Assembly: GCF_000526515.1 (NCBI RefSeq)
Contig: NZ_JAGF01000001.1
Location: 2,170,001 to 2,234,000, forward strand
Reading direction: 5' to 3'
Length of the DNA: 64,000 nt
Origin: Cellulomonas sp. KRMCY2
Lineage (GTDB): Bacteria; Actinomycetota; Actinomycetes; Actinomycetales; Cellulomonadaceae
The notes under the pieces are model-generated. The model worked only from the letters and a program-made list of their open reading frames with translations, was not told the DNA's origin and did not search any database. The translations under genes and the position numbers were made by a program. Below are positions 1-64,000 of this stretch, piece after piece (the first letter of the stretch is position 1; each line of letters starts with the position of its first letter).

Positions 1-114
1 GCGCCTGATCCGCTTGTACTCCCTGCGCGGGTAGTCCTGCATGGTCCAGCTGAACCGGAAGAGGTAGCGCTCCCGGGCCAGGAGGTCGCGCGGGGACAGG
101 GCCCTGGTGCTCAT
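1..114 (-). CDS. 5' end of an unidentified gene downstream of padR (partial)
   Basis: Only the first 38 codons are inside the window, and no stop is reached. The ATG overlaps the padR stop as ATGA, with an AGGAG motif eight bases before it inside padR, so the two genes are translationally coupled. The visible residues are rich in Arg and Tyr and show no membrane segment yet. PadR regulators are often followed by the membrane protein they control, so that is a reasonable guess, but nothing in these 38 residues proves it. Confidence 0.6.
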   Translation of the reverse strand, partial: MSTRALSPRDLLARERYLFRFSWTMQDYPRREYKRIRR

Positions 115-533
115 CGGTGCTCCTCGGGGGTGCTGGTCGTGCCGGCCGGGCTGTGGTCCTGGCCGTGCGGGAGGGCGGCGGCCGGGTGTTGGGCGGCGGG
201 GCTCGCGGTGTCGAGCACACCGGCGACCGTCCGGGCCAGCTGCTCCCAGCCGCGGACGGCAGCGGCCAGGGCGGCCGCCCCGTCCGGCGTCGGGCAGTAG
301 TACTTGCGGGCCGGTCCGGAGGTCGAGGCGACCAGGCGCGAGGAGATGGACGCCTCACGTTCGAGCCGGGTGAGCAGCGGGTAGACCGTGCCGGCGGCGA
401 TGTCCGTCAGGCCGGCGGCCTGCAGCCGGGTCACGAGCTCGTAGCCGTAGGACTCGCGCTCGGTCAGGAGGTGGAGCACCAGCATGGGCAGCACGCCCTT
501 GAGGAGCTGCGGGTCCCGCACGTCGTCCGTCAC
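111..533 (-). CDS. PadR-family transcriptional regulator
   Basis: A 140-residue protein with a PadR winged-helix domain over residues 10-95. The run YGYELVTRLQ is the usual recognition region, and GTVYPLLTRLER followed by RKYY is the typical wing. A tail of about 45 residues is rich in Ala, Pro and His and looks unstructured. PadR proteins usually repress their own operon and release DNA on binding a small hydrophobic ligand or antibiotic; the ligand here is unknown. The GTG start lies six bases after a TAGCCT -10 box, so the message is probably leaderless. It overlaps the next leftward gene by ATGA and is probably its regulator. Confidence 0.88.
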   Translation of the reverse strand: MTDDVRDPQLLKGVLPMLVLHLLTERESYGYELVTRLQAAGLTDIAAGTVYPLLTRLEREASISSRLVASTSGPARKYYCPTPDGAAALAAAVRGWEQLARTVAGVLDTASPAAQHPAAALPHGQDHSPAGTTSTPEEHR

Positions 534-539
534 GCTGGA

Positions 540-560
540 AGGCTATACCCGCTAGTGGGT
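540..560 (-). promoter_or_regulatory. padR promoter with a near-palindromic operator
   Basis: On the minus strand TAGCCT (545 to 540) sits six bases before the padR GTG. Just upstream, between the expected -10 and -35 positions, lies the 14-base near-palindrome ACCCGCTAGTGGGT (547-560), broken at one symmetric pair. This is a natural site for autorepression by the PadR protein. Binding is an inference. Confidence 0.55.
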
Positions 561-611
561 TTTGCATAGTAGCGGCGACGTCGCACGCGCACTGCCTCGC
601 CGGGAGGCTGC

Positions 612-1748
612 CTACAGGGGTCGGCCGGCGCGCATCTCCGCGACGAGCGATGCGACGACCGCGTCGAGCTCACCACCGTTGCGGCGCGCGACCGCACGCT
701 GACGCTGGTACGAGGCGCCCTTGCGCAGGATCGTGCGGATGCCGTCGAGCTCGGGGGCGCAACCCAGCCGCTGTGCGACGGGCTCGAGCTCGGTGAGCAG
801 GCGCGTGACGGCGTCGGTCACGAGCTCCTCGTCACCCGCCGCGTTCAGGATGATGATCGCGTCCATCCCGTACCGCGCCGCGCGCCACTTGTTCTCCTGC
901 GCGAACCACGGCGGCAGCTTCGGCAGCGTCTTCCCCTCGTCGAGCATGGTCGAGAAGTACTCGACGAGGCAGTGGATGAGGGCCGCGAAGGCCAGCACCT
1001 CGGTGAGGTTCGACGCGCCGTCGCAGATCCGCATCTCGAGCGTCCCGAACCGCGGCGACGGTCGCAGGTCCCAGCGGATCTCGTCGAACTGGTCGATCAC
1101 GCCGGTGTGCATCATGTCCGAGGTGTAGGCCTCGAGGTCCTGCCAGGTGTCGAACTGGAAGGGCAGGCCGGCCGTCGGGAGCTGCTGGAACATCAGGGCC
1201 CGGTTGGAGGCGTAGCCGGTGTCCTTGCCGCCCCAGAACGGCGAGGACGCCGAGAGTGACTGCAGGTGCGGGAAGCAGGTCAGCACGGCGCTGAGGATCG
1301 GCAGCACCTTGTCGCGGTCCTCGATGCCGACATGCACGTGGACCCCGTAGATGAGCATCTGCCGGCCCCACCACTGCGTCCGGTCGATGAGGGTCGCGTA
1401 CCGCTGCTTGTCGGTCACCTTCTGCTGCGTCCACCGCGCGAACGGGTGCGTGCCCGCGCACATGAGCTCGACCCGCAGCGGGTCGGTGATCTCGCGGATC
1501 AGGGCCATGCTCCGCTCCAGGTCGCGACCGGCCTCCGGGACCGTGTGACACACGCCGGTGACGATCTCGACGGTGTTGAGCAGCAGCTCCTGGCGGATCG
1601 TCGGGTGCTCGCCGCCGCCTGGTGGGGCGACCGCGTCGAGCACTGTCTGCGCGACCTGGCGCAGGTCCCCGCTGTCGGAGTCGACCAGCGCCAGCTCCCA
1701 CTCGATCCCGATGGTCGAGCGCTCGGATGCGGCGAACGGGATCTCCAT
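612..1748 (-). CDS. Carboxylate-amine ligase, glutamate-cysteine ligase type 2 (GCS2/YbdK family)
   Basis: A 378-residue protein with the GCS2 fold. The N-terminal IGIEWELALVD is the family signature, carrying acidic metal ligands. Further conserved stretches are HVHVGIED near residue 140 and a GTLEMRICDGA segment near 245. Members join glutamate or a similar carboxylate to an amine such as cysteine with ATP; the real substrate of the YbdK branch is often unknown, so gamma-glutamylcysteine formation is only one possibility. The ATG overlaps the stop of the upstream methyltransferase gene as ATGA, so the two are co-translated. The length is normal for the family (about 370). Confidence 0.88.
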   Translation of the reverse strand: MEIPFAASERSTIGIEWELALVDSDSGDLRQVAQTVLDAVAPPGGGEHPTIRQELLLNTVEIVTGVCHTVPEAGRDLERSMALIREITDPLRVELMCAGTHPFARWTQQKVTDKQRYATLIDRTQWWGRQMLIYGVHVHVGIEDRDKVLPILSAVLTCFPHLQSLSASSPFWGGKDTGYASNRALMFQQLPTAGLPFQFDTWQDLEAYTSDMMHTGVIDQFDEIRWDLRPSPRFGTLEMRICDGASNLTEVLAFAALIHCLVEYFSTMLDEGKTLPKLPPWFAQENKWRAARYGMDAIIILNAAGDEELVTDAVTRLLTELEPVAQRLGCAPELDGIRTILRKGASYQRQRAVARRNGGELDAVVASLVAEMRAGRPL

Positions 1749-2935
1749 CAGACCGGTTCCACCACGAGCACCTGCTGGCTGCCCGCGACCCGGGTCAGGA
1801 CGATCGTCGCCTCCTCGTCGCCCCGCAGGTCGAGCTGCTTGCGCAGCTGCTCCGGCACGACGGCGGTGCCGCGCTTCTTGATCGTGAGCCGCCCGACCCC
1901 GCGCTCACGCAGTGCGGTGCGCAGGCGCTTGAGCCCGAACGGCATCACGTCGAGCACGCGATAGGCCGTCGCGACGTCGGTCGTGGTCAGGTGGTCGGAG
2001 GTCACGTAGGCAATCGTGGAGTCGAGCAGGCGTCCGCGCACCTGCTCGGCGACCAGCGCGACCAGGCCGGACCTGATCACGGCGCCGTCCGGCTCGTACA
2101 GGTAGCCGCCGACGGGCCCGACCTCAGGTGCCACGAGCCCGCCGGCCGGCTCGCGCAACGTCGTCGCGTGGCTCCCGCGCAGCACGAGGGCGCTGCGTCC
2201 GGGGCCGTCCGGTGCGAGCGGGCCGAACCAGAGGCCGGCCTCGACGACGTCGCCGTCCGCGCTGACCCACTGGGCCTCGGCGTCGGCCGGGACGGCCGTG
2301 TGCGCGATGGCCGGCCCGACCTTGACGCCGAGCGCCGGGACGGTCGAGCGCACCGCCAGGACGTCGTCCAGCGGGGGGCTGTACGCCGACGGGTCATGCC
2401 GCCGGCGCCCCCCGGTCGTACGGCGTGCAGGGTCGGCGAAGACCCCGTCGACGCCCTCGGCCAGGAGGTCGAGGGTGAGGCCGTCGGCGTGCCGGACCTC
2501 GGCCTCGGGGAAGTGCCGCAGGTTGACCGTCGCGATCGCCGCAGTGAGCTCGTCGAGGTCGACGGCGAGGACCGCGACGCCGAGGGCAGCGAACGCCATC
2601 GAGTCCCCGCCGATGCCGCACGTCAGGTCGGCCACCCGGGTGCAGCCTGCGGCGGTGTACCGCTGCGCGTGGCGGGCGCCGACGTTGAGCCGGGTCGCCT
2701 GCTCGAGGCCGGCGGCGGTGAAGAGCATGCCGTCGGCGAAGTCGTCGAACTTCTCCCGTGCCCTGGAGCGCAGCCTCGACTGGGTCAGCGCGGCAGCCAC
2801 CAGGACGGCATCGACGCCTTCGCGCTGGAGGCGCTCGGACAGCACCATCGCCAGGCGCTCGTCGTAGCGCGGCAGTGCACCGAGGAGCGCCCACCCCTCA
2901 GGGCTCAGCAGCAGGCTCAGGGCGGCAGGGTCCAC
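1748..2935 (-). CDS. THUMP-like class I SAM-dependent methyltransferase
   Basis: A 395-residue protein. The start chosen is GTG at 2935, with AAGGAT eight bases upstream; the open frame continues further but would run through the groES promoter. The middle carries a Rossmann methyltransferase core: VADLTCGIGGDSMAF is motif I near residue 100, and a later DPARRT replaces the NPP-type catalytic motif. The C-terminal third holds the THUMP-like domain found in actinobacterial homologues and ends with KKRGTAVVPEQLRK. RNA is the likely substrate from the domain name alone; no target is known. It forms a two-gene unit with the GCS2 gene and is divergent from groES. Confidence 0.8.
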   Translation of the reverse strand: MDPAALSLLLSPEGWALLGALPRYDERLAMVLSERLQREGVDAVLVAAALTQSRLRSRAREKFDDFADGMLFTAAGLEQATRLNVGARHAQRYTAAGCTRVADLTCGIGGDSMAFAALGVAVLAVDLDELTAAIATVNLRHFPEAEVRHADGLTLDLLAEGVDGVFADPARRTTGGRRRHDPSAYSPPLDDVLAVRSTVPALGVKVGPAIAHTAVPADAEAQWVSADGDVVEAGLWFGPLAPDGPGRSALVLRGSHATTLREPAGGLVAPEVGPVGGYLYEPDGAVIRSGLVALVAEQVRGRLLDSTIAYVTSDHLTTTDVATAYRVLDVMPFGLKRLRTALRERGVGRLTIKKRGTAVVPEQLRKQLDLRGDEEATIVLTRVAGSQQVLVVEPV

Positions 2936-2997
2936 GAGGCCGATCCTTGCACGCCCCGTCCGCCAGGGGCCGCCCGGGCCGCCGGTGGTGCGGGCGA

Positions 2998-3038
2998 CTG
3001 GCACTCGTGTTGACCGAGTGCTAACGCGGCAATAGATT
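2998..3038 (+). promoter_or_regulatory. groES promoter with CIRCE operator
   Basis: CTGGCACTC (2998-3006), nine bases, then GAGTGCTAA (3016-3024) matches the CIRCE inverted repeat bound by HrcA, with two mismatches in the left arm. The -35 TTGACC (3010-3015) lies in the CIRCE spacer and TAGATT (3033-3038) follows after 17 bases as -10. HrcA binding would block RNA polymerase directly, giving heat-shock control. Confidence 0.88.
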
Positions 3039-3152
3039 GCTACCAGCCGCATCGGACAGCAATCGGGCTGACCGGCACCCGCGACGACGGGCAGCCCAGG
3101 TCCGCGGCCATGATCATCATCCGTTCCCACGAATGCGAAGGGGAGGTCCGCT

Positions 3153-3449
3153 GTGTCGGTCTCCATCAAGCCGCTCGAGGACCGGGTCGTTGTCCGCACG
3201 CTCGAAGCAGAGCAGACGACGGCTTCCGGTCTTGTCATCCCGGACACCGCCAAGGAGAAGCCCCAGGAGGGCGAGGTCCTGGCAGTCGGTCCCGGCCGCG
3301 TCGACGACAACGGCCAGCGCGTCCCGCTGGACGTCGCAGTCGGCGACACGGTCATCTACAGCAAGTACGGCGGCACCGAGGTCAAGTACGCCGGTGAGGA
3401 GTACCTGATCCTCTCGGCGCGCGACATCCTCGCCGTCGTCGTGAAGTGA
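3153..3449 (+). CDS. groES: Co-chaperonin GroES (Cpn10)
   Basis: A 98-residue protein of normal Cpn10 length. It starts with the typical [12 protein letters not shown] strand and ends with [15 protein letters not shown]. The mobile loop is around residues 20-35 ([17 protein letters not shown]), and [11 protein letters not shown] is the conserved roof-side segment. It caps the GroEL ring during folding in the cytosol. The GTG start has a strong GAAGGGGAGG ribosome site seven bases upstream. The long 5' leader follows a CIRCE-controlled promoter. No groEL follows; the next gene is convergent whiB behind a strong hairpin, so groEL must lie elsewhere. Confidence 0.97.
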
Positions 3450-3470
3450 GCTCGGCCAGCTCCTGAGCTG

Positions 3471-3520
3471 CGCACGACGAAGCCCCGCACCGGACATCCG
3501 GTGCGGGGCTTCGTCGTGCG
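3471..3520. terminator. Bidirectional terminator between groES and whiB
   Basis: A perfect 23-base inverted repeat (3471-3493 against 3498-3520) with a four-base ACAT loop lies between the convergent ends of groES and whiB. There is no U-run, as is usual in actinobacteria. It can stop transcripts from both sides. Confidence 0.85.
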
Positions 3521-3524
3521 TCGT

Positions 3525-3815
3525 TCAGCCGGCCTTGCGCAGGCGCCCGGCAAGCTGCGCGGTGCGCTCCTCCTCGGACAGCCCGCCCCACACGCCGTAC
3601 GGCTCGCGCACGGCGAGGGAGTGCTCGCGGCACATCTCGATCACGGGGCACGTGGCGCAGATGGCCTTGGCGGCCTCCGCGCGGCGACGACGGGCCGAGC
3701 CGCGTTCGCCCTCCGGGTGGAAGAAGAGGGCCGGGTCTGCCTCGCGGCACAGGCCCTCGTACTGCCACTCCCACAGGTCCATCACCGGACCGGGCAGTCG
3801 CGAGATCTCCGTCAT
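3525..3815 (-). CDS. WhiB-family iron-sulfur regulator, WhiD/WhiB3 type
   Basis: A 96-residue protein with the four cysteines that hold the [4Fe-4S] cluster: one in GLCR, then the C-x2-C-x5-C set in ICATCPVIEMC. The G(V/I)WGG turn (YGVWGGLSEEER) and a basic C-terminal tail follow. The N-terminal SRLPGPVMDLWEWQ and FFHPEGERG segments resemble WhiB3 of mycobacteria and WhiD of Streptomyces rather than WhiB1. Such proteins bind sigma factor region 4 and respond to redox state and nitric oxide. The ATG at 3815 has AGGAGG upstream; a longer frame to 3896 lacks family similarity. Its position next to a BldM homologue repeats the Streptomyces whiD-bldM neighbourhood. Confidence 0.93.
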   Translation of the reverse strand: MTEISRLPGPVMDLWEWQYEGLCREADPALFFHPEGERGSARRRRAEAAKAICATCPVIEMCREHSLAVREPYGVWGGLSEEERTAQLAGRLRKAG

Positions 3816-3916
3816 GGGTCCTCCTGGGTCGGACCGGCGGCTGCCGGTCGCTCTCGGTGATCGATGGCGGGGTACGCCTGGGCGATCGGTCGTCATCTGG
3901 TCGATGCGCTGTCTCC

Positions 3917-3945
3917 AACCTAGAACCGCGTCACAAGTTGGTCAA
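3917..3945 (-). promoter_or_regulatory. whiB promoter
   Basis: On the minus strand TTGACC (3945-3940), 17 bases, then TAGGTT (3922-3917) forms a good housekeeping-type promoter. It leaves a 5' untranslated leader of roughly 95 bases before the whiB ATG. Confidence 0.65.
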
Positions 3946-4058
3946 CCCCCTTGGTCATGGTTATTCGCGCTGAAGCGTCTCGCGAAGCGAAATGACAACC
4001 GTGTGCTCATCAGCGCGTGCGGTGGCGGATCGCGCCGTGGGCTGTGCACAATCGCTTC

Positions 4059-5138
4059 ATGGTCCCGACGAGCTCCGACGCCGCGGAGCCGTCGCGCGAG
4101 GTCCCCGCCGCAGACGAGCCCGCCGCCCGCAGCCACGGCGCATCCGCAGGGACCGCAGTGCGCGGTGCCAAGGCCGAGGGCCCTGCCCTGACCGTCGCAG
4201 CGGTCGCCCGGCGGCTCGGTGTCGCACCCGCCACGCTGCGGACCTGGGACCGCCGCTACGGGCTCGGTCCGTCGCAGCACATGGCGGGCTCGCACCGCCG
4301 GTACTCGTCGACGGACGTCGGGCGGCTCCTGGTGATGCGCCGGCTCACCCTCGAGGGTGTCGCCCCGTCGGAGGCGGCCCGTACCGCCCTGTCGTCCGCG
4401 GAGGCGTCGTCGGCCTCGTCGGTCCGGGTCCCGTCGGTCACCGACGTCCTCGACGCGTACACGGACGCCGTCCCGATGGCAGCCGACCCGGCGGCACTGG
4501 TCGCCGCTGCCGCTCACTTCGACAACGCCGCCGTCCGGTGGATGCTCGCGCGGGTCCATCCGCGCGACGTCCTCGCCTGGTGGTCCGACCTCGTCGCGCC
4601 GTCCCTGCGCGCACTCGCCGAGCGCCCGGTCCTCGAGCGGCCGGGGGAGTCGGTGGTGCCCGCGCTCGAGTCGGCGGCCTTCGCCGAGCTCCGCAGCCGC
4701 GCCGCGGTCGAGGTCGCCCGGTCGCAGCGGGTCGACGGCTCGATCGGTTCGCCGCACGGTGCGAGCGCCGACGGTGCCCCGACCGTCCTGGCGATCGCGG
4801 CCGGTGTCCGCCCGGACCTTCTGCTCCATGTGATCGCGACCGCCCTGCAGGCTCGTGGCGTCCCGGTCCGGGTGCTCTCCGGCGGTTCTCTCGCAGCGGT
4901 CGGACCCGCGGTCGAACGCATGCAGCCGTCCGTGGCCCTCGTCCACGAGGCGGGCGCGCCCGGCGACTCCGACCGTGCCGCGGACGCGGTGAGCGCCGTG
5001 ATCGCCGCTGACCGCTCGGTGCCGGTCTTCGTCCACCGACAGGGCAGTGCGCCCTTCGACGTGCCGTCGTCGGCCACGGTGCACCATGTGCGGACCCTGA
5101 CCGGCGCCCTGCACGAGATCCTCGCCGTTCTCGGGTGA
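4059..5138 (+). CDS. MerR-type regulator with a C-terminal cobalamin-binding-like domain
   Basis: A 359-residue protein. Residues 45-110 form a MerR winged helix: TVAAVARRLGVAPATLRTWDRRYGL, followed by SHRRYSSTDVGRL. The middle is helical, as in B12-sensing MerR proteins of the CarH group. The C-terminal 130 residues alternate strands and helices like a B12-binding Rossmann fold, but I find no D-x-H-x-x-G motif that would supply the lower cobalt ligand, so B12 binding is doubtful. CACAAT lies six bases before the ATG with no ribosome site, which fits a leaderless message. It is divergent from whiB and precedes the BldM homologue; its targets are unknown. Confidence 0.75.
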   Translation: MVPTSSDAAEPSREVPAADEPAARSHGASAGTAVRGAKAEGPALTVAAVARRLGVAPATLRTWDRRYGLGPSQHMAGSHRRYSSTDVGRLLVMRRLTLEGVAPSEAARTALSSAEASSASSVRVPSVTDVLDAYTDAVPMAADPAALVAAAAHFDNAAVRWMLARVHPRDVLAWWSDLVAPSLRALAERPVLERPGESVVPALESAAFAELRSRAAVEVARSQRVDGSIGSPHGASADGAPTVLAIAAGVRPDLLLHVIATALQARGVPVRVLSGGSLAAVGPAVERMQPSVALVHEAGAPGDSDRAADAVSAVIAADRSVPVFVHRQGSAPFDVPSSATVHHVRTLTGALHEILAVLG

Positions 5139-5294
5139 CTCGCCGTTCGCAGGCGACGGGTGATCGGGACAGTGGTTCACCCGTGCCGACGGCTAAGGTT
5201 CCCGCCCGCCACGGCCGATGACAGTTCCAGCGCGGACACCACCTCCGTGCTGGTGGCATGGTCCTGACCGTGTCGCGTGGGCGGAAGGAGGCGG

Positions 5295-7530
<2,236 letters not shown>

Positions 7531-7565
7531 GCGGCACCCGCCCCCGCACGACCGAAGGGCTGTCC

Positions 7566-8399
7566 ATGGCACGGGAGATCGACGTCGACGCCGTCACGGC
7601 GCTGATCACGCACGTCGCAGACACTGTCGTGACCCCGCGGTTCCGCGACCTGCGCGACGGCGACGTCAGCGAGAAGTCCCCCGGTGACCTGGTCACCGTG
7701 GTGGACCTGGCCGCCGAGGCAGCGCTCGTCGAGGGTCTGACGATGCTGGGCCGCGGGATCCCGGTCGTCGGCGAGGAGGGGGTTGCGGCCGACCCGCGAC
7801 TGCTCGACGTGATCGCCGGGGCCGAGCAGGTCTGGGTCGTCGACCCGATCGACGGCACCCAGGCGTTCGTCGAGGGCCTGCCGGATCATGCCGTGATGGT
7901 CGCGCTCGTCGAGCGTGGCCGGGCCGTGGGCGGCTGGATCTGCCTGCCGCAGCACGAGCAGATGTTCGTCGCGATGCGCGGCGCCGGGGCATGGTGCAAC
8001 GGCGATCGGCTGGCCCGGCCCGCCCCTGACCTCACGGCACTGCGCGGTGGGGTCGCGACCTCGTTCCTGAGCGGCAGCGCGGACGGCCTGCCGACCGGGC
8101 TGCGCGAGCAGGTCGAGCCCAGGATCGCCGCCATCGGTCCCGCTGCGTACCCGAGCCTGCGGCTGTGGTCGGGTGCGACCTACGCCCGGATCGCGTCGGG
8201 GCAGGAGGACTTCGCGTTCTACTGGCGCACCCACCCGTGGGACCACGCAGCGGGGGCCGTCCTGCTGCGTGAGGTCGGTGGGGTGTCCCGGCGGCTCGAC
8301 GGGTCGGACTACCGCGCTGACGACGCGCGCTCGGGCCTGGTCGGTGCGGCATCGGCCGAGGCCGCGGACGCCGTGATCGCAGGTCTCGGGCTCGGCTGA
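7566..8399 (+). CDS. Inositol monophosphatase family protein
   Basis: A 277-residue Mg-dependent phosphatase of the IMPase/FBPase fold. Metal-site motifs are visible in order: VVGEEG near residue 65, VVDPIDGTQAFVEGL near 97-110, and HPWDHAAGAVLLREVGG near 225. Family members dephosphorylate inositol phosphate, histidinol phosphate or similar sugars; the sequence alone does not choose between these. It lies 35 bases after guaB and may be read from the same message. The ATG was chosen for its position and full-length fit. Confidence 0.88.
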   Translation: MAREIDVDAVTALITHVADTVVTPRFRDLRDGDVSEKSPGDLVTVVDLAAEAALVEGLTMLGRGIPVVGEEGVAADPRLLDVIAGAEQVWVVDPIDGTQAFVEGLPDHAVMVALVERGRAVGGWICLPQHEQMFVAMRGAGAWCNGDRLARPAPDLTALRGGVATSFLSGSADGLPTGLREQVEPRIAAIGPAAYPSLRLWSGATYARIASGQEDFAFYWRTHPWDHAAGAVLLREVGGVSRRLDGSDYRADDARSGLVGAASAEAADAVIAGLGLG

Positions 8400-8444
8400 C
8401 GGCGCCGCCCGCCGATGCTCGGACCGGGACCGGCCTGCCGGTGC

Positions 8445-9164
8445 TCAGACCAGGACCGGCTCCGGAAGCCGCACCGGCCAGGTGAGCTCGGCACCAGGCC
8501 CGGACATGCCCTGGGACGTCCGCCACAGGTTGAAGCCCTCCGCCCAGGTGCGGTGCGCGCGCACCTGGAGGTCGTGCAGGTCGTCCAGCGCCATGGTGCC
8601 GATCTCGGGGAACGCGACAGTCAGTGCGCGCAGCACGTCGAGGGTCGCCAGGACGTCGACGTCGGCCGTGTGCAGGTGGGCCGTGTCGCCGATCGCGTAG
8701 TGGGCGCACAGGTCACCGAGCTTGCGCTTGCCGCGCCGGTACCGGTCCAGGTGACGGTCGAGGACCAGCGGGTCCAGGACGACGCGCACCTCGCGGCCGA
8801 TCCGCTCCGGCAGGGTCGGCAGGTCGTTGCGGCGCAGCTCGGCGTCGAGCAGTGACAGGTCGTACGCGGCATTGAAGGCAACGACCGGCTCGCCGGCGCG
8901 CAGCGCGTCCGCGAGCACCTCGGCGATCTCGTCGAGGCAGTCGGTGGGCGGGCGCCCGTGAGCGCGCGCATGCTCCGTGGTGATGCCGTGGATCGCCGCG
9001 GCGGCGGCCGGGATCTCGACCCCCGGGTCGATCAGCCAGGAGGTGACCGACGTCGTCCTGCCTGACCGGCGCACGACCGCGGCCGTGACGATCCGGTCGA
9101 CCCCGACGTCGACCCCGGTGGTCTCGGTGTCGAAACCGACCACGGCTGCGTCGACCCATGCCAT
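8445..9164 (-). CDS. DnaQ-like 3'-5' exonuclease (DEDDh)
   Basis: A 239-residue protein with a single RNase T/DnaQ exonuclease fold. The first acidic motif is VVGFDTETTGVD (residues 8-19), the second lies in PVVAFNAAYDLSLLDAEL, and the third is HLHTADVDVLATLD with the H-x4-D pattern. Residues past 190 form a tail without a known domain. Stand-alone proteins of this kind in actinobacteria are annotated as 3'-5' exonucleases; DNA versus RNA as substrate cannot be decided here. Start: ATG at 9164 or the adjacent in-frame GTG at 9167, both behind AGGGG. It converges with the phosphatase gene. Confidence 0.85.
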   Translation of the reverse strand: MAWVDAAVVGFDTETTGVDVGVDRIVTAAVVRRSGRTTSVTSWLIDPGVEIPAAAAAIHGITTEHARAHGRPPTDCLDEIAEVLADALRAGEPVVAFNAAYDLSLLDAELRRNDLPTLPERIGREVRVVLDPLVLDRHLDRYRRGKRKLGDLCAHYAIGDTAHLHTADVDVLATLDVLRALTVAFPEIGTMALDDLHDLQVRAHRTWAEGFNLWRTSQGMSGPGAELTWPVRLPEPVLV

Positions 9165-9303
9165 CACTGCGACCACCCCTCGTTGTCCGAAGCCTGCCAG
9201 CGACCACCCACAGATCGACGGCGGCCACGCCGCGGGGGCCGGACCGACCTGCTTCCTCGAGCTGATGAGCCGGCTCGGGCCGTCGCGCCGGTAGCCTGGG
9301 GCG

Positions 9304-10428
9304 GTGAGCAACGAGATCGAGATCGGCCGCGGCAAGCGCGGTCGCCGGGCCTACTCCTTCGACGACGTCGCCGTGGTGCCCTCGCGCCGCACGCGCGATC
9401 CCGAGGAGGTCTCGGTCGGCTGGCAGATCGACGCCTACCACTTCGACCTGCCGATCGTCGCCGCGCCGATGGACTCGGTGATGAGCCCGGAGACGGCTGT
9501 GGCCCTCGGCAGGTTCGGCGGCCTGGGTGTGCTCGACCTCGAGGGTCTCTGGACCCGGTACGAGGACCCCGTGCCGCTGCTCGCCGAGATCGCCGCCCTC
9601 GACGGGGCGAGCGCGACGGCCCGCATGCAGCAGATCTACGCGGCGCCGATCATCCCCGAGCTGATCACCCAACGGCTGCAGGAGATCCGCCGTGCCGGCG
9701 TGACGGTCGCCGGTGCGCTGTCCCCGCAGCGGACCCAGCAGTACTGGAAGCACGTCGTCGACGCCGGGGTCGACCTGTTCGTCATCCGGGGCACGACCGT
9801 CTCGGCCGAGCACGTGTCGGGGCGCGCCGAGCCGCTCAACCTCAAGCGCTTCATCTACGAGCTCGACGTCCCGGTGATCGTCGGCGGGGCCTCGACGTAC
9901 ACCGCCGCGCTGCACCTGATGCGGACCGGCGCGGCCGGCGTCCTGGTCGGCTTCGGCGGTGGCGCGGCGCACACCACGCGGGTCACCCTCGGCATCCACG
10001 CGCCGATGGCCAGTGCCGTGGCGGACGTCGCGGCCGCACGCCGTGACTACCTCGACGAGTCGGGCGGCCGCTACGTCCACGTGATCGCCGACGGCGGGGT
10101 CGGGCGGTCCGGGGACCTCGTCAAGGCGGTCGCCTGTGGCGCCGACGCCGTGATGGTCGGTGCCGCCCTCGCCAGGGCCGCCGAGGCCCCGGGCGCGGGC
10201 TGGCACTGGGGCCCCGAGGCGCACCACCCGCAGCTCCCACGCGGTGAGCGGGTCGAGGTCGGTACCGCCGGCACCCTCGAGGAGATCCTGTTCGGCCCCG
10301 GTCGACAGGCGGACGGCACGCTGAACCTGGTCGGTGCGCTCCGCCGGGCGCTCGCGACCACCGGCTACTCCGACCTCAAGGAGTTCCAGCGCGTCGAGGT
10401 CGTCGTCTCGCCCTACCAGCCGCACTGA
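9304..10428 (+). CDS. guaB3: GuaB3 family IMP dehydrogenase-related protein
   Basis: A 374-residue TIM-barrel protein of the IMPDH/GMP reductase superfamily without CBS domains. It has YSFDDVAVVPSRR at the start and LPIVAAPMDSVMSP after it, and the phosphate site near HVIADGGVGRSGDLVKAV. The loop that carries the catalytic Cys in GuaB reads GGGAAHTTRV here, and the protein's only Cys is in KAVACGADAV, a structural position. It therefore probably lacks normal IMPDH chemistry; its role is unresolved. The GTG at 9304 lies six bases behind a TAGCCT box (9292-9297), so it is probably leaderless. Confidence 0.9.
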   Translation: MSNEIEIGRGKRGRRAYSFDDVAVVPSRRTRDPEEVSVGWQIDAYHFDLPIVAAPMDSVMSPETAVALGRFGGLGVLDLEGLWTRYEDPVPLLAEIAALDGASATARMQQIYAAPIIPELITQRLQEIRRAGVTVAGALSPQRTQQYWKHVVDAGVDLFVIRGTTVSAEHVSGRAEPLNLKRFIYELDVPVIVGGASTYTAALHLMRTGAAGVLVGFGGGAAHTTRVTLGIHAPMASAVADVAAARRDYLDESGGRYVHVIADGGVGRSGDLVKAVACGADAVMVGAALARAAEAPGAGWHWGPEAHHPQLPRGERVEVGTAGTLEEILFGPGRQADGTLNLVGALRRALATTGYSDLKEFQRVEVVVSPYQPH

Positions 10429-10699
10429 CCCCACCCCGACCTCGGGCCACCCGACCCGACCCGACCCGGCTCCACCAGAACCCCGTGCGCCCCGGTGCAC
10501 GGGGTTCTGGCGTTCCCCACCGGGTCGCCGCAGGGGTTGTGGGGTCCCCCGCACGCTGGTTTGGTGGGTCTGTAGGCGAGAGCTGTCCGCCCCATGCTCC
10601 CCGCGGGACCGGTGGACCTGACGGCTCGTGGGGGGACGGGAGGGCGGCTCGCCCGGGTGCGGATGCGGCGGTGGAGGGTCTCAGGACCCGGACCGGGTG
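10429..10699. other. Intergenic region between guaB3 and the fructose PTS operon
   Basis: This stretch holds a terminator hairpin at 10475-10510. I see no other gene, RNA or repeat from 10511 to the promoter at 10700. Short open frames here lack a ribosome site and codon bias. Its 5' part (10447-10470) is a CCCGA-rich simple sequence. Confidence 0.5.
10475..10510 (+). terminator. Terminator after guaB3
   Basis: A perfect 14-base stem (10475-10488 against 10497-10510) with an eight-base GC-rich loop, 47 bases after the guaB3 stop. It separates guaB3 from the PTS operon. Confidence 0.8.
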
Positions 10700-10752
10700 T
10701 TGACAACGGACGCAAACGGAAGTAAACAAAGCCATAACAACATCCGAACGGA
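10700..10752 (+). promoter_or_regulatory. Promoter and likely DeoR-type operator of the fructose PTS operon
   Basis: TTGACA (10700-10705), 17 bases, then TAAACA (10723-10728). AACGGA occurs three times, at 10705-10710, 10715-10720 and 10747-10752. The stretch from -35 to the small open frame is closely similar to the region 15950-16020 before the intact deoR gene, including the AACGGAA core, ACAAAGCCAT, ACAACATCCGAAC and TGCGGAG. Shared operators for one DeoR repressor are the simplest reading. Confidence 0.7.
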
Positions 10753-10767
10753 CAATGCGGAGCGACT

Positions 10768-10866
10768 GTGAACGCGACCGAGGGGCAGCGGACGACCCTG
10801 AGCAGGGTCAGCAGGGCACGTCTCGACGACGGTGTCCCGGCCGGACCGCGGACGGTGCAGACATGA
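10768..10866 (+). pseudogene. DeoR regulator remnant: 32-codon open frame fused from both gene ends
   Basis: GTG at 10768 opens 32 codons that end in TGA overlapping the kinase ATG as ATGA. The first part (ATEGQRTTLS then ARLDDGV) matches the start of the intact DeoR at 16018 (ATERQQEILSKARLDGRV), and the last residues (AGPRTVQT) match its end (AGPRVVRA). The ribosome site TGCGGAG and its spacing are also the same. The best explanation is an in-frame internal deletion of about 220 codons that kept the start, the stop and the coupling to the next gene. It cannot encode a repressor, but may still be translated as a coupling leader. Confidence 0.78.
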
Positions 10867-11813
10867 TCATCACAGTCACGCTCAACCCGAGCCTCGACCG
10901 GACGTTCGACACCGAACGGCTCCTGGTCGGCGAGGTGAACCGGGCGCTCCGCACCCACCTGGACGCCGGCGGCAAGGGCATCAACGTCTCGCGCGCGCTC
11001 CAGCAGAACGGCATCGCGACGGTCGCCGTGTTCCCGATCGGGGGGGCCGACGGGCCGGTCCTCGTCTCCGAGCTCGAGCGGCACGGCGTCCCGGCGCACC
11101 CGGTGCCGATCGCGGGCGCGATCCGGAGCAATGTCACGATCACGGTCCCGGACGGCGGGACCACGAAGGTCAATGCCCCCGGACCCCGGATCGACGACGA
11201 CGAGCAGGCGCGCATCCTCGCTGCCGTCGACGAGCACCTGCGCCCGGGCACGACCTGCGTGATCGCCGCCGGCAGCCTGCCCGAGGGCGTGCCGACGTCG
11301 ATCCTCAGCCGGCTCGCAGCCCTCGCGGCCGCCCACCACGTCCCGTTCGCGCTCGACACGTCCGACGCCCCGCTGGCCGCCGCGGTCAGGGCCGGCGGCC
11401 TCGCGGTCGTCAAGCCGAACGAGCACGAGCTCGCCGAGCTCGTGGGGCGCGAGCTCCACACGGTCGGCGACGTCCGCGACGCCGCCCGGGAGGTCGTCGC
11501 GCTCGGCACGGAGGCGGTGCTGGTGAGCCTGGGTGCGCACGGTGCACTGCTCGTGACCGCCGAGGCCTGCTGGTGGGCAGGCGGCGACCCGATCGTGCCG
11601 GTGTCGACAGTGGGCGCCGGGGACTCGACGTTGGCGGGCTACGTCGCCGCCGACGGTCGAGCACCGTCCGAGCGGCTCAGGACGGCGGTGGCCTGGGGCC
11701 GCGCCGCCGTCCAGCTCCCGGGGACCGAGATGCCACGCCCCGAGCAGATCGACCTCGCCGCCGTCACGGTCGTCGAGGAGCCCAACCCGAGCCTGACCCT
11801 GAAGGAGCTGTGA
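10863..11813 (+). CDS. fruK: 1-phosphofructokinase (PfkB family)
   Basis: A 316-residue kinase converting fructose 1-phosphate to fructose 1,6-bisphosphate. It begins MIITVTLNPSLDRT, has the sugar-binding GGKGINVSRAL (about 36-46), the second PfkB signature region near VVKPNEHELAEL and the anion-hole/catalytic VGAGDSTLAGY. Length fits FruK. It is the first complete gene of a five-gene fructose PTS operon and receives the product of the EIIA/EIIBC transporter encoded next. Its ATG overlaps the stop of the DeoR remnant; EIIA follows after one base. Confidence 0.93.
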   Translation: MIITVTLNPSLDRTFDTERLLVGEVNRALRTHLDAGGKGINVSRALQQNGIATVAVFPIGGADGPVLVSELERHGVPAHPVPIAGAIRSNVTITVPDGGTTKVNAPGPRIDDDEQARILAAVDEHLRPGTTCVIAAGSLPEGVPTSILSRLAALAAAHHVPFALDTSDAPLAAAVRAGGLAVVKPNEHELAELVGRELHTVGDVRDAAREVVALGTEAVLVSLGAHGALLVTAEACWWAGGDPIVPVSTVGAGDSTLAGYVAADGRAPSERLRTAVAWGRAAVQLPGTEMPRPEQIDLAAVTVVEEPNPSLTLKEL

Positions 11814-11814
11814 C

Positions 11815-12273
11815 GTGAGCACCAACCCTCTGATCACCCCCGAGCTCGTCGCGCTCGACATCGTCGCGACCGACCGTGACGACGTCACGCGTCAGCTCAT
11901 CGACCTGCTCGCCGCTGCCGGCCGGGTGACCGACGCGGACGGTTTCCACGCCGACGTGCGGGCGCGCGAGGCGCAGATGGCGACCGGCATGCCCGGTGGG
12001 ATCGGCCTGCCGCACGCCCGCTCGGAGCACGTGACAGTCCCGAGCCTGGCTGTCGGTCGCGTCCCGTCAGGCGTCGACTTCGGCGCGCCGGACGGTCCGG
12101 CCACGCTGATCTTCCTGATCGCGGCACCTGCGAGCGGTGACTCCGATCACCTGAAGATCCTGGCCGCGCTCGCGCGCCGGCTGGTCCACGAGTCGTTCCG
12201 CACATCGATCAAGCAGGCCCCTGATGCCGTCACGGTCGCCGACATCGTCACACGAGAGGTGGTCCCGTCATGA
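11815..12273 (+). CDS. fruA: PTS fructose EIIA component
   Basis: A 152-residue soluble phosphocarrier of the fructose/mannitol EIIA family. GIGLPHARSEHV contains the phosphorylated His67; LIFLIAAP and HLKILAALARRLV are typical neighbours. It takes phosphate from HPr and hands it to the EIIB part of the next gene product. The GTG is one base after fruK and the stop overlaps the EIIBC ATG as ATGA. In many bacteria this domain is fused to EIIBC or HPr; here it is separate. The symbol fruA is used for the transporter as a whole. Confidence 0.92.
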   Translation: MSTNPLITPELVALDIVATDRDDVTRQLIDLLAAAGRVTDADGFHADVRAREAQMATGMPGGIGLPHARSEHVTVPSLAVGRVPSGVDFGAPDGPATLIFLIAAPASGDSDHLKILAALARRLVHESFRTSIKQAPDAVTVADIVTREVVPS

Positions 12274-13799
12274 AGTTCGTCGCGGTCTCGTCATGCCCCA
12301 CAGGTATCGCTCACACCTACATGGCCGCCGAGGCACTCGAGCAGGCGGCCCTCGCAGCCGGCCACGAGTGCGTCGTCGAGACCCAGGGTGCGGCCGGCTC
12401 GACCCCGCTCGACCCGGCGATCATCGCCGCGGCCGACGGCGTCATCTTCGCTGCGGATCTCGAGGTCCAGGACAAGGGTCGTTTCGCCGGCAAGCCGACG
12501 GTCGACGTCGGCGTCAAGAAGGCCGTGCACGACGCACCGGGCGTCATCGCCGCCGCGGTCGAGGCCGTCAAGGCAGCGCCGGCCGGGACAGCGGGCTCGG
12601 TCGCCGCCGCTCCCGCCGCGCCGGTGCGGCAGGTCGGCACCGCGACCCGGATCCGCCAGTACCTGATGACCGGTGTCTCGTACATGATCCCGTTCGTCGC
12701 CGCCGGCGGCATCCTCATCGCCGTCGGCTTCCTGCTCGCATCGGTCGCCTGGGGCAAGGACGGGGCCATCGCGGTCACCGCCGTCGTGGACGGCTTCGAC
12801 GGCGGGGCGTTCACCAGCTGGATCTCCGACGGGTTCTCGCTGGGATCCCTGCAGTCCTGGGCCGTGCTGCTCTTCTGGATCGGCAAGTGGGCCTTCAGCT
12901 TCCTGGTGCCGGCGCTCTCCGCGTACATCGCGTACGCGATCGCCGACCGCCCCGGGATCGTTCCCGGGTTCGTCGGCGGGTTCGCTGCCGGCCTGGTCGG
13001 TGCGGGCTTCCTCGGCGGTATCGCCACCGGCTTCCTCGCGGGCTTCGTCGCCCTGTGGATCTCCCGGTGGAAGGTCGCCAAGGGCGTGCGCGGTGTCATG
13101 CCGGTGGTCGTCACCCCGCTGCTGTCCGTGATGGTCGTCGGCGTCGCGACAGCCCTGGTCATCGGCCCGCCGATGAAGGCCGTCAACGACGGCCTGACCT
13201 CCTGGCTGAACGGCCTGGGCACCTCCGCCCTCGTCCCGCTCGGCATCGTGCTCGGCCTGATGATGTGCTTCGACCTCGGCGGACCGGTCAACAAGGTCGC
13301 CTACGTCTTCGCCACCACGGGCCTGGCCAACGCCGCGACCAGCAGTGACAAGCCCGCGGTCATCATGGCCGCCGTCATGGCTGCCGGCATGGTCCCGCCG
13401 CTGGCGATCGCCCTCGCGACGGTGGTCCGGCCCAGGATGTTCTCCGAGGCGGAGCGCGAGTCCGGGAAGTCCGCCTGGCTGCTCGGTGCGTCGTTCATCT
13501 CCGAGGGCGCCATCCCGTTCGCGGCTGCCGACCCCGTCCGGATGATCCCGTCGTTCATGCTCGGTGGCGCCGTCACCGGTGGCCTCTCGATGGCCTTCGG
13601 CTCCGGCATCCTCGCCCCGCACGGGGGCGTCTGGGTCTCGGCCCTGGCCAACAAGCCGGTCCTGTTCCTGCTCGCGCTCCTCGTCGGAATGGTCGTCTCG
13701 GCTGTCGCGCTGGTCCTGGCGAAGAGCATCGGGCGAAACCCGGACGAGTCCGTCCTCGAGTCCGTGGAGAGCGTCGCTGCTCTCACCGGCGCTCGCTGA
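12270..13799 (+). CDS. fruA: PTS fructose EIIBC component
   Basis: A 509-residue membrane transporter. The EIIB domain (1-105) has the phosphorylated Cys9 in VSSCPTGIAHTYMAAEAL. An Ala/Pro-rich linker (about 105-120) leads to EIIC (125-490), which begins RIRQYLMTGVSYMIPFVAAGG. EIIC has repeated long hydrophobic helices and conserved FDLGGPVNKVAY and EGAIPFAAADP. It imports fructose and releases fructose 1-phosphate, the FruK substrate. Overlap with EIIA and close spacing to HPr indicate one operon. Confidence 0.95.
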   Translation: MKFVAVSSCPTGIAHTYMAAEALEQAALAAGHECVVETQGAAGSTPLDPAIIAAADGVIFAADLEVQDKGRFAGKPTVDVGVKKAVHDAPGVIAAAVEAVKAAPAGTAGSVAAAPAAPVRQVGTATRIRQYLMTGVSYMIPFVAAGGILIAVGFLLASVAWGKDGAIAVTAVVDGFDGGAFTSWISDGFSLGSLQSWAVLLFWIGKWAFSFLVPALSAYIAYAIADRPGIVPGFVGGFAAGLVGAGFLGGIATGFLAGFVALWISRWKVAKGVRGVMPVVVTPLLSVMVVGVATALVIGPPMKAVNDGLTSWLNGLGTSALVPLGIVLGLMMCFDLGGPVNKVAYVFATTGLANAATSSDKPAVIMAAVMAAGMVPPLAIALATVVRPRMFSEAERESGKSAWLLGASFISEGAIPFAAADPVRMIPSFMLGGAVTGGLSMAFGSGILAPHGGVWVSALANKPVLFLLALLVGMVVSAVALVLAKSIGRNPDESVLESVESVAALTGAR

Positions 13800-13832
13800 G
13801 CCGCGCTTCACGCACAACCAGGAAGGCTCGAC

Positions 13833-14102
13833 ATGTCGCAGCGAACCGCCGTCGTCGCCTCACGCGTGGGACTCCACGCACGGCCGGCCTCGATCTTTAC
13901 CCAGGCCGTCGCGGCCTCGGGCGTGGACGTGACCATCGCCAAGCCGGGCGAGGAGGGGATGGATGCCTCGAGCATCCTGATGGTCATGGCGCTGGGGGCC
14001 GGCCCCGGTCAGACGGTCGTCCTCGAGGCTGACGGGCCGGAGTCCGACCGGGTGCTGGACGAGCTCGTCGTCCTGCTCGAGACCGATCTCGACGCCCAGT
14101 AG
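13833..14102 (+). CDS. ptsH: Phosphocarrier protein HPr (first copy)
   Basis: An 89-residue HPr. His15 in RVGLHARPAS is the site phosphorylated by enzyme I. The regulatory Ser region is DASSILMVMALG (Ser47 aligns with Ser46 of Bacillus HPr). The ATG has AAGG nearby. It lies between EIIBC and enzyme I, ten bases before the latter, so the operon brings its own general PTS proteins. A second, clearly related HPr is at 20962. Confidence 0.95.
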   Translation: MSQRTAVVASRVGLHARPASIFTQAVAASGVDVTIAKPGEEGMDASSILMVMALGAGPGQTVVLEADGPESDRVLDELVVLLETDLDAQ

Positions 14103-14112
14103 GTGGTGCCCG

Positions 14113-15804
14113 GTGAGTGAGCAGAGCAGGGTGCTCCAGGGCGTCGGCGTCGGTCGCGGCGCGGTCTGGGGTCCGGTGGCCCGGGTCCGTCCGGCGCCGA
14201 CGGTTCCCGCGAACGAGCTCGTTCCCGCCGACCCCGCGGCGGCGAAGGAGATGGTCGAGCAGGCCTTCGCCGACGTCGCCGCGGGGCTCCGGGCGCAGGC
14301 CGGCCGGGCCGCGGGAACGCTTGCCGAGGTCCTCTCGGCGACCGCACAGATGGCAGACGACCGGGCGCTGCGCAAGCAGGTCCTCGGTCGGATCGACAAG
14401 GGTGAGCCGCCGCTGACGGCACTGTCGGCGGTGGTCGGGGACTTCGCGTCGATGTTCACCTCAGCGGGTGGGTACCTCGCCGAGCGGGTCACGGACCTGG
14501 TCAGCGTGCGCGACCGGGTGGTCGCCCGATGTCTGGGCGTGCCCGAGCCCGGCGTCCCGCCGCTCGAGCGCCCCGCGGTGATCGTGGCCGTCGACCTGTC
14601 GCCCGCGGACACCGCTGCGCTCGACCTCGAGATGGTGCTCGGCATCGTGATCGAGCAGGGTGGCCCGACCGGCCACACGGCGATCATCGCCGGCCAGCTG
14701 GGACTGCCGTGCGTCGTCCGTGCTGCCGGCGCGTCGGACCTCCTGGACGGCGAGATCGTGGCTGTCGACGCGGCAGCGGGCACCGTCGTCGTCGGGCCCG
14801 ACGCCGTCACGAAGGCCCGCGTCGAGGCACGGCGGGTCGCGCTCGCGGCGCTGGCCGAGAACCTCGCCGACGGTGCCACGGCTGACGGCCACCCGGTGGC
14901 CCTGCTGGCCAACATCGGCACCGCCGAGGATGCCGAGCGGCTCACCGACGCCGCCGTCGAGGGTGTCGGCCTCTTCCGTACCGAGGTCCTCTTCCTGGGC
15001 CATGCGACCGCGCCCACCGAGGACGCCCAGGCTGCCGCGTACACCCGGGCGCTGGCCGCGATGGGTGGCCGCAAGGTGGTCGTCCGGACGCTCGATGCGG
15101 GGGCGGACAAGCCGCTGGCGTTCGTCACGAGGGCGGGGGAGGAGAACCCGGCCCTCGGGGTCCGCGGCTTCCGGCTCGTCCGGGCGGCCGAGGATCTCCT
15201 GCTCACCCAGCTCGCTGCGATCGCCCGAGCCGCGCACGAGACCGGCACCCGGCCGTGGGTGATGGCCCCGATGATCGCGACGGTCGACGAGGCCGCGCAG
15301 TTCGCGGCCATGGCGCGGGCGGTCGGGATCGAGCAGGTCGGGGTGATGGTCGAGGTCCCGTCGGCGGCTCTGCGTGCCCGGGACGTGCTCGCGGAGGTCG
15401 ACTTCGTCTCGCTCGGCACGAACGACCTCGCGCAGTACACGATGGCGACGGACCGGCTGCTCGGCGATCTCGTCGACCTGCTCGACCCGTGGCAGCCGGC
15501 GGTGCTCGACCTGGTCGCCGCGACCGCGTCGGCCGGGGTGGAGCTCGGCAAGCCGGTCGGGGTGTGCGGCGAGTCCGCGGCCGATCCCGTGATGGCCCTG
15601 CTGCTGACCGGCCTGGGCGTGACCAGTCTGTCCATGTCCCCGGCGGCCGTCCCGGGCGTGCGCTTCGCCCTGGCTCGGCACACCCTCGCCGGCTGCCAGG
15701 AGATCGCCGTGGCGGCCCGTGCGGCCAGGACGGCGCAGCAGGCGCGTGCGGTGGCGCTGGCGCTGGTCGACCCCGAGGTCCGCGATGTGCTCGCCCTGGG
15801 CTGA
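14113..15804 (+). CDS. ptsI: PTS enzyme I, phosphoenolpyruvate-protein phosphotransferase (first copy)
   Basis: A 563-residue cytosolic enzyme that moves phosphate from PEP to HPr. The N-terminal helical/HPr-binding part leads to the active His188 in GGPTGHTAIIAG. The C-terminal PEP-binding barrel has GLFRTEVLFLG, RTLDAGADKPL, SLGTNDLAQYTMATDR and the proton-donor Cys in GVCGESAADP. It is nearly the same length and sequence as the copy at 21237, including the ends. It closes the fructose operon; a hairpin follows at 15828. Confidence 0.96.
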   Translation: MSEQSRVLQGVGVGRGAVWGPVARVRPAPTVPANELVPADPAAAKEMVEQAFADVAAGLRAQAGRAAGTLAEVLSATAQMADDRALRKQVLGRIDKGEPPLTALSAVVGDFASMFTSAGGYLAERVTDLVSVRDRVVARCLGVPEPGVPPLERPAVIVAVDLSPADTAALDLEMVLGIVIEQGGPTGHTAIIAGQLGLPCVVRAAGASDLLDGEIVAVDAAAGTVVVGPDAVTKARVEARRVALAALAENLADGATADGHPVALLANIGTAEDAERLTDAAVEGVGLFRTEVLFLGHATAPTEDAQAAAYTRALAAMGGRKVVVRTLDAGADKPLAFVTRAGEENPALGVRGFRLVRAAEDLLLTQLAAIARAAHETGTRPWVMAPMIATVDEAAQFAAMARAVGIEQVGVMVEVPSAALRARDVLAEVDFVSLGTNDLAQYTMATDRLLGDLVDLLDPWQPAVLDLVAATASAGVELGKPVGVCGESAADPVMALLLTGLGVTSLSMSPAAVPGVRFALARHTLAGCQEIAVAARAARTAQQARAVALALVDPEVRDVLALG

Positions 15805-15827
15805 ACGCGCGGCACGGGCCCCTCAGG

Positions 15828-15871
15828 CGACCCGACCCCGCGACCGACCCGTCGGACGTGGGGTCGGGTCG
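15828..15871 (+). terminator. Candidate terminator after the first enzyme I gene
   Basis: CGACCCGACCCC (15828-15839) pairs perfectly with GGGGTCGGGTCG (15860-15871) over a 20-base loop, 24 bases after the stop. The large loop makes it a weaker candidate than the other hairpins. Confidence 0.5.
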
Positions 15872-15949
15872 TGGGTCGTGGGTCTGACACCTCCTGGGCT
15901 GTCGGCGGGGACGTCTCTGCGTGTGGGGAGAGCTTCTGCCTGTAGGGAC

Positions 15950-16002
15950 TTGACACCGGGCAGAAACGGAACTAGACAAAGCCATTACAACATCCGAACA
16001 GA
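15950..16002 (+). promoter_or_regulatory. Promoter and likely operator of the deoR-hexitol PTS operon
   Basis: TTGACA (15950-15955), 17 bases, then TAGACA (15973-15978). AACGGA at 15965-15970 and AACAGA at 15997-16002 match two of the AACGGA repeats of the other PTS promoter. Autorepression by the DeoR protein encoded just downstream is likely, but the exact operator bases are not known. Confidence 0.68.
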
Positions 16003-16017
16003 CAGTGCGGAGTGGCT

Positions 16018-16779
16018 GTGTACGCAACGGAGCGTCAGCAGGAGATCCTCAGCAAGGCCCGCCTCGACGGTCGTGTCGAGGTCAAGGACCTCGCCGAGAC
16101 GCTCGACGTGACCCCCGAGACGGTGCGTCGGGACCTGACCCTGCTCGAACGCCGGGGCCTGCTCAGGCGGATGCACGGCGGGGCGATCCCGGTCGAGCGG
16201 CTGGGCATCGAGCCCGCGGTCGCGGACCGCGAGGGCCGGATGGCGGGCCAGAAGGAGCGGATCGCCAAGGCCGCCCTCGACGAGCTGCCGGACGGTGGCG
16301 CGATCATCCTCGACGCGGGCACGACGACGATCCGGCTCGCCGAGCTGCTGCCCACCGACCGCGAGCTGACGGTCGTGACCCACAGCCTGCCGATCGCGAT
16401 GCTCCTGGCCACCCGGACCAACATCACCCTGCACCTGCTCGGCGGGACCGTCCGCGGCCGGACCCTCGCCGCCGTCGGCACCTGGGCCGAGCGGGCGATG
16501 GCCGACGTGTACGTCGACGTGGCCTTCCTCGGCACCAACGGCATCACCGTCGAGCGGGGCCTGACCACCCCCGACCTCGCTGAGGCCGGTGTCAAGCGGG
16601 CGCTCGTGGCCTCCGCCCGCCGGAGCGTCGTGCTGGCCGACCACACCAAGTTCGGCCGCACCGACTTCGCGCAGGTCGCCCCGCTGAGCGCGATCGACAC
16701 GGTCATCACCGACCTCGACCTCGAGCCCGAGCTCGCCGACGAGATCGAGGCAGCCGGCCCGCGGGTGGTGCGCGCATGA
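16018..16779 (+). CDS. DeoR-family sugar-phosphate-responsive repressor
   Basis: A 253-residue regulator. The N-terminal DeoR helix-turn-helix is QQEILSKARLDGRVEVKDLAE with ETVRRDLTLLERRGLLRRMHGGA. The C-terminal effector domain (about 75-250) has the DeoR sugar-phosphate isomerase-like fold, with DAGTTTIRLAELL and FLGTNGITVERGL. Fructose 1-phosphate is the usual effector when such genes sit beside fruK; here a hexitol phosphate is also possible. The start at 16018 is preferred over GTG 16012 because TGCGGAG lies five bases upstream and the paralogous region keeps only this GTG. The stop overlaps the kinase ATG as ATGA. Confidence 0.9.
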   Translation: MYATERQQEILSKARLDGRVEVKDLAETLDVTPETVRRDLTLLERRGLLRRMHGGAIPVERLGIEPAVADREGRMAGQKERIAKAALDELPDGGAIILDAGTTTIRLAELLPTDRELTVVTHSLPIAMLLATRTNITLHLLGGTVRGRTLAAVGTWAERAMADVYVDVAFLGTNGITVERGLTTPDLAEAGVKRALVASARRSVVLADHTKFGRTDFAQVAPLSAIDTVITDLDLEPELADEIEAAGPRVVRA

Positions 16780-17741
16780 TCATCACCGTCACGCTCAACC
16801 CGAGCCTCGACCGCACCGTCGAGGTGGACCACCTCGTCCGGGGCGAGGTCCTGCGCGCACGTGGCACGCACCTGCACCCCGGTGGCAAGGGCGTCAACGT
16901 CACCCGGGCCCTGCTCGCCAACGGTGTCCCGAGCCGCGCCGTCCTGCCGATCGCCGGCTCGGACGGCCAGCAGCTCGTCGAGCTGCTGGCCGCCGAGCGG
17001 GTGGATGCCGTGATCGTGCCGGTCTCCGGGCGGACCCGGTCGAACATCACGATCGCCGAGGGCGACGGCACCGTCACCAAGATCAACGAACCCGGTGCGG
17101 CGCTGACGGCCGAGGAGCTGGAGCTCGTGGTCGCGCGCGCGCTGGCCGACTCCCACCCGGGCGGCTGGGTCGTCCTGTGCGGCAGCCTGCCGCCGGGTGT
17201 GCCGGCCGACCAGTACGCGCAGATGACGCGCCGGCTCGCCGACGCGGGAGTCCGCGTCGCGGTGGACACCAGCGGTCCCGCACTGGCCTACGCCGTGACC
17301 GCGGAACCCGACCTGATCAAGCCGAACGCCGAGGAGCTGGCCGCTGCCGTCGGCCGCCCGCTGTCGTCCCGGGCCGACGTCGTCGCCGCGGCACGACAGC
17401 TGCGGGACGCCGGCGCGCGACGCGTGCTCGTGAGTCTCGGCTCGGCCGGCGCCCTGCTCGTGGACGACGACGGCGTCGCCGTCGGGGAGTCGATCGCGCT
17501 CACCCCGCGCAGCAGCGTGGGGGCAGGTGACGCCTTCCTCGCGGGGTTCCTGGCGGCCGAGCGGTCCGCCGGGCACGGCCGCGCGGCCCTGGCCACGGCC
17601 CTGGCCTGGGGCGCCGCCGCCGTCCAGCTCCCGGGCAGCCAGATGCCCGGACCCGCTGACATCGACCCGGGAGCCGCGCACGTGCTCCCGGCCGAGGATC
17701 TCGACGCACGGCTCGACGAGCCGCTCGTCGGCACGGGGTGA
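16776..17741 (+). CDS. PfkB-family hexose-phosphate kinase (1-phosphofructokinase or tagatose-6-phosphate kinase type)
   Basis: A 321-residue paralogue of the kinase at 10863, starting MIITVTLNPSLDRT, with GGKGVNVTRALLANG, LIKPNAEELAAAVG and VGAGDAFLAGF. By family it phosphorylates fructose 1-phosphate, tagatose 6-phosphate or fructose 6-phosphate. In this operon it probably acts on the keto-sugar phosphate made by the zinc dehydrogenase encoded four genes later. An 83-base gap holding a GAAGGAG site separates it from the EIIC gene. Confidence 0.85.
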   Translation: MIITVTLNPSLDRTVEVDHLVRGEVLRARGTHLHPGGKGVNVTRALLANGVPSRAVLPIAGSDGQQLVELLAAERVDAVIVPVSGRTRSNITIAEGDGTVTKINEPGAALTAEELELVVARALADSHPGGWVVLCGSLPPGVPADQYAQMTRRLADAGVRVAVDTSGPALAYAVTAEPDLIKPNAEELAAAVGRPLSSRADVVAAARQLRDAGARRVLVSLGSAGALLVDDDGVAVGESIALTPRSSVGAGDAFLAGFLAAERSAGHGRAALATALAWGAAAVQLPGSQMPGPADIDPGAAHVLPAEDLDARLDEPLVGTG

Positions 17742-17824
17742 ACCCCCAGCACACCGGAAATCAGCACCACACCGGAACACAGCACCGAACACACCATCCA
17801 CCTGGCAACGAAGGAGTTCCAGAC

Positions 17825-19054
17825 ATGAGCGACTACACACCTACGGTCACCGGATCGGGGGTGAAGGCCACCGTGCAGCGGTACGGCGGCTACCTCGCCG
17901 GCATGGTCATGCCCAACATCGGTGCCTTCATCGCCTGGGGCCTGATCACCGCGATCTTCATCGAGGTGGGCTGGTGGCCGCAGGCCGAGATCGGTGGCTA
18001 CGGCGACTACACGGCAACCAACCCGGATGTCGGCCTGACCGGCGTCGGCCTGGTCGGACCGATGATCACCTACCTGCTCCCGCTGCTCATCGGCTTCACC
18101 GGTGGCCGCATGGTGCACGGCAACCGGGGTGGCGTCGTCGGCGCGATCGCCACGGTCGGCGTCATCGTCGGCACGGGCTCGCCGATGTTCCTCGGCGCCA
18201 TGCTCATCGGCCCGGCGGCCGCGTGGATCATCAAGAAGATCGACGGCTTCGTCCAGGAGCGCACCAAGCCCGGCTTCGAGATGCTCGTCGACAACTTCAC
18301 CGCCGGCATCGTCGGCGGCGGTATGGCCATCGCCGGCCTGCTGGCGATCGGCCCCGTCGTCGACACGATCATGGGCTGGGCCGAGTCCGGCGTGAACTTC
18401 CTCGTCGAGAACAGCCTGCTGCCGCTCGCCTCGCTCATCATCGAGCCCGGCAAGATCCTGTTCCTCAACAACGCGATCAACCACGGCGTGCTGACCCCGC
18501 TCGGTGCGGCGGAGTCCGCGGACGCCGGCAAGTCCATCCTGTTCATGCTCGAGACCAACCCGGGCCCGGGCCTCGGCATCCTGGTCGCGTTCATGTTCTT
18601 CGGCCCGCGTCTGATGCGTGCGTCGACCCCGGCCGCGATCATCATCCACTTCTTCGGCGGGATCCACGAGATCTACTTCCCGTACGTCCTGATGAAGCCG
18701 CAGCTGGTGGTGGCCGCGATCGCCGGTGGCGCCGCGGGCATCTTCACCAACATCCTGACCGGTGCGGGTCTGGTTGCCTCACCCGCCCCGGGCAGCATCT
18801 TCGCCTACATCACGATGTCGCCCCGGGGTGGCCTCCTGCCCGTCCTGCTGAGCGTCGTCGTCGCGACGGTCGTCAGCTTCGTCGTCGCGTCGCTGCTCCT
18901 GGGCCTCGGCCGGGGTGCGAAGGCCGAGGCGGAGGCCGAGCAGGCCGAGACCGACCTCGTCGCCGCCCAGGCGGAGGTCGCCGAGCGCAAGGCCGCCTCG
19001 AAGGCCGGCGTCACCACGGCGGACGCACCCGCGCCCACCGACACCATCCGCTGA
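17825..19054 (+). CDS. PTS mannitol-type EIIC component
   Basis: A 409-residue membrane permease. It begins VQRYGGYLAGMVMPNIGAFIAWGL and carries the family marks KILFLNNAINHG and FFGGIHEIYFPYVLM. About eight to ten hydrophobic segments span residues 20-365, followed by a charged Ala/Glu-rich tail that replaces the EIIB domain fused in classic MtlA. The EIIB and EIIA parts are separate genes directly downstream. The substrate is a hexitol, most simply mannitol; sorbitol or galactitol cannot be excluded. The start ATG has GAAGGAG upstream. Confidence 0.88.
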   Translation: MSDYTPTVTGSGVKATVQRYGGYLAGMVMPNIGAFIAWGLITAIFIEVGWWPQAEIGGYGDYTATNPDVGLTGVGLVGPMITYLLPLLIGFTGGRMVHGNRGGVVGAIATVGVIVGTGSPMFLGAMLIGPAAAWIIKKIDGFVQERTKPGFEMLVDNFTAGIVGGGMAIAGLLAIGPVVDTIMGWAESGVNFLVENSLLPLASLIIEPGKILFLNNAINHGVLTPLGAAESADAGKSILFMLETNPGPGLGILVAFMFFGPRLMRASTPAAIIIHFFGGIHEIYFPYVLMKPQLVVAAIAGGAAGIFTNILTGAGLVASPAPGSIFAYITMSPRGGLLPVLLSVVVATVVSFVVASLLLGLGRGAKAEAEAEQAETDLVAAQAEVAERKAASKAGVTTADAPAPTDTIR

Positions 19055-19084
19055 TCGATCTCATCCGCTGATCAAGGAGGATCC

Positions 19085-19396
19085 ATGACCACCATCGACG
19101 GTTCGACGGTGCACAAGGTCGTCGTCGCGTGCGACGCCGGGATGGGCAGCAGCGTCATGCTGGCCAGCACCGTGCGCAAGCAGCTCGCGAAGCAGGGCGT
19201 GACCGTGGAGCACACCTCGATCCAGAACATCCCGCAGGACGCCGACGTCATCCTGACGCACGCCGGCCTGGCCGATCGTGCCCGACGGATCGCCGGAGAC
19301 ACCCCGGTCGTCGCGTTCAACCTGTTCCTCGGCGACCCGGCCGTGACGCGTGTCGTCACGGCCATCCAGAAGGGTCAGACGATCGATGTCGGTTGA
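19085..19396 (+). CDS. PTS mannitol-type EIIB component
   Basis: A 103-residue soluble EIIB. VVVACDAGMGSSVMLAS carries the phosphorylated Cys16 in the P-loop-like motif of mannitol EIIB. It receives phosphate from the EIIA encoded next and passes it to the sugar in EIIC. The ATG follows an AAGGAGGATCC ribosome site. Its end overlaps the EIIA start by 11 bases. Confidence 0.92.
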   Translation: MTTIDGSTVHKVVVACDAGMGSSVMLASTVRKQLAKQGVTVEHTSIQNIPQDADVILTHAGLADRARRIAGDTPVVAFNLFLGDPAVTRVVTAIQKGQTIDVG

Positions 19397-19868
19397 CCCC
19401 TCCGCCCTGCTCGCGCCAGGCGCCATCCGCCTGGCCGAGCGGGCCGCGGACAAGTACGAGGCGATCGAGCTGTGCGGGCAGGCGCTCGTGGACTGCGGGG
19501 CCGTCGAGGCCGCCTACGTCCCGGCGATGCGTGCGCGGGAGGACTCGGTCTCGACCTACATCGGCGAGGGCGTGGCGATCCCGCACGCGACCCTCGCCGG
19601 CAAGGACGCCGTCCTGCGCGACGCCCTGTGCTTCGTGCGCTTCCCCGACGGCGTGGACTGGGACGGCTCCCAGGTCACCGTCTGCATCGGCATCGCGGCC
19701 AAGGGTGACGGCCACGTCGACATCCTCGCCGAGCTCGCGCAGATCCTGCTCGACCCCGAGCGCGCCGCCGCGCTGCGCGCCGCCGAGAGCGCCGAGACGG
19801 TGCTCACCATGCTCACCCCCGCTCCGGACGACGATGATCCCGAGCACACCCCTGAAGGAGAACGATGA
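19386..19868 (+). CDS. PTS mannitol-type EIIA component
   Basis: A 160-residue EIIA of the mannitol/fructose class with His67 in GVAIPHATLAGKDAVL. HVDILAELAQILLD is typical of the family. The ATG at 19386 is inside the EIIB gene, in another frame, so the two are coupled. The stop overlaps the dehydrogenase ATG as ATGA, with GAAGGAGAACG as ribosome site. Confidence 0.9.
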   Translation: MSVDPSALLAPGAIRLAERAADKYEAIELCGQALVDCGAVEAAYVPAMRAREDSVSTYIGEGVAIPHATLAGKDAVLRDALCFVRFPDGVDWDGSQVTVCIGIAAKGDGHVDILAELAQILLDPERAAALRAAESAETVLTMLTPAPDDDDPEHTPEGER

Positions 19869-20905
19869 GAGTCGCACGCTTCCACGCGCCCGGAGACGTC
19901 CGTCTGGAGGACGCGCCCGAGCCGTCGCCAGGACCCCGTGAGGTCAAGATCCGGGTCCGTGCCTGCTCGACGTGCGGCACGGACGTGAAGATCTCGAAGT
20001 TCGGGCACCAGAACATCAGCCCGCCGCGGGTGATGGGCCACGAGATCGCCGGCGAGGTCGTGGAGACCGGTGCCGAGGTGACCGGCTGGGCCCCTGGTGA
20101 CCGCGTGCAGGTCATCGCGGCGATCCCGTGCGGTGTCTGTCCCGACTGCACCCACGGCCGGATGACGATCTGTCCCAACCAGGTCTCGATGGGCTACCAG
20201 TTCGAGGGCGGGTTCGCCGAGTTCATGGTCGTCCCGGAGAACGTCCTGGCCGTCGACGGCCTCAACCGGATCCCGGAGGGCGTGAGCTTCGCCGAGGCCT
20301 CGGTCGCCGAGCCGCTCGCCTGTGCGCTCAACGCCCAGGAGCTCGTCGGGATCAAGCCGGGGGACGACGTCGTCGTCATCGGCTCCGGCCCGATCGGCTG
20401 CCTGCACGTGCGGCTCGCCCGATCGTTCGGGGCCGGCCGCGTCTTCCTCGTCGAGCTGAGCCGGGAGCGGCTGGACATGGCCGCGGCGCTCGTCTCGCCG
20501 GACGCCGCGATCTGCGCTGCGGACCAGGACCCGGTCGAGGCCGTCCTCGCGCTGACCGAGGGCCGGGGCGCCAACGTGATCATCACCGCAGCGGCCTCCG
20601 GCAAGGCCCAGGAGCAGGCGGTGGCGATGGCGACGCGTCAGGGCAGGATCAGCTTCTTCGGCGGTCTGCCCAAGGACAACCCGACGATCACGCTCGACTC
20701 GAACCTGGTCCACTACCGCGAGCTGATGATCATCGGCGCGAACGGCTCGAGCCCCGAGCACAACAAGCGGGCGCTCAAGCTCATCGCGGACGGCAAGGTG
20801 CCCGTCAACGACCTCATCACGCACCGGCTGCCGCTCGACCAGGTGATCGAGGGCATCGGCATCGTCTCCCGGGGCGAAGCGATCAAGGTCACCATCGAGC
20901 CGTAG
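19865..20905 (+). CDS. Zinc-dependent polyol(-phosphate) dehydrogenase, MDR superfamily
   Basis: A 346-residue medium-chain dehydrogenase. Catalytic zinc ligands are Cys37 (CSTCGTD) and His-Glu in VMGHEIAGEV; the structural zinc is held by CGVCPDCTHGRMTIC. The NAD-binding motif is VVVIGSGPIGCLHVRLA. It resembles sorbitol, threonine and galactitol-1-phosphate dehydrogenases. Placed between a hexitol EIIA and HPr, it probably oxidises the imported hexitol phosphate to a keto-sugar phosphate for the operon's PfkB kinase. Which carbon is oxidised is unknown. Confidence 0.85.
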   Translation: MRVARFHAPGDVRLEDAPEPSPGPREVKIRVRACSTCGTDVKISKFGHQNISPPRVMGHEIAGEVVETGAEVTGWAPGDRVQVIAAIPCGVCPDCTHGRMTICPNQVSMGYQFEGGFAEFMVVPENVLAVDGLNRIPEGVSFAEASVAEPLACALNAQELVGIKPGDDVVVIGSGPIGCLHVRLARSFGAGRVFLVELSRERLDMAAALVSPDAAICAADQDPVEAVLALTEGRGANVIITAAASGKAQEQAVAMATRQGRISFFGGLPKDNPTITLDSNLVHYRELMIIGANGSSPEHNKRALKLIADGKVPVNDLITHRLPLDQVIEGIGIVSRGEAIKVTIEP

Positions 20906-20961
20906 CAGTCATCCCGCCGTGCCGGACCGCGCGTCCGGCACGGCACCACGAAGGAGTGGAC

Positions 20962-21240
20962 ATGGCACAACGCACTGTCGTCGTCGCCTCGCAGGTGGGC
21001 CTGCACGCCCGCCCGGCGAAGCTGTTCTCCCAGGCCGCTGCGGCCTCCGGGCTCGGTGTCCGGATCGCCAAGGGGGACGGTCCGCCGGTCGAGGCGGCCA
21101 GCATCCTGCGCGTCATGGCGCTGGGTGTGAAGTGCGGCGAGCAGGTCACCCTGACCGCCGAGGGCGACGGCGCCGAGGGTGTCCTGGACGGTCTGGTCGA
21201 GCTCCTGGCGACCGACCTCGACGAGGTGAAGCCCGCGTGA
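20962..21240 (+). CDS. ptsH: Phosphocarrier protein HPr (second copy)
   Basis: A 92-residue HPr with His15 in QVGLHARPAK and the regulatory Ser in AASILRVMALG. It shares VVVASQVGLHARPA-type residues with the copy at 13833 but is more diverged in the middle. The ATG has GAAGGAG eight bases upstream. Its stop overlaps the enzyme I GTG as GTGA, a tighter junction than in the first operon. Confidence 0.95.
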   Translation: MAQRTVVVASQVGLHARPAKLFSQAAAASGLGVRIAKGDGPPVEAASILRVMALGVKCGEQVTLTAEGDGAEGVLDGLVELLATDLDEVKPA

Positions 21241-22928
21241 GCGGACAGGTGCTCCGCGGGTCCGGGGTCGGGCGCGGTGCCGTGGTGGGTCCGGTCGCCC
21301 GGGCCCACCCGGCACCGACGGTCGCGCAGGACGCACCCGCACCGCTGGACGTCGGGGCGGCGACGGCCGAGGTGGAGGCCGCCTTCGCCGCGGTCGCGGC
21401 TGCGCTCGAGGTGCGAGCCGAGCAGGCCAGCGGCACGATCGGCGACGTGCTCGGCGCGACCGCCCTGATGGCGGCCGACCCCGAGCTCATCAGCCAGGTC
21501 CGGGGCCGGATCGTCGGCGGTCAGGCCGCCGTCGTCGCGGTCGACCGGGCGACTGCCGAGTTCTGCGACCTGTTCGCGGCGGCCGGTGGCTACCTCGCCG
21601 AGCGGGTCACCGACCTGCGCAGCGTGCGGGACCGCGTCATCGCCCGGCTGGAGGGGCTGCCCGAGCCGGGCGTCCCGGCCCTGGCCCGCCCGTCGGTGAT
21701 CGTGGCCGACGACCTGTCCCCGGCGGACACCGCAGCCCTGGAGCTCGACAAGGTGCTCGGCATCGTGATCGAGCAGGGTGGACCGACCGGCCACACCGCG
21801 ATCATCGCCGGCCAGCTCGGGATCCCGTGCGTCGTGCGGGTCGTGGGTGCGTCAGCGCTGGCCGACGGCATGGAGGTGGCCGTGGACGCCGCGTCGGGCA
21901 CCGTCACGATCGACCCCGACGACGAGACCCGGTCCCGCGTGGTGGCCCGGCAGGCCGCGCTCGCGACCCTGGCCCAGGAGACCGGACCCGGTGCCACGAG
22001 CGACGGGCACCCCGTGCAGCTGCTCGCGAACATCGGGACAGCCGAGGATGCCGAGCGTCTCACCTCGCCGGCCGCCGGTGTGCAGGGCGTCGGGCTGTTC
22101 CGCACCGAGGTGCTCTTCCTCGGCCGGACGACGGCGCCGACCCAGGAGGACCAGGCGGTCGTCTACGAACGGGCCCTGCGTGCGCTCGACGGGCGCAAGG
22201 TCGTGGTCCGCACCCTCGACGCCGGCGCCGACAAGCCACTGGCCTTCGTCACCCGGGCGGGGGAGGAGAACCCCGCCCTGGGTGTGCGTGGCTTCCGTCT
22301 GGTCCGGACCGCGGAGGACCTCCTGCGCACCCAGCTGGCGGCGATCGCCGCGGCCGGGCAGCGCGCGGGGAACCCGCCGTGGGTCATGGCCCCGATGATC
22401 GCCACCGTCGAGGAGGCCGCCCAGTTCGCGGCCCTGGCCCGCGAGGTCGGCATCCAGCAGGTCGGTGTGATGGTCGAGATCCCGTCGGCCGCGCTGCGGG
22501 CGCGGGACCTGCTGACCGAGGTGGACTTCATCTCGCTCGGCACCAACGACCTCGCCCAGTACACGATGGCGACCGACCGGCTGCTCGGCGAGCTCGTCGA
22601 CCTGCTCGACCCGTGGCAGCCCGCGGTGCTCGACCTCGTCGCGGCGGCCGCCGGCGCGGGGGTCGAGGCAGCCAAGCCGGTCGGGGTGTGCGGCGAGTCG
22701 GCCGCCGACCCGGCGATGGCCCTGGTCCTGGTAGGGCTGGGTGCCACGAGCCTGTCCATGTCGCCGGCCGCAGTGCCGGGCGTGCGCTTCGCCCTGGCTC
22801 GGCACACCCTCGCCGGCTGCCAGGAGATCGCGGCCGCGGCGCGATCGGCCCGGACCGCCGGCGCGGCCCGTGCGGCTGCTCTCGGGCTCGTCGACCCCGA
22901 GGTTCGCGAGGTGCTCGCGCTGGGCTGA
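21237..22928 (+). CDS. ptsI: PTS enzyme I, phosphoenolpyruvate-protein phosphotransferase (second copy)
   Basis: A 563-residue enzyme I, the same length as the copy at 14113. The active His186 is in GGPTGHTAIIAG; RTLDAGADKPL, SLGTNDLAQYTMATDR and GVCGESAADP are as in the first copy. Long blocks in the C-terminal barrel are nearly identical between the two, which points to a segmental duplication or gene conversion. It is the last gene of the hexitol operon. Confidence 0.96.
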   Translation: MSGQVLRGSGVGRGAVVGPVARAHPAPTVAQDAPAPLDVGAATAEVEAAFAAVAAALEVRAEQASGTIGDVLGATALMAADPELISQVRGRIVGGQAAVVAVDRATAEFCDLFAAAGGYLAERVTDLRSVRDRVIARLEGLPEPGVPALARPSVIVADDLSPADTAALELDKVLGIVIEQGGPTGHTAIIAGQLGIPCVVRVVGASALADGMEVAVDAASGTVTIDPDDETRSRVVARQAALATLAQETGPGATSDGHPVQLLANIGTAEDAERLTSPAAGVQGVGLFRTEVLFLGRTTAPTQEDQAVVYERALRALDGRKVVVRTLDAGADKPLAFVTRAGEENPALGVRGFRLVRTAEDLLRTQLAAIAAAGQRAGNPPWVMAPMIATVEEAAQFAALAREVGIQQVGVMVEIPSAALRARDLLTEVDFISLGTNDLAQYTMATDRLLGELVDLLDPWQPAVLDLVAAAAGAGVEAAKPVGVCGESAADPAMALVLVGLGATSLSMSPAAVPGVRFALARHTLAGCQEIAAAARSARTAGAARAAALGLVDPEVREVLALG

Positions 22929-23024
22929 CCGCGGGGAGGCATCCGCGCGACGGACGCGCCGACGGGGCTGACCCGCCGGCCGCACGGGTGGGCGGCGTCG
23001 GCGGTGCGCCGTACCCTGACCGCC

Positions 23025-24632
23025 ATGGGAAACCCTGCCGACGTCATCGACCCGGAGACCGACCCGCGGGCCACCTGGGTCCTCGAGCCGACGGAGGTCC
23101 GGCGGCTGCTCGCGCACGTCGTGGCGTCCCCCGGTGCCGCGACGAACCTGGCGTGCACACCGCTGACCGGGGCCCCGGTCGCTGCCGTCCCGCTGTCCAC
23201 GGTGGCCGACGTCGCGTCGGCGGTCGCGACGGCCCGGCTCGCGCAGCGGCGCTGGGCGCGGACGCCGATCGCCGAGCGGTGCAGCATCCTGCTCCGGTTC
23301 CACGACCTGGTGCTGGACCGGCAGTCGGAGGTCCTGGACCTGATCCAGCTCGAGAACGGCAAGGCGCGCGCGAGCGCCTACGAGGAGGTCGCGGACCTGG
23401 CGCTGATCACCCGGCACTACGCGCGCCGGGCGGCCCGGTACCTCGCGCCGCAGCGGGTCGCGGGGCTCGTCCCGGGCCTCACCGGGGTCACCGTGCACCG
23501 GCGCCCGCGGGGTGTGGTCGGGGTGATCTCGCCGTGGAACTACCCGCTGAACCTGTCCGTCGGCGAGGCGGTACCGGCACTCGCAGCAGGCAACGCGGTG
23601 GTGCTCAGGCCGGACCAGCAGACCATGCTCAGCGCCCTGTGGGGGGTCGACCTGCTGCTCGAGGCCGGTTTGCCGGCCGGTCTGGTGCAGGTCGTCAGCG
23701 GCCCCGGCTCCGAGATCGGCGGCGCGCTGGTCGACCAGGTCGACCACCTCGTGCTCACCGGCTCGACAGCCACCGGCCGGGTCGTCGCCCGGGCGGCAGC
23801 CGGCCGGCTGGTCCCGACCTCCCTCGAGCTCGGCGGGCACAACGCGCTGTACGTCGCCGACGACGCAGACCCGGCGGTCGCCGCCGAGGGAGTTGTCCGC
23901 GCCTGCTTCGCCAACACCGGTCAGCTGTGCGTGTCGATCGAGCGGCTGCTGCTGCACGAGGCCGTCGCCGACGCCGTGCTCGCCGAGCTGATCCCGCGGG
24001 TGCGGGCCCTGCGGCTGGGCACCGCCCTCGACTACTCGGCCGACGTCGGCTCGCTCACCTCGGCCGCTCAGCTCGCGCGGGTCACCGAGCACGTCGACGA
24101 CGCCGTGCGGGGCGGGGCGAGGGTGCTGACCGGCGGGGTGCACCGGGTCGATGTCGGGCCGCTCTTCTACGAGCCGACGCTGCTGGCCGACGTGCCGGAG
24201 CAGGCGCTGGTCGCGACGCTGGAGACCTTCGGTCCGGTCGTCGTCGTGACCCGGGTGCGGGACGACGACCATGCGGTCGAGGTCGTCAACGCGAGCGAGT
24301 ACGGCCTCAACGCGAGCATCTGGACCAGGGACGTGGCGCGTGGTCGGCGGCTGGCGAGCCGGATCGAGACCGGGATGGTCAACATCAACGAGGGGTATGC
24401 CGCCGCCTGGGGATCGACCGGTGCCGCGATCGGCGGGGTCAAGTCCTCCGGCTCCGGCCGTCGGCACGGCCCCGAGGGCCTGTGGGCCACCACGTGGTCC
24501 CAGACCGTCGCGGTGCAGCGGGGCACCCACCGGGGCCTGGGCCTCGGTCGGCTGTACGCGTTGCCGGCCGAGCGGTGGACCGAGCTGTTCACCGCGGGCC
24601 TCCGGCTGATGAAGGCGCTCCGGCTCCCCTGA
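23025..24632 (+). CDS. Succinate-semialdehyde dehydrogenase, aldehyde dehydrogenase superfamily (GabD2-like)
   Basis: A 535-residue aldehyde dehydrogenase. Landmarks: VGVISPWNYPLNLSVGEAVPAL, the catalytic Glu in SLELGGHN, the catalytic Cys in NTGQLCVSIER, and ETFGPVVVV plus EYGLNASIWT near the end. The overall pattern, with a C-terminal extension ending LMKALRLP, is that of actinobacterial GabD2, which oxidises succinate semialdehyde with NADP. The ATG lies seven bases after TACCCT (23012-23017), suggesting a leaderless message. No gab gene is next to it. Confidence 0.85.
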   Translation: MGNPADVIDPETDPRATWVLEPTEVRRLLAHVVASPGAATNLACTPLTGAPVAAVPLSTVADVASAVATARLAQRRWARTPIAERCSILLRFHDLVLDRQSEVLDLIQLENGKARASAYEEVADLALITRHYARRAARYLAPQRVAGLVPGLTGVTVHRRPRGVVGVISPWNYPLNLSVGEAVPALAAGNAVVLRPDQQTMLSALWGVDLLLEAGLPAGLVQVVSGPGSEIGGALVDQVDHLVLTGSTATGRVVARAAAGRLVPTSLELGGHNALYVADDADPAVAAEGVVRACFANTGQLCVSIERLLLHEAVADAVLAELIPRVRALRLGTALDYSADVGSLTSAAQLARVTEHVDDAVRGGARVLTGGVHRVDVGPLFYEPTLLADVPEQALVATLETFGPVVVVTRVRDDDHAVEVVNASEYGLNASIWTRDVARGRRLASRIETGMVNINEGYAAAWGSTGAAIGGVKSSGSGRRHGPEGLWATTWSQTVAVQRGTHRGLGLGRLYALPAERWTELFTAGLRLMKALRLP

Positions 24633-24658
24633 GCCGCCGGCGCCGCGTCGCGCGCGAG

Positions 24659-26291
24659 TCAGACCGCGTCGAGCACGACCCGGTCGCGTCCGGCCGCCTT
24701 GGCCTCGTACATCAGGGCGTCGGCCCGGGCGGCGAGCTCGGCGACCGGCTCGTCCGGCCGACGTGACGCCGCCCCGATGCTGATCGTGACCCGCAGGCCG
24801 GGAGCGACCTCGTCCCACGGGTGGCCCGCGATCTCGCGGCGGATGCGTTCGCAGACGTCGGCGACCCAGGGCGTGCTCGCCGGGTCGGTCAGCAGCACGG
24901 CGATCTCCTCCCCGCCGATCCGGGCCACCAGGTCCGTACCGCGGACAGCCGCCCGCACGACCTCGGCGACCCTGCGCAGCACCTCGTCACCGACCGCGTG
25001 CGAGAAGTCGTCGTTGACCGCCTTGAAGTGGTCGAGGTCGCCCAGGACGTAGGTCAGCGACTCGTCGGGCAGGGCGGCACGCGCGGCCAGGGCGGTGTCG
25101 AAGCCGCGCCGGTTGACCAGCCCGGTCAGGGCGTCGTGGTTGGCGTAGTGGGCGAGCTCGCGGTTGAGCAGCTCGAGCCGTTCGGACCGCAGTCGCTCGG
25201 CCTGCGCCGCGACCTGGGCGCGCTCGAGGTCGAGGCGGGAGTTGAGCGCCCGCGCCCGGCGTCCGGCGGCGTCGTCCCGCTGGTCCAGGGTGGCGGTGAG
25301 CAGACGTCGGTGCGCGGCCAGCGCCAGCGCGTGCTCGCCGCGCTCCTCGTGGATCTCGACCAGCTCACTGAGCAGCCCGGCGCGCTCGAAGGGCCGCGCG
25401 CGGTCATCGCCCAGCGCGAGACCCGCCTCGAGGGCGGTGATCGCGGCATCGGACTCGCCGAGCCGGCGGTGCAGTCGGCCACGGGCTGCAGCAAGACCCA
25501 GCCGGAAGTGCGCCGTGCCGACGATGGACTCCATCGCGGTCGCTTCGTCCAGCACGAGCCGGGCCTCCGCGGTCCGGTTCGACGCGATCAGTGCGCGCGC
25601 CTCGGTGATCCGGGTCTCGCCCTCGAGGCGGAGGTTGCCGTCGCTGCGCCGCGCAGTCGATGGCGGCGCGCGCCGTGACCAGCGCCAGGTCGGCCACCTC
25701 GGCGGCGGTCTGGGGGTCGGTCGCCGCCAGGGCCTCGCTCCGGGCGATGTCCAGCGAGGCGAGGTGGCTCAGGCTCGCGGACTGGCCGTGACTGCTGCCG
25801 AGCTCGACGAACATCTCGTGGGCCTCGAGCAGCAGCTCCCGGGCTCGGTCCGGGAAGAGGCCCATCTCCTCGAACGTCACCCCGAGGTTGTTCAGCGACG
25901 CCGCGATGCCGAACGCGTCACCGATCTCCCGGCGGATCGCCAACGACTGCTCGAGGTACTCGATGGCAGAGGCATTGTCGCCGAAGCCACTGTGCACGGC
26001 GCCGAGCCCGCCGATCACACGGGCCTCCCAGCGCCGGTCCTTGCGGGCGCGGGCCAGGTGGAGCGCGTGCTCCATGGCGGCCATCGCCGCATCGTCCCGG
26101 GAGACCAGGTGGTTGGCGAAGCCGATGAAGTACTGGACCTGCAGCTCGGCGTCGGTGTCCCCGGCGGCGCGGGCGGCGGCCAGCGCCGGCCCGCCCGCCT
26201 CGAGGCAGGCCAACGGCTCCGCGTTGGCCGTCCGCTCGACGGTCGCGAGCAGATCGGCCAGCTCGGCAGGAGCGCCTGCGCTCTGGCTCAC
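24659..26291 (-). pseudogene. TPR-GGDEF diguanylate cyclase gene with a frameshift
   Basis: The upstream frame from GTG 26291 encodes TPR-like helical repeats (for example AIEYLEQSLAIRREIGDAFGIAASLNNLG). At about 25643-25652 the coding frame moves by one base. The downstream frame then continues without a new start as DGNLRLEGETRITEARALIA, more helical repeats, a coiled linker (near RLELLNRELAHYANH) and a GGDEF domain with DALTGLVNRRGFD, LGDLDHFKAVND and RIGGEEIAVLL. Restoring one base gives a protein of about 540 residues. Either the gene is broken or the assembly has an indel. An internal ATG at 25555 could still give a TPR-GGDEF fragment that would make cyclic di-GMP. Confidence 0.8.
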
Positions 26292-26337
26292 ACCCAGATG
26301 ATCGGCATCCCAGGGCCGACGATGAGCCGATCGATGG

Positions 26338-27540
26338 TCACACTCCGCTCGCGGCGACCACGTCGAGCGCCTCGCGGGCGATCTCGAGCTCCTCGTTGGT
26401 CGGGATGACGAACACCGTGACCTCGGCCCCGTCCGGGGAGATCACGCACTCGGACTTCTTGCGTCCGGCGTTGCGCTCGGCGTCCACGCGGATGCCGAGC
26501 CGCTCGAGGCCGGCGAGCGAGTTGATCCGGACGATGTCGTCGTTCTCGCCGATCCCGGCGGTGAACGTGATCGCGTCCACCCGGCCGAGGTGTGCGTAGT
26601 AGCTGCCCACGTAGCTCTTGATGCGGTGGAAGTAGACCTCGAGCGCCGTGCGCGCCACCTCGTCACCCGCCGCGACGGCGTCGTGCACGTCGCGCATGTC
26701 GGACGAGCCGGACAGCCCCAGCATCCCGGAGCGGCGGTTGAGCAGGTCGTCGAGCTCGTCGGTCGTCATCCCCGCCACCCGCTGCAGGTGGAAGACGACC
26801 GCCGGGTCGATGTCGCCGGACCGGGTGCCCATCACGAGGCCCTCGAGCGGGGTCAGGCCCATCGAGGTCTCCACCGACCGGCCACCGCGGACGGCGGTCG
26901 CCGAGGCGCCGTTGCCCAGGTGCAGCACGATCACGTTGACGTCGGCGGGGTCCTTGCCGAGCAGCTCCGCGGTACGCCGGGCGACGTAGCGGTGCGAGGT
27001 GCCGTGCGCCCCGTAGCGGCGGATCGCGTACGTCTTGGCGATGGTGCGGTCGATCGCGTAGGTGTACGCGGCGGGCGGCAACGTCGTGTGGAAGGACGTG
27101 TCGAAGACCGCGACGTGCGGCACCGTCGGGAAGGCGTGCCGCGCGGCGCGGATCCCGTCGAGGTTCGGCGGGTTGTGCAGCGGTGCCAGCGTGGACAGCT
27201 CGTCGATCGCGGTCTCGACCGCGTCGTCGACCAGCACCGGGCCGGGGAACCGGTCGCCACCCTGCACCACGCGGTGACCGACAGCGGCGAGGTCCGCGGC
27301 CTCGAACTGCGGGCCGTGCGCGGCGAAGAGCGCGAGGATCGTCGCGATCCCCGCCTCGTGGTCGGGGATCGGCTGCTCGAGCGTCGTGGTGCCCGCGGGT
27401 CCCTGATGCTTGATCGCGCCCACCGGCTGGCCGATCCGTTCGAGCAGACCGGTGGCGAGCGCCTCACCCGTCTCGACGTCCAGGAGCTGGTACTTGATGG
27501 ACGACGAGCCGGAGTTGATGACGAGGACCTTCGAGCTCAC
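26338..27540 (-). CDS. ackA: Acetate kinase
   Basis: A 400-residue kinase forming ATP and acetate from acetyl phosphate. It shows VLVINSGSSSIKYQL at the start, VFDTSFHTTLP, the GAHGTSHRYV and HLGNGAS nucleotide/catalytic segments, and FTAGIGEND near the end. The GTG at 27540 has AGGAGC upstream and overlaps the pta stop as GTGA. It is the last enzyme of the xfp-pta-ackA unit. Confidence 0.97.
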   Translation of the reverse strand: MSSKVLVINSGSSSIKYQLLDVETGEALATGLLERIGQPVGAIKHQGPAGTTTLEQPIPDHEAGIATILALFAAHGPQFEAADLAAVGHRVVQGGDRFPGPVLVDDAVETAIDELSTLAPLHNPPNLDGIRAARHAFPTVPHVAVFDTSFHTTLPPAAYTYAIDRTIAKTYAIRRYGAHGTSHRYVARRTAELLGKDPADVNVIVLHLGNGASATAVRGGRSVETSMGLTPLEGLVMGTRSGDIDPAVVFHLQRVAGMTTDELDDLLNRRSGMLGLSGSSDMRDVHDAVAAGDEVARTALEVYFHRIKSYVGSYYAHLGRVDAITFTAGIGENDDIVRINSLAGLERLGIRVDAERNAGRKKSECVISPDGAEVTVFVIPTNEELEIAREALDVVAASGV

Positions 27541-29684
27541 TGGACTGCTCCTGACTGGACCGCGGGGGTGACCGGTGACACCGGGGAGCCGGACCGGCCC
27601 TCGGACGTGGCGAGCTGCTCGGCCAGGGCGAACGCCTGGGCCTGGATCGCGGTGATGGCGACGGTGTTGACGATGTCCTGGACGAGCGCGCCGCGCGACA
27701 GGTCGTTGACGGGCTTGCGCAGACCCTGCATGACGGGGCCGATGGCCACCGCACCGGCCGACCGCTGGACCGCCTTGTAGGTGTTGTTGCCCGTGTTGAG
27801 GTCCGGGAAGATGAAGACCGTCGCACGGCCGGCGACGCTCGACTCGGGCATCTTCGCCCGGGCGACCGATGCGTCGACGGCGGCGTCGTACTGGATCGGG
27901 CCCTCGACGGACAGGTCGGGACGCCGCTGCCGGACCAGGGCCGTCGCGGCCCGCACCTTGTCGACGTCCACACCCGTGCCGGACTCGCCGGTCGAGTACG
28001 ACAGCATCGCGATCCGCGGCTCGATGCCGAACTGCACAGCCGTCTCCGCCGAGGAGATCGCGATGTCCGCGAGCTGCTCGGCGGTCGGGTCGGGGTTCAC
28101 GGCGCAGTCGCCGTAGACCAGGACGCGGTCCTCGAGGCACATCAGGAACACGCTCGAGACGATCGAGACGCCCGGCGCGGTCTTGATGATCTCGAAGGCC
28201 GGCTTGATCGTGTGCGCGGTGGTGTGCATCGCCCCGGACACCATGCCGTCGGCCAGGCCGAGCTGGACCATCATCGTGCCGAAGTAGGAGACCGAGCCGA
28301 CGATCTCCTTGGCCCGCTCGACAGTCATGCCCTTGTGCTTGCGCAGCTCGGTGTACTCGAGAGCGAACCGGTCGAACAGCGCACCGTCCTTCGGGTCGAC
28401 CACCGCGGCGCCGCTGATGTCCAGCCCGAGCTCGGTGGCCCTGGCCCGGATCGTGGTCTCGTTGCCGAGGATGGTCAGCTGGGCGACCTCGCGGCGGAGC
28501 AGCGTGCTCGCGGCCCGCAGGATCCGGTCGTCGTTGCCCTCGGGCAGGACGATGTGCTTCCGGTCGTTGCGTGCCCTGTCGAGCAGCTCGTACTCGAACA
28601 TCAGCGGCGTGACGACGGTGGGGCGGGAGACGTCCAGGCGCGCGAGCAGCGTCGTGCCGTCCACGTGCTTGTCGAAGAGCGCGAGCGCGGTGTCGACCTT
28701 GCGCTGGGAGTCGGCCGACAGCCGGCCCCGCGTCGCCGCGGCCCGGCTCGCGGTGCGGAACGTGCCCAGGTCGGTCCGGATGATCGGCAGCCGTTGGCCG
28801 AGCCCGTTGACCAGGCGTGCGATCGCCGACGGCGGGTAGAAGCCGCCGTTGAGGATGATGCCGGCCAACGAGGGGAAGCCGTCCGCGGCGTGCGCCATGA
28901 GCAGGCCGAGCAGGATGTCCGAGCGGTCGCCGGGCGTGATGATCACTGCGCCGTCGGTGAGCTTCTCGAGCAGGTGCTCGACGGACATCGCGCCCACCAG
29001 CAGGTCCAGCGCCTCGCGGGACAGCAGCTCCTCGTCGCCCGCCGCGAGGCGGCCGCCGACGGCCTCCATCAGCGCCCGGACGGTCGGTGCGCTGAGCAGC
29101 AGGTCCTCGGGCAGGGACCAGGTCGGCAGGTCGGTGCCCATGGCCGCGCGCACCGTGACGAGCTCCTCCGGGGCGCACCGGTTGGCGACCACGCCGATGA
29201 CCTCGGCGTGCTGGGTGCGCAGCTCCGAGAGGCACACGTCGACGATCTGACGGACCTCGTCCGGGCGACGACCTGCTCCGCGGACGACCAGCAGCACCGG
29301 CGCGCCGAGGTTGACGGCGATCCGCGCGTTGTACGACAGCTCGGTCGGCCCGGCGACGTCGGTGTAGTCGGTCCCGACGATCACCACGACATCGCACTGC
29401 CGATCGACCTCGTGGTACCGCGAGACGATGCGGGACAGCGCCGCCTCCGGGTCGGCGTGCACCTCCTCGTAGGTGACGCCCACGCACTGCTCGTAGGTCA
29501 GGTCGACCCCGTCGTGCGCGAGCAGGAGCTCCAGGACGTAGTCGTTCTGGTCCGTCGAGCGGGCCACCGGCCGGAAGACGCCGACCCGCAAGGCGCTGCG
29601 GGTCAGGAGGTCGAGCACGCCGAGGGCGATCGTCGACTTCCCGGTGTCGCCCTCGGCGGAGGTGATGTAGATGCTGCGTGCCAC
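27537..29684 (-). CDS. pta: Phosphate acetyltransferase, long DRTGG-containing form
   Basis: A 715-residue enzyme interconverting acetyl-CoA and acetyl phosphate. The N-terminal domain has a dethiobiotin-synthetase-like P-loop (SIYITSAEGDTGKSTIALG), followed by a central DRTGG domain, then the catalytic PTA domain from about residue 390 (KHIVLPEGNDDRILRA, MVSGAMHTTAHTIKPA, SYSTGESGTG, FPDLNTGNNTYKAVQRS). The GTG at 29684 is used because ARSIYITSAE is the usual N-terminus; a 20-base gap separates it from xfp. The ribosome site is weak. Confidence 0.95.
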   Translation of the reverse strand: MARSIYITSAEGDTGKSTIALGVLDLLTRSALRVGVFRPVARSTDQNDYVLELLLAHDGVDLTYEQCVGVTYEEVHADPEAALSRIVSRYHEVDRQCDVVVIVGTDYTDVAGPTELSYNARIAVNLGAPVLLVVRGAGRRPDEVRQIVDVCLSELRTQHAEVIGVVANRCAPEELVTVRAAMGTDLPTWSLPEDLLLSAPTVRALMEAVGGRLAAGDEELLSREALDLLVGAMSVEHLLEKLTDGAVIITPGDRSDILLGLLMAHAADGFPSLAGIILNGGFYPPSAIARLVNGLGQRLPIIRTDLGTFRTASRAAATRGRLSADSQRKVDTALALFDKHVDGTTLLARLDVSRPTVVTPLMFEYELLDRARNDRKHIVLPEGNDDRILRAASTLLRREVAQLTILGNETTIRARATELGLDISGAAVVDPKDGALFDRFALEYTELRKHKGMTVERAKEIVGSVSYFGTMMVQLGLADGMVSGAMHTTAHTIKPAFEIIKTAPGVSIVSSVFLMCLEDRVLVYGDCAVNPDPTAEQLADIAISSAETAVQFGIEPRIAMLSYSTGESGTGVDVDKVRAATALVRQRRPDLSVEGPIQYDAAVDASVARAKMPESSVAGRATVFIFPDLNTGNNTYKAVQRSAGAVAIGPVMQGLRKPVNDLSRGALVQDIVNTVAITAIQAQAFALAEQLATSEGRSGSPVSPVTPAVQSGAVQ

Positions 29685-29704
29685 GTCGGCGCCGTCTCTC
29701 TTCG

Positions 29705-32197
29705 CTATTCGTTGTCGCCCGCGGTCACGGCGGTCGCCGAGACGCGGTTGGCCTGCGGTCCGCCGGTCGCCGTTGCAGTATCTCCTGCATCGGGCCACAC
29801 CCAGTCGCGGACCTCGGGGAGGTCCTCGCCGTGGTCGCGGGTGTACTGGCGAGCGCGCAGTCGCGCGTCGACCATCTCCTGACGCAGCTCGGCAGCGCGG
29901 GTGCCGAGCCCGGGGACCCGGTCGATCACGTCGATCACCAGGTGGAAGCGGTCCAGGTCGTTGAGCATGACCATGTCGAAGGGCGTCGTCGTCGTGCCCT
30001 CCTCCTTGTAGCCGCGCACGTGCAGGTTGCTGTGCCCGGTGCGGCGGTAGGTCAGGCGGTGGATCAGCCACGGGTAGCCGTGGTACGCGAAGATGATCGG
30101 CTTGTCCGGCGTGAAGATGGTGTCGAACTCGCGGTGGCTCATCCCGTGCGGGTGCTCGTGCTCGTCCTGCAGGCGCATCAGGTCGACGACGTTGACGACC
30201 CGGACGTTGAGCTCCGGCAGGTGCTGGCGCAGCAGGTCGGCGGCGGCCAGGACCTCGAGGGTCGGGACGTCGCCGGCGCAGCCGAGCACGACGTCCGGGT
30301 CCTCCCCGCGCTTCTCCGTGCCGGCCCACTCCCAGATGCCCAGGCCGCGCGCGCAGTGTGCGATCGCCTCGTCGATGGTCAGGAAGGTCGGAGCGGGCTG
30401 CTTGCCGGCCACGACGACGTTGACGTAGTTGCGGCTGGTCAGGATGTGCTCGTAGGTCGCCAGCAGCGTGTTGGCGTCCGGCGGCAGGTACACCCGGACG
30501 ATCTCGGCCTTCTTGTTGATCACGTGGTCGATGAACCCCGGATCCTGGTGCGAGAAGCCGTTGTGGTCCTGGCGCCAGACGTGCGACGTCAAGAGGTAGT
30601 TGAGCGAGGCCAGCGGCCGGCGCCACGGGATGTCGCTGGTCACCTTGAGCCACTTGGCGTGCTGGTTGAACATCGAGTCGATGATGTGGATGAACGCCTC
30701 GTAGCAGCTGAACACGCCGTGCCGGCCGGTCAGCAGGTAGCCCTCCAGCCAGCCCTGGCACTGGTGCTCGGACAGCATCTCCATGACGCGCCCGGAGCGG
30801 GCCAGGTGCTCGTCCGTCGGCAGCACCTCGGCGTTCCACTGCTTGTCGGTCACCTCGAACACCGCCTGCAGGCGGTTCGACGCCGTCTCGTCCGGCCCGA
30901 AGATCCGGAAGTTGTCGGGGTTCGCCGCCACGACGCCGGCCAGGTACTCGCCGAGCACCTTGGTCGCCTCGGCGATCGTCGAGGCGGGCCTCGGGACGTC
31001 GACGGCGTAGTCGCGGAAGTCGGGCAGGCGCAGGTCGTGCAGCAGTGCGCCACCGTTGGCATGGGGTGTGGCGCTCATCCGCAGGCGACCGTGGGGTGCG
31101 AGCGACGCGATGTCGGCGTCCAGGCGCCCGGTGGCGTCGAAGAGGTCCTGCGGCCGGTAGGACTGCAGCCAGCCCTCGAGCACGTGCAGGTGCTCGTCGG
31201 TGTCGCGGGCGCTGGCCAGCGGGACCTGGTGCGAGCGCCACGAGTCCTCGACCTGCTTGCCGTCGATCACCGGCGGGCAGGTCCAGCCCTTCGGGGTGCG
31301 CAGGATGATCATGGGCCAACGGGGACGCTCGGTCAGGGTGCCGGCGAGTGCCGCCGCCTTGATCTCGCTGATCTGGTTGAGGCACTCGTCGAGGACCTGC
31401 GCCATCCGCTGGTGCACGATCGACGGGTGCTCGCCCTCGAAGCCGCCGGACACGACGTACGGGGTGTGCCCGTAGCCGCGCATGAGCTCGAGCAGCTCGG
31501 ACTCGGGGATGCGCGCCAGCACCGTCGGGTTGGCGATCTTGTAGCCGTTCAGGTGCAGGATCGGCAGCACGACGCCGTCGTGCAGCGGGTCGAGGAACTT
31601 GTTCGAGTGCCAGCTGGTCGCGAGCGGCCCCGTCTCGGCCTCGCCGTCCCCGATCACCGCCGCCACGAGCAGGTCGGGGTTGTCGAACGCGGCGCCGTAG
31701 GCGTGCGACAGGGCGTAGCCGAGCTCGCCGCCCTCGTGGATCGAGCCCGGGGTCTCCGGCGCGACGTGGCTCGGGATCCCGCCGGGGAACGAGAACTGGC
31801 GGAACAGCTTGCGCATGCCCTCCGAGTCGGTGGTGATGTCCGTGTACACCTCGGAGTACGTGCCGTCGAGGTACGCGTTGGCCACGAGGCCTGGCCCGCC
31901 GTGACCCGGCCCGGTGATGTAGAGCGTCGGCTGGCTGCGCTCGCCGATCATCCGGTTGAGGTGCGCGTACAGGAAGTTCAGCCCGGGTGTGGTACCCCAG
32001 TGACCGAGCAGACGCGGCTTGACGTGGTCCCGGTGCAGCGTCTCGGCCAGCAGCGGGTTGTCGAGCAGGTAGATCTGGCCCACCGACAGGTAGTTCGCCG
32101 CCCGCCACCAGGCGTCGACCCGGTGCAGCGTCGCGTCGTCGAGCGGCGCGACGTCGCGGCTCGGCCACTGAGCGGGACGGTCCAGGACTGAGGTCAT
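29705..32197 (-). CDS. xfp: Xylulose-5-phosphate/fructose-6-phosphate phosphoketolase
   Basis: An 830-residue thiamine-diphosphate enzyme splitting xylulose 5-phosphate or fructose 6-phosphate to acetyl phosphate and a shorter sugar phosphate. Visible family marks: [53 protein letters not shown] (ThDP motif), [21 protein letters not shown], and the C-terminal [15 protein letters not shown]. The ATG has AGGAGG upstream. With pta and ackA it gives acetate and ATP without the PFK-dependent glycolytic steps, as in bifidobacteria. A DosR-like box lies 85 bases before the start. Confidence 0.97.
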
Positions 32198-32281
32198 CTG
32201 ACGTGCCTCCTGTGCAACCGATCGCCCGGCGGGCCTGTCCCGCCGCGCACTCCAGGGTGCCGGTCGGCACCCCCAAGACAT

Positions 32282-32295
32282 GGGACGTTTGGCCC
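32282..32295. promoter_or_regulatory. DosR/DevR-like box upstream of xfp
   Basis: GGGACGTTTGGCCC resembles the core GGGAC-n4-G-n-CCC of the DosR/DevR box. An almost identical sequence, GGGACGTCTGGCCC, occurs at 57950. It lies between divergent xfp and the SURF1 gene, at a typical activator distance from xfp. Oxygen-limitation control of the acetate branch is an inference; no DosR gene is seen in this window. Confidence 0.45.
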
Positions 32296-32433
32296 CGTGG
32301 GGCGTCTGCGACCATGACCAGCAGTCCCGGTGTGACGCAGGACACCACCAGCCCCCATGCCATCACATCGCGACCCGTCGCGCAGCCACCTGGCGGGCGT
32401 GACCTTGGGGCGGGCGCCGGTAGCGTTGCGGGC

Positions 32434-33276
32434 ATGAGCCGATCCGCCGGAGGCCGAGAGGTCCCGGCGCACTCGTACCTGCGCACGGCGACCACCCCGC
32501 GCATGCTCCTGCTCCTGCTCCTGCTGCTCGGCGCGGCGGCGGTCTGCGCCCGGTTGGGTGTGTGGCAGCTGGACCGGGCCCAGGAGCGGGGTGCGGCCAA
32601 TGCGCGGACGACGGCAGCGGCGGCCGCCCAGGCGCCGGCTGACCCGCTCACCGAGGTGCTCGAGCCCCAGACGGGCTTCAGTGGTGATCTCGTCGGGCGC
32701 AAGGTCGTCACGACCGGCAGCTTCGGTGCGGACGAGCTGTTGGTCAGCGGTCGGGTGCACGACGGCGCGACCGGCTACCTGGTGCTGACGCCGCTGCGTA
32801 CCCAGGGCCCGGGCGAGCCGGTCCTTGCGGTGGTCCGCGGCTGGGTGGCCGACCCGCAGGCCGCCCGAGCCCTGGACCCTGCGCCGAGCGGGACCGTCCA
32901 GGTCACCGGCTACCTGCAGTCCGGCGAGGCGGGCGGTACCGGTGGTCTGCCTGCGGGGCAGGTGGACGCGGTCAGTCCCGCCGAGCTCGTCAACCTCTGG
33001 GGCGGGCCGATCTACTCGGGCTACCTGGTGCTGGCCGAGGTCGAGCCCGCCCAGGACGCCGGGTTGGCGCTGCTGCCACCGCCCACGGTGCCCGGCGGCG
33101 GCCTCAACCTGCAGAACCTCGCCTACGCGCTGCAGTGGTGGATCTTCGGTGGGTTCGCCGTGCTGCTCTGGGCGCGGATGGTCCGCGACGAGACGCGGGC
33201 GGCGATCGAGGAGCTGGATCCGGACGACGGTGTCAGTCCGCCGATCTCGGCGTCGGGCGGCGACGCATCGACTTGA
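32434..33276 (+). CDS. SURF1 family cytochrome oxidase assembly protein
   Basis: A 280-residue membrane protein with one helix near the start (MLLLLLLLLGAAAVCARLGVWQLDRA) and one near the end (ALQWWIFGGFAVLLWARMV). Between them is the SURF1 extracytoplasmic domain with GYLVLTPLRT and VVRGWV. The LGVWQLDRAQE and NLQNLAYALQWW motifs are diagnostic. It helps assemble the haem-copper oxidase. The ATG is seven bases after TAGCGT (32421-32426), so it is probably leaderless. The last 44 bases overlap the convergent arfB gene. Confidence 0.9.
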   Translation: MSRSAGGREVPAHSYLRTATTPRMLLLLLLLLGAAAVCARLGVWQLDRAQERGAANARTTAAAAAQAPADPLTEVLEPQTGFSGDLVGRKVVTTGSFGADELLVSGRVHDGATGYLVLTPLRTQGPGEPVLAVVRGWVADPQAARALDPAPSGTVQVTGYLQSGEAGGTGGLPAGQVDAVSPAELVNLWGGPIYSGYLVLAEVEPAQDAGLALLPPPTVPGGGLNLQNLAYALQWWIFGGFAVLLWARMVRDETRAAIEELDPDDGVSPPISASGGDAST

Positions 33277-33676
33277 CCTGACGGCGCTGCCGCTCGGCCG
33301 TCGCCCGACGGGCGCGGGAGGCGCGGCTCGCCGCCGTCGGCCGCCGCGGGGGAGCGGGCGGGCGTAGCGCGTCGTCGACCAGGGCGACCAGGCGGGCGAG
33401 CGCCGCCTCACGGTTGCGGAGCTGGGAGCGGTGCTCGGAGGCGGCGATCGTCAGCACGCCGTCGACCAGCCGGTGTCCGAGGTTCGTCAGGAGCCGATCC
33501 CGCGAGACGGCGTCGAGGGCGGGGCTGCGGCCCACGTCCCAGGACAGCTCGGCCCGGGAGTCGGCCGTGTTGACCCCTTGCCCGCCCGGACCCTGGGACC
33601 GGGAGAAGCGCCAGCCGAGCTCGGCGTCGTCGATGACGACACCGCCGCGCAGCCGCACCGATCCGAACACGGCCAC
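33233..33676 (-). CDS. arfB: Alternative ribosome-rescue peptidyl-tRNA hydrolase ArfB
   Basis: A 147-residue protein with the release-factor-like domain: the catalytic GGQ lies in RSQGPGGQGVN, after VVIDDAELGWRFS, and a basic tail rich in Arg follows (about residues 110-147), which enters the empty mRNA channel in this family. It frees peptides from ribosomes stalled without a stop codon. GTG at 33676 is chosen because it fits the usual N-terminus; an in-frame ATG at 33775 would add 33 residues without family similarity and would coincide with the start of the divergent acetyltransferase. Confidence 0.85.
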   Translation of the reverse strand: MAVFGSVRLRGGVVIDDAELGWRFSRSQGPGGQGVNTADSRAELSWDVGRSPALDAVSRDRLLTNLGHRLVDGVLTIAASEHRSQLRNREAALARLVALVDDALRPPAPPRRPTAASRASRARRATAERQRRQVKSMRRRPTPRSAD

Positions 33677-33773
33677 CAGCCTGCCGCTCCGGAGGTCGCC
33701 TGCGCCACTCGAGGGCTGCCCGCGCAACCCGTCGGGTGCCGACGCCGATCGGACGTGCGGCACAGTAGGCGCC

Positions 33774-34382
33774 ATGACGATCATCCGGCCCTACCGCCCG
33801 GCGGACCGCGACGACGTGTACGACGTGTGCGTGCGCACCGCCGACAGCGGTGCGGACGCGCGTGGGCAGTACACGACCGACGACTTCATGCCTGACGTGT
33901 TCGCCGGTCCGTACCTCGCGCTCGAGCCGGAGCTGGCGTTCGTCGCCGAGGACGACGGGCGGGTCGTCGGCTACGTGCTGGGCACGGCGGACACCGCACG
34001 CTGGGCCGCTGAGCACCGCGCCCGCTGGCTGCCGACCGTTGCCGACCGGTACCCGCTCGTCGACCAGGCGTCGACGCCGCAGGCCGAGCTCACCGAGCTG
34101 CTGCACCACCCGGAGCGCGACGTGCACATCGAGCTCGCGGCCTACCCGGCTCACCTGCACATCGACCTGCTGCCCAGCCACCAGGGCCAGGGTCTCGGCC
34201 GGGCGCTCATCCGGACCTTCCTCGCGGCGCTCCGCGAGGCGAGGGTGCCCGCGGTGCACCTGGGGATGACTCCGACCAACACCGCGGCCCGGGCCTTCTA
34301 CGACCGGCTCGGCTTCCGTGAGCTCCCCCTCCAGGTGCCGGGCGTGACCTACCTCGGTGCACCGACGGACCTGGCGGTCTGA
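33774..34382 (+). CDS. GNAT-family N-acetyltransferase
   Basis: A 202-residue acetyltransferase. It begins MTIIRPYRPADRDDVYDVC, and the acetyl-CoA loop is HIDLLPSHQGQGLGRALI (Q-x-x-G-x-G/A). PTNTAARAFYDRLGFREL is the classic C-terminal GNAT segment. The substrate is unknown; the long insert with ADTARWAAEHRARWLP resembles the acetyltransferase-like proteins related to the O-GlcNAcase C-terminal domain. CACAGT lies seven bases before the ATG. A 27-base tandem repeat covers the stop codon. Confidence 0.85.
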   Translation: MTIIRPYRPADRDDVYDVCVRTADSGADARGQYTTDDFMPDVFAGPYLALEPELAFVAEDDGRVVGYVLGTADTARWAAEHRARWLPTVADRYPLVDQASTPQAELTELLHHPERDVHIELAAYPAHLHIDLLPSHQGQGLGRALIRTFLAALREARVPAVHLGMTPTNTAARAFYDRLGFRELPLQVPGVTYLGAPTDLAV

Positions 34383-34450
34383 CCCGGACCGACCGACCTG
34401 GCGGTCTGACCCGGCTCGGCCGACCTGGCGGTGTGGACCGCCCGGTCGGC
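34368..34450. repeat. 27-base tandem repeat, two full copies and one partial
   Basis: GACCTGGCGGTCTGACCCGG plus a variable seven-base tail starts at 34368, 34395 and 34422. The first copy contains the stop codon of the acetyltransferase; the third is shorter and diverged after 11 bases. It sits between convergent genes. Confidence 0.8.
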
Positions 34451-34461
34451 CAGGCCGACAG

Positions 34462-36195
34462 CTACTCGCGCTGCCAGGAACGCCAGAGGTCGGCGTAGTC
34501 CCCGCCGGCCGCGACGAGCTCGTCGTGCGAACCGATCTCGGTGATCCGTCCGCCGTCGACCACAGCCACCCGGTCGGCGTCGTGCGCGGTGTGCAGCCGG
34601 TGCGCGATGGCCACCACGGTGCGCCCGGTGAGCACCGCGGACAGCGACCGCTCGAGGTGCCGGGCCGCGCGCGGGTCGAGCAACGAGGTCGCCTCGTCCA
34701 GGACCAGCGTGTGCGGGTCGAGCAGGACCAGGCGGGCGAGCGCGATCTGCTGGGCCTGCGCCGGGCTCAGGTTCAGGCCGCCCGAGCCGACCTCGGTCGC
34801 CAGCCCGTCCGGCAGCGCCTCGACCCAGTCCCACGCGTCCACCGCTGCCAGCGCGCGCCGGAGCTCGTCGTCGTCGGCCGCGCTCTTGGCCAGACGCAGG
34901 TTCTGCTCGATCGTCCCGACGAAGACGTGGTGCTCCTGGGTGACCAGGGCGACGTGCCCGCGCAGCGCCTCGAGCGGCAGGTCGACGAGCGGGACGCCGC
35001 CGACCGTCACCTGGCCGCCGGTCGGCGGGTGGATGCCCGCGAGCATGCGCCCGAGGGTCGACTTGCCGGCCCCCGAGGGTCCGACGACGGCGAGACGCTC
35101 GCCCACCCGGAGGTCGAGGCCCACCGAGTGCAGGACGTCGTGACCCTCGCGGTAGGCGTACCGCACGTCGGTCGCGACGACGTGCTCGTCGGTCGGCAGG
35201 ACGTCGCCGACCTCGCGGTCCGGTGGGACCGACTCGATGCCGATGATCCGTGCGAGCGAGGTCGCGCCCACCTGGATCTCGTCGAGCCAGAAGATCAGCT
35301 CGCCGATCGGGTGGACCACCTGGACGGCGTACAGGGCGATCGTCGTGACCGCACCGATCGTGACGTCGCCGGTGGAGATCAGGTACGCGCCCCAGGCGAC
35401 GACGCCGATGATCGGCAGGACGAACGACAGGTCGACGCCGGGGAACAGGATGCTCCGCAGGCGCAGCGTGTACGTCTCGGCCGCGAAGGCCTCGCGGAGG
35501 TCCGCGTCGATGCGCTCGCGGCGGCGCAGGCCGAGGCCCAGGGCGTCGACCGTCCGGGCGCCCTCGACCGACTCCGTGATGGTGCCGTTGAGCGCTGCGT
35601 AGGCGGCCGACTCGCGCAGGTAGCCGGCCGGGGCGCGCTTGAGGTACCAGCGCGTCGTGCCCACCAGGAGCGGGACGCCGACGAGCATGCCGATCGCCAC
35701 GAGGCTGCTGACCGCGAAGGCGGCGACCAGGGTGAGCGCGATCGTCGCGGTGGTCACGAGGATCCGGGGGATGCCGAAGCGCACGCTGTGCTGCACCCGG
35801 TCGATGTCGTTGGTCGTGCGACCGACGAGGTCGCCGGTGCCGGCGCGCTCGACCGTCGAGAGCGGCAGCCGGGTGACTGTCTCGATGAACTGCTCGCGCA
35901 GCTCGGCGAAGATCGACTCGCCCAGGATCATGGCGGACCGCTGGGCGTAGCGGATCAGCACGGTCTGCGCGAGCACGGCGACCACCAGGAAGACCACCGC
36001 CTGGTCGACGAACGACGTCGTGGTGCCCTGGGCCACGGCGTCGACCATGCGACCAAGCAGCCACGGACCGGCCAGGCCGGCGGTCGCGGCGAGCGTGTGC
36101 AGGGCGAGGACCTGGCCGAACCCTCGTCGGTGCCGACGCAGCAGCCGCCCGGTGTGGGTGCGCAGCGTGGCGCCGTCAGCGATGGGCAGCTTCAT
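34462..36195 (-). CDS. ABC exporter half-transporter, ATP-hydrolysing partner
   Basis: A 577-residue protein with a six-helix type IV membrane domain (about 20-315) and an ATPase domain (about 340-577). Walker A GPSGAGKST, Q-loop VTQEHHVF, Walker B LVLDEATS and switch His in AIAHRL are all intact. The signature reads LSPAQ instead of LSGGQ. Its ATG lies inside the end of the upstream ABC gene (20-base overlap) behind AGGAGG, so the two form a heterodimer. The substrate is unknown (multidrug or lipid type). Confidence 0.9.
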   Translation of the reverse strand: MKLPIADGATLRTHTGRLLRRHRRGFGQVLALHTLAATAGLAGPWLLGRMVDAVAQGTTTSFVDQAVVFLVVAVLAQTVLIRYAQRSAMILGESIFAELREQFIETVTRLPLSTVERAGTGDLVGRTTNDIDRVQHSVRFGIPRILVTTATIALTLVAAFAVSSLVAIGMLVGVPLLVGTTRWYLKRAPAGYLRESAAYAALNGTITESVEGARTVDALGLGLRRRERIDADLREAFAAETYTLRLRSILFPGVDLSFVLPIIGVVAWGAYLISTGDVTIGAVTTIALYAVQVVHPIGELIFWLDEIQVGATSLARIIGIESVPPDREVGDVLPTDEHVVATDVRYAYREGHDVLHSVGLDLRVGERLAVVGPSGAGKSTLGRMLAGIHPPTGGQVTVGGVPLVDLPLEALRGHVALVTQEHHVFVGTIEQNLRLAKSAADDDELRRALAAVDAWDWVEALPDGLATEVGSGGLNLSPAQAQQIALARLVLLDPHTLVLDEATSLLDPRAARHLERSLSAVLTGRTVVAIAHRLHTAHDADRVAVVDGGRITEIGSHDELVAAGGDYADLWRSWQRE

Positions 36196-38053
36196 GGAGG
36201 TCCTCCTCTCGTTCGCGCGGTGCGTCGGCCCTGTCGGCCCCTTCGGTGCTGGCTGTGCTCGCGGTGCTCTCGGTGCTGTCTGCCGCCGCCCGGCTCACGA
36301 CGGCCCGGTACCGGGCTGCGCTCGCGTCGCCGCTGTCGAGCAGGCTCCGGTGCGTGCCGCGGGCCTGCACGACGCCGCCGTCGACCAGGACGACCTCGTC
36401 GACCCGGTCGAGGACCAGCGGGCTCGCGGTGACGATCACTGTCGTGCGTCCGGCCCGTGCGGCGGCCAGTCGCAGGGCGATCCGCGCCTCGGTGTGCGCG
36501 TCCACGGCACTGGTCGGCTCGACGAGCACGAGGATCTCCGGCTCGGTCAGCAGGGCACGCGCCAGGGCGACCCGCTGGCGCTGGCCACCCGAGAACGACC
36601 TGCCCTTCTCGGCGACCTCACCCTCGAGCCCGCCGGGCAGCGAGTCGAGCACGTCAGCGGCGTCGGCGACGTCGAGCGCGCGCATCAGCGCGTCGGTGCC
36701 GGCGCGGTCGCGCACCGCGAGCTCGTCCCGCAGCACCCCGGTGAACAGCTGCGGGGTGGACTCCGCGACGACGATGCGGCGCCGCACCTCGGCCAGGCCG
36801 AGCTCACCGAGCGGCACCCCGCCGAGCCGCACGCGATCGGCGGCGTCGGCGTGCTCGCCGCCGAGCAGCCCGATCCGGGTCGCGATGTGCGCCGTCTCGT
36901 CCGGGTCCGCACTGACCAGAGCGGTCACCTGCCCGGACCGGACGACCAGCCCGGTGACCTCGTCGACGAGATCGGCGCCGGACGGGACGGTGGGACGGCG
37001 CAGGGCCCGCTCCATCGCGCCGTCGACGTGCGCCGGGTTGAGCGGGTCACGGTCGGCCCCGGTGATGGGCACGCGCAGCACGCGCAGGATCTTGCGCACC
37101 CCCACGAGGGCGCGCGAGACGACCTGCACGGCCTGCGTCGCAGCGGTCAGCGGCTCGGTCAGGAACGCCGCGTACCCGTAGAACGTGACCAGCTGCCCGG
37201 GGGAGATCTCACCGACGATGGCGAGCCGCGCGCCGAACCAGACGACGGCCGCGAGGAACAGTCCGGGCAGCAGGGTCTGCAGGGCGTCGAGCAGGGACTG
37301 GGTCTGCGCGACCCGCACCCCGGCGTGCCGCACCGTCTGCGACTGCTCGCGGTAGCGCGCGACGAAGACGTCCTCGCCGCCGATCCCGCGCAGGATGCGC
37401 AGCCCGGAGACCGTGTCCGCGCCGAGCGTCGTCAGGCGACCGGAGGCCTCGCGCTGGGCGGCCTGACGGCGCTGCAGCGGCTTGACCAGCAACGCGAGGA
37501 TGCCCGCGACGAGCGGCAGGCCGACCAGCACGGCCACCCCGAGCGTCACCGAGCTGTCCAGCAGCAGGAACGCCACGACGACGTAGGCCACGACCCCGCC
37601 GACGAAGCGCGCGGCGACGAAGAAGACCTCGCCGACGCGCAGCGAGTCGGACGCCACGGTGGAGACGACCTCGCCGGTCGGCAGCTCCGCGGTGACGGCG
37701 TCCCCGGTCCGGCTCACGTGGTACCCGACGAGCTGGGAGGTGCGGAAGGCCGCTCGCAGCCAGCTCTCCACGTCGAGCCGGTGCCCCAGGACGTTGGCAC
37801 CGGCCTGGACGAGGCCGGCGGCGAGCAGGAGCAGGCAGCCCGTCAGCAGCGTGCGCGAGAGGCCCTGCGCGAGGCCGTCGTCGACCAGCCGACCGAGCAG
37901 GTAGGGCATGGCGGCCTGCGTCACGGCCGTGACGATCCCCGTCGCGGCGCTGCCGAGCATCAGCCAGCCCTGGCACCGCGCGACCCACAGCAGGTAGGCC
38001 GGCGCAGACGTCAGCGGAGGGACGCCGGGATGGGGTTGCGGCAGGGGACGCAC
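36176..38053 (-). CDS. ABC exporter half-transporter with degenerate ATP site
   Basis: A 625-residue partner of the protein encoded next. The membrane domain covers about residues 15-310. In the ATPase domain Walker A is replaced by VSADPDETAHIAT (no GKS/T), Walker B Asp is Val (LVLVEPTS) and the switch His is missing (IVTASPL), while the signature FSGGQRQR is perfect. It can thus supply a signature to its partner but not bind ATP normally. The tail is rich in Ser, Thr and acidic residues. GTG at 38053 follows TACCGT by eight bases; the open frame extends further to 38191 without similarity. Confidence 0.87.
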   Translation of the reverse strand: MRPLPQPHPGVPPLTSAPAYLLWVARCQGWLMLGSAATGIVTAVTQAAMPYLLGRLVDDGLAQGLSRTLLTGCLLLLAAGLVQAGANVLGHRLDVESWLRAAFRTSQLVGYHVSRTGDAVTAELPTGEVVSTVASDSLRVGEVFFVAARFVGGVVAYVVVAFLLLDSSVTLGVAVLVGLPLVAGILALLVKPLQRRQAAQREASGRLTTLGADTVSGLRILRGIGGEDVFVARYREQSQTVRHAGVRVAQTQSLLDALQTLLPGLFLAAVVWFGARLAIVGEISPGQLVTFYGYAAFLTEPLTAATQAVQVVSRALVGVRKILRVLRVPITGADRDPLNPAHVDGAMERALRRPTVPSGADLVDEVTGLVVRSGQVTALVSADPDETAHIATRIGLLGGEHADAADRVRLGGVPLGELGLAEVRRRIVVAESTPQLFTGVLRDELAVRDRAGTDALMRALDVADAADVLDSLPGGLEGEVAEKGRSFSGGQRQRVALARALLTEPEILVLVEPTSAVDAHTEARIALRLAAARAGRTTVIVTASPLVLDRVDEVVLVDGGVVQARGTHRSLLDSGDASAARYRAVVSRAAADSTESTASTASTEGADRADAPREREEDLHEAAHR

Positions 38054-38165
38054 GAGGGGCAACGGTACGGGTGCGGACCGACACCGGACGACCTGTTTTG
38101 TGCGGGAGGATGGGCCGGCACGAGGGTGCGGCCACGCGGTCGCACCACGACACAGGAGGCTCGAC

Positions 38166-38558
38166 GTGGCTGACAAGAGCTGGACGACCAAGGCGGCCGG
38201 TGCGCTGCAGCGCTACCGCGTGATGGCCTGGGTCACGGGTGGGATGCTGCTCGTCCTGTGCCTGGAGATGGCCGTCAGGTACGGCCTGCGGCCCGGGTCG
38301 GGCGTGCTCCGCTGGATCGAGTGGATCCCGTTCGCGCACGGGTGGATCTACGTGGTCTACCTCGTCACCGTGATCGACCTCTGGTCGACGATGCGGTGGC
38401 GTCTCGGTCGGCTGGCCGCGATGGTGCTCGGCGGTGTCGTGCCGGTGATGTCCTTCGTCGTCGAGCGGCGCGTGCACGTCGAGGGCGAGGCGCAGATCTC
38501 CGCCGGGCACCCGGTGCGCTCGGCTGCGGCGTCGGCGCGCGACGGTGGCCGCGGCTGA
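38166..38558 (+). CDS. DUF3817 family small membrane protein
   Basis: A 130-residue protein with three hydrophobic segments (about 20-38, 57-75, 85-103) and the family marks YRVMAWVTGGMLLVL and PFAHGWIYVVYLVT. Members occur widely in actinobacteria, often right before guaA as here, but have no known function. GTG start at 38166 with AGGAGG seven bases upstream. The C-terminal 25 residues are polar and probably cytosolic. Confidence 0.87.
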   Translation: MADKSWTTKAAGALQRYRVMAWVTGGMLLVLCLEMAVRYGLRPGSGVLRWIEWIPFAHGWIYVVYLVTVIDLWSTMRWRLGRLAAMVLGGVVPVMSFVVERRVHVEGEAQISAGHPVRSAAASARDGGRG

Positions 38559-38608
38559 CGGATGGACACCACGGGCCCGGCCGTCGAGAGCCTCACTAGA
38601 CTCGTGCC

Positions 38609-40201
38609 GTGACCGACTCCCAGCCGCAGCCCGTCATCGGCCCCGCCGGCCCCGTCATCGTCGTCGACCTCGGCGCCCAGTACGCGCAGCTGATCGCGCG
38701 CCGCGTGCGTGAGGCGCGGGTCTACTCCGAGATCGTGCCGCACACGTGGTCGGTCGAGCAGATCATGGCCAGGAAGCCGTCCGCGGTGATCCTCTCCGGT
38801 GGGCCGGCGAGCGTGTACGCGCCGGGCGCGCCGGCCGTGGACGCAGCGTTGTTCGCCGCTGGGGTGCCCGTGCTGGGCATCTGCTACGGCTTCCAGGCGA
38901 TGGCCCGCGCCCTGGGCGGGACGGTGGCCGAGACCGGCGTCCGCGAGTACGGCGGCACGCATGTGGACGTCCGCGAGCCGGGGGTCCTGCTCACCGGCTC
39001 GCCCACCGCGCAGTCGGTCTGGATGAGCCACGGCGACGCCGTGCACGCGGCGCCCGAAGGGTTCACCGTGCTGGCCACCTCGGCCGGGTCGCCGGTCGCG
39101 GCCTTCGAGGACCGGGACCGCCGACTGTTCGGCATGCAGTGGCACCCCGAGGTCAAGCACTCGCCGCTCGGCCAGCACGCGCTGGAGAACTTCCTGTTCC
39201 GGGGCGCCGGTCTTCGGCCGACCTGGACGGCGGGCAGCGTGATCGCCGAGCAGGTCGAGGCGATCCGGGCGCAGGTCGGCGGTGCGCGCATCATCTGCGG
39301 GCTCTCCGGCGGCGTCGACTCGGCCGTCGCGGCAGCCCTCGTGCAGCGCGCCGTCGGCGAGCAGCTGACCTGCGTCTTCGTCGACCACGGCCTGCTGCGC
39401 CAGGGCGAGGCGGAGCAGGTCGAGACCGACTTCGTCGCGGCGACCGGCGTCCAGCTCAAGGTCGTGGACGCGCGCGAGCGCTTCCTGACCGCGCTCGCCG
39501 ACGTCACGGACCCGGAGACCAAGCGCAAGATCATCGGCCGGGAGTTCATCCGTGTCTTCGAGGCCGCGGCCCGTGAGGTCGTCCAGGAGAGCGGCGCGCA
39601 CGGCGAGGAGGTGCGCTTCCTCGTGCAGGGCACGCTCTACCCGGACGTGGTCGAGTCCGGTGGGGGCGAGGGTGCCGCGAACATCAAGTCGCACCACAAC
39701 GTCGGCGGCCTGCCGGACGACCTGCAGTTCGAGCTCGTCGAGCCGTTGCGGGCGCTGTTCAAGGACGAGGTGCGCGCCGTCGGTCTCGAGCTGGGGCTGC
39801 CGGACGCCATCGTGTGGCGTCAGCCGTTCCCGGGTCCCGGGCTGGGCATCCGGATCATCGGGGCGGTCACCGCCGAGCGGCTCGCCGTGCTGCGTTCGGC
39901 CGACGCGATCGCGCGCGCGGAGCTGAGCCGCGCCGGTCTGGACCGGCAGATCTGGCAGTGCCCGGTCGTGCTGCTCGCCGATGTCTGGTCGGTCGGCGTC
40001 CAGGGCGACGGCCGCACCTACGGCCATCCCGTCGTGCTGCGGCCGGTGAGCTCGGAGGACGCGATGACGGCCGACTGGACGCGGGTGCCCTACGACGTGC
40101 TGGCGAAGATCTCCACCCGGATCACCAACGAGGTGCCGGAGATCAACCGGGTGACCCTCGACGTGACGAGCAAGCCGCCGGGCACCATCGAGTGGGAGTG
40201 A
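38609..40201 (+). CDS. guaA: GMP synthase (glutamine-hydrolysing)
   Basis: A 530-residue enzyme converting XMP to GMP with glutamine and ATP. The class I amidotransferase domain has nucleophile Cys92 in GICYGFQ and the His-Glu of WHPE. The PP-loop ATPase is [12 protein letters not shown], and the dimerisation domain ends with KPPGTIEWE as in all GuaA. GTG at 38609 follows TAGACT (38597-38602) by six bases, suggesting a leaderless message. Confidence 0.97.
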
Positions 40202-40271
40202 CGCGGCGAGCGGGAGGCGTACGGCGAGCCGGCGTCACGCGGCGCACGGGCCGACCGGGCGAGCACCGCTG

Positions 40272-41717
40272 TCAGCGGGTCGGTGTCCGCTGGCGCTTGT
40301 CGGAGTACATGGTGGTGTCGGCGGCCGTCAGCAGCTGATCGGCGCTGATCCGGTCCCCCGGGTGCGCCGCTGCGACGCCGATGCTCATCCGGACCGGCAC
40401 CGACACGTCACCGAAGCGCACCGGCTCGGCGAGGGCCTGCTCGATCCGCAGCGCCGCCGCGGGTCCCGTCACGGCAGGATCGCCCTCGACCACGAGGACG
40501 AACTCGTCCCCGCCGAACCGGGCCACCAGGTCGCCGGGACGCACGGATGAGCGAAGCCGTCGGGCGACATCGGCGAGCAGCTCGTCACCCGTGTGGTGCC
40601 CGTACGCGTCGTTGATCTCCTTGAAGCAGTCGAGGTCGCAGAAGATGGCCACGACCCCCGCCGTCTCGCCGCGGTTCATCCGCTCGAGGGCGTCCGCCAC
40701 ATGGGCGTCGAGGGTCCGTCGGTTGGGCAGACCGGTGAGCTCGTCGTGCCCGGCCAGGTGCTCGAGCCGCTGCTCCGCCGCGGCGTACAGCCGGGCGAGC
40801 TGCGAGATGCGCGCCAGCACGAGGGGGATCAGGACGAGGCTGCCGACGCCGACCAGCACCCCGTCGACCGGCACGCCCACGAGGTGCTGCGTGAGGGCGA
40901 TCACGGGTCCGATGCCCAGGGCGGTTCCGAGGCACACGAGCTTGACCGGCGTGATCCGGTTGCTGGGTCCTGCGGTCGTCGCGACCAGGGTCGCCGCGCT
41001 CGGGTGCAGGGCCGCTGCCCCGACGCCGCAGAACGCGATGATCCAGAACGGGGCCACCCACCAGGCGCCCTCGGGATGCGAGGGCGAGCTCGTGAGCTCC
41101 CGCGCGACGCTGCCGACGATGCTCGACGCCACGGCGACGAGCAGGTACTCCAAGGACGGGTTGCGTGCTCGGGCCGCGGACAGGACGCTGCTCAGCGCCC
41201 CGGCCGTCGCGCTGAGCAGGACGACGGCGGCCATCGTCCGCATCCGGGTGGCGGTCGGCAGGGCGAGCCGCTCGAGATAGGGACCGAGCAGCATCGCCCA
41301 GAGCAGGAAGGCCGCGCTCATCGTGAAGATCGTCGAGTCGACGGTCACGCCGACGTTGCGGCGCGACGGCCGGTACGCGAGCATGACCGCGCCGATGAGG
41401 AAGAGCAGGTACCCGGTCGGCATGGCGAACGCGATGATCGGGCCTGTGGGCGGTCTGCCCAGGCCGTGAACCATGATCATCCACTGCACGCTGTAGACCC
41501 AGAGGATGAGCAGCCCGGCCAGCACGAACCGCCACGGGTGGGGGTTGCCCAGCCGGTGCCGGGCGAGCGCCGTGCACAGGACGACGATCGGCAGCACGGC
41601 GGCGACCGAGGACACGAGATCGCGCGTGAGCCCGTCGGTGAGCAGGTGCGCGGGCACCAGGATGAGGACGGCACACAGGAGTGCCGAGTTCGCGCCCTGT
41701 CGGGCCCACCGCGTCAT
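40272..41717 (-). CDS. Membrane-bound GGDEF diguanylate cyclase
   Basis: A 481-residue protein. Residues 1-310 carry about nine or ten hydrophobic helices without a recognised sensory domain name. The C-terminal GGDEF domain (about 325-481) has HDELTGLPNRRTLD, IFCDLDCFKEINDAYGHH and the intact RFGGDEFVLV active site, so it can make cyclic di-GMP. No EAL domain is present. The ATG at 41717 was chosen as first ATG before the first helix. It converges with guaA and is divergent from the glycosyltransferase. Confidence 0.88.
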   Translation of the reverse strand: MTRWARQGANSALLCAVLILVPAHLLTDGLTRDLVSSVAAVLPIVVLCTALARHRLGNPHPWRFVLAGLLILWVYSVQWMIMVHGLGRPPTGPIIAFAMPTGYLLFLIGAVMLAYRPSRRNVGVTVDSTIFTMSAAFLLWAMLLGPYLERLALPTATRMRTMAAVVLLSATAGALSSVLSAARARNPSLEYLLVAVASSIVGSVARELTSSPSHPEGAWWVAPFWIIAFCGVGAAALHPSAATLVATTAGPSNRITPVKLVCLGTALGIGPVIALTQHLVGVPVDGVLVGVGSLVLIPLVLARISQLARLYAAAEQRLEHLAGHDELTGLPNRRTLDAHVADALERMNRGETAGVVAIFCDLDCFKEINDAYGHHTGDELLADVARRLRSSVRPGDLVARFGGDEFVLVVEGDPAVTGPAAALRIEQALAEPVRFGDVSVPVRMSIGVAAAHPGDRISADQLLTAADTTMYSDKRQRTPTR

Positions 41718-41812
41718 ACCTGTTCTATCGGCGTGTGGAGAGAATCCCTGAGGCGCTCTCGGGGCGCGGTGCGGCCGACGGGTGGGGCCCGGACGACGGC
41801 TAGCCTGGCCGG

Positions 41813-43033
41813 GTGCGCATCTTCCACGTCTCGGACTGCTACCCGCCGCGTACCGGGGGTATCGAGTCCCAGGTCCGTGACCTCGCACGCGCGCAGGTCG
41901 CCGCCGGCCACGAGGTGCACGTCCTGACCGCGACGGCGGGGCTCGGCGGCGAGCGCGGCGGTGCCGTGCAGGACGACGACGGCGTGCAGGTGCACCGGTT
42001 GGGCACCCGGATGCCCTTCGCCCTCCCGGTCAACCCGGCCGCACCACCGATGGTCCGGTCGCTGCTCGCTGACCTGCGGCCCGATGTCGTGCACGTCCAT
42101 GCCGGCGTGCTCTCGCCGTTCGCCTACGACGGGGCGCGGATCGCTGTCGCGCACGGGACGCCGGTCGCGATCACCTGGCACTGCATGCTCGACGGCACCG
42201 TCCCGGCGCTGCGCCGAGTGGTGCGCGCGTCGCGTTGGGCGTCGGCTCCGATCGCGCTCTCGGCAGTGAGCCATGCGGCCGCGGCGCGCGTGGCTGCGGT
42301 CTTCGACGCGCCCGTCCACGTGATGCCCAACGGGATGGACCTGGAGCGATGGGCCCCGCAGGCCCGGCCGGACCCGCCGGTCGGGCGGGTCCCGATGCCC
42401 CGTGCGGCGGACGCGGCCGGGGATCCGGACCTGGCCACCGGGCCGGCGGGCCTGGACGGTCACGCCGGTACGCAGCTGCGCTGCGTCGCGACCATGCGGC
42501 TGGCCCCGCGCAAACGTGGCCCGGCGTTGATCGGCATCGTCGAGGACGCGATGACGCAGCTCCAGCCCGGCGCCCTGGCGCTGGACGTCCTGGGTGACGG
42601 GCCGGCGCGCACGACGATGGAACGACGGATCGCGCGCCGCGGGCTGAGCGACGTGGTCACGCTGCGTGGGCGGCTCCCGCGGGACCAGGTGCGCGCCGCG
42701 TACGCCGACGCCGAGGTCTTCCTGGCGCCCGCCGTCCTCGAGGCGTTCGGCATCGCCGCGCTCGAGGCGCGGACCGCCGGGCTCGTGGTGGTCGCGCGGC
42801 GGGGGACCGGCATCGAGGAGTTCGTGACCGACGGCGTCGACGGCCTGCTCGTCGACGACGATGCCGGCATGGCCCGCGCGATCGTGCGCCTGGCAACCGA
42901 TCCGGCGCTGCTCGCGTCCCTGCTGGGCAGCGCCCGAACCCATCCGCCGGTGTTCGACTGGGCCAACGCGCTCGTTGCGGCCGAGCTCGAGTACGGACGC
43001 GCCCGGGACCTGAGAAGCAGTTCCGGCAACTGA
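41813..43033 (+). CDS. Glycosyltransferase family 4 protein
   Basis: A 406-residue GT-B glycosyltransferase. The N-terminal acceptor domain starts MRIFHVSDCYPPRTGGIESQV, and HVHAG with ITWHCML follow. The C-terminal nucleotide-sugar domain has VLGDGPART and the E-x7-E type motif in LEAFGIAALEARTAGL. It probably transfers a sugar from a nucleotide donor to a lipid or polysaccharide; the acceptor is unknown. GTG at 41813 is six bases after TAGCCT (41801-41806), a likely leaderless start. No other glycan gene is next to it. Confidence 0.88.
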   Translation: MRIFHVSDCYPPRTGGIESQVRDLARAQVAAGHEVHVLTATAGLGGERGGAVQDDDGVQVHRLGTRMPFALPVNPAAPPMVRSLLADLRPDVVHVHAGVLSPFAYDGARIAVAHGTPVAITWHCMLDGTVPALRRVVRASRWASAPIALSAVSHAAAARVAAVFDAPVHVMPNGMDLERWAPQARPDPPVGRVPMPRAADAAGDPDLATGPAGLDGHAGTQLRCVATMRLAPRKRGPALIGIVEDAMTQLQPGALALDVLGDGPARTTMERRIARRGLSDVVTLRGRLPRDQVRAAYADAEVFLAPAVLEAFGIAALEARTAGLVVVARRGTGIEEFVTDGVDGLLVDDDAGMARAIVRLATDPALLASLLGSARTHPPVFDWANALVAAELEYGRARDLRSSSGN

Positions 43034-43272
43034 CGGAGGTCCCGATCTCGCCGACATGCTGGGTCGTAGTGGCCCGGGATCAGGGGATTTGACCCGGTCC
43101 GCCCCGCCGTGACTCCCGGAAGAAATCAAGGACCTAGGGCCCCCGGACCATGGGCCCACACGCAAGGTCAGCCTAACCTGGCATCCTCACACTATGAGCT
43201 CAGACGAGAGCTCCCGGACCGGCGCTACCGGCTCGGAACCCTTGACGTCAGTTCCTGGGAAGGGATCGCACC

Positions 43273-43743
43273 ATGTCCACCACTGTCTCCTCCGCCAACG
43301 GCAGGTCCGTTCGCATCGTCGGCCTGATCGCCATCCTCGCGGGCATCGTCCTGATCCTCGCCGGTTCCGCGACCTGGGCCATGGTCCGCACCCAGCTGGT
43401 CGCTGAGAACATCACCGTGGCCGACGACGCCGCGATGTTCGCCGGCAAGACCGTCAACGGCCCGCTCGACGCCTACTACCAGGCCGACATCATCAACACC
43501 CACGCCCTCGAGGCCTCGGACGGCAAGACCTACGCCGAGCTCGACCGCGAGGACCCGGTCCGCGCGACCGTCATGAACGGCTCGTTCCTCCGTGCCTCGC
43601 TCTTCACCTCGGTGATCGCCTTCGGTGTCGCGGCCTTCGCGGTCGGCATGGGTGTGCTGTTCATCCTGATCGGCTGGGCGCTGCGCAAGGTCGTCCCGAC
43701 CGGCACGGTCGTCACGGCCACCCCGGTGGCGACGACGGCCTGA
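43273..43743 (+). CDS. Conserved actinobacterial two-helix membrane protein
   Basis: A 156-residue protein with one helix at about 15-36 and another at about 108-140. Between them lies an extracytoplasmic segment of about 70 residues with AENITVADDAAMFAGKTV and EDPVRATVMNGSFLRASLF. Similar proteins are common in actinobacteria and are sometimes misnamed aromatic ring-opening dioxygenase LigA; I see no catalytic motif. The ATG has GAAGGGA eight bases upstream. Two hairpins follow it. Confidence 0.75.
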   Translation: MSTTVSSANGRSVRIVGLIAILAGIVLILAGSATWAMVRTQLVAENITVADDAAMFAGKTVNGPLDAYYQADIINTHALEASDGKTYAELDREDPVRATVMNGSFLRASLFTSVIAFGVAAFAVGMGVLFILIGWALRKVVPTGTVVTATPVATTA

Positions 43744-43746
43744 CCT

Positions 43747-43764
43747 CTCCGGGTTCGCCCGGAG
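43747..43764 (+). terminator. Small TTCG-loop hairpin after the membrane protein gene
   Basis: CTCCGGG-TTCG-CCCGGAG: seven perfect pairs closed by a stable UUCG tetraloop, beginning three bases after the stop codon. Confidence 0.65.
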
Positions 43765-43805
43765 CGCGCCGCTGCCACCATCCCCCGGCAGCCACGCACA
43801 GCCGA

Positions 43806-43861
43806 GGACACGGCGGCCGCACCAGCAGGACCTCCTGCCGGTGCGGCCGCCGTTCGTGTCC
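43806..43861. terminator. Large bidirectional terminator hairpin
   Basis: GGACACG (43806-43812) pairs with CGTGTCC (43855-43861), GCGGCCGCACC (43813-43823) with GGTGCGGCCGC (43840-43850), and GCAGG with CCTGC at the top, leaving a short loop and a four-base bulge. It lies between convergent genes. Confidence 0.75.
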
Positions 43862-43948
43862 CTCCGTGCGGGCCTGCCGTGCGGACCTGCCGCGGCGCCC
43901 TGGCCCCTCCGGCCCGAGCACCGCGACACGGCCGCACCGGCAGGTGGC

Positions 43949-44464
43949 TCAGCGGTTGCGGCGACGCATCCCGGTCGCCAGCGAGCCGACCAGCAGGGCG
44001 AGGCCCGCGGCCCCGACCAGACCGATCAGGGCCAGCTCGACGTCGAAGACGACTCCGCCGGCCACCGCCAGCAGGCCGATCCCGACGGCGGCGATCACCA
44101 GGCCCCAGACGACCGTCCCGACCCGCAGGCCGTTGCGGGCGAGCTGGTCCACCGGTGGCGCCGCGCTCGCCGTCGTCGCCGACCAGGCGCCGGTGGCGTC
44201 GTCACCACCCGATCGCGCGGTGGCGGGTCGGTCGGTGGCGACCGGTGGGCTGACGGGCAGCTCGGTCGTCGCTGTGCTGTCCGTCGTCGCTGTGCTGTCG
44301 GTGGCTGCACTGCTGCCAGGGTCCATGGTGGTCATGGCGTCCTCCGTCGTCGTGGGCTGCTCGTCGTTCCTGAGGTGGCGCGTGATGCGCTCCGTCGTCC
44401 CGGACGGCGTCGGCGCACGCACCGGCTCCGGCGCCTCGATCGGCCCGGTGGTCTCGTCGCTCAT
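43949..44464 (-). CDS. Hypothetical membrane protein downstream of the PspC gene
   Basis: A 171-residue protein. Residues 1-105 are polar and low in complexity, with a doubled DSTATT unit. Two hydrophobic helices follow (about 113-133 and 138-158, rich in Gly, Val and Ala) and then an Arg-rich end. Its ATG overlaps the stop of the PspC gene as ATGA, so it belongs to the envelope-stress unit. I do not recognise a family; it may be a membrane partner of the PspC protein. Confidence 0.75.
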   Translation of the reverse strand: MSDETTGPIEAPEPVRAPTPSGTTERITRHLRNDEQPTTTEDAMTTMDPGSSAATDSTATTDSTATTELPVSPPVATDRPATARSGGDDATGAWSATTASAAPPVDQLARNGLRVGTVVWGLVIAAVGIGLLAVAGGVVFDVELALIGLVGAAGLALLVGSLATGMRRRNR

Positions 44465-46140
44465 CGCCCCTCCTCCACAACCGTGACGGTCCCGAACCCG
44501 ACGGTGATGTCGAGCTTCAGGTCGGGGCTCGCGCCGTCGTGGACGGCATCGGACTCGTAGGGCTCCGTGCCCTGGTTCCCCGGCATCCCGGAGGTGATGG
44601 TGTCGCCGAGCCAGACGACCTCGCCCGCGGACACGCTGATGTCTGCCGTGTAGGCGCCGTCCTCCGGCAGCACGATCGTGACCTCACCGGCACCGACGTT
44701 GACCGGTACCTCGATGGCCGGACCGCCGAGCGGGAGCTCGGTCAGGTCGATGCGCGCGTCGCCGGCGCCCAGCGAGTAGCCCTCCTCGGCTGTCGCGACG
44801 TCGGTCGGGGTGCGGTCCATCTCGCCGAACGTGGTCCCGCTGCGCCAGTGGCCGTCCCAGTCCGCGTACTCCAGCGATGCCAGCGGGATGAGGACGATCA
44901 GCGCGACGACGGCCAGGCCGCCGAACCCGCCGCTGGTCCGTCCCCGCAGCCCGGCGACGATGATCCCGATCCCCAGGAGCACGAGGGAGACCGCTCCGGC
45001 AGTGAGCAGGACGGGGCCGTCGAACCGGCCGGTCCGGTCGAGGTAGAGCAGCGTCGCGAGCGTCATCAGGCTCAGGGCGACCACGATCCCGACCGCGCCG
45101 GCACCAGGCCCACGGCGCGCAGCCGGGCGAGGCAGGGTGGTCACGGGAACGCCCCGAGGCGGTGTCTGGACGTACGGTGCCTGGCCGTACGGTGCCTGGC
45201 CGTAGGGCCCCTGGGCGTACGGCGCTGAGTACCCGCCGTGCGCTCCGGTGCTCGGGGTGGGCGTCGCGTGCGTCGCACTCGGGTACCCGCCGGCGGGGTA
45301 CGTGCGAGGCCCGGTGCCCGGCTGTCCGCCGGTCGGGTACGGGGTGGTCGGGGGCATCGTGGTCGTCGGTCCTTCCGGTCGGCGCGGGGGAGCTGCCGCG
45401 GCAGTGGTCGGGGCGGCGAAGGGCTGTCCCGGGTAGGTCGAGGTGGGCGCGGGGCCCGCGCCGGAGGGCGGCTGTGCGCCGGGGTAGAGGGTCGTGGTCG
45501 GCCCGTGGCCACCGCCCGGACCGCCGGTCCGGTTCCTGCTCGCGGAGACGATCAGGGCGATCACGACGACGACGGCTGTGGTCCAGAGCAGGCCGCTGAA
45601 CCAGCCGGAGCCCCGGTCACTCATCCAGCTGCCCGGGAACCAGGTGCCGGGGAAGGAGACGCCGATCACGAAGACCGCGAAGCCGCCGAGGACGGCGACG
45701 TCGAAGTCCCCGCGGAGGAGCTGCTGGAGGTGGATCCGGCCGTCGCGCTGCTCGGGCAGCAGCAGCCAGCCGATCCCGTAGAGGATCAGGCCGAGGCCAC
45801 CGAGGAGCACGCTGACGCCGAAGAGCCCGCGGACGACCAGCGGGTCGATCCCGAGGCGCAGGGCGACACCGCCGGCGACGCCGCCGATCCAGCGTTCGTC
45901 CGAGCGCACGATGCCGCTGCGACGGATCCCGTCGAAGAACGAGTCCGCACCGGCGCGCTGCGGCCGGGGATACGGCTGCTGGGGGTACTGCTGTTGGGCG
46001 TACGGCTGCTGGGGATACGGCTGCTGGGCGAACGGCTGAGCCGGGTGGGGCTGGTCGCCTGCGCGGGGTCCGCCCGCGGCGGGCGGCTCGCCGGCTGTCG
46101 GGTCCTGGGGCGGGAGGGGGGTCTCGTTCATGTCACCCAT
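44461..46140 (-). CDS. PspC-domain membrane protein with C-terminal toastrack-like (LiaF) domain
   Basis: A 559-residue protein. The N-terminus is Pro/Gln/Tyr-rich (repeated QQPYPQ and QQPYA). The PspC domain follows at about 70-135 (SGIVRSDERWIGGVAGGVALRLG). More helices, then a second low-complexity region with PYGQAP repeats, then three to four helices near 370-450, and finally a beta-rich segment with GAGEVTIVLPEDGAYTADISVSAGEV, typical of toastrack/LiaF-like domains. Divergent from a PspC histidine kinase, it probably senses or buffers envelope stress. ATG at 46140; an in-frame ATG at 46131 is an alternative. Confidence 0.82.
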   Translation of the reverse strand: MGDMNETPLPPQDPTAGEPPAAGGPRAGDQPHPAQPFAQQPYPQQPYAQQQYPQQPYPRPQRAGADSFFDGIRRSGIVRSDERWIGGVAGGVALRLGIDPLVVRGLFGVSVLLGGLGLILYGIGWLLLPEQRDGRIHLQQLLRGDFDVAVLGGFAVFVIGVSFPGTWFPGSWMSDRGSGWFSGLLWTTAVVVVIALIVSASRNRTGGPGGGHGPTTTLYPGAQPPSGAGPAPTSTYPGQPFAAPTTAAAAPPRRPEGPTTTMPPTTPYPTGGQPGTGPRTYPAGGYPSATHATPTPSTGAHGGYSAPYAQGPYGQAPYGQAPYVQTPPRGVPVTTLPRPAARRGPGAGAVGIVVALSLMTLATLLYLDRTGRFDGPVLLTAGAVSLVLLGIGIIVAGLRGRTSGGFGGLAVVALIVLIPLASLEYADWDGHWRSGTTFGEMDRTPTDVATAEEGYSLGAGDARIDLTELPLGGPAIEVPVNVGAGEVTIVLPEDGAYTADISVSAGEVVWLGDTITSGMPGNQGTEPYESDAVHDGASPDLKLDITVGFGTVTVVEEGR

Positions 46141-46289
46141 GCTGGTGCCCGCCCGGCGGCGACGGTATCGGGGCCCGCCCTGATCAAACCCTGATCCGCG
46201 GGCCTGTCGCCCCTGAGGCGACCCCGGAGTATGCCCTGAACGTCGTCCGGGGCGACCCCATGGTCCTCCCGACGTGTGACGATGCTCTG

Positions 46290-47531
46290 GTGACCATGAC
46301 CGCGCGACTGCCGTTGCGGCGTCCGCCCCGCGGCCGCCTGATCGGTGGTGTGTGCGTGGGCCTCGCCGCGCACCTGGGGGTGCCGGTCGCACTGGTCCGT
46401 CTGATCATGGTCCTGATGGTGCCGTGGGCCGGCGTCGGGGCGTTGCTCTACGTCTGGTTCTGGGTCACGGTGCCCGTCGGTGACCCGGTCGAGGCAGCAG
46501 TGCAGGAGCGTCCGGCGGCGCTGAGCAGGCTGGCCCCGAGACTGCGCGAGCCCGGCCGGCGCATCCCGTTGACGGACATCGGGATCGGGCTCGTGCTGCT
46601 CGTCGGCGCCGGGCTGCTGATCGCCGTCCGGGCCGGGGTGTCGATCGACTACACCTGGGTCGTCCCGACGCTCATCGTCCTGCTCGGCACCGCGCTCGCG
46701 TGGAGCCAGCTGGACGCGGTCCAGCGTGGCCGGTTCCTGCTGCACGCGGGCGGCAGGACACCGGTCAGCGTCCTGCGTCTGACCGGCGGCACGGTGCTCG
46801 CCGGCCTCGGTCTGTTCCTCCTGGTGGGTCAGAACGAGCCGTTCGACGTCCTGCTCCGCTCCGCCGCCGCCGCCGTCGCCGTGCTCGTCGGCGCCGCGCT
46901 GGTCCTGGCCCCGTGGTGGCTGCGCCTGGTGCGCGAGCTCGGGGACGAGCGGGCCGCCCGCGCGCGCGAGTCGGAGCGCGCGGACATCGCCGCTCACCTG
47001 CACGACTCCGTGCTGCAGACCCTCGCCCTGATCCGCTCCCGCGCGGATCAGCCGGACGACGTCGCGCGCCTGGCCCGCGCTCAGGAGCGCGAGCTGCGCG
47101 AGTGGCTCTACGACGACCGCACGACGCCGGACACCTCCTTGGCGGCCGGTCTGCGGCGCGTCGTCGCCGAGGTCGAGGACGGCCGCGGTGCGGCTGTCGA
47201 GACGGTCGTCGTCGGCGACTGCGAGCCCCATGCCGGCACCGAGGCCCTGCTGCAGGCGACGCGTGAGGCACTGGTCAACGCCGTCGTCCACGGGCGTCCG
47301 CCGGTCTCGTTGTACCTCGAGGTCGGCGCGGACCAGATCGAGGTGTTCGTCCGTGACCGCGGGGACGGGTTCGACCTGGCGGCTGTTCCGGCGGACCGCT
47401 TCGGCGTGCGAGAGTCGATCATCGGTCGGCTGCGGCGTCGCGGCGGCACCGCGACGGTGCGCAGCCGCGCGGACCGCGGTACCGAGGTGTACCTGTGCGT
47501 GCCGACCACCGAGGGAGAGGGACCACGATGA
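46290..47531 (+). CDS. PspC-domain sensor histidine kinase (NarL/LiaS-type)
   Basis: A 413-residue kinase. An N-terminal PspC domain (about 10-75: RGRLIGGVCVGLAAHLGVPVALVRL) is followed by two to four more helices to about residue 225. The HisKA_3 dimerisation box ERADIAAHLHDSVLQTLALI carries the phosphorylated His. An ATPase part follows (ATREALVNAVVHG, RDRGDGFDLAAV, RGTEVYLCVP). The start is GTG 46290 or ATG 46296; GACGAT lies six bases before the GTG. Its stop overlaps the regulator ATG as ATGA. Confidence 0.88.
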   Translation: MTMTARLPLRRPPRGRLIGGVCVGLAAHLGVPVALVRLIMVLMVPWAGVGALLYVWFWVTVPVGDPVEAAVQERPAALSRLAPRLREPGRRIPLTDIGIGLVLLVGAGLLIAVRAGVSIDYTWVVPTLIVLLGTALAWSQLDAVQRGRFLLHAGGRTPVSVLRLTGGTVLAGLGLFLLVGQNEPFDVLLRSAAAAVAVLVGAALVLAPWWLRLVRELGDERAARARESERADIAAHLHDSVLQTLALIRSRADQPDDVARLARAQERELREWLYDDRTTPDTSLAAGLRRVVAEVEDGRGAAVETVVVGDCEPHAGTEALLQATREALVNAVVHGRPPVSLYLEVGADQIEVFVRDRGDGFDLAAVPADRFGVRESIIGRLRRRGGTATVRSRADRGTEVYLCVPTTEGEGPR

Positions 47532-48223
47532 GCAGTGCCGTCAGTGCCGGCAGCGCCGCGAGTGCCGAGAGCCGCGGCGTCGACGTCGTGCTCGTCGACG
47601 ACCACCTGATGTTCCGGGCGGGGGTGCGGGCCTCGCTCGACGCGTCCATCCACGTCATCGGTGAGGCGGACGACGTCGATGCGGCGATCACGCTCGTGCG
47701 CGCGCTGCAGCCGCCGGTCGTGGTGCTCGACGTCCACCTGCCCGGCGGGATGGGCGGCGGCGGTGCCGAGGTCATCACGGCCTGTGCCGACCTGCTCGCG
47801 ACGACGAAGTTCCTCGCCCTGTCGGTCTCCGACGCCGCGGAGGACGTCGTCGCGGTGATCCGCGCGGGGGCACGCGGCTATGTGACGAAGGCGATCACCG
47901 GTCCTGACCTGTCCGACGCCGTGCGCCGCGTCGCGGGCGGGGACGCGGTCTTCTCCCCGCGGCTCGCGGGCTTCGTGCTCGACGCGTTCGGGACGGCGGC
48001 CGGTGACATCGCGACCGGGGACGACGAGCTGGACCGGCTCTCGGCGCGGGAGCGCGAGGTCATGCGGCTGATCGCGCGCGGGTACAGCTACCGCGAGGTC
48101 GCCTCCGAGCTGTTCATCTCGATCAAGACGGTCGAGACCCACGTCTCGGCGGTCCTGCGCAAGCTCCAGCTCTCCTCGCGGCACGAGCTGACCCGCTGGG
48201 CGGCGGCCCGCCGGCTGCTCTGA
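47528..48223 (+). CDS. LuxR/NarL-family response regulator
   Basis: A 231-residue regulator. The receiver domain (about 17-135) has the acidic pair in VVLVDDHLMF, the phosphoacceptor Asp in VVLDVHLPGG and Lys in GYVTKAIT, so it is a canonical receiver, unlike the BldM homologue at 5295. The LuxR helix-turn-helix (about 170-231) has LSAREREVMRLIARGYSYREVASELFIS. It is coupled to the PspC kinase upstream and probably controls the divergent PspC operon. Confidence 0.93.
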   Translation: MSSAVSAGSAASAESRGVDVVLVDDHLMFRAGVRASLDASIHVIGEADDVDAAITLVRALQPPVVVLDVHLPGGMGGGGAEVITACADLLATTKFLALSVSDAAEDVVAVIRAGARGYVTKAITGPDLSDAVRRVAGGDAVFSPRLAGFVLDAFGTAAGDIATGDDELDRLSAREREVMRLIARGYSYREVASELFISIKTVETHVSAVLRKLQLSSRHELTRWAAARRLL

Positions 48224-48266
48224 GCGCCCGGTCGACGGTCGCGGTGGAACACCTGGGATGCCGCGG

Positions 48267-48602
48267 TCAGCCGTCGTCCGCCGTCCTGACCTGGAGCGGC
48301 AGCGCGGCGATGATCGGGTGGTCGGTGGCGATCGGGCCGGTCTGCGCCGCGCCGCCGGGGGAGCCGAGGTCGGCGAAGAACTCCACGTTGGCCTTGTAGT
48401 ACTCGCTCCACTGCTCGGGGACGTCGTCCTCGTAGTAGATCGCCTCGACGGGGCACACCGGCTCGCACGCCCCGCAGTCGACGCACTCGTCGGGGTGGAT
48501 GTACAGCGAGCGCTTGCCCTCGTAGATGCAGTCGACCGGACACTCCTCGATGCAGGCCTTGTCCTTGACGTCGACGCACGGCTGAGCGATCACATAGGTC
48601 AT
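48267..48602 (-). CDS. fdxA: 7Fe ferredoxin [3Fe-4S][4Fe-4S]
   Basis: A 111-residue ferredoxin. The first cluster uses CVDVKDKACIEEC, with a nearby CPVDCIY; the second uses CVDCGACEPVC. The tail after residue 65 is typical of FdxA. It carries electrons at low potential. As the last gene of the sulfur operon, four bases overlapping the siroheme synthase gene, it is probably the electron donor of the ferredoxin-type sulfite reductase encoded at its start. Confidence 0.95.
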   Translation of the reverse strand: MTYVIAQPCVDVKDKACIEECPVDCIYEGKRSLYIHPDECVDCGACEPVCPVEAIYYEDDVPEQWSEYYKANVEFFADLGSPGGAAQTGPIATDHPIIAALPLQVRTADDG

Positions 48603-49942
48603 GCGGGGATCTCCTGGCTCAGGGGCAGGGCTGCGTCGTCGGGCTGGGCTGCGTCGTCGGGCTGGGCTGCGCCGGGGAAGGCCGCGCGCCAGGCGGGGCT
48701 GAGCCGGACGACGTCGCCGACCACCGTCACGGCGGGTGGCTGGACGCCGGCCGCGGCGGCGCGGTCGCCGATCGTCGCGAGGGTCCCGACGGTCGCGCGC
48801 TGACGAGGTCCGTAGCCGTCCTCGAGCACGGCGACGGGGGTGGCCGGGTCACGGCCGGCCGCGATCAGCTCGGCGGCGGTCGCGGCGAGGCGCGCGACAC
48901 CCATCAGCATGACGACCGTGTGGTCGGGGCTCGGCGGGACCGCGGCGATCTGGGCGTGCCCGGTGATCACGGTGAACCCGCGGGACAGACCGCGACTCGT
49001 CACTGGGATCCCGAAGGCGCTGGGTACGGAGATCGCGCTCGTGACCCCCGGGACGACCTCGACCGGGATGCCGAGGGCCTCGCAGGCTGCGGCCTCCTCG
49101 GTGCCGCGCCCGAACACCGACGGGTCGCCGCCCTTGAGCCGGACGACCCGGTTGCCGGCGAGCGCGTGCTCGACGAGCGCGGCGTTGATCTGGTCCTGCG
49201 GCACCGGGTGGTCGCCCGGTGACTTGCCGACGTCGATCACCAGGACGTCGGCGGGCAGGTCGTCGAGCAGGGCGCGGGGTGCGAGCCGATCGACCACGAC
49301 GACGTCCGCCTCGGCGAGCAGGCGTCGCCCGCGCGTCGTGATGAGTCCGGGGTCGCCCGGGCCGCCGCCGACGAGGGCCACCGAGCCGAGCTGCCCCGGC
49401 GGTCGTCGGTGGCGCCGCATCGGCAGGTCGCCGGCCGCGATCGCCGCCACGATCCCGTCGCGCAGGGCGGTCGCCCGGCGGGGGTCCCGGCCGGCGTTCA
49501 CCGCGACGAGCACGTCGGCGACCCGGCCGACCGCGGGGGTCCACGCGGTCGCGCCGTCGGCGTCGCCGGCCATGACGCACCAGACCCGAGCGGCGTCCGC
49601 GTCGGCCGCGACCCGGTCGTCGACGCGCGCGTCCCCGGTCGCGGTGACGACGAGCCACGCACCGTCCAGGTCGCCGGCCGCGTAGCCACGCGCCTGCCAG
49701 GTCAACGCCCCGGTGGGCCGGGTCGGTTCGGTGGTGGCCAGGAGCGCGAGCTCGGTGACCTGGGCCGCGAGCTCGGCGGTCACGGCCGGCGCGACGACGT
49801 CGACCCGGGCGCCCGCGTCGATCAGCCCTCGGGCGCGACGGGTGGCGACGACCCCCCCGCCGACCACGAGCACGCGTCGTCCCGCGACCCGGAGGGTCAC
49901 GGGGAAGGTGGGGAGCGCCGCCGTGGAGCCTGGCGTGGTCAT
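48599..49942 (-). CDS. cysG: Siroheme synthase CysG-like fusion (precorrin-2 dehydrogenase plus uroporphyrinogen-III methyltransferase)
   Basis: A 447-residue bifunctional protein. The N-terminal NAD domain (about 15-110) has VLVVGGGVVATRRARGLIDAGA. The methyltransferase part (about 190-430) has VALVGGGPGDPGLIT, RLKGGDPSVFGRG, EVVPGVTSA and VMLMGVARL. It makes siroheme, the cofactor of the sulfite reductase in the same operon. A doubled QPDDAA unit lies in the C-terminal tail. Start and stop overlap neighbours by ATGA. Confidence 0.92.
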   Translation of the reverse strand: MTTPGSTAALPTFPVTLRVAGRRVLVVGGGVVATRRARGLIDAGARVDVVAPAVTAELAAQVTELALLATTEPTRPTGALTWQARGYAAGDLDGAWLVVTATGDARVDDRVAADADAARVWCVMAGDADGATAWTPAVGRVADVLVAVNAGRDPRRATALRDGIVAAIAAGDLPMRRHRRPPGQLGSVALVGGGPGDPGLITTRGRRLLAEADVVVVDRLAPRALLDDLPADVLVIDVGKSPGDHPVPQDQINAALVEHALAGNRVVRLKGGDPSVFGRGTEEAAACEALGIPVEVVPGVTSAISVPSAFGIPVTSRGLSRGFTVITGHAQIAAVPPSPDHTVVMLMGVARLAATAAELIAAGRDPATPVAVLEDGYGPRQRATVGTLATIGDRAAAAGVQPPAVTVVGDVVRLSPAWRAAFPGAAQPDDAAQPDDAALPLSQEIPA

Positions 49943-50955
49943 CGGGCCGTCTCGGCGGTCAGTCCGCGACGGCGCAGGAGGCCACGCTCGAGCGGTGCGA
50001 ACACGGCGAGCTCGACCGCGATGCCGACCACGAGGATGAGCAGGATCGCGGCGATCACCGTCGTCATGTCGCTCAGCTCGCGACCCTGCTGCAGGAGCGA
50101 GCCGAGGCCGAAGCCGATCCTGCCGCCCACGGCGATGATCTCCGCAGCCATGAGGGAGCGCCACGAGAACGCCCAGCCCTGACGCAGCCCGGCGAGGTAG
50201 CCCGGGAGCGCGGCGGGCAGCACGACGTGCCGCACCTGCTCCCACGGGCTCGCGCCCAGGACGCGACCCACCTGCCGGAAGAGCGGCGGTACCTGGTCGA
50301 CGCCGGCGACGAGGCCGTTGATGATCGACGGCACCGCGCCCATCAGGATGACGAAGTAGACGGTCGCGTCCGAGAGCCGGAACCAGATGATCGCCGCGGG
50401 TACCCACGCGACGGAGGGGAGCACCTGCAGCCCGGAGATCAGCGGACCGAAGGACGCCCGGACCCACCGCACCCGGGCCACGACGACGCCGATCGGCGTG
50501 GCGATCGCGACGGCCACGACGAAGCCGACCAGCCCACGCTCGAGGCTGGTCAGGAGAGCCGTCTGTGCGTCGCCCTTCGCCCACAGCGAGGTGAGCGCGT
50601 CCACGACGTCCGTCGGGCCGGGCACGACGTAGCGCGGTCGGAGGCTGAGCCGGACATAGCCCTCCCACGCGGCCAGCAGGAGCAGGAGCGCGAGGCCCGG
50701 CGGCCAGGCTGCCGACACCGCGCGCCGGAGCCGCCGGACCTGCGGGCCCGACTCGGTCTGCAGCGCGTCGAGCCCGGCCTCGAGCTCGCGGGTCGGGTCG
50801 GGCTCGCGGGTCGGGTCGGGCTCGCGGGTCGGGTCGGGCTCGCGGGTCGGGTCGGGCTCTCGGGTCGGGTCGGGCGCAGGTCGGGTCGGGTCGGTGGGAG
50901 CTGTCGCCCCGGTGGCGTCGACCGCGACAGTCCCGGAGCTGGTCTCAGGCAGCAT
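49939..50955 (-). CDS. ABC transporter permease, sulfonate/taurine (SsuC/TauC) type
   Basis: A 338-residue permease. The core (about 85-330) has six helices and the EAA loop region (GRVLGASPWEQVRHVVLPAALP). Residues 15-60 are unusual for an SsuC: five repeats of DPTREP-type units form a charged cytosolic extension. With the ATPase and the lipoprotein next to it, it imports a sulfonate, sulfate ester or related anion; the sulfur operon context favours sulfur compounds. It overlaps the ATPase gene by 11 bases. Confidence 0.8.
   Translation of the reverse strand: MLPETSSGTVAVDATGATAPTDPTRPAPDPTREPDPTREPDPTREPDPTREPDPTRELEAGLDALQTESGPQVRRLRRAVSAAWPPGLALLLLLAAWEGYVRLSLRPRYVVPGPTDVVDALTSLWAKGDAQTALLTSLERGLVGFVVAVAIATPIGVVVARVRWVRASFGPLISGLQVLPSVAWVPAAIIWFRLSDATVYFVILMGAVPSIINGLVAGVDQVPPLFRQVGRVLGASPWEQVRHVVLPAALPGYLAGLRQGWAFSWRSLMAAEIIAVGGRIGFGLGSLLQQGRELSDMTTVIAAILLILVVGIAVELAVFAPLERGLLRRRGLTAETAR
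50784..50873. repeat. 18-base tandem repeat, five copies, inside the permease gene
   Basis: GCTCGCGGGTCGGGTCGG (plus-strand sense) is repeated at 50784, 50802, 50820, 50838 and, with one change, at 50856. The unit keeps the frame of the permease and encodes the DPTREP-type units. Copy number is likely to vary by slippage. Confidence 0.9.
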
Positions 50956-51706
50956 GGCGGCGGATCTCCCTGCGCAGGTGGTCGGTGATCTCGATGGCGA
51001 GGGCGGCGACCTCGGGTGCCTCGATCCGGCGCTCCCCACTGACGTCGACGGCCCACTCCCGCACGATCCGACCGGGTCGGCTCGACATGAGCAGCACCCG
51101 CTGGCCCAGGCGGACGGCCTCGCGCACGTTGTGGGTGATGAACACGATCGTCCGGCCGGTCTGCTTCCAGACCCGTTCGAGCTCGTCGTGCAGGAGGTCG
51201 CGGGTGATCGCGTCGAGCGCCGCGAACGGCTCGTCCATGAGCAGCACGTCGCGCTCCTGGGCGAGCGAGCGGGCGAGGGCGACGCGCTGGCGCATCCCGC
51301 CCGAGAGCTCGTGCACCCGCTTGTCGCCCGCGCCGCCCAGGTGCACGAGGTCGAGCAGCTCGCCGGCCCGCGACGCGCGCTGTGCCCGGGGGACGCCGTT
51401 GAACCGCAGCGCGAGCTCGACGTTGCGCGAGGCCGTGAGCCACGGGAGCAGTGCGGGCTCCTGGAACATCAGGGCGGCACCCTCGCCCGCGACCTCGACC
51501 GAGCCCGATGTCGCAGGCTGCAGGCCCGCGAGGATCGACAGCAGGGTGGACTTGCCACACCCTGACGCCCCCAGCAGGCACACGAACTCGCCGGGCTGGA
51601 TCGTGAGGTCGATCCCGTCCAGGACGGGGATGCCGGTCGGCGAGAACCTCTTGGTCACGGCGTCGACCCGGACAGCGGGTGCGGCGGTGGGCGCGGGTAC
51701 GGGCAT
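50945..51706 (-). CDS. ABC transporter ATP-binding protein, sulfonate (SsuB) type
   Basis: A 253-residue ATPase with Walker A LGASGCGKST, Q-loop LMFQEPALLPW, signature LSGGMRQR, Walker B VLLMDEPFAALD and switch His in FITHNVREA. The FQEPALLPWLT stretch is typical of the nitrate/sulfonate/taurine importers. The ATG has AGGAG five bases upstream; it starts two bases after the lipoprotein stop. Confidence 0.88.
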   Translation of the reverse strand: MPVPAPTAAPAVRVDAVTKRFSPTGIPVLDGIDLTIQPGEFVCLLGASGCGKSTLLSILAGLQPATSGSVEVAGEGAALMFQEPALLPWLTASRNVELALRFNGVPRAQRASRAGELLDLVHLGGAGDKRVHELSGGMRQRVALARSLAQERDVLLMDEPFAALDAITRDLLHDELERVWKQTGRTIVFITHNVREAVRLGQRVLLMSSRPGRIVREWAVDVSGERRIEAPEVAALAIEITDHLRREIRRHAA

Positions 51707-51708
51707 TG

Positions 51709-52794
51709 TCACTCCTGGCCGAGACCGGCGGCGGAGACGGGGCTCGCACCGGACGCCACGCGCAGAACGTTGAGCAGTCGCAGGTCGTAGATGCCCTCGA
51801 TCGAGGCCGCGGTCGTCGTGCCCGCGGCGACCGCGTTCGCCAGCACCGTCCCGAGGGTGCCCGCCAGCGGGTCCGTCGAGAAGGTGAGGCTGCCGAAGGC
51901 CCGGGCCAGCACCTCGTCGGACAACGCCGCGCCGCCCGCGACCTCGAGCTGGGCGTTGACCACGGCCGCCGCACCGGCCGGGTCGACCTCGAGCCGCGCG
52001 ATCGAGTCCTGCAGACCCTCGAGCAGTGCCTCGACGGTCTCGGGGTGCTCGGCGAGGAACTCGCGCGAGACGATCAGGTGGGTCGTGACGAACTGGCCGT
52101 CCGGCCACAGGTCCTTCTCGTCGACGAGCACCTGCGCGCCCGCGTCGACCACGAGCCGCGAGGCCCACGGCTCGGGCAGCCACGCGCCGTCGAGCTCGCC
52201 GTCGGTGAAGAGCTGGAGCGTCTGTGCGTTCTCGGTCGGGGTGATCGTGACGTCTCCGCCGCCGCTGATCGGGCTCGTGAGCCCCTGGGAGGTCAGCCAC
52301 GAGCGCAGCGCGACGTCCTGGGTGTTGCCGAGCTGCGGGGTCGCGAGGTTGGCCCCGACGAGGTCCTGGGCTGAGGCGATCCCGGGCTGCACGACGAGCT
52401 GGGCGCCGCCGGACGTCGTGCCCGCGACGATGCGCAGCGCATCGCCGTCGGACTGGATGAAGCCGTTGACCGCGGGGTTCGGGCCGATGAACGTCGCGTC
52501 GATCGCACCCGCGTTCAGGGCCTCGATCGCGGCCGGCCCGGCGTTGAACACCTGGGTGCTCAGGGTGGGTGTGCCGGCCGCCTCGAGGCGGGCCTCGAAG
52601 ATGCCCTCGCTGACCCCGACGAGCGCCGGCGCGTGCGTGACGTTGGCGAAGTAGCCGAGGCGCAGCTCGGCGGGCGGGCCCGCCGCCTCGGGTCCCGCGC
52701 CGGCGGCGGGCGCGCACGCAGCCAGCGTGAGCGCGAGCAGGGCCGTGCCGGCAGCGAGCGCCGGCGGACGTGTGGTGCGGGTCGTGAAGGACAT
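51709..52794 (-). CDS. Substrate-binding lipoprotein, sulfonate/nitrate/taurine family
   Basis: A 361-residue protein with a signal peptide and lipobox (LALTLAACAP, Cys about residue 27), so it is anchored outside the membrane. The mature part has the SsuA/NMT1 fold: LRLGYFANVTHAPALVG, INDATFIGPNP-like region (IDATFIGPNPAVNG) and ELDGAWLPEPWAS. The binding-site residues do not tell the ligand. It follows cysN by 45 bases and precedes ssuB-like by two. Confidence 0.82.
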   Translation of the reverse strand: MSFTTRTTRPPALAAGTALLALTLAACAPAAGAGPEAAGPPAELRLGYFANVTHAPALVGVSEGIFEARLEAAGTPTLSTQVFNAGPAAIEALNAGAIDATFIGPNPAVNGFIQSDGDALRIVAGTTSGGAQLVVQPGIASAQDLVGANLATPQLGNTQDVALRSWLTSQGLTSPISGGGDVTITPTENAQTLQLFTDGELDGAWLPEPWASRLVVDAGAQVLVDEKDLWPDGQFVTTHLIVSREFLAEHPETVEALLEGLQDSIARLEVDPAGAAAVVNAQLEVAGGAALSDEVLARAFGSLTFSTDPLAGTLGTVLANAVAAGTTTAASIEGIYDLRLLNVLRVASGASPVSAAGLGQE

Positions 52795-52839
52795 GGCGGT
52801 CTCATTCCGGGACGAGGTGGGGGCGGACGGGGGCACGCC

Positions 52840-54147
52840 TCAGATGACGTACTGGGCGGGCCGCTGCCCGGGACATCGCGCCTCGGCCAGCGGCTCGCCG
52901 ACCATGCCGGCCGCGAGCGTCGCGCCGTCGTGCGGGTCGATCAGCAGGAAGGCCCCGGTCCGGCGCGACACCACGTACTCCTCGGCCGCGATCGGGGCCG
53001 CGAGCCGCAGGCGCACCTGGCCGATGTCGTTGAGCCCGAGCTGCTCGGCCGGGCCGATCGTGGCCGAGTCCAGGTCCAGGCGACCGACGACGTCGCGCAC
53101 GACCGCCTGCACGGTGCGGGTGGTGTGCTTGACCAGCACCCGGGCGCCAGGCAGCAGGACGCGGTCGGAGAGCCAGCAGATCGTGGCCCGGAGATCCTGG
53201 GTCGGTGCCGGCGCATCGTCGGCCGCGGCGATGAGGTCGCCGCGCGCGATGTCGATGTCGTCCGCAAGGCGCAGGGTCACCGACTGCGGGGCGAACGCCT
53301 GCTCGAGCTCGCCGTCGGCCGTGTCGATGCCCTGGACCGTGCTGGTGCGCCCCGACGGCAGTGCGACGACCCGGTCGCCGACCGTGACGATGCCCGCGGC
53401 GATCTGCCCGGCGTAGCCGCGGTAGTCACGCAGCCGTGCGTCGGGTGCGGCGGCCTGCGGGCGCAGGACGACCTGCACCGGCAGCCGGAAGTCCTCGGTG
53501 GCAGGGTCTCCGGCGGCCGGGATCTCCTCGAGGAGCTCGAGCAGGCTCGGACCGTCGTACCAGGGTGTCCGGGCGGAGCGATCCACGACGTTGTCCCCGG
53601 CGAGAGCCGAGACCGGGATCGTGCGCACGTCGGCCAGGCCGAGGTCCGTCGCGGCAGCCACGACCTCGGCGGACAGGCGGCGGAAGACCTGCTCGTCGAA
53701 GTCGACCAGGTCGATCTTGTTCACGGCGACCACCACGTGCGGCACGCGCAGCAGCGAGGCGACCGCCAGGTGCCGACGGGTCTGCTCGAGCGTCCCCTTG
53801 CGGGCGTCGATGAGCAGGACCACGACGTCCGCGGTGCTCGCGCCGGTCACGGTGTTGCGGGTGTACTGCACGTGCCCGGGGCAGTCCGCCAGGATGAACG
53901 AGCGCCGGGCGGTCGCGAAGTACCGGTAGGCGACGTCGATCGTGATGCCCTGCTCGCGCTCGGCGCGGAGGCCGTCGGTGAGCAGTGCGAGGTCGGTCTG
54001 GTCCAGGCCGCGGTCCCGGCTGACCCGGGCCACGTCGTCGAGCTGATCGGTGAGCACGGACCTGGAGTCGTACAGGAGCCGCCCGACGAGGGTCGACTTC
54101 CCGTCGTCGACGGACCCGGCCGTGGCGAGTCGCAGCAGCGTCGCCAT
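52840..54147 (-). CDS. cysN: Sulfate adenylyltransferase subunit 1 (GTPase)
   Basis: A 435-residue EF-Tu-like GTPase that drives ATP sulfurylase. G1 is AGSVDDGKSTLVGRL, G3 DCPGH, G4 NKID; domains II and III follow. The APS kinase domain fused in some homologues (CysNC) is absent. The ATG overlaps the cysD stop as ATGA. Confidence 0.95.
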   Translation of the reverse strand: MATLLRLATAGSVDDGKSTLVGRLLYDSRSVLTDQLDDVARVSRDRGLDQTDLALLTDGLRAEREQGITIDVAYRYFATARRSFILADCPGHVQYTRNTVTGASTADVVVLLIDARKGTLEQTRRHLAVASLLRVPHVVVAVNKIDLVDFDEQVFRRLSAEVVAAATDLGLADVRTIPVSALAGDNVVDRSARTPWYDGPSLLELLEEIPAAGDPATEDFRLPVQVVLRPQAAAPDARLRDYRGYAGQIAAGIVTVGDRVVALPSGRTSTVQGIDTADGELEQAFAPQSVTLRLADDIDIARGDLIAAADDAPAPTQDLRATICWLSDRVLLPGARVLVKHTTRTVQAVVRDVVGRLDLDSATIGPAEQLGLNDIGQVRLRLAAPIAAEEYVVSRRTGAFLLIDPHDGATLAAGMVGEPLAEARCPGQRPAQYVI

Positions 54148-55103
54148 CAGAAGTACCCCTCCTTCTTGCGGTCCTCCATGGCGGCCTCCGAGATGCGGTC
54201 GTCGGCCCGGGTGGCTCCGCGCTCGGTCAGGCGGCTCGCGGCGACCTCGGCGACGACGTCGTCGACCCTGGTGGCGTCGCTGTCCACGGCGCCCGTGCAG
54301 GACATGTCGCCGACCGTCCGGTAGCGCACCCGCCGGGTGGTGACCTCCTCGTCCGCGCGGGGCCGGGAGTAGGGTCCGACGGCGAGCCACATGCCGTCGC
54401 GCCGGACGACCGCTCGCTCGTGGGCGTAGTACAGGGCCGGCAGCTCGATCCGCTCGGCGGCGACGTACCGCCAGATGTCGAGCTCGGTCCAGTTGCTCAG
54501 CGGGAACACCCGGACGTGCTCCCCGGGCGCATGACGCCCGTTGTAGAGGTTCCACAGCTCCGGCCGCTGGTTGCGCGGGTCCCACTGCCCGAACTCGTCG
54601 CGCAGGGAGTAGATGCGCTCCTTGGCGCGGGCCTTCTCCTCGTCCCGGCGCCCGCCGCCGAACACGGCGTCGAACCGGTGGGCAGCGATCGCGTCGAGCA
54701 GCGGCAGGGTCTGCAGCGGGTTGCGGGTCCCGTCGGCACGCTCACGCTGGCGGCCGTCGTCGAGGTAGTCCTGCACACGGGCCACCTCGAGCCGCAGGCC
54801 GAGCCGGGCGACAGTGGCGTTCCGGTAGGCCAGGACCTCGGGAAAGTTGTGACCGGTGTCGATGTGCAGCACCGGGAAGGGGACGGGGGCCGGCCAGAAC
54901 GCCTTGACGGCCAGGTGCAGCATGACGACCGAGTCCTTGCCGCCGCTGAACAGCAGCACCGGGCGCTCGAACTCGGCGCCGACCTCACGGAAGATGTGGA
55001 TCGCCTCGCTCTCGAGGGTCTGCAGCTGGGTCAGCCGGTGGCGCCCTGGCGGTGTGTCGTCCCGGCGGGCGCCGGTCGTCGCTGCTGTTGCGGTGGAGGT
55101 CAT
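54147..55103 (-). CDS. cysD: Sulfate adenylyltransferase subunit 2
   Basis: A 318-residue PP-loop enzyme that makes adenosine 5'-phosphosulfate from sulfate and ATP. FSGGKDSVVMLHLAVKA is the PP-loop, FPVLHIDTGHNFPE and FGGGRRDEEKARAKER are conserved, and the end EDRKKEGYF is typical of CysD. It pairs with the CysN GTPase. The ATG overlaps the cysH stop. Confidence 0.96.
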   Translation of the reverse strand: MTSTATAATTGARRDDTPPGRHRLTQLQTLESEAIHIFREVGAEFERPVLLFSGGKDSVVMLHLAVKAFWPAPVPFPVLHIDTGHNFPEVLAYRNATVARLGLRLEVARVQDYLDDGRQRERADGTRNPLQTLPLLDAIAAHRFDAVFGGGRRDEEKARAKERIYSLRDEFGQWDPRNQRPELWNLYNGRHAPGEHVRVFPLSNWTELDIWRYVAAERIELPALYYAHERAVVRRDGMWLAVGPYSRPRADEEVTTRRVRYRTVGDMSCTGAVDSDATRVDDVVAEVAASRLTERGATRADDRISEAAMEDRKKEGYF

Positions 55104-55813
55104 CGGTGGATCCCGCATTCGGTCTTGGCGAGTCCGGACCAGCGGCCGGATCGGGGGTCGTCGCCCGGGGCGACCCGGGCCGTGCAGGGCAGGCAGCCGA
55201 TCGACGGGTACCCGTCGGTCAGCAGGGGGTTGAGCGGGACGTCGTTCTGCCACGCGTAGGCGAGCAGCTCGTCGAAGGTCCACGCCGCCAGCGGGTTGAT
55301 CTTCACCAGGCCGTGCGCCTCGTCCCAGCCGACGACCGGCGTCGTCGCCCGGGTCGGCGCCTCCTCGCGGCGGACCCCGGTGACCCAGGCCTCGTAGCCG
55401 GCCAGCTGCTCGGCGAGCGGCTCCATCTTGCGCATCCGGCAGCAGGCCGCCGGGTCCCGGGCGAAGAGGTCCGTCCCGTGCTCCGCGTCCTGCTCCGCCA
55501 CGGTCAGCCGGGGCAGCACGTCGACGACCCGGACCGGCAGCCGCTCGGCGACCAGTCGTCGCGTCTCGAGGGTCTGCGGGAAGTGGTACCCGGTCTCCAG
55601 GAACAGGACGTCGACGCCCGGGGCCGCCTGTGCGACGAGGTGCGGCAGGACGGCGTCGGCCATCGAGCACGCCACCGCGAGCAGGTCGCCGAACTCGCGG
55701 GCAGCCCAGGCGGCGACCTCGGGGGCACTCGCCTCGCTCAGGGCCGGCGCGGCGCCTGCCACGACGGCGCGGAGCTCGGCCGGCGTGCGTCGCGGCCGGC
55801 TCGCGGCGCTCAC
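55100..55813 (-). CDS. cysH: Adenylyl-sulfate (APS) reductase
   Basis: A 237-residue thioredoxin-dependent reductase forming sulfite from APS. The four cysteines for a [4Fe-4S] cluster (ACCRMRK and IGCLPCT) mark it as the APS-type enzyme, which fits the absence of an APS kinase gene. The catalytic Cys is in ECGIH at the C-terminus. The GTG at 55813 overlaps the sulfite reductase stop by four bases. Confidence 0.94.
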   Translation of the reverse strand: MSAASRPRRTPAELRAVVAGAAPALSEASAPEVAAWAAREFGDLLAVACSMADAVLPHLVAQAAPGVDVLFLETGYHFPQTLETRRLVAERLPVRVVDVLPRLTVAEQDAEHGTDLFARDPAACCRMRKMEPLAEQLAGYEAWVTGVRREEAPTRATTPVVGWDEAHGLVKINPLAAWTFDELLAYAWQNDVPLNPLLTDGYPSIGCLPCTARVAPGDDPRSGRWSGLAKTECGIHR

Positions 55814-57597
55814 TGGAGGGCCTCCTCGTCGGCACGGTGCGCCCAGACGGCGAACGACTCGGGCCCCGCCGGGCCGGCGACGCGATCGGCGACGTAGCGT
55901 CGGACCACCCGCTCGACGTACTCGGGGACGCCGTCGACAGTCACCTTCAGGCCGCGCACCGTCCGGCCCAGGCCGGGCTCCTCGCGGTCGGGCGAGGCCA
56001 GGCCCCCACCCAGGTGGACCTGGTAGCCGGGGACCTGCGCGCCGTTCTCGTCCTGGACGAGCTGGCCCTTGAGGCCGATGTCCGCGGTCTGGATCCGGGC
56101 GCAGGAGTTGGGGCAGCCGTTGATGTGCAGGCCGATCGGCGTCAGGTCGCCCAGGTCGCCCAGCCGTTCCTCGAGGGTGTCGATCGCGGTCACCGCCGTC
56201 GCCTTCGTCTCGACGATCGCCAGCTTGCAGAACTCCAGGCCGGTGCAGGCGATGGTCGACCGGCGGAAGATGCTCGGCTCGGCCTCCAGGCCGTGCTCGC
56301 GCAGACCCGCGACGACCGTGGGCACGTGCTCCGCCGGGACGTCCAGGACGAGGAGCTTCTGGTACGGCGTGAGGCGCAGGCGGCGCGAGCCGACGCTCTC
56401 GGCCAGGTCGGCGACGGCCAGGAGGGCCGCACCGGAGACCCGGCCCACGTACGGCGCGGCGCCCACGTAGAACCGCCCGTCCTTCTGCTCGTGGACACCC
56501 ACGTGGTCCCCCGAGCGGGTCGGCTGCGGGGCGGGTGGCCCGTCCGGCAGCGGGTAGCCGAGGAACTCGTCCTGCAGGACCTGGCGCAGGCGCTGCGGAC
56601 CCCAGTCGGCGAGCAGGAACTTCATCCGGGCCTTGTTGCGCAGTCGACGGTACCCGTAGTCGCGGAACAGCTCGGTCACCGCGAGCCACACCTGCGGGAC
56701 CTGCTCCTCGGTGACGAACGCGCCCAGCCGTTCGCCGAGGCGCGGGGCCACGCTCAGCCCGCCGCCCACCCACAGGTCGAAGCCCGGCCCCAGCTCGGGA
56801 TGGACCATGCCGACGAAGGCCACGTCGTTGATCTCGTGGACGACGTCCTGGCTCGGGTGCCCCGTGATGGCCGTCTTGTACTTGCGGGGCAGGTTCGCGA
56901 GCTCGGGGTCGCCGAGGTAGCGCCGGACGATCTCGCCGATCGCCCAGGACGGGTCGATGATCTCGTCGGCAGCGATCCCGGCGACCGGGCTGCCGAGGAT
57001 CACCCGCGGGACGTCGCCGCAGGCTTCGGTCGTGCTCAGGCCGACGGCCTCGAGGCGGCGCCAGATCTCCGGGACGTCCTCGATCCGGATCCAGTGCAGC
57101 TGGATGTTGTGCCGGTCGGTGATGTCCGCGGTGCCCCGGGCGAGCTCGGTGGAGATCCGGCCGATCGTGCGCAGCTGCTCGGTGGTCAGCGCGCCGCCGT
57201 CGACCCGGACCCGCAGCATGAAGTACCGGTCCTCGATCTCGTGCTGCTCGAGGGTTGCCGTCCGACCGCCGTCGATGCCGGGCTTGCGCTGGGTGTAGAG
57301 CCCCCACCAGCGGAAGCGGCCGTGCAGGTCGGCGTCGTCGATCGAGTCGAACCCCCGGTGCGCGTAGACCTGCTCGATGCGTTGCCGGACGTCGAGGCCG
57401 TTGCCCGCGGCCTTCATCTCCTCGTTGGCGTTCAGCGGCGTGCGGCCGTCGACCGCCCACTGGCCGTGCGGGCGGGCCGCCGGGCGGGCAGGACGCGCGC
57501 CGTCGGTGGGACGCACGGTGCCGGCGGGCGGCGTGGTTCCGGTGGGGCGGGCGGCGCCGGCGGGCGGCGCAGTGCTGGTGGGACGGGCGGAAGTCAT
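55810..57597 (-). CDS. Ferredoxin-dependent assimilatory sulfite reductase (nitrite/sulfite reductase family)
   Basis: A 595-residue siroheme/[4Fe-4S] enzyme. Two ferredoxin-like halves flank the repeated catalytic units. Cluster and siroheme ligands are CTGLEFCKLAIVET and NGCPNSCARI. The substrate-binding Arg/Lys region is near RGTADITDRHNIQLHWIR. The first 45 residues are a Pro/Thr/Ala-rich tract without known role. Context (cysHDN, siroheme synthase, ferredoxin) favours sulfite over nitrite. It is the first enzyme gene after the Cys-rich leader. Confidence 0.93.
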   Translation of the reverse strand: MTSARPTSTAPPAGAARPTGTTPPAGTVRPTDGARPARPAARPHGQWAVDGRTPLNANEEMKAAGNGLDVRQRIEQVYAHRGFDSIDDADLHGRFRWWGLYTQRKPGIDGGRTATLEQHEIEDRYFMLRVRVDGGALTTEQLRTIGRISTELARGTADITDRHNIQLHWIRIEDVPEIWRRLEAVGLSTTEACGDVPRVILGSPVAGIAADEIIDPSWAIGEIVRRYLGDPELANLPRKYKTAITGHPSQDVVHEINDVAFVGMVHPELGPGFDLWVGGGLSVAPRLGERLGAFVTEEQVPQVWLAVTELFRDYGYRRLRNKARMKFLLADWGPQRLRQVLQDEFLGYPLPDGPPAPQPTRSGDHVGVHEQKDGRFYVGAAPYVGRVSGAALLAVADLAESVGSRRLRLTPYQKLLVLDVPAEHVPTVVAGLREHGLEAEPSIFRRSTIACTGLEFCKLAIVETKATAVTAIDTLEERLGDLGDLTPIGLHINGCPNSCARIQTADIGLKGQLVQDENGAQVPGYQVHLGGGLASPDREEPGLGRTVRGLKVTVDGVPEYVERVVRRYVADRVAGPAGPESFAVWAHRADEEALQ

Positions 57598-57711
57598 CGT
57601 GCTCCTGGGTTCTCACGGACTCGACAGCGCGCGCCAGGGCGCCGCGACGTCCTGCCGGAGGTGTGCGGCGGGGAGGGTCGGGCGTGGCGCTGTGCGCAGG
57701 TGGAGTGCTGG

Positions 57712-57754
57712 CTCAGCCGTCGACGGCTGAGGGGGACCGCGTCAGACGGCGGTC
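57712..57754 (-). promoter_or_regulatory. Hairpins after the Cys leader: candidate attenuator
   Basis: On the transcript, GACCGC pairs with GCGGTC (57754-57749 with 57740-57735), starting within the leader stop codon. Next comes CTCAGCCGTCGACGGCTGAG, a perfect 20-base palindrome (57731-57712). The GCCGTC of the first element (57750-57745) could also pair with GACGGC of the second, so exclusive structures are possible. No U-run follows, so a translation- or Rho-coupled mechanism is as likely as simple termination. Confidence 0.5.
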
Positions 57755-57896
57755 AGCGACAACAGGTCGTCTCGCACCCGGACGGGCGCAGGGCGGCGTC
57801 GCGCAGGGTGCTCGGCCGGCCGGTCATTCGACAGCTCGCCGGGCGCCCGAAGGTGCACGTGGCAGCGGCGCGCAGGGCGCTGTGTCGGCCGGTCAT
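57753..57896 (-). CDS. Leaderless Cys-rich leader peptide of the sulfur operon
   Basis: ATG at 57896 opens 47 codons. The transcript probably starts at the ATG, because TAGCCT ends six bases before it and no ribosome site exists. The peptide has Cys at 14, 22, 41, 45 and 46, ending CETTCCR, with a tandem Cys pair two codons before the stop. An in-frame ATG at 57827 would give only the last 24 residues. The two halves look duplicated (MTGRHSALR and MTGRPSTLR). Polycysteine leaderless short frames act as cysteine-responsive attenuators in mycobacteria; placement before a complete cysteine-precursor operon suggests the same here. Confidence 0.7.
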   Translation of the reverse strand: MTGRHSALRAAATCTFGRPASCRMTGRPSTLRDAALRPSGCETTCCR

Positions 57897-57902
57897 GCCC
57901 CG

Positions 57903-57932
57903 AGGCTAGGTTGCCGTCCCAGATGGTGTCCA
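57903..57932 (-). promoter_or_regulatory. Promoter of the Cys leader and sulfur operon
   Basis: On the minus strand TGGACA (57932-57927), 18 bases, then TAGCCT (57908-57903). Transcription should begin about at the leader ATG. Confidence 0.6.
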
Positions 57933-57949
57933 TGGGCTGACCGCCCCTT

Positions 57950-57963
57950 GGGACGTCTGGCCC
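57950..57963. promoter_or_regulatory. DosR/DevR-like box upstream of the sulfur operon promoter
   Basis: GGGACGTCTGGCCC differs at one base from the box before xfp at 32282. It lies about 18 bases upstream of the -35 hexamer, a usual activator position. The rest of this gap (57964-58045) shows nothing that I can interpret. Confidence 0.4.
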
Positions 57964-58045
57964 TGGCGCAGGTGGCGCCAAGGCTCCGCGGCGGTGCGTC
58001 GAGGGGTGCGTGCACCGTGCGGACCTGTCGGCAGGTTCGTGCCTC

Positions 58046-58876
58046 TCACGACTCCGTGAGCAGCGTCGAGGCGAAGTCGGGCACGTACCGCTGGGTGTCG
58101 CGGGGCGGTCGGATGTACCCGGTCGGCGGCGGCCGGTCGGGCAGCTCGATCGGCACCCGCGCGACGTCCTGGTAGGGGAGGCTCGCGACGAGGTGGTGGA
58201 TCATGTCGAGCCGCGAGCGCCGCTTGTTGTCGCTCTCGACCACCCACCACGGCGCCTCGGGGATGTCGGTGTGCACCAGCATCTGGTCCTTGGCCCGCGA
58301 GTAGTCCTCCCACCGGGAGATCGAGTCCAGGTCCATCGTCGAGAGCTTCCACTGGCGCATCGGGTCGGCGAGCCGTGAGCGGAAGCGGGCCTCCTGCTCG
58401 GCGTCGCTGACCGAGAACCAGTACTTGCGCAGCAGGATGCCGTCCTCGACGAGCATCCGCTCGAAGATCGGGCACTGGTGCAGGAACCGGTGGTACTCGT
58501 CGGGCGTGCAGAAGCCCATCACCTTCTCGACCCCGGCCCGGTTGTACCAGGACCTGTCGAGCAGGACGATCTCGCCGGCCGCGGGCAGCTGGGTGATGTA
58601 CCGCTGGAAGTACCACTGGGTGCGCTCGCGGTCGCTCGGCGCCGGCAGCGCGATGATCCGCGCGACGCGCGGGTTGAGGTACTCGGTGACCCGCTTGATC
58701 GTGCTGCCCTTGCCGGCGGCATCGCGCCCCTCGAAGATCACGACGAGTCGCTTGCCCTCGGTCCGCACCCACTCCTGGACCTTGACGAGCTCCGCCTGCA
58801 GCCGGAACAGCTCGCGTTCGTACACCGCCTTGGGGAACCGGTTGGTGCGTTCCTCGGGGTCCGTCGCACTGGCCAT
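58046..58876 (-). CDS. ppk2: Polyphosphate kinase 2 (PPK2 family)
   Basis: A 276-residue P-loop kinase. Walker A is [18 protein letters not shown]; the lid and Walker B-like [17 protein letters not shown] region follow, with [23 protein letters not shown] typical of single-domain PPK2. It uses polyphosphate to phosphorylate nucleoside di- or monophosphates, or the reverse; class I versus III cannot be decided without alignment. ATG at 58876 follows TACGCT by seven bases, suggesting a leaderless message. Confidence 0.92.
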
Positions 58877-58993
58877 GCTCGGCAGCGTAGGCCTGCGGAC
58901 GGCGCAGGTCAGCCCCTTCGCCACCTCACAACCGCGCCGGATCGGTCGATGGTTCCGACAGGTCGCCATCCGCATCCCCCCGGAGTCTGCGCC

Positions 58994-60568
58994 ATGAAGC
59001 GTTTCGCCGCACTGTCCATCACCACCCGTCTCGTCGCCCTCGTCGCGGTCCTCGGCCTCGGCCTGGCCGCGCTCGCCGTCCTGGCCGCGACCCAGATGCA
59101 GGCGCGGATCATGTCCGAGCGCCAGACCGCCACCCGCACCGTCGTGGAGACCGCGCTCGGCGTGCTCACGTTCTACGGCGCGGAGCAGCAGGCCGGCCGG
59201 ATGAGCGAGGCCGAGGCGCAGACCGCCGCGATCGACGCCGTGCGTCAGATGCGGTACTCCGGCCAGGAGTACTTCTGGATCAACGACATGACCCCGACGA
59301 TGGTCATGCACCCGATGAAGCCCGAGCTCGACGGCACGGACCTGAGCCAGAACGCCGACCCCGACGGGACGCTGCTCTTCATGGAGTTCGTCCGCGTGGT
59401 CCAGGAGCAGGGTGCCGGCTTCGTCGACTACCAGTGGCCCAAGCCCGGCGCCGACGCGCCGCAGCCGAAGACCTCCTACGTCGCCGGCTACGAGCCGTGG
59501 GGCTGGATCATCGGATCGGGCGTCTACGTCGACGACGTGCGCACGGCCGCGCTCAAGGAGGCGAGCCGGCTGCTGCTCAGCGGACTGGGCATCCTCGTCG
59601 TGGCGGGCGGCGTCAGCGTCGTCATCGGGCGGAGCATCGTCCGTCCGATCCGCCAGGCCACAGCGGTGCTGGCCAGCGGGGACGTGACCACCAGGCTCCC
59701 CGAGGGTGCAGGCCGGACCGAGCTCGAGCAGCTGGCCGGCGCGCTCAACGCCACCCTCGACAGGTCCGCCGCCGTGGCCCGCGACGTGTCGGCTGCCGTC
59801 AGCCAGCTGGACCTGGCCGCCACGCGGCTGGTCGAGAGCAGCGACGGCATCGCCGCAGCCGCCGAGCGGACGGCGCAGCAGACCAGTGCGGTGTCCGCCG
59901 CCGCCGCCGAGGTGAGCGTCGGGATCGACACCGTCGCCTCCGGTACGCACGAGATGGGCGCGTCGATCAGTGAGATCGCGCAGAACGCCAACTCCGTGGC
60001 CAGGATCGCCGCCGAGGCGGTCGCGGCCGCAGAGGCGACGAACCGGACGGTGGCGGACCTCGGGGAGTCCTCGGCGCAGATCGGCAGCGTCGTGAAGGTC
60101 ATCACCTCGATCGCCGAGCAGACGAACCTGCTCGCGCTCAACGCCACCATCGAGGCGGCGCGGGCCGGGGACGCCGGCAAGGGCTTCGCGGTCGTGGCCA
60201 GCGAGGTCAAGGACCTGGCCCAGGAGACGGCGCGCGCGACGGGTGACATCTCCCAGCGGGTCGAGTCGATCCAGCTCGCGGTCACCCAGGCCGCGCAGGA
60301 GATCGCCCGGATCGGCGAGGTCGTCGGCCGGATCAACGACTACCAGACGACGGTCGCCGGTGCGGTCGAGGAGCAGACGGCGACCACCGCGGCGATGGCT
60401 GTGACGATCTCCCAGGTCGCCGACGGCGGGCGGGAGATCGTCACCTCGCTCGAGGGCGTCGGGGAGTCGACGAGGCGCGCGACCCAGGAGCTCGAGGACA
60501 TCCGGGCGGCAGCCCGTGAGCTGGCTGCGACCTCGCGGCGGCTCAAGGACTCGGTCGCGGTCGGCTGA
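58994..60568 (+). CDS. Methyl-accepting chemotaxis protein with a single Cache domain
   Basis: A 524-residue chemoreceptor. A helix at about 10-32, an outside sCache_2-type domain to about 190 ([36 protein letters not shown]), a second helix (about 193-215), a HAMP domain ([18 protein letters not shown]), then the signalling coiled coil with the hairpin tip [28 protein letters not shown] in its usual form. It lacks a C-terminal CheR-binding pentapeptide. The ligand is unknown, often organic acids for this domain. No other chemotaxis gene is in the window. ATG with GGAG upstream. Confidence 0.93.
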
Positions 60569-60623
60569 GCACCGCGGCCCGACGTCGGCGGGTGTCACCG
60601 GGCGCGCCTACGCTTGGGGTGCC

Positions 60624-63215
60624 ATGAACACGCTCTTCTCCGACCTGCCGCTGCCCGGGATCAGCCGAGCCGACGGCGCCCGGTTGCCGTCGACAGTCCC
60701 GCCGACCGAGGCCGACGACGCCGAGCCGACGGACGCCGAGCCGACGGAGGGCGCTGCGGGCACCCGCGACGCAGACGCGTCGGGTGCGGTCGGCCGGGCC
60801 GAACGTGCCGAGGCGCTCCTGGTCGGCCTCAACCCCGAGCAGCGCGAGGCCGTGCTGCACACCGGCTCGCCGCTGCTGATCGTCGCGGGGGCGGGCTCCG
60901 GCAAGACGCGCGTGCTGGCGCACCGGATCGCCCACCAGCTGGCGACCAGGCGGGTGCGGCCGTCGGAGGTCCTGGCCATCACCTTCACCAACAAGGCCGC
61001 CGGCGAGATGCGCGAACGCGTCGCCGAGCTCGTCGGGCCCGCGGCGCGGTCGATGTGGGTCTCCACCTTCCACTCGGCGTGCGTGCGGATCCTGCGCCGT
61101 GAGCACGCGACCCTCGGCCTGCGGTCCTCGTTCTCGATCTACGACTCCGCGGACTCCCAGCGGCTGCTGACCCTCGTCTCGCGTGAGCTCGACCTCGACC
61201 CGAAGAAGTACCCGGCCAAGGCGCTGGCCTCGAAGATCTCCAACCTCAAGGACGAGCTCGTCGACCCGGAGACCTACGCGACGACGTCCGGGGCGTCCGC
61301 AGGTGCCGCGAACCAGTTCGACGAGGTGCTGGCGGCGGTCTACGCGCGCTACCAGGTGCGGCTGCGCCAGGCCCATGCGCTGGACTTCGACGACCTGATC
61401 ATGATGACGGTCAACCTGCTGCAGGCGTTCCCCGCGGTCGCGGAGCACTACCGCCGGCGGTTCCGGCAGATCCTGGTCGACGAGTACCAGGACACGAACC
61501 ACGCGCAGTACGTCCTGGTGCGCGAGCTCACCGGCGGTCCCGGCGCCACCGGCGTGGCGGGCGCGCCGGGTGCGCCAGGTGCGTCGAGCCGGGCGATCGC
61601 GCCGGCAGAGCTCACCGTGGTCGGTGACGCCGACCAGTCGATCTACGCCTTCCGCGGTGCGACGATCCGCAACATCCTCGAGTTCGAGGCCGACTACCCG
61701 AACGCCAGGACGATCCTGCTCGAGCAGAACTACCGCTCGACGCAGACCATCCTGAGCGCTGCCAACGCCGTGATCTCCCGGAACCCCGGGCGCAAGCCCA
61801 AGCGGCTGTGGACGGCGTCGGGCGCCGGTCCGCAGATCGTCGGCTACGTGGCGGACTCCGAGCACGAGGAGGCGCGGTTCGTCGCCGAGGAGATCGACCG
61901 GCTCGGCGACACCGAGGGGGTGCGCCCGGGCGACGTGGCGGTCTTCTACCGGGCCAACGCGCAGTCGCGCGCGCTCGAGGAGGTTCTCATCCGGGTCGGC
62001 CTGCCGTACAAGGTGGTCGGCGGGACGCGCTTCTACGAGCGCCGCGAGGTCAAGGATGCGGTCGCCTACCTGCGGGCGATCGCCAACCCGGACGACGACG
62101 TCAACCTGCGCCGGGTGCTGAACGTGCCCAGGCGCGGCCTCGGCGACCGTTCGGAGGCGATGGTCGCGGCCTTCGCCGAGCGGGAGCGGATCTCGTTCGG
62201 CGCGGCACTCGACCGGGTCGAGGAGGCTCCCGGCGTCGGCAGCCGCGCGGTCACCGGCCTGCGGGCCTTCGCGACCATGATGTCCGAGCTCCGTGATCTT
62301 GCGGCGTCGGGTGCCGGCCCGGCCGAGGTGCTCGGCGCCGTGCTCGACCGCACCGGCTATCTGGCGGACCTGCGGGCGAGCGAGGACCCGCAGGACGCGT
62401 CCCGGGTGGAGAACCTCGCCGAGCTGCACGCCGTCGCGACCGAGTTCGAGGCGGCCGAGCCCGATGCCGACCTGGCCGACTTCCTCGAGCGGGTGTCGTT
62501 GGTCGCGGACTCCGACCAGATCCCGGCCGACGACCCCTCGGCGGACGGGAGCCCGGGTGGTGCGGCCAAGCCCGACCAGGGCGTGGTGACCCTGATGACC
62601 CTGCACACCGCCAAGGGGCTGGAGTTCCCGGTCGTCTTCGTGACCGGCTGGGAGGATGGGACGTTCCCGCACATGAGGTCGCTCGCCGACCCCGACCAGC
62701 TCGCCGAGGAGCGCCGCCTCGCCTACGTCGGGCTGACCAGGGCCCGCCAGCGCCTGTACATCTCGCGGGCGGCCGTACGCACCGCCTGGGGCGTGCCCAA
62801 CGAGTTCCCCGCGAGCCGGTTCCTCGACGACGTGCCCGACGAGCTCGTGGACTGGCGGCGCCGCGAGTCGAGCATGGCGGTGCTGCGTGGCTCGGGCAGC
62901 GGCTGGGGCGGCGGCGCGTCAGCCTGGGGCGGGCGGTCCGGCGGCGGCTCGGGCGGTGGGTCCCGGTCCGGACCCGTGGCCACGAAGAAGATCGCCCTGC
63001 CCTCGACCGGCGCGACCTTCGGGTCGGCGACGCCGCGCCAGGCGGGCGACGTGCCGAACCTGACGATCGGCGACAAGGTCACGCACGACGCGTACGGCCT
63101 CGGCACCGTGGTCGGCGTCGAGGGTGCCGGCGCCAACGCCGTGGCGAAGGTCGACTTCGGCGGGGACGGCACCAAGCGCCTGCTGCTGCGCTACTCGCCC
63201 GTGACCAAGCTCTGA
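60624..63215 (+). CDS. pcrA: ATP-dependent DNA helicase PcrA/UvrD
   Basis: An 863-residue superfamily 1A helicase. A variable acidic N-terminus of about 65 residues precedes LNPEQREAVLHTG, Walker A IVAGAGSGKTRVL (motif I), TFTNKAAGEMRERV (Ia), VDEYQDTN (II), VVGDADQSIYAFRGA (III), LEQNYRST (IV), LMTLHTAKGLEFPVVF (V) and VGLTRARQRLYI (VI). The C-terminal Gly-rich linker leads to a Tudor-like RNA-polymerase-binding domain (GDKVTHDAYGLGTVVGVEG). It unwinds DNA in repair and replication restart. An insert of Gly/Ala/Pro is present at about 308-330. Confidence 0.95.
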   Translation: MNTLFSDLPLPGISRADGARLPSTVPPTEADDAEPTDAEPTEGAAGTRDADASGAVGRAERAEALLVGLNPEQREAVLHTGSPLLIVAGAGSGKTRVLAHRIAHQLATRRVRPSEVLAITFTNKAAGEMRERVAELVGPAARSMWVSTFHSACVRILRREHATLGLRSSFSIYDSADSQRLLTLVSRELDLDPKKYPAKALASKISNLKDELVDPETYATTSGASAGAANQFDEVLAAVYARYQVRLRQAHALDFDDLIMMTVNLLQAFPAVAEHYRRRFRQILVDEYQDTNHAQYVLVRELTGGPGATGVAGAPGAPGASSRAIAPAELTVVGDADQSIYAFRGATIRNILEFEADYPNARTILLEQNYRSTQTILSAANAVISRNPGRKPKRLWTASGAGPQIVGYVADSEHEEARFVAEEIDRLGDTEGVRPGDVAVFYRANAQSRALEEVLIRVGLPYKVVGGTRFYERREVKDAVAYLRAIANPDDDVNLRRVLNVPRRGLGDRSEAMVAAFAERERISFGAALDRVEEAPGVGSRAVTGLRAFATMMSELRDLAASGAGPAEVLGAVLDRTGYLADLRASEDPQDASRVENLAELHAVATEFEAAEPDADLADFLERVSLVADSDQIPADDPSADGSPGGAAKPDQGVVTLMTLHTAKGLEFPVVFVTGWEDGTFPHMRSLADPDQLAEERRLAYVGLTRARQRLYISRAAVRTAWGVPNEFPASRFLDDVPDELVDWRRRESSMAVLRGSGSGWGGGASAWGGRSGGGSGGGSRSGPVATKKIALPSTGATFGSATPRQAGDVPNLTIGDKVTHDAYGLGTVVGVEGAGANAVAKVDFGGDGTKRLLLRYSPVTKL

Positions 63216-63243
63216 GCCGCGAGGCGGCGTCCCGGCAGCAGCC

Positions 63244-63306
63244 GGCCACCGTCGGCGTGACGGCGGCCACCGTCCGCGTGCCGGCGGCCACCGTCGGCGT
63301 GACGGC
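63244..63306. repeat. 21-base tandem repeat, three copies
   Basis: GGCCACCGTCGGCGTGACGGC at 63244, 63265 (two changes) and 63286, in the 109-base gap between pcrA and a convergent membrane gene. Each unit contains short complementary parts (GCCGTC-like), so a structured transcript end is possible. Confidence 0.85.
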
Positions 63307-63324
63307 GAGCCCGCACGGGGCAGG

Positions 63325-63723
63325 TCAGAGCGAGCGAACGATGTGCGCCACCTGGTCGAGGCTGAGCATCGGCAGCTGACGACGGACCTCGCGTGCTGCG
63401 ACCAGCTCGCCCTGGGTGTCGCGCAGCACCCGGATCGCGTCCTGGTCGAGGGACTCCGCCGCGGCGTCGGGCGACCCGCCGAACGTCCTCGCGAGGTCAC
63501 GCGCCCGCCGGACCCGGTCGTGGCGGACCGAGAGCAGGCCGCCGGCCGCCGAGGCCAGCGCGAGCGCCGCCACGACCAGTGCCACCGCGGATCCTTGGGT
63601 CACGCCGGCCCACAGCAGGACGAGGGCGACGACGCCGAGGATCGCGGCGAGGACGAGCCGGGCCAGACGTCGTCGTGCTGCAGCTGCCGGATCGCTCGCG
63701 GAGGGTGTCCCGGGCATGGTCAC
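63325..63723 (-). CDS. Hypothetical two-helix membrane protein
   Basis: A 132-residue protein. Two hydrophobic segments (about 22-43 and 46-65) follow a short polar N-terminus. The remainder is charged and helical, with QDAIRVLRDTQGELVAAREVRRQLP, probably cytosolic. I do not recognise the family. GTG at 63723 overlaps the stop of the upstream gene as GTGA, so it is the second gene of a leftward operon that enters from beyond the window. Confidence 0.7.
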   Translation of the reverse strand: MTMPGTPSASDPAAAARRRLARLVLAAILGVVALVLLWAGVTQGSAVALVVAALALASAAGGLLSVRHDRVRRARDLARTFGGSPDAAAESLDQDAIRVLRDTQGELVAAREVRRQLPMLSLDQVAHIVRSL

Positions 63724-64000
63724 ACGGCCCCCACGGGCCAGGCGCCGTTCGGGAAGGCGTCCGCTGCGGAGGCCGCACCCTTCATGGCGACGATCTGGGC
63801 CGTCTGCGCCGCGAGCAGGGCAGTCAGCGAGGCGATCGCCGCCCAGACCAGCGACCCGCTGACGGCCGCCTCCTCGAGGATGATGGCGACGCCGGCAGGC
63901 GAGAAGACGACGGAGCCGAAGGCCGCGATCGCAGCGGCGGCCGCAACGATGACCTTGACCAGGATGACGCCGAGCGCGACGTAGAAGGCGCAGCCCGCTG
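63720..64000 (-). CDS. 3' end of an unidentified small membrane protein gene (partial)
   Basis: The last 93 codons and the stop are visible; the start is outside the window. The part seen has a long hydrophobic run (VALGVILVKVIVAAAAAIAAFGSVVFSP) and a second one (GSLVWAAIASLTALLAAQTAQIVAM), then a short polar end. Codon third positions are strongly GC, as in real genes here. The stop overlaps the next start by four bases. Small paired membrane proteins of this sort occur beside WXG100 secretion genes, but that cannot be tested here. Confidence 0.6.
   Translation of the reverse strand, partial: AGCAFYVALGVILVKVIVAAAAAIAAFGSVVFSPAGVAIILEEAAVSGSLVWAAIASLTALLAAQTAQIVAMKGAASAADAFPNGAWPVGAV

What the first reader, a model, noticed from the sequence alone, without database searches (positions are those of the whole stretch)
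10768..10866. A DeoR repressor gene reduced to a 32-codon leader that keeps both of its ends
The open frame before fruK matches the intact DeoR gene at 16018 at its start (ATEGQRTTLS, ARLDDGV), at its stop end (AGPRTVQT versus AGPRVVRA), in the ribosome site TGCGGAG and in the ATGA junction to the kinase. About 220 internal codons are missing, in frame. Keeping frame and junction suggests selection for translational coupling to fruK, or a very recent deletion. It also implies that the fructose operon is now controlled by the repressor of the other operon.
Basis: partly seen in the sequence, partly recalled or inferred. Interest (0 to 1): 0.75.

Follow-up and report, generated by a model that had tools for sequence, protein, structure and literature searches.

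The report
Repressor gene shrunk to translation leader
In this actinobacterium the repressor gene that normally precedes a fructose kinase gene has shrunk to a 32-codon stub that keeps its promoter, its start and its overlap with the kinase, perhaps because the stub still brings ribosomes to the kinase; similar stubs occur in a few other species.

Summary
Confirmed: the 32-codon frame at 10768-10866 is the remnant of a DeoR repressor gene. Promoter, ribosome site and first codons match the intact deoR at 16018 (80% over 108 nt, E 6e-21); the last 30 nt match the deoR end (2 of 1000 shuffles as good). In 92 of 118 kinase starts examined in the family deoR stands there, 83 with an exact stop/start overlap. 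It is neither unique nor very recent: the sister FruK lineage G016 (69% identity) has a 39-codon leader in the same place (weakly deoR-like), Actinotalea sp. M2MS4P-6 a 35-codon stub keeping both deoR ends, an Actinoallomurus MAG a 34-codon stub before a mannitol-type kinase. The kinase tree needs three changes. All four leaders keep the coupling frame, and each genome has an intact deoR elsewhere. A 22-mer in the leader promoter recurs only before deoR in the genome, so control in trans by that DeoR is likely. Best reading: a redundant repressor gene pared down to what kinase translation needs. Translational coupling is inferred; Shine-Dalgarno and folding tests did not show that fruK needs the leader.

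The parts
10474..10511 (+). GC-rich hairpin after the IMPDH-like gene, probably its terminator
   Evidence: sequence; sub-threshold Rfam F6 match, 25 bits against a cut-off of 46; the terminator scan listed none
10700..10728 (+). -35 TTGACA (10700) and -10-like TAAACA (10723), 17-nt spacing, of the leader promoter
   Evidence: my reading of the sequence; the generic promoter scan did not list it; matches the deoR promoter at 15950/15973
10723..10744 (+). 22-mer TAAACAAAGCCATAACAACATC, putative DeoR operator
   Evidence: pattern with up to 3 mismatches hits only this site and 15973-15994 in the whole genome, control 0
10755..10762 (+). leader ribosome-site region ATGCGGAG (GTGCGGAG before deoR)
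10768..10866 (+). 32-codon leader ORF, remnant of a deoR gene; stop overlaps fruK start (ATGA)
10863..11813 (+). fruK, 1-phosphofructokinase (PfkB family)
   Evidence: Pfam PfkB 2.3e-41; name from operon context
11815..12273 (+). fructose-type PTS EIIA
   Evidence: Pfam PTS_EIIA_2 3e-29
12270..13799 (+). fructose-type PTS EIIBC
   Evidence: Pfam PTS_IIB and PTS_EIIC
13833..14102 (+). HPr
   Evidence: Pfam PTS-HPr 1.2e-21
14113..15804 (+). PTS enzyme I
   Evidence: Pfam PEP-utilizers families
15973..15994 (+). second copy of the putative operator, in the deoR promoter
16018..16779 (+). intact deoR (253 codons), mtl-type, start of the second operon
   Evidence: Pfam DeoRC 2.1e-53, HTH_DeoR 2.5e-15; tree
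16776..17741 (+). second PfkB kinase, start overlapped by the deoR stop (ATGA)
   Evidence: Pfam PfkB 6.3e-44
17825..19054 (+). mannitol-type PTS EIIC (mtlA-like), second operon
   Evidence: Pfam PTS_EIIC 3.9e-19; 'mannitol-type' is my naming

Best explanation
Ancestrally these PTS operons began promoter-deoR-kinase, with the deoR stop overlapping the kinase start (shown for relatives). Where a cell held a second, equivalent DeoR, the copy before fruK became dispensable as a protein (inferred). The repressor body was lost; kept were the promoter and operator-like site, the deoR ribosome site and start, an open frame of 30-40 codons, and the deoR 3' end, which holds the kinase's own ribosome-binding letters (shown by sequence for the window; less clear in G016 and Actinoallomurus). 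The stub now works as a translation-delivery leader: ribosomes start at 10768, stop at the ATGA and reinitiate on fruK (inferred). The fru operon is repressed in trans by the DeoR encoded at 16018, through the shared 22-bp site (inferred). The peptide itself probably has no function: its codon-position G+C bias has relaxed.
For: Homology of both ends and promoter. deoR adjacent in 92 of 118 family kinase starts, exact overlap in 83. Leaders elsewhere: G016 (39 codons), G001 = Actinotalea M2MS4P-6 (35 codons; 5' and 3' both 0 of 1000 shuffles as good), Actinoallomurus MAG (34 codons). Kinase tree: window and G016 sisters at 100/99 inside a five-row clade (97/96) whose other three rows have deoR adjacent; the leader label needs three changes and starred branches force three. 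Frame: four of four leaders in the coupling frame; random frame times open frame 0.0025 for four, 0.012 for window, G001 and Actinoallomurus as three events (from values). Intact DeoR elsewhere in each of the four: window 16018; G016 just upstream; G001 contig C19; Actinoallomurus about 6 kb from the leader on the other strand; the three Cellulomonadaceae ones lie in one clade of mtl-type operons (SH-aLRT 98). Operator-like 22-mer at exactly two sites in 4.5 Mb. Pooled leader G+C by codon position 0.79/0.64/0.82 against 0.75/0.48/0.96 in the window's deoR. Predicted accessibility of the kinase site rises when the leader is held open in three of four leaders. In C. glutamicum another DeoR-type protein, SugR, represses cg2118(deoR-type)-fruK-ptsF at an A+C-rich 21-bp site with conserved ACAAAC and AACA (PMC2222622, section 10 and passages read).
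Against: Anti-Shine-Dalgarno pairing before the kinase is not weaker where it overlaps deoR (mean -9.3, n 83) or a leader (-9.5, n 4) than in non-overlapping kinase genes (-8.3, n 12), so fruK could start alone. In the window the predicted accessibility of the fruK site is already 0.62 and falls to 0.46 when the leader is held open. The ATGA overlap is partly automatic, because fruK begins ATG ATC and so always contains TGA in that frame. A frame of this length stays open in 0.73 of shuffles, and the window's leader was chosen for being in frame. G016's leader is only weakly deoR-like (342 and 259 of 1000 shuffles as good at 5' and 3'; 908 of 49,562 and 4 of 1,484 in the anchored test). The Actinoallomurus leader is moderate at 5' (30 of 1000) and not significant at 3' (793 of 1000) by shuffles, though better in the anchored test (20 of 49,562; 2 of 1,484). 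Three changes on the tree are formally also one gain and two losses, and 39 of 500 label shuffles need as few. No leader was found in 396 genomes of the order with two stricter patterns, so it is rare.
Confidence: 0.65

Rival explanations
1. Neutral relic: the deoR body was deleted and nothing selects for the frame; the leader is a decaying pseudogene and fruK is translated from its own ribosome site, which happens to lie in the old deoR 3' end.
For: fruK's own anti-SD pairing is as strong as in non-overlapping genes; open frames of this length are common at this G+C (0.61-0.73 of shuffles); codon bias of the leaders has relaxed; the window's fruK site is predicted fairly open without leader translation.
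Against: Four of four leaders are in the coupling frame and the three tested have an SD-like site before their start; the window/G016 pair has kept a leader since an old split (path 0.59 changes per site).
Confidence: 0.25
2. Partial duplication: the leader is not what remains of a resident fru deoR but was built when promoter and 5' end of the mtl deoR were copied in front of fruK (or converted by it).
For: The best match of the leader promoter is the window's own mtl deoR (96.9 bits), including the spacer between ribosome site and start.
Against: Almost as good matches are deoR promoters of G009 (95.1 bits) and G003's fru deoR (89.7 bits), so the similarity is genus-wide; the leader also keeps a deoR 3' end; the sister clade has deoR in the slot.
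Confidence: 0.12
3. The true fruK start is the in-frame ATG at 10755, giving a 36-residue N-terminal extension, and the leader ORF is not translated.
For: The fruK frame is open back to ATG 10755.
Against: Kinase frames are open far upstream in many relatives too (open frames up to 747 codons for a 316-residue match), where that stretch is deoR, so openness says little; the kinase matches begin at MI(I/V)TVT; ATG 10755 lies inside the leader's ribosome site.
Confidence: 0.03
4. Attenuation leader peptide that senses an amino acid or translation stress and controls a terminator.
For: Short ORF at the head of an operon.
Against: No terminator-like site in 10400-11000, no Rfam family at its gathering score, the ORF overlaps the structural gene, and by eye the four peptides share no run of one codon.
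Confidence: 0.02

Closest known systems
Short upstream ORF that delivers ribosomes by translational coupling (reviewed in J Bacteriol 2025, PMC12548453; three passages read)
   Same: A short ORF without a known protein role lies at the start of a gene; its proposed only job is to drive translation of that gene.
   Different: Here the short ORF derives from a repressor gene that occupies the same slot in relatives; a term search of the review found no mention of pseudogenes.
deoR-fruK-PTS operons, e.g. cg2118-fruK-ptsF of Corynebacterium glutamicum (PMC2222622; section 10 and passages read)
   Same: Gene order, co-transcription of a DeoR-type gene with fruK, control by a DeoR-type protein encoded outside the operon.
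   Different: cg2118 is a full gene of 795 nt; here the resident deoR is reduced to 32 codons.
Pseudogenised redundant regulator (general knowledge)
   Same: Loss of a gene whose function a paralogue can take over.
   Different: Start, ribosome site, frame and stop/start junction are kept, on the tree in three separate places.

Membership tests
DeoR-family repressor | HTH_DeoR and DeoRC domains | tested here: not met
   Leader has no Pfam match; the intact copy at 16018 has both
Remnant of a deoR gene | Similarity to deoR at 5' end and promoter | tested here: met
   E 6e-21; 0 of 1000 shuffles
Remnant of a deoR gene | Similarity to deoR at 3' end | tested here: met
   2 of 1000 shuffles as good; 3 of 1484 anchored sites, itself included
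Remnant of a deoR gene | deoR in the same slot in relatives | tested here: met
   92 of 118 kinase starts
Translationally coupled uORF | Stop codon overlaps or adjoins the next start | tested here: met
   ATGA at 10863-10866
Translationally coupled uORF | Own ribosome site before the uORF | tested here: met
   GCGGAG, -5.8 kcal/mol, near that of the intact deoR, -6.1
Translationally coupled uORF | Downstream gene depends on it (weak or hidden ribosome site) | tested here: inconclusive
   Not weaker; folding against it in the window, for it in the three others
Translationally coupled uORF | Translation of the uORF shown | not testable with these tools
   No ribosome profiling data at hand
Regulation in trans by DeoR at 16018 | Shared operator | tested here: inconclusive
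   Shared 22-mer at two sites in the genome, one before each operon; that it is the operator is inferred
Attenuation leader | Terminator between leader and gene | tested here: not met
   None found

The most novel reading that the evidence does not exclude
Overlapping stop/start junctions constrain how genes can be lost: when the first gene of an operon becomes redundant, evolution repeatedly trims it to a minimal in-frame translation starter, so that a former repressor gene becomes a cis-acting translation element while a paralogue takes over as shared repressor of two sugar operons.
Probability: 0.45. Interest if true: 0.7.

Novelty: new variant of a known kind. Interest (0 to 1): 0.52.

Why it matters
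It gives a natural test of translational coupling: separate losses of the same gene that all stopped short of its ends. It suggests one source of short upstream ORFs (shrunken genes), and warns annotators that such stubs may be needed for expression of the next gene. It also shows a route by which two sugar operons can come under one repressor.

Tried and rejected
Expected that kinase genes overlapping deoR would have weaker Shine-Dalgarno sites than non-overlapping ones; the comparison went slightly the other way (Mann-Whitney p 0.045), so it is no evidence for coupling. RNA folding with and without an occupied leader: unpaired fraction of the kinase site went from 0.62 to 0.46 in the window, 0.26 to 0.46 in G016, 0.29 to 0.34 in G001, 0.26 to 0.37 in Actinoallomurus; no firm conclusion.

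Pattern scan of genome contigs (84,980 species; the window's own genome may be left out): 37 stretches, read. By eye, 2 are short leaders (L100, the same operon as G001:C12, and L117), 18 match inside DeoR-type C-termini of long frames, 16 look unrelated, and L124 reads as a DeoR C-terminus whose fetched stretch ends 86 codons upstream and was set aside. The pattern did not ask for a reading frame, covers leaders of about 24-43 codons only and needs a deoR-like 5' motif. Two stricter patterns (leaders of about 43-63 and 23-43 codons) in 396 genomes of the order: 0 of 396 each; only two genomes of the window's genus were in that sample and neither pattern could match the window's own leader.

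Rows without adjacent deoR in the family census (118 kinase starts in 116 loci, the window among them), 26 in all: three leaders (WIN, L038, L048); one contig edge (L045); 13 with another PTS gene or gap before the kinase (L040-L043, L055, L063, L065, L079, L080, L141, L179, L180, L184); L049 and L050 (deoR further upstream); L186 (deoR hit ends 62 nt away, a 253-codon frame overlaps); six unrelated or unclear (L086, L146, L185, L187, L188, L189). Nine deoR-adjacent rows were scored as non-overlapping; for at least one, L064, the deoR stop does overlap an ATGACC start.

Literature: (open PMC papers). None of the titles and abstract openings listed speaks of a deoR gene reduced to a leader; two searches listed 15 of 28 and 12 of 14 papers. 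Only PMC2222622 and PMC12548453 were opened, in part. Absence from print is claimed for these searches only.

Full report
Observation. The frame 10768-10866 reads VNATEGQRTTLSRVSRARLDDGVPAGPRTVQT* and its stop overlaps fruK's ATG at 10863. Searching the whole genome (4.5 Mb, one contig) with 10680-10880 returns, after itself, the promoter and 5' end of the intact deoR (80% over 108 nt, E 6e-21) and, separately, the deoR 3' end with the start of the second kinase (83% over 41 nt, E 6e-5; 23 of the 41 nt lie before the kinase). Shuffle tests: 5' coding part 0 of 1000 as good, last 30 nt 2 of 1000, promoter 0 of 1000. So both ends come from a deoR gene. The remnant has three extra codons near its start and lacks about 220 of the 253 deoR codons.

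Surroundings. Pfam identifies PfkB kinase, EIIA, EIIBC, HPr and enzyme I after the leader, then intact deoR, a second PfkB kinase and a PTS EIIC that I call mannitol-type. The generic promoter and terminator scan found nothing; the -35 TTGACA at 10700 and TAAACA at 10723 are my reading, backed by similar letters before deoR in relatives.

Relatives. The genus holds 19 genomes here; one, G001, has a contig of the same length (498,938) as Actinotalea sp. M2MS4P-6 and the same leader, so the window is taken to be an Actinotalea-like member of the Cellulomonadaceae (inference). fruK was sought in 221 family genomes, 111 with a match at E 1e-45 or better (an earlier search of 150 at 1e-30 had 62). 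From these lists I fetched 115 loci and, with the window, read 118 kinase starts: 92 have deoR adjacent, 83 of them with an exact stop/start overlap. The exceptions matter. G016, whose FruK is closest (69%), has an intact mtl-type deoR, then a second promoter-like stretch and a 39-codon frame VDVTQRQ... ending in the GTGA of fruK. G001 contig C12 has VYATERQQRITAQRRRPGRVDTTGPASAGPEVVPA* ending in the ATGA of its kinase; the relative G110 has an intact deoR with 23 of the same last 25 nt. The collection-wide pattern scan added an Actinoallomurus MAG with MYADEGLREISRGARAGRCVAGHPGRAGHRAVTA* before genes like pfkB, mtlA, IIA, mtlD and enzyme I (named by eye); its intact deoR sits about 6 kb away on the other strand, and its promoter resembles that of the leader by eye.

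History. In the kinase tree (62 rows) the window and G016 are sisters (100/99) within a five-row clade (97/96) whose other three rows have deoR adjacent; G001's kinase is sister to G110's (100/100), far away, and the Actinoallomurus one lies among mtl-type kinases (99/95). The leader label needs three changes and starred branches force three; formally that could be one gain and two losses, and 39 of 500 label shuffles need as few. I take it as three reductions, because regaining a full deoR in the same slot is less likely (inference); one of them is then older than the window/G016 split. G016's own leader is too diverged to prove deoR descent (342 and 259 of 1000 shuffles as good), so a separate origin there is possible; its promoter does match the window's (2 of 1000). 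In the DeoR tree (quick method) the DeoR proteins kept by the window, G016 and G001 fall in one clade of mtl-type operons (SH-aLRT 98).

Mechanism, shown and inferred. Shown: promoter, ribosome site, start, open frame and junction are kept; fruK's own ribosome-binding letters lie in the deoR 3' end (GGTGGTG in most intact examples printed, GACGGTG here). Inferred: ribosomes that translate the leader stop at ATGA and reinitiate. Frame statistics: with random frame and open frame, chance is 0.0025 for four leaders, 0.012 for three events, and 0.05 for the two (G001, Actinoallomurus) that a frame-blind scan returned (from values); the window's own leader was picked for being in frame. Suggestive, not decisive. 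The Shine-Dalgarno comparison does not help the coupling case; folding speaks for it in three leaders and against it in the window. The relaxed codon-position bias fits a peptide without function.

Control in trans. A 22-mer around the -10 region, TANACAAAGNCATNNCAACATC with up to three mismatches, occurs twice in the genome, before the leader and before deoR, and not in the reversed control. The genome gives seven matches to this DeoR including itself, the next best 46% identical. The motif resembles at its ends (ACAAA..., AACA) the A+C-rich SugR site of C. glutamicum, where SugR represses cg2118-fruK-ptsF from outside the operon (PMC2222622, section 10 read; comparison by eye). In that paper deletion of 674 of 795 nt of cg2118 had only a weak effect on transcripts of the cluster; FruK protein levels were not in the passages I read. 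G001's leader promoter shows no such motif by eye, so shared control is argued for the window only.

Comparison with the known. It would work like a short upstream ORF that delivers ribosomes, a role proposed in the 2025 review (PMC12548453, passages). It is no longer a DeoR repressor (no domain). What I did not find in five searches is a repressor gene that repeatedly shrinks to such a leader. Verdict: real; its origin is explained with high confidence, its function with moderate confidence; a new variant of a known kind.

Noticed in passing
L049 (G001:C19) and L050 (G008:C1), upstream of pfkB2: Intact deoR is separated from the kinase. In L049 a second promoter-like stretch (TTGACA...AACTAGACACAGGGATTACCAACG) and a kinase with its own start and short N-terminal extension follow; in L050 an EIIA match lies between.
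   Followed up: partly
L040-L043, L055, L063, L065, L079, L080: A third operon order: deoR, mtlD, mtlA, IIA, then fruK, often with its own AGGAGG-like site; in several the deoR stop overlaps an ATGAGC or GTGAGC start instead.
   Followed up: partly
L039 (G003:C22): Both operons present, each with an intact deoR, in the reverse order (mtl first, fru second) relative to the window.
   Followed up: no
L096 (G103:C1), about 6652-7604: The kinase match is split between two frames: a frameshift or a sequencing error.
   Followed up: no
L117, coordinates about 1000-1035 of the orientation read: A long palindrome TGATCACGAAACGGCC...GGCCGTTTCGTGATCA upstream of the leader promoter; role unknown.
   Followed up: no
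window 10474-10511: Hairpin after the IMPDH-like gene, with a sub-threshold Rfam F6 match (25 of 46 bits).
   Followed up: no
window 10755-10862: The fruK frame is also open back to an ATG inside the leader's ribosome site; of the three frames from the leader start, one couples, one stops early and one would fuse to fruK.
   Followed up: partly
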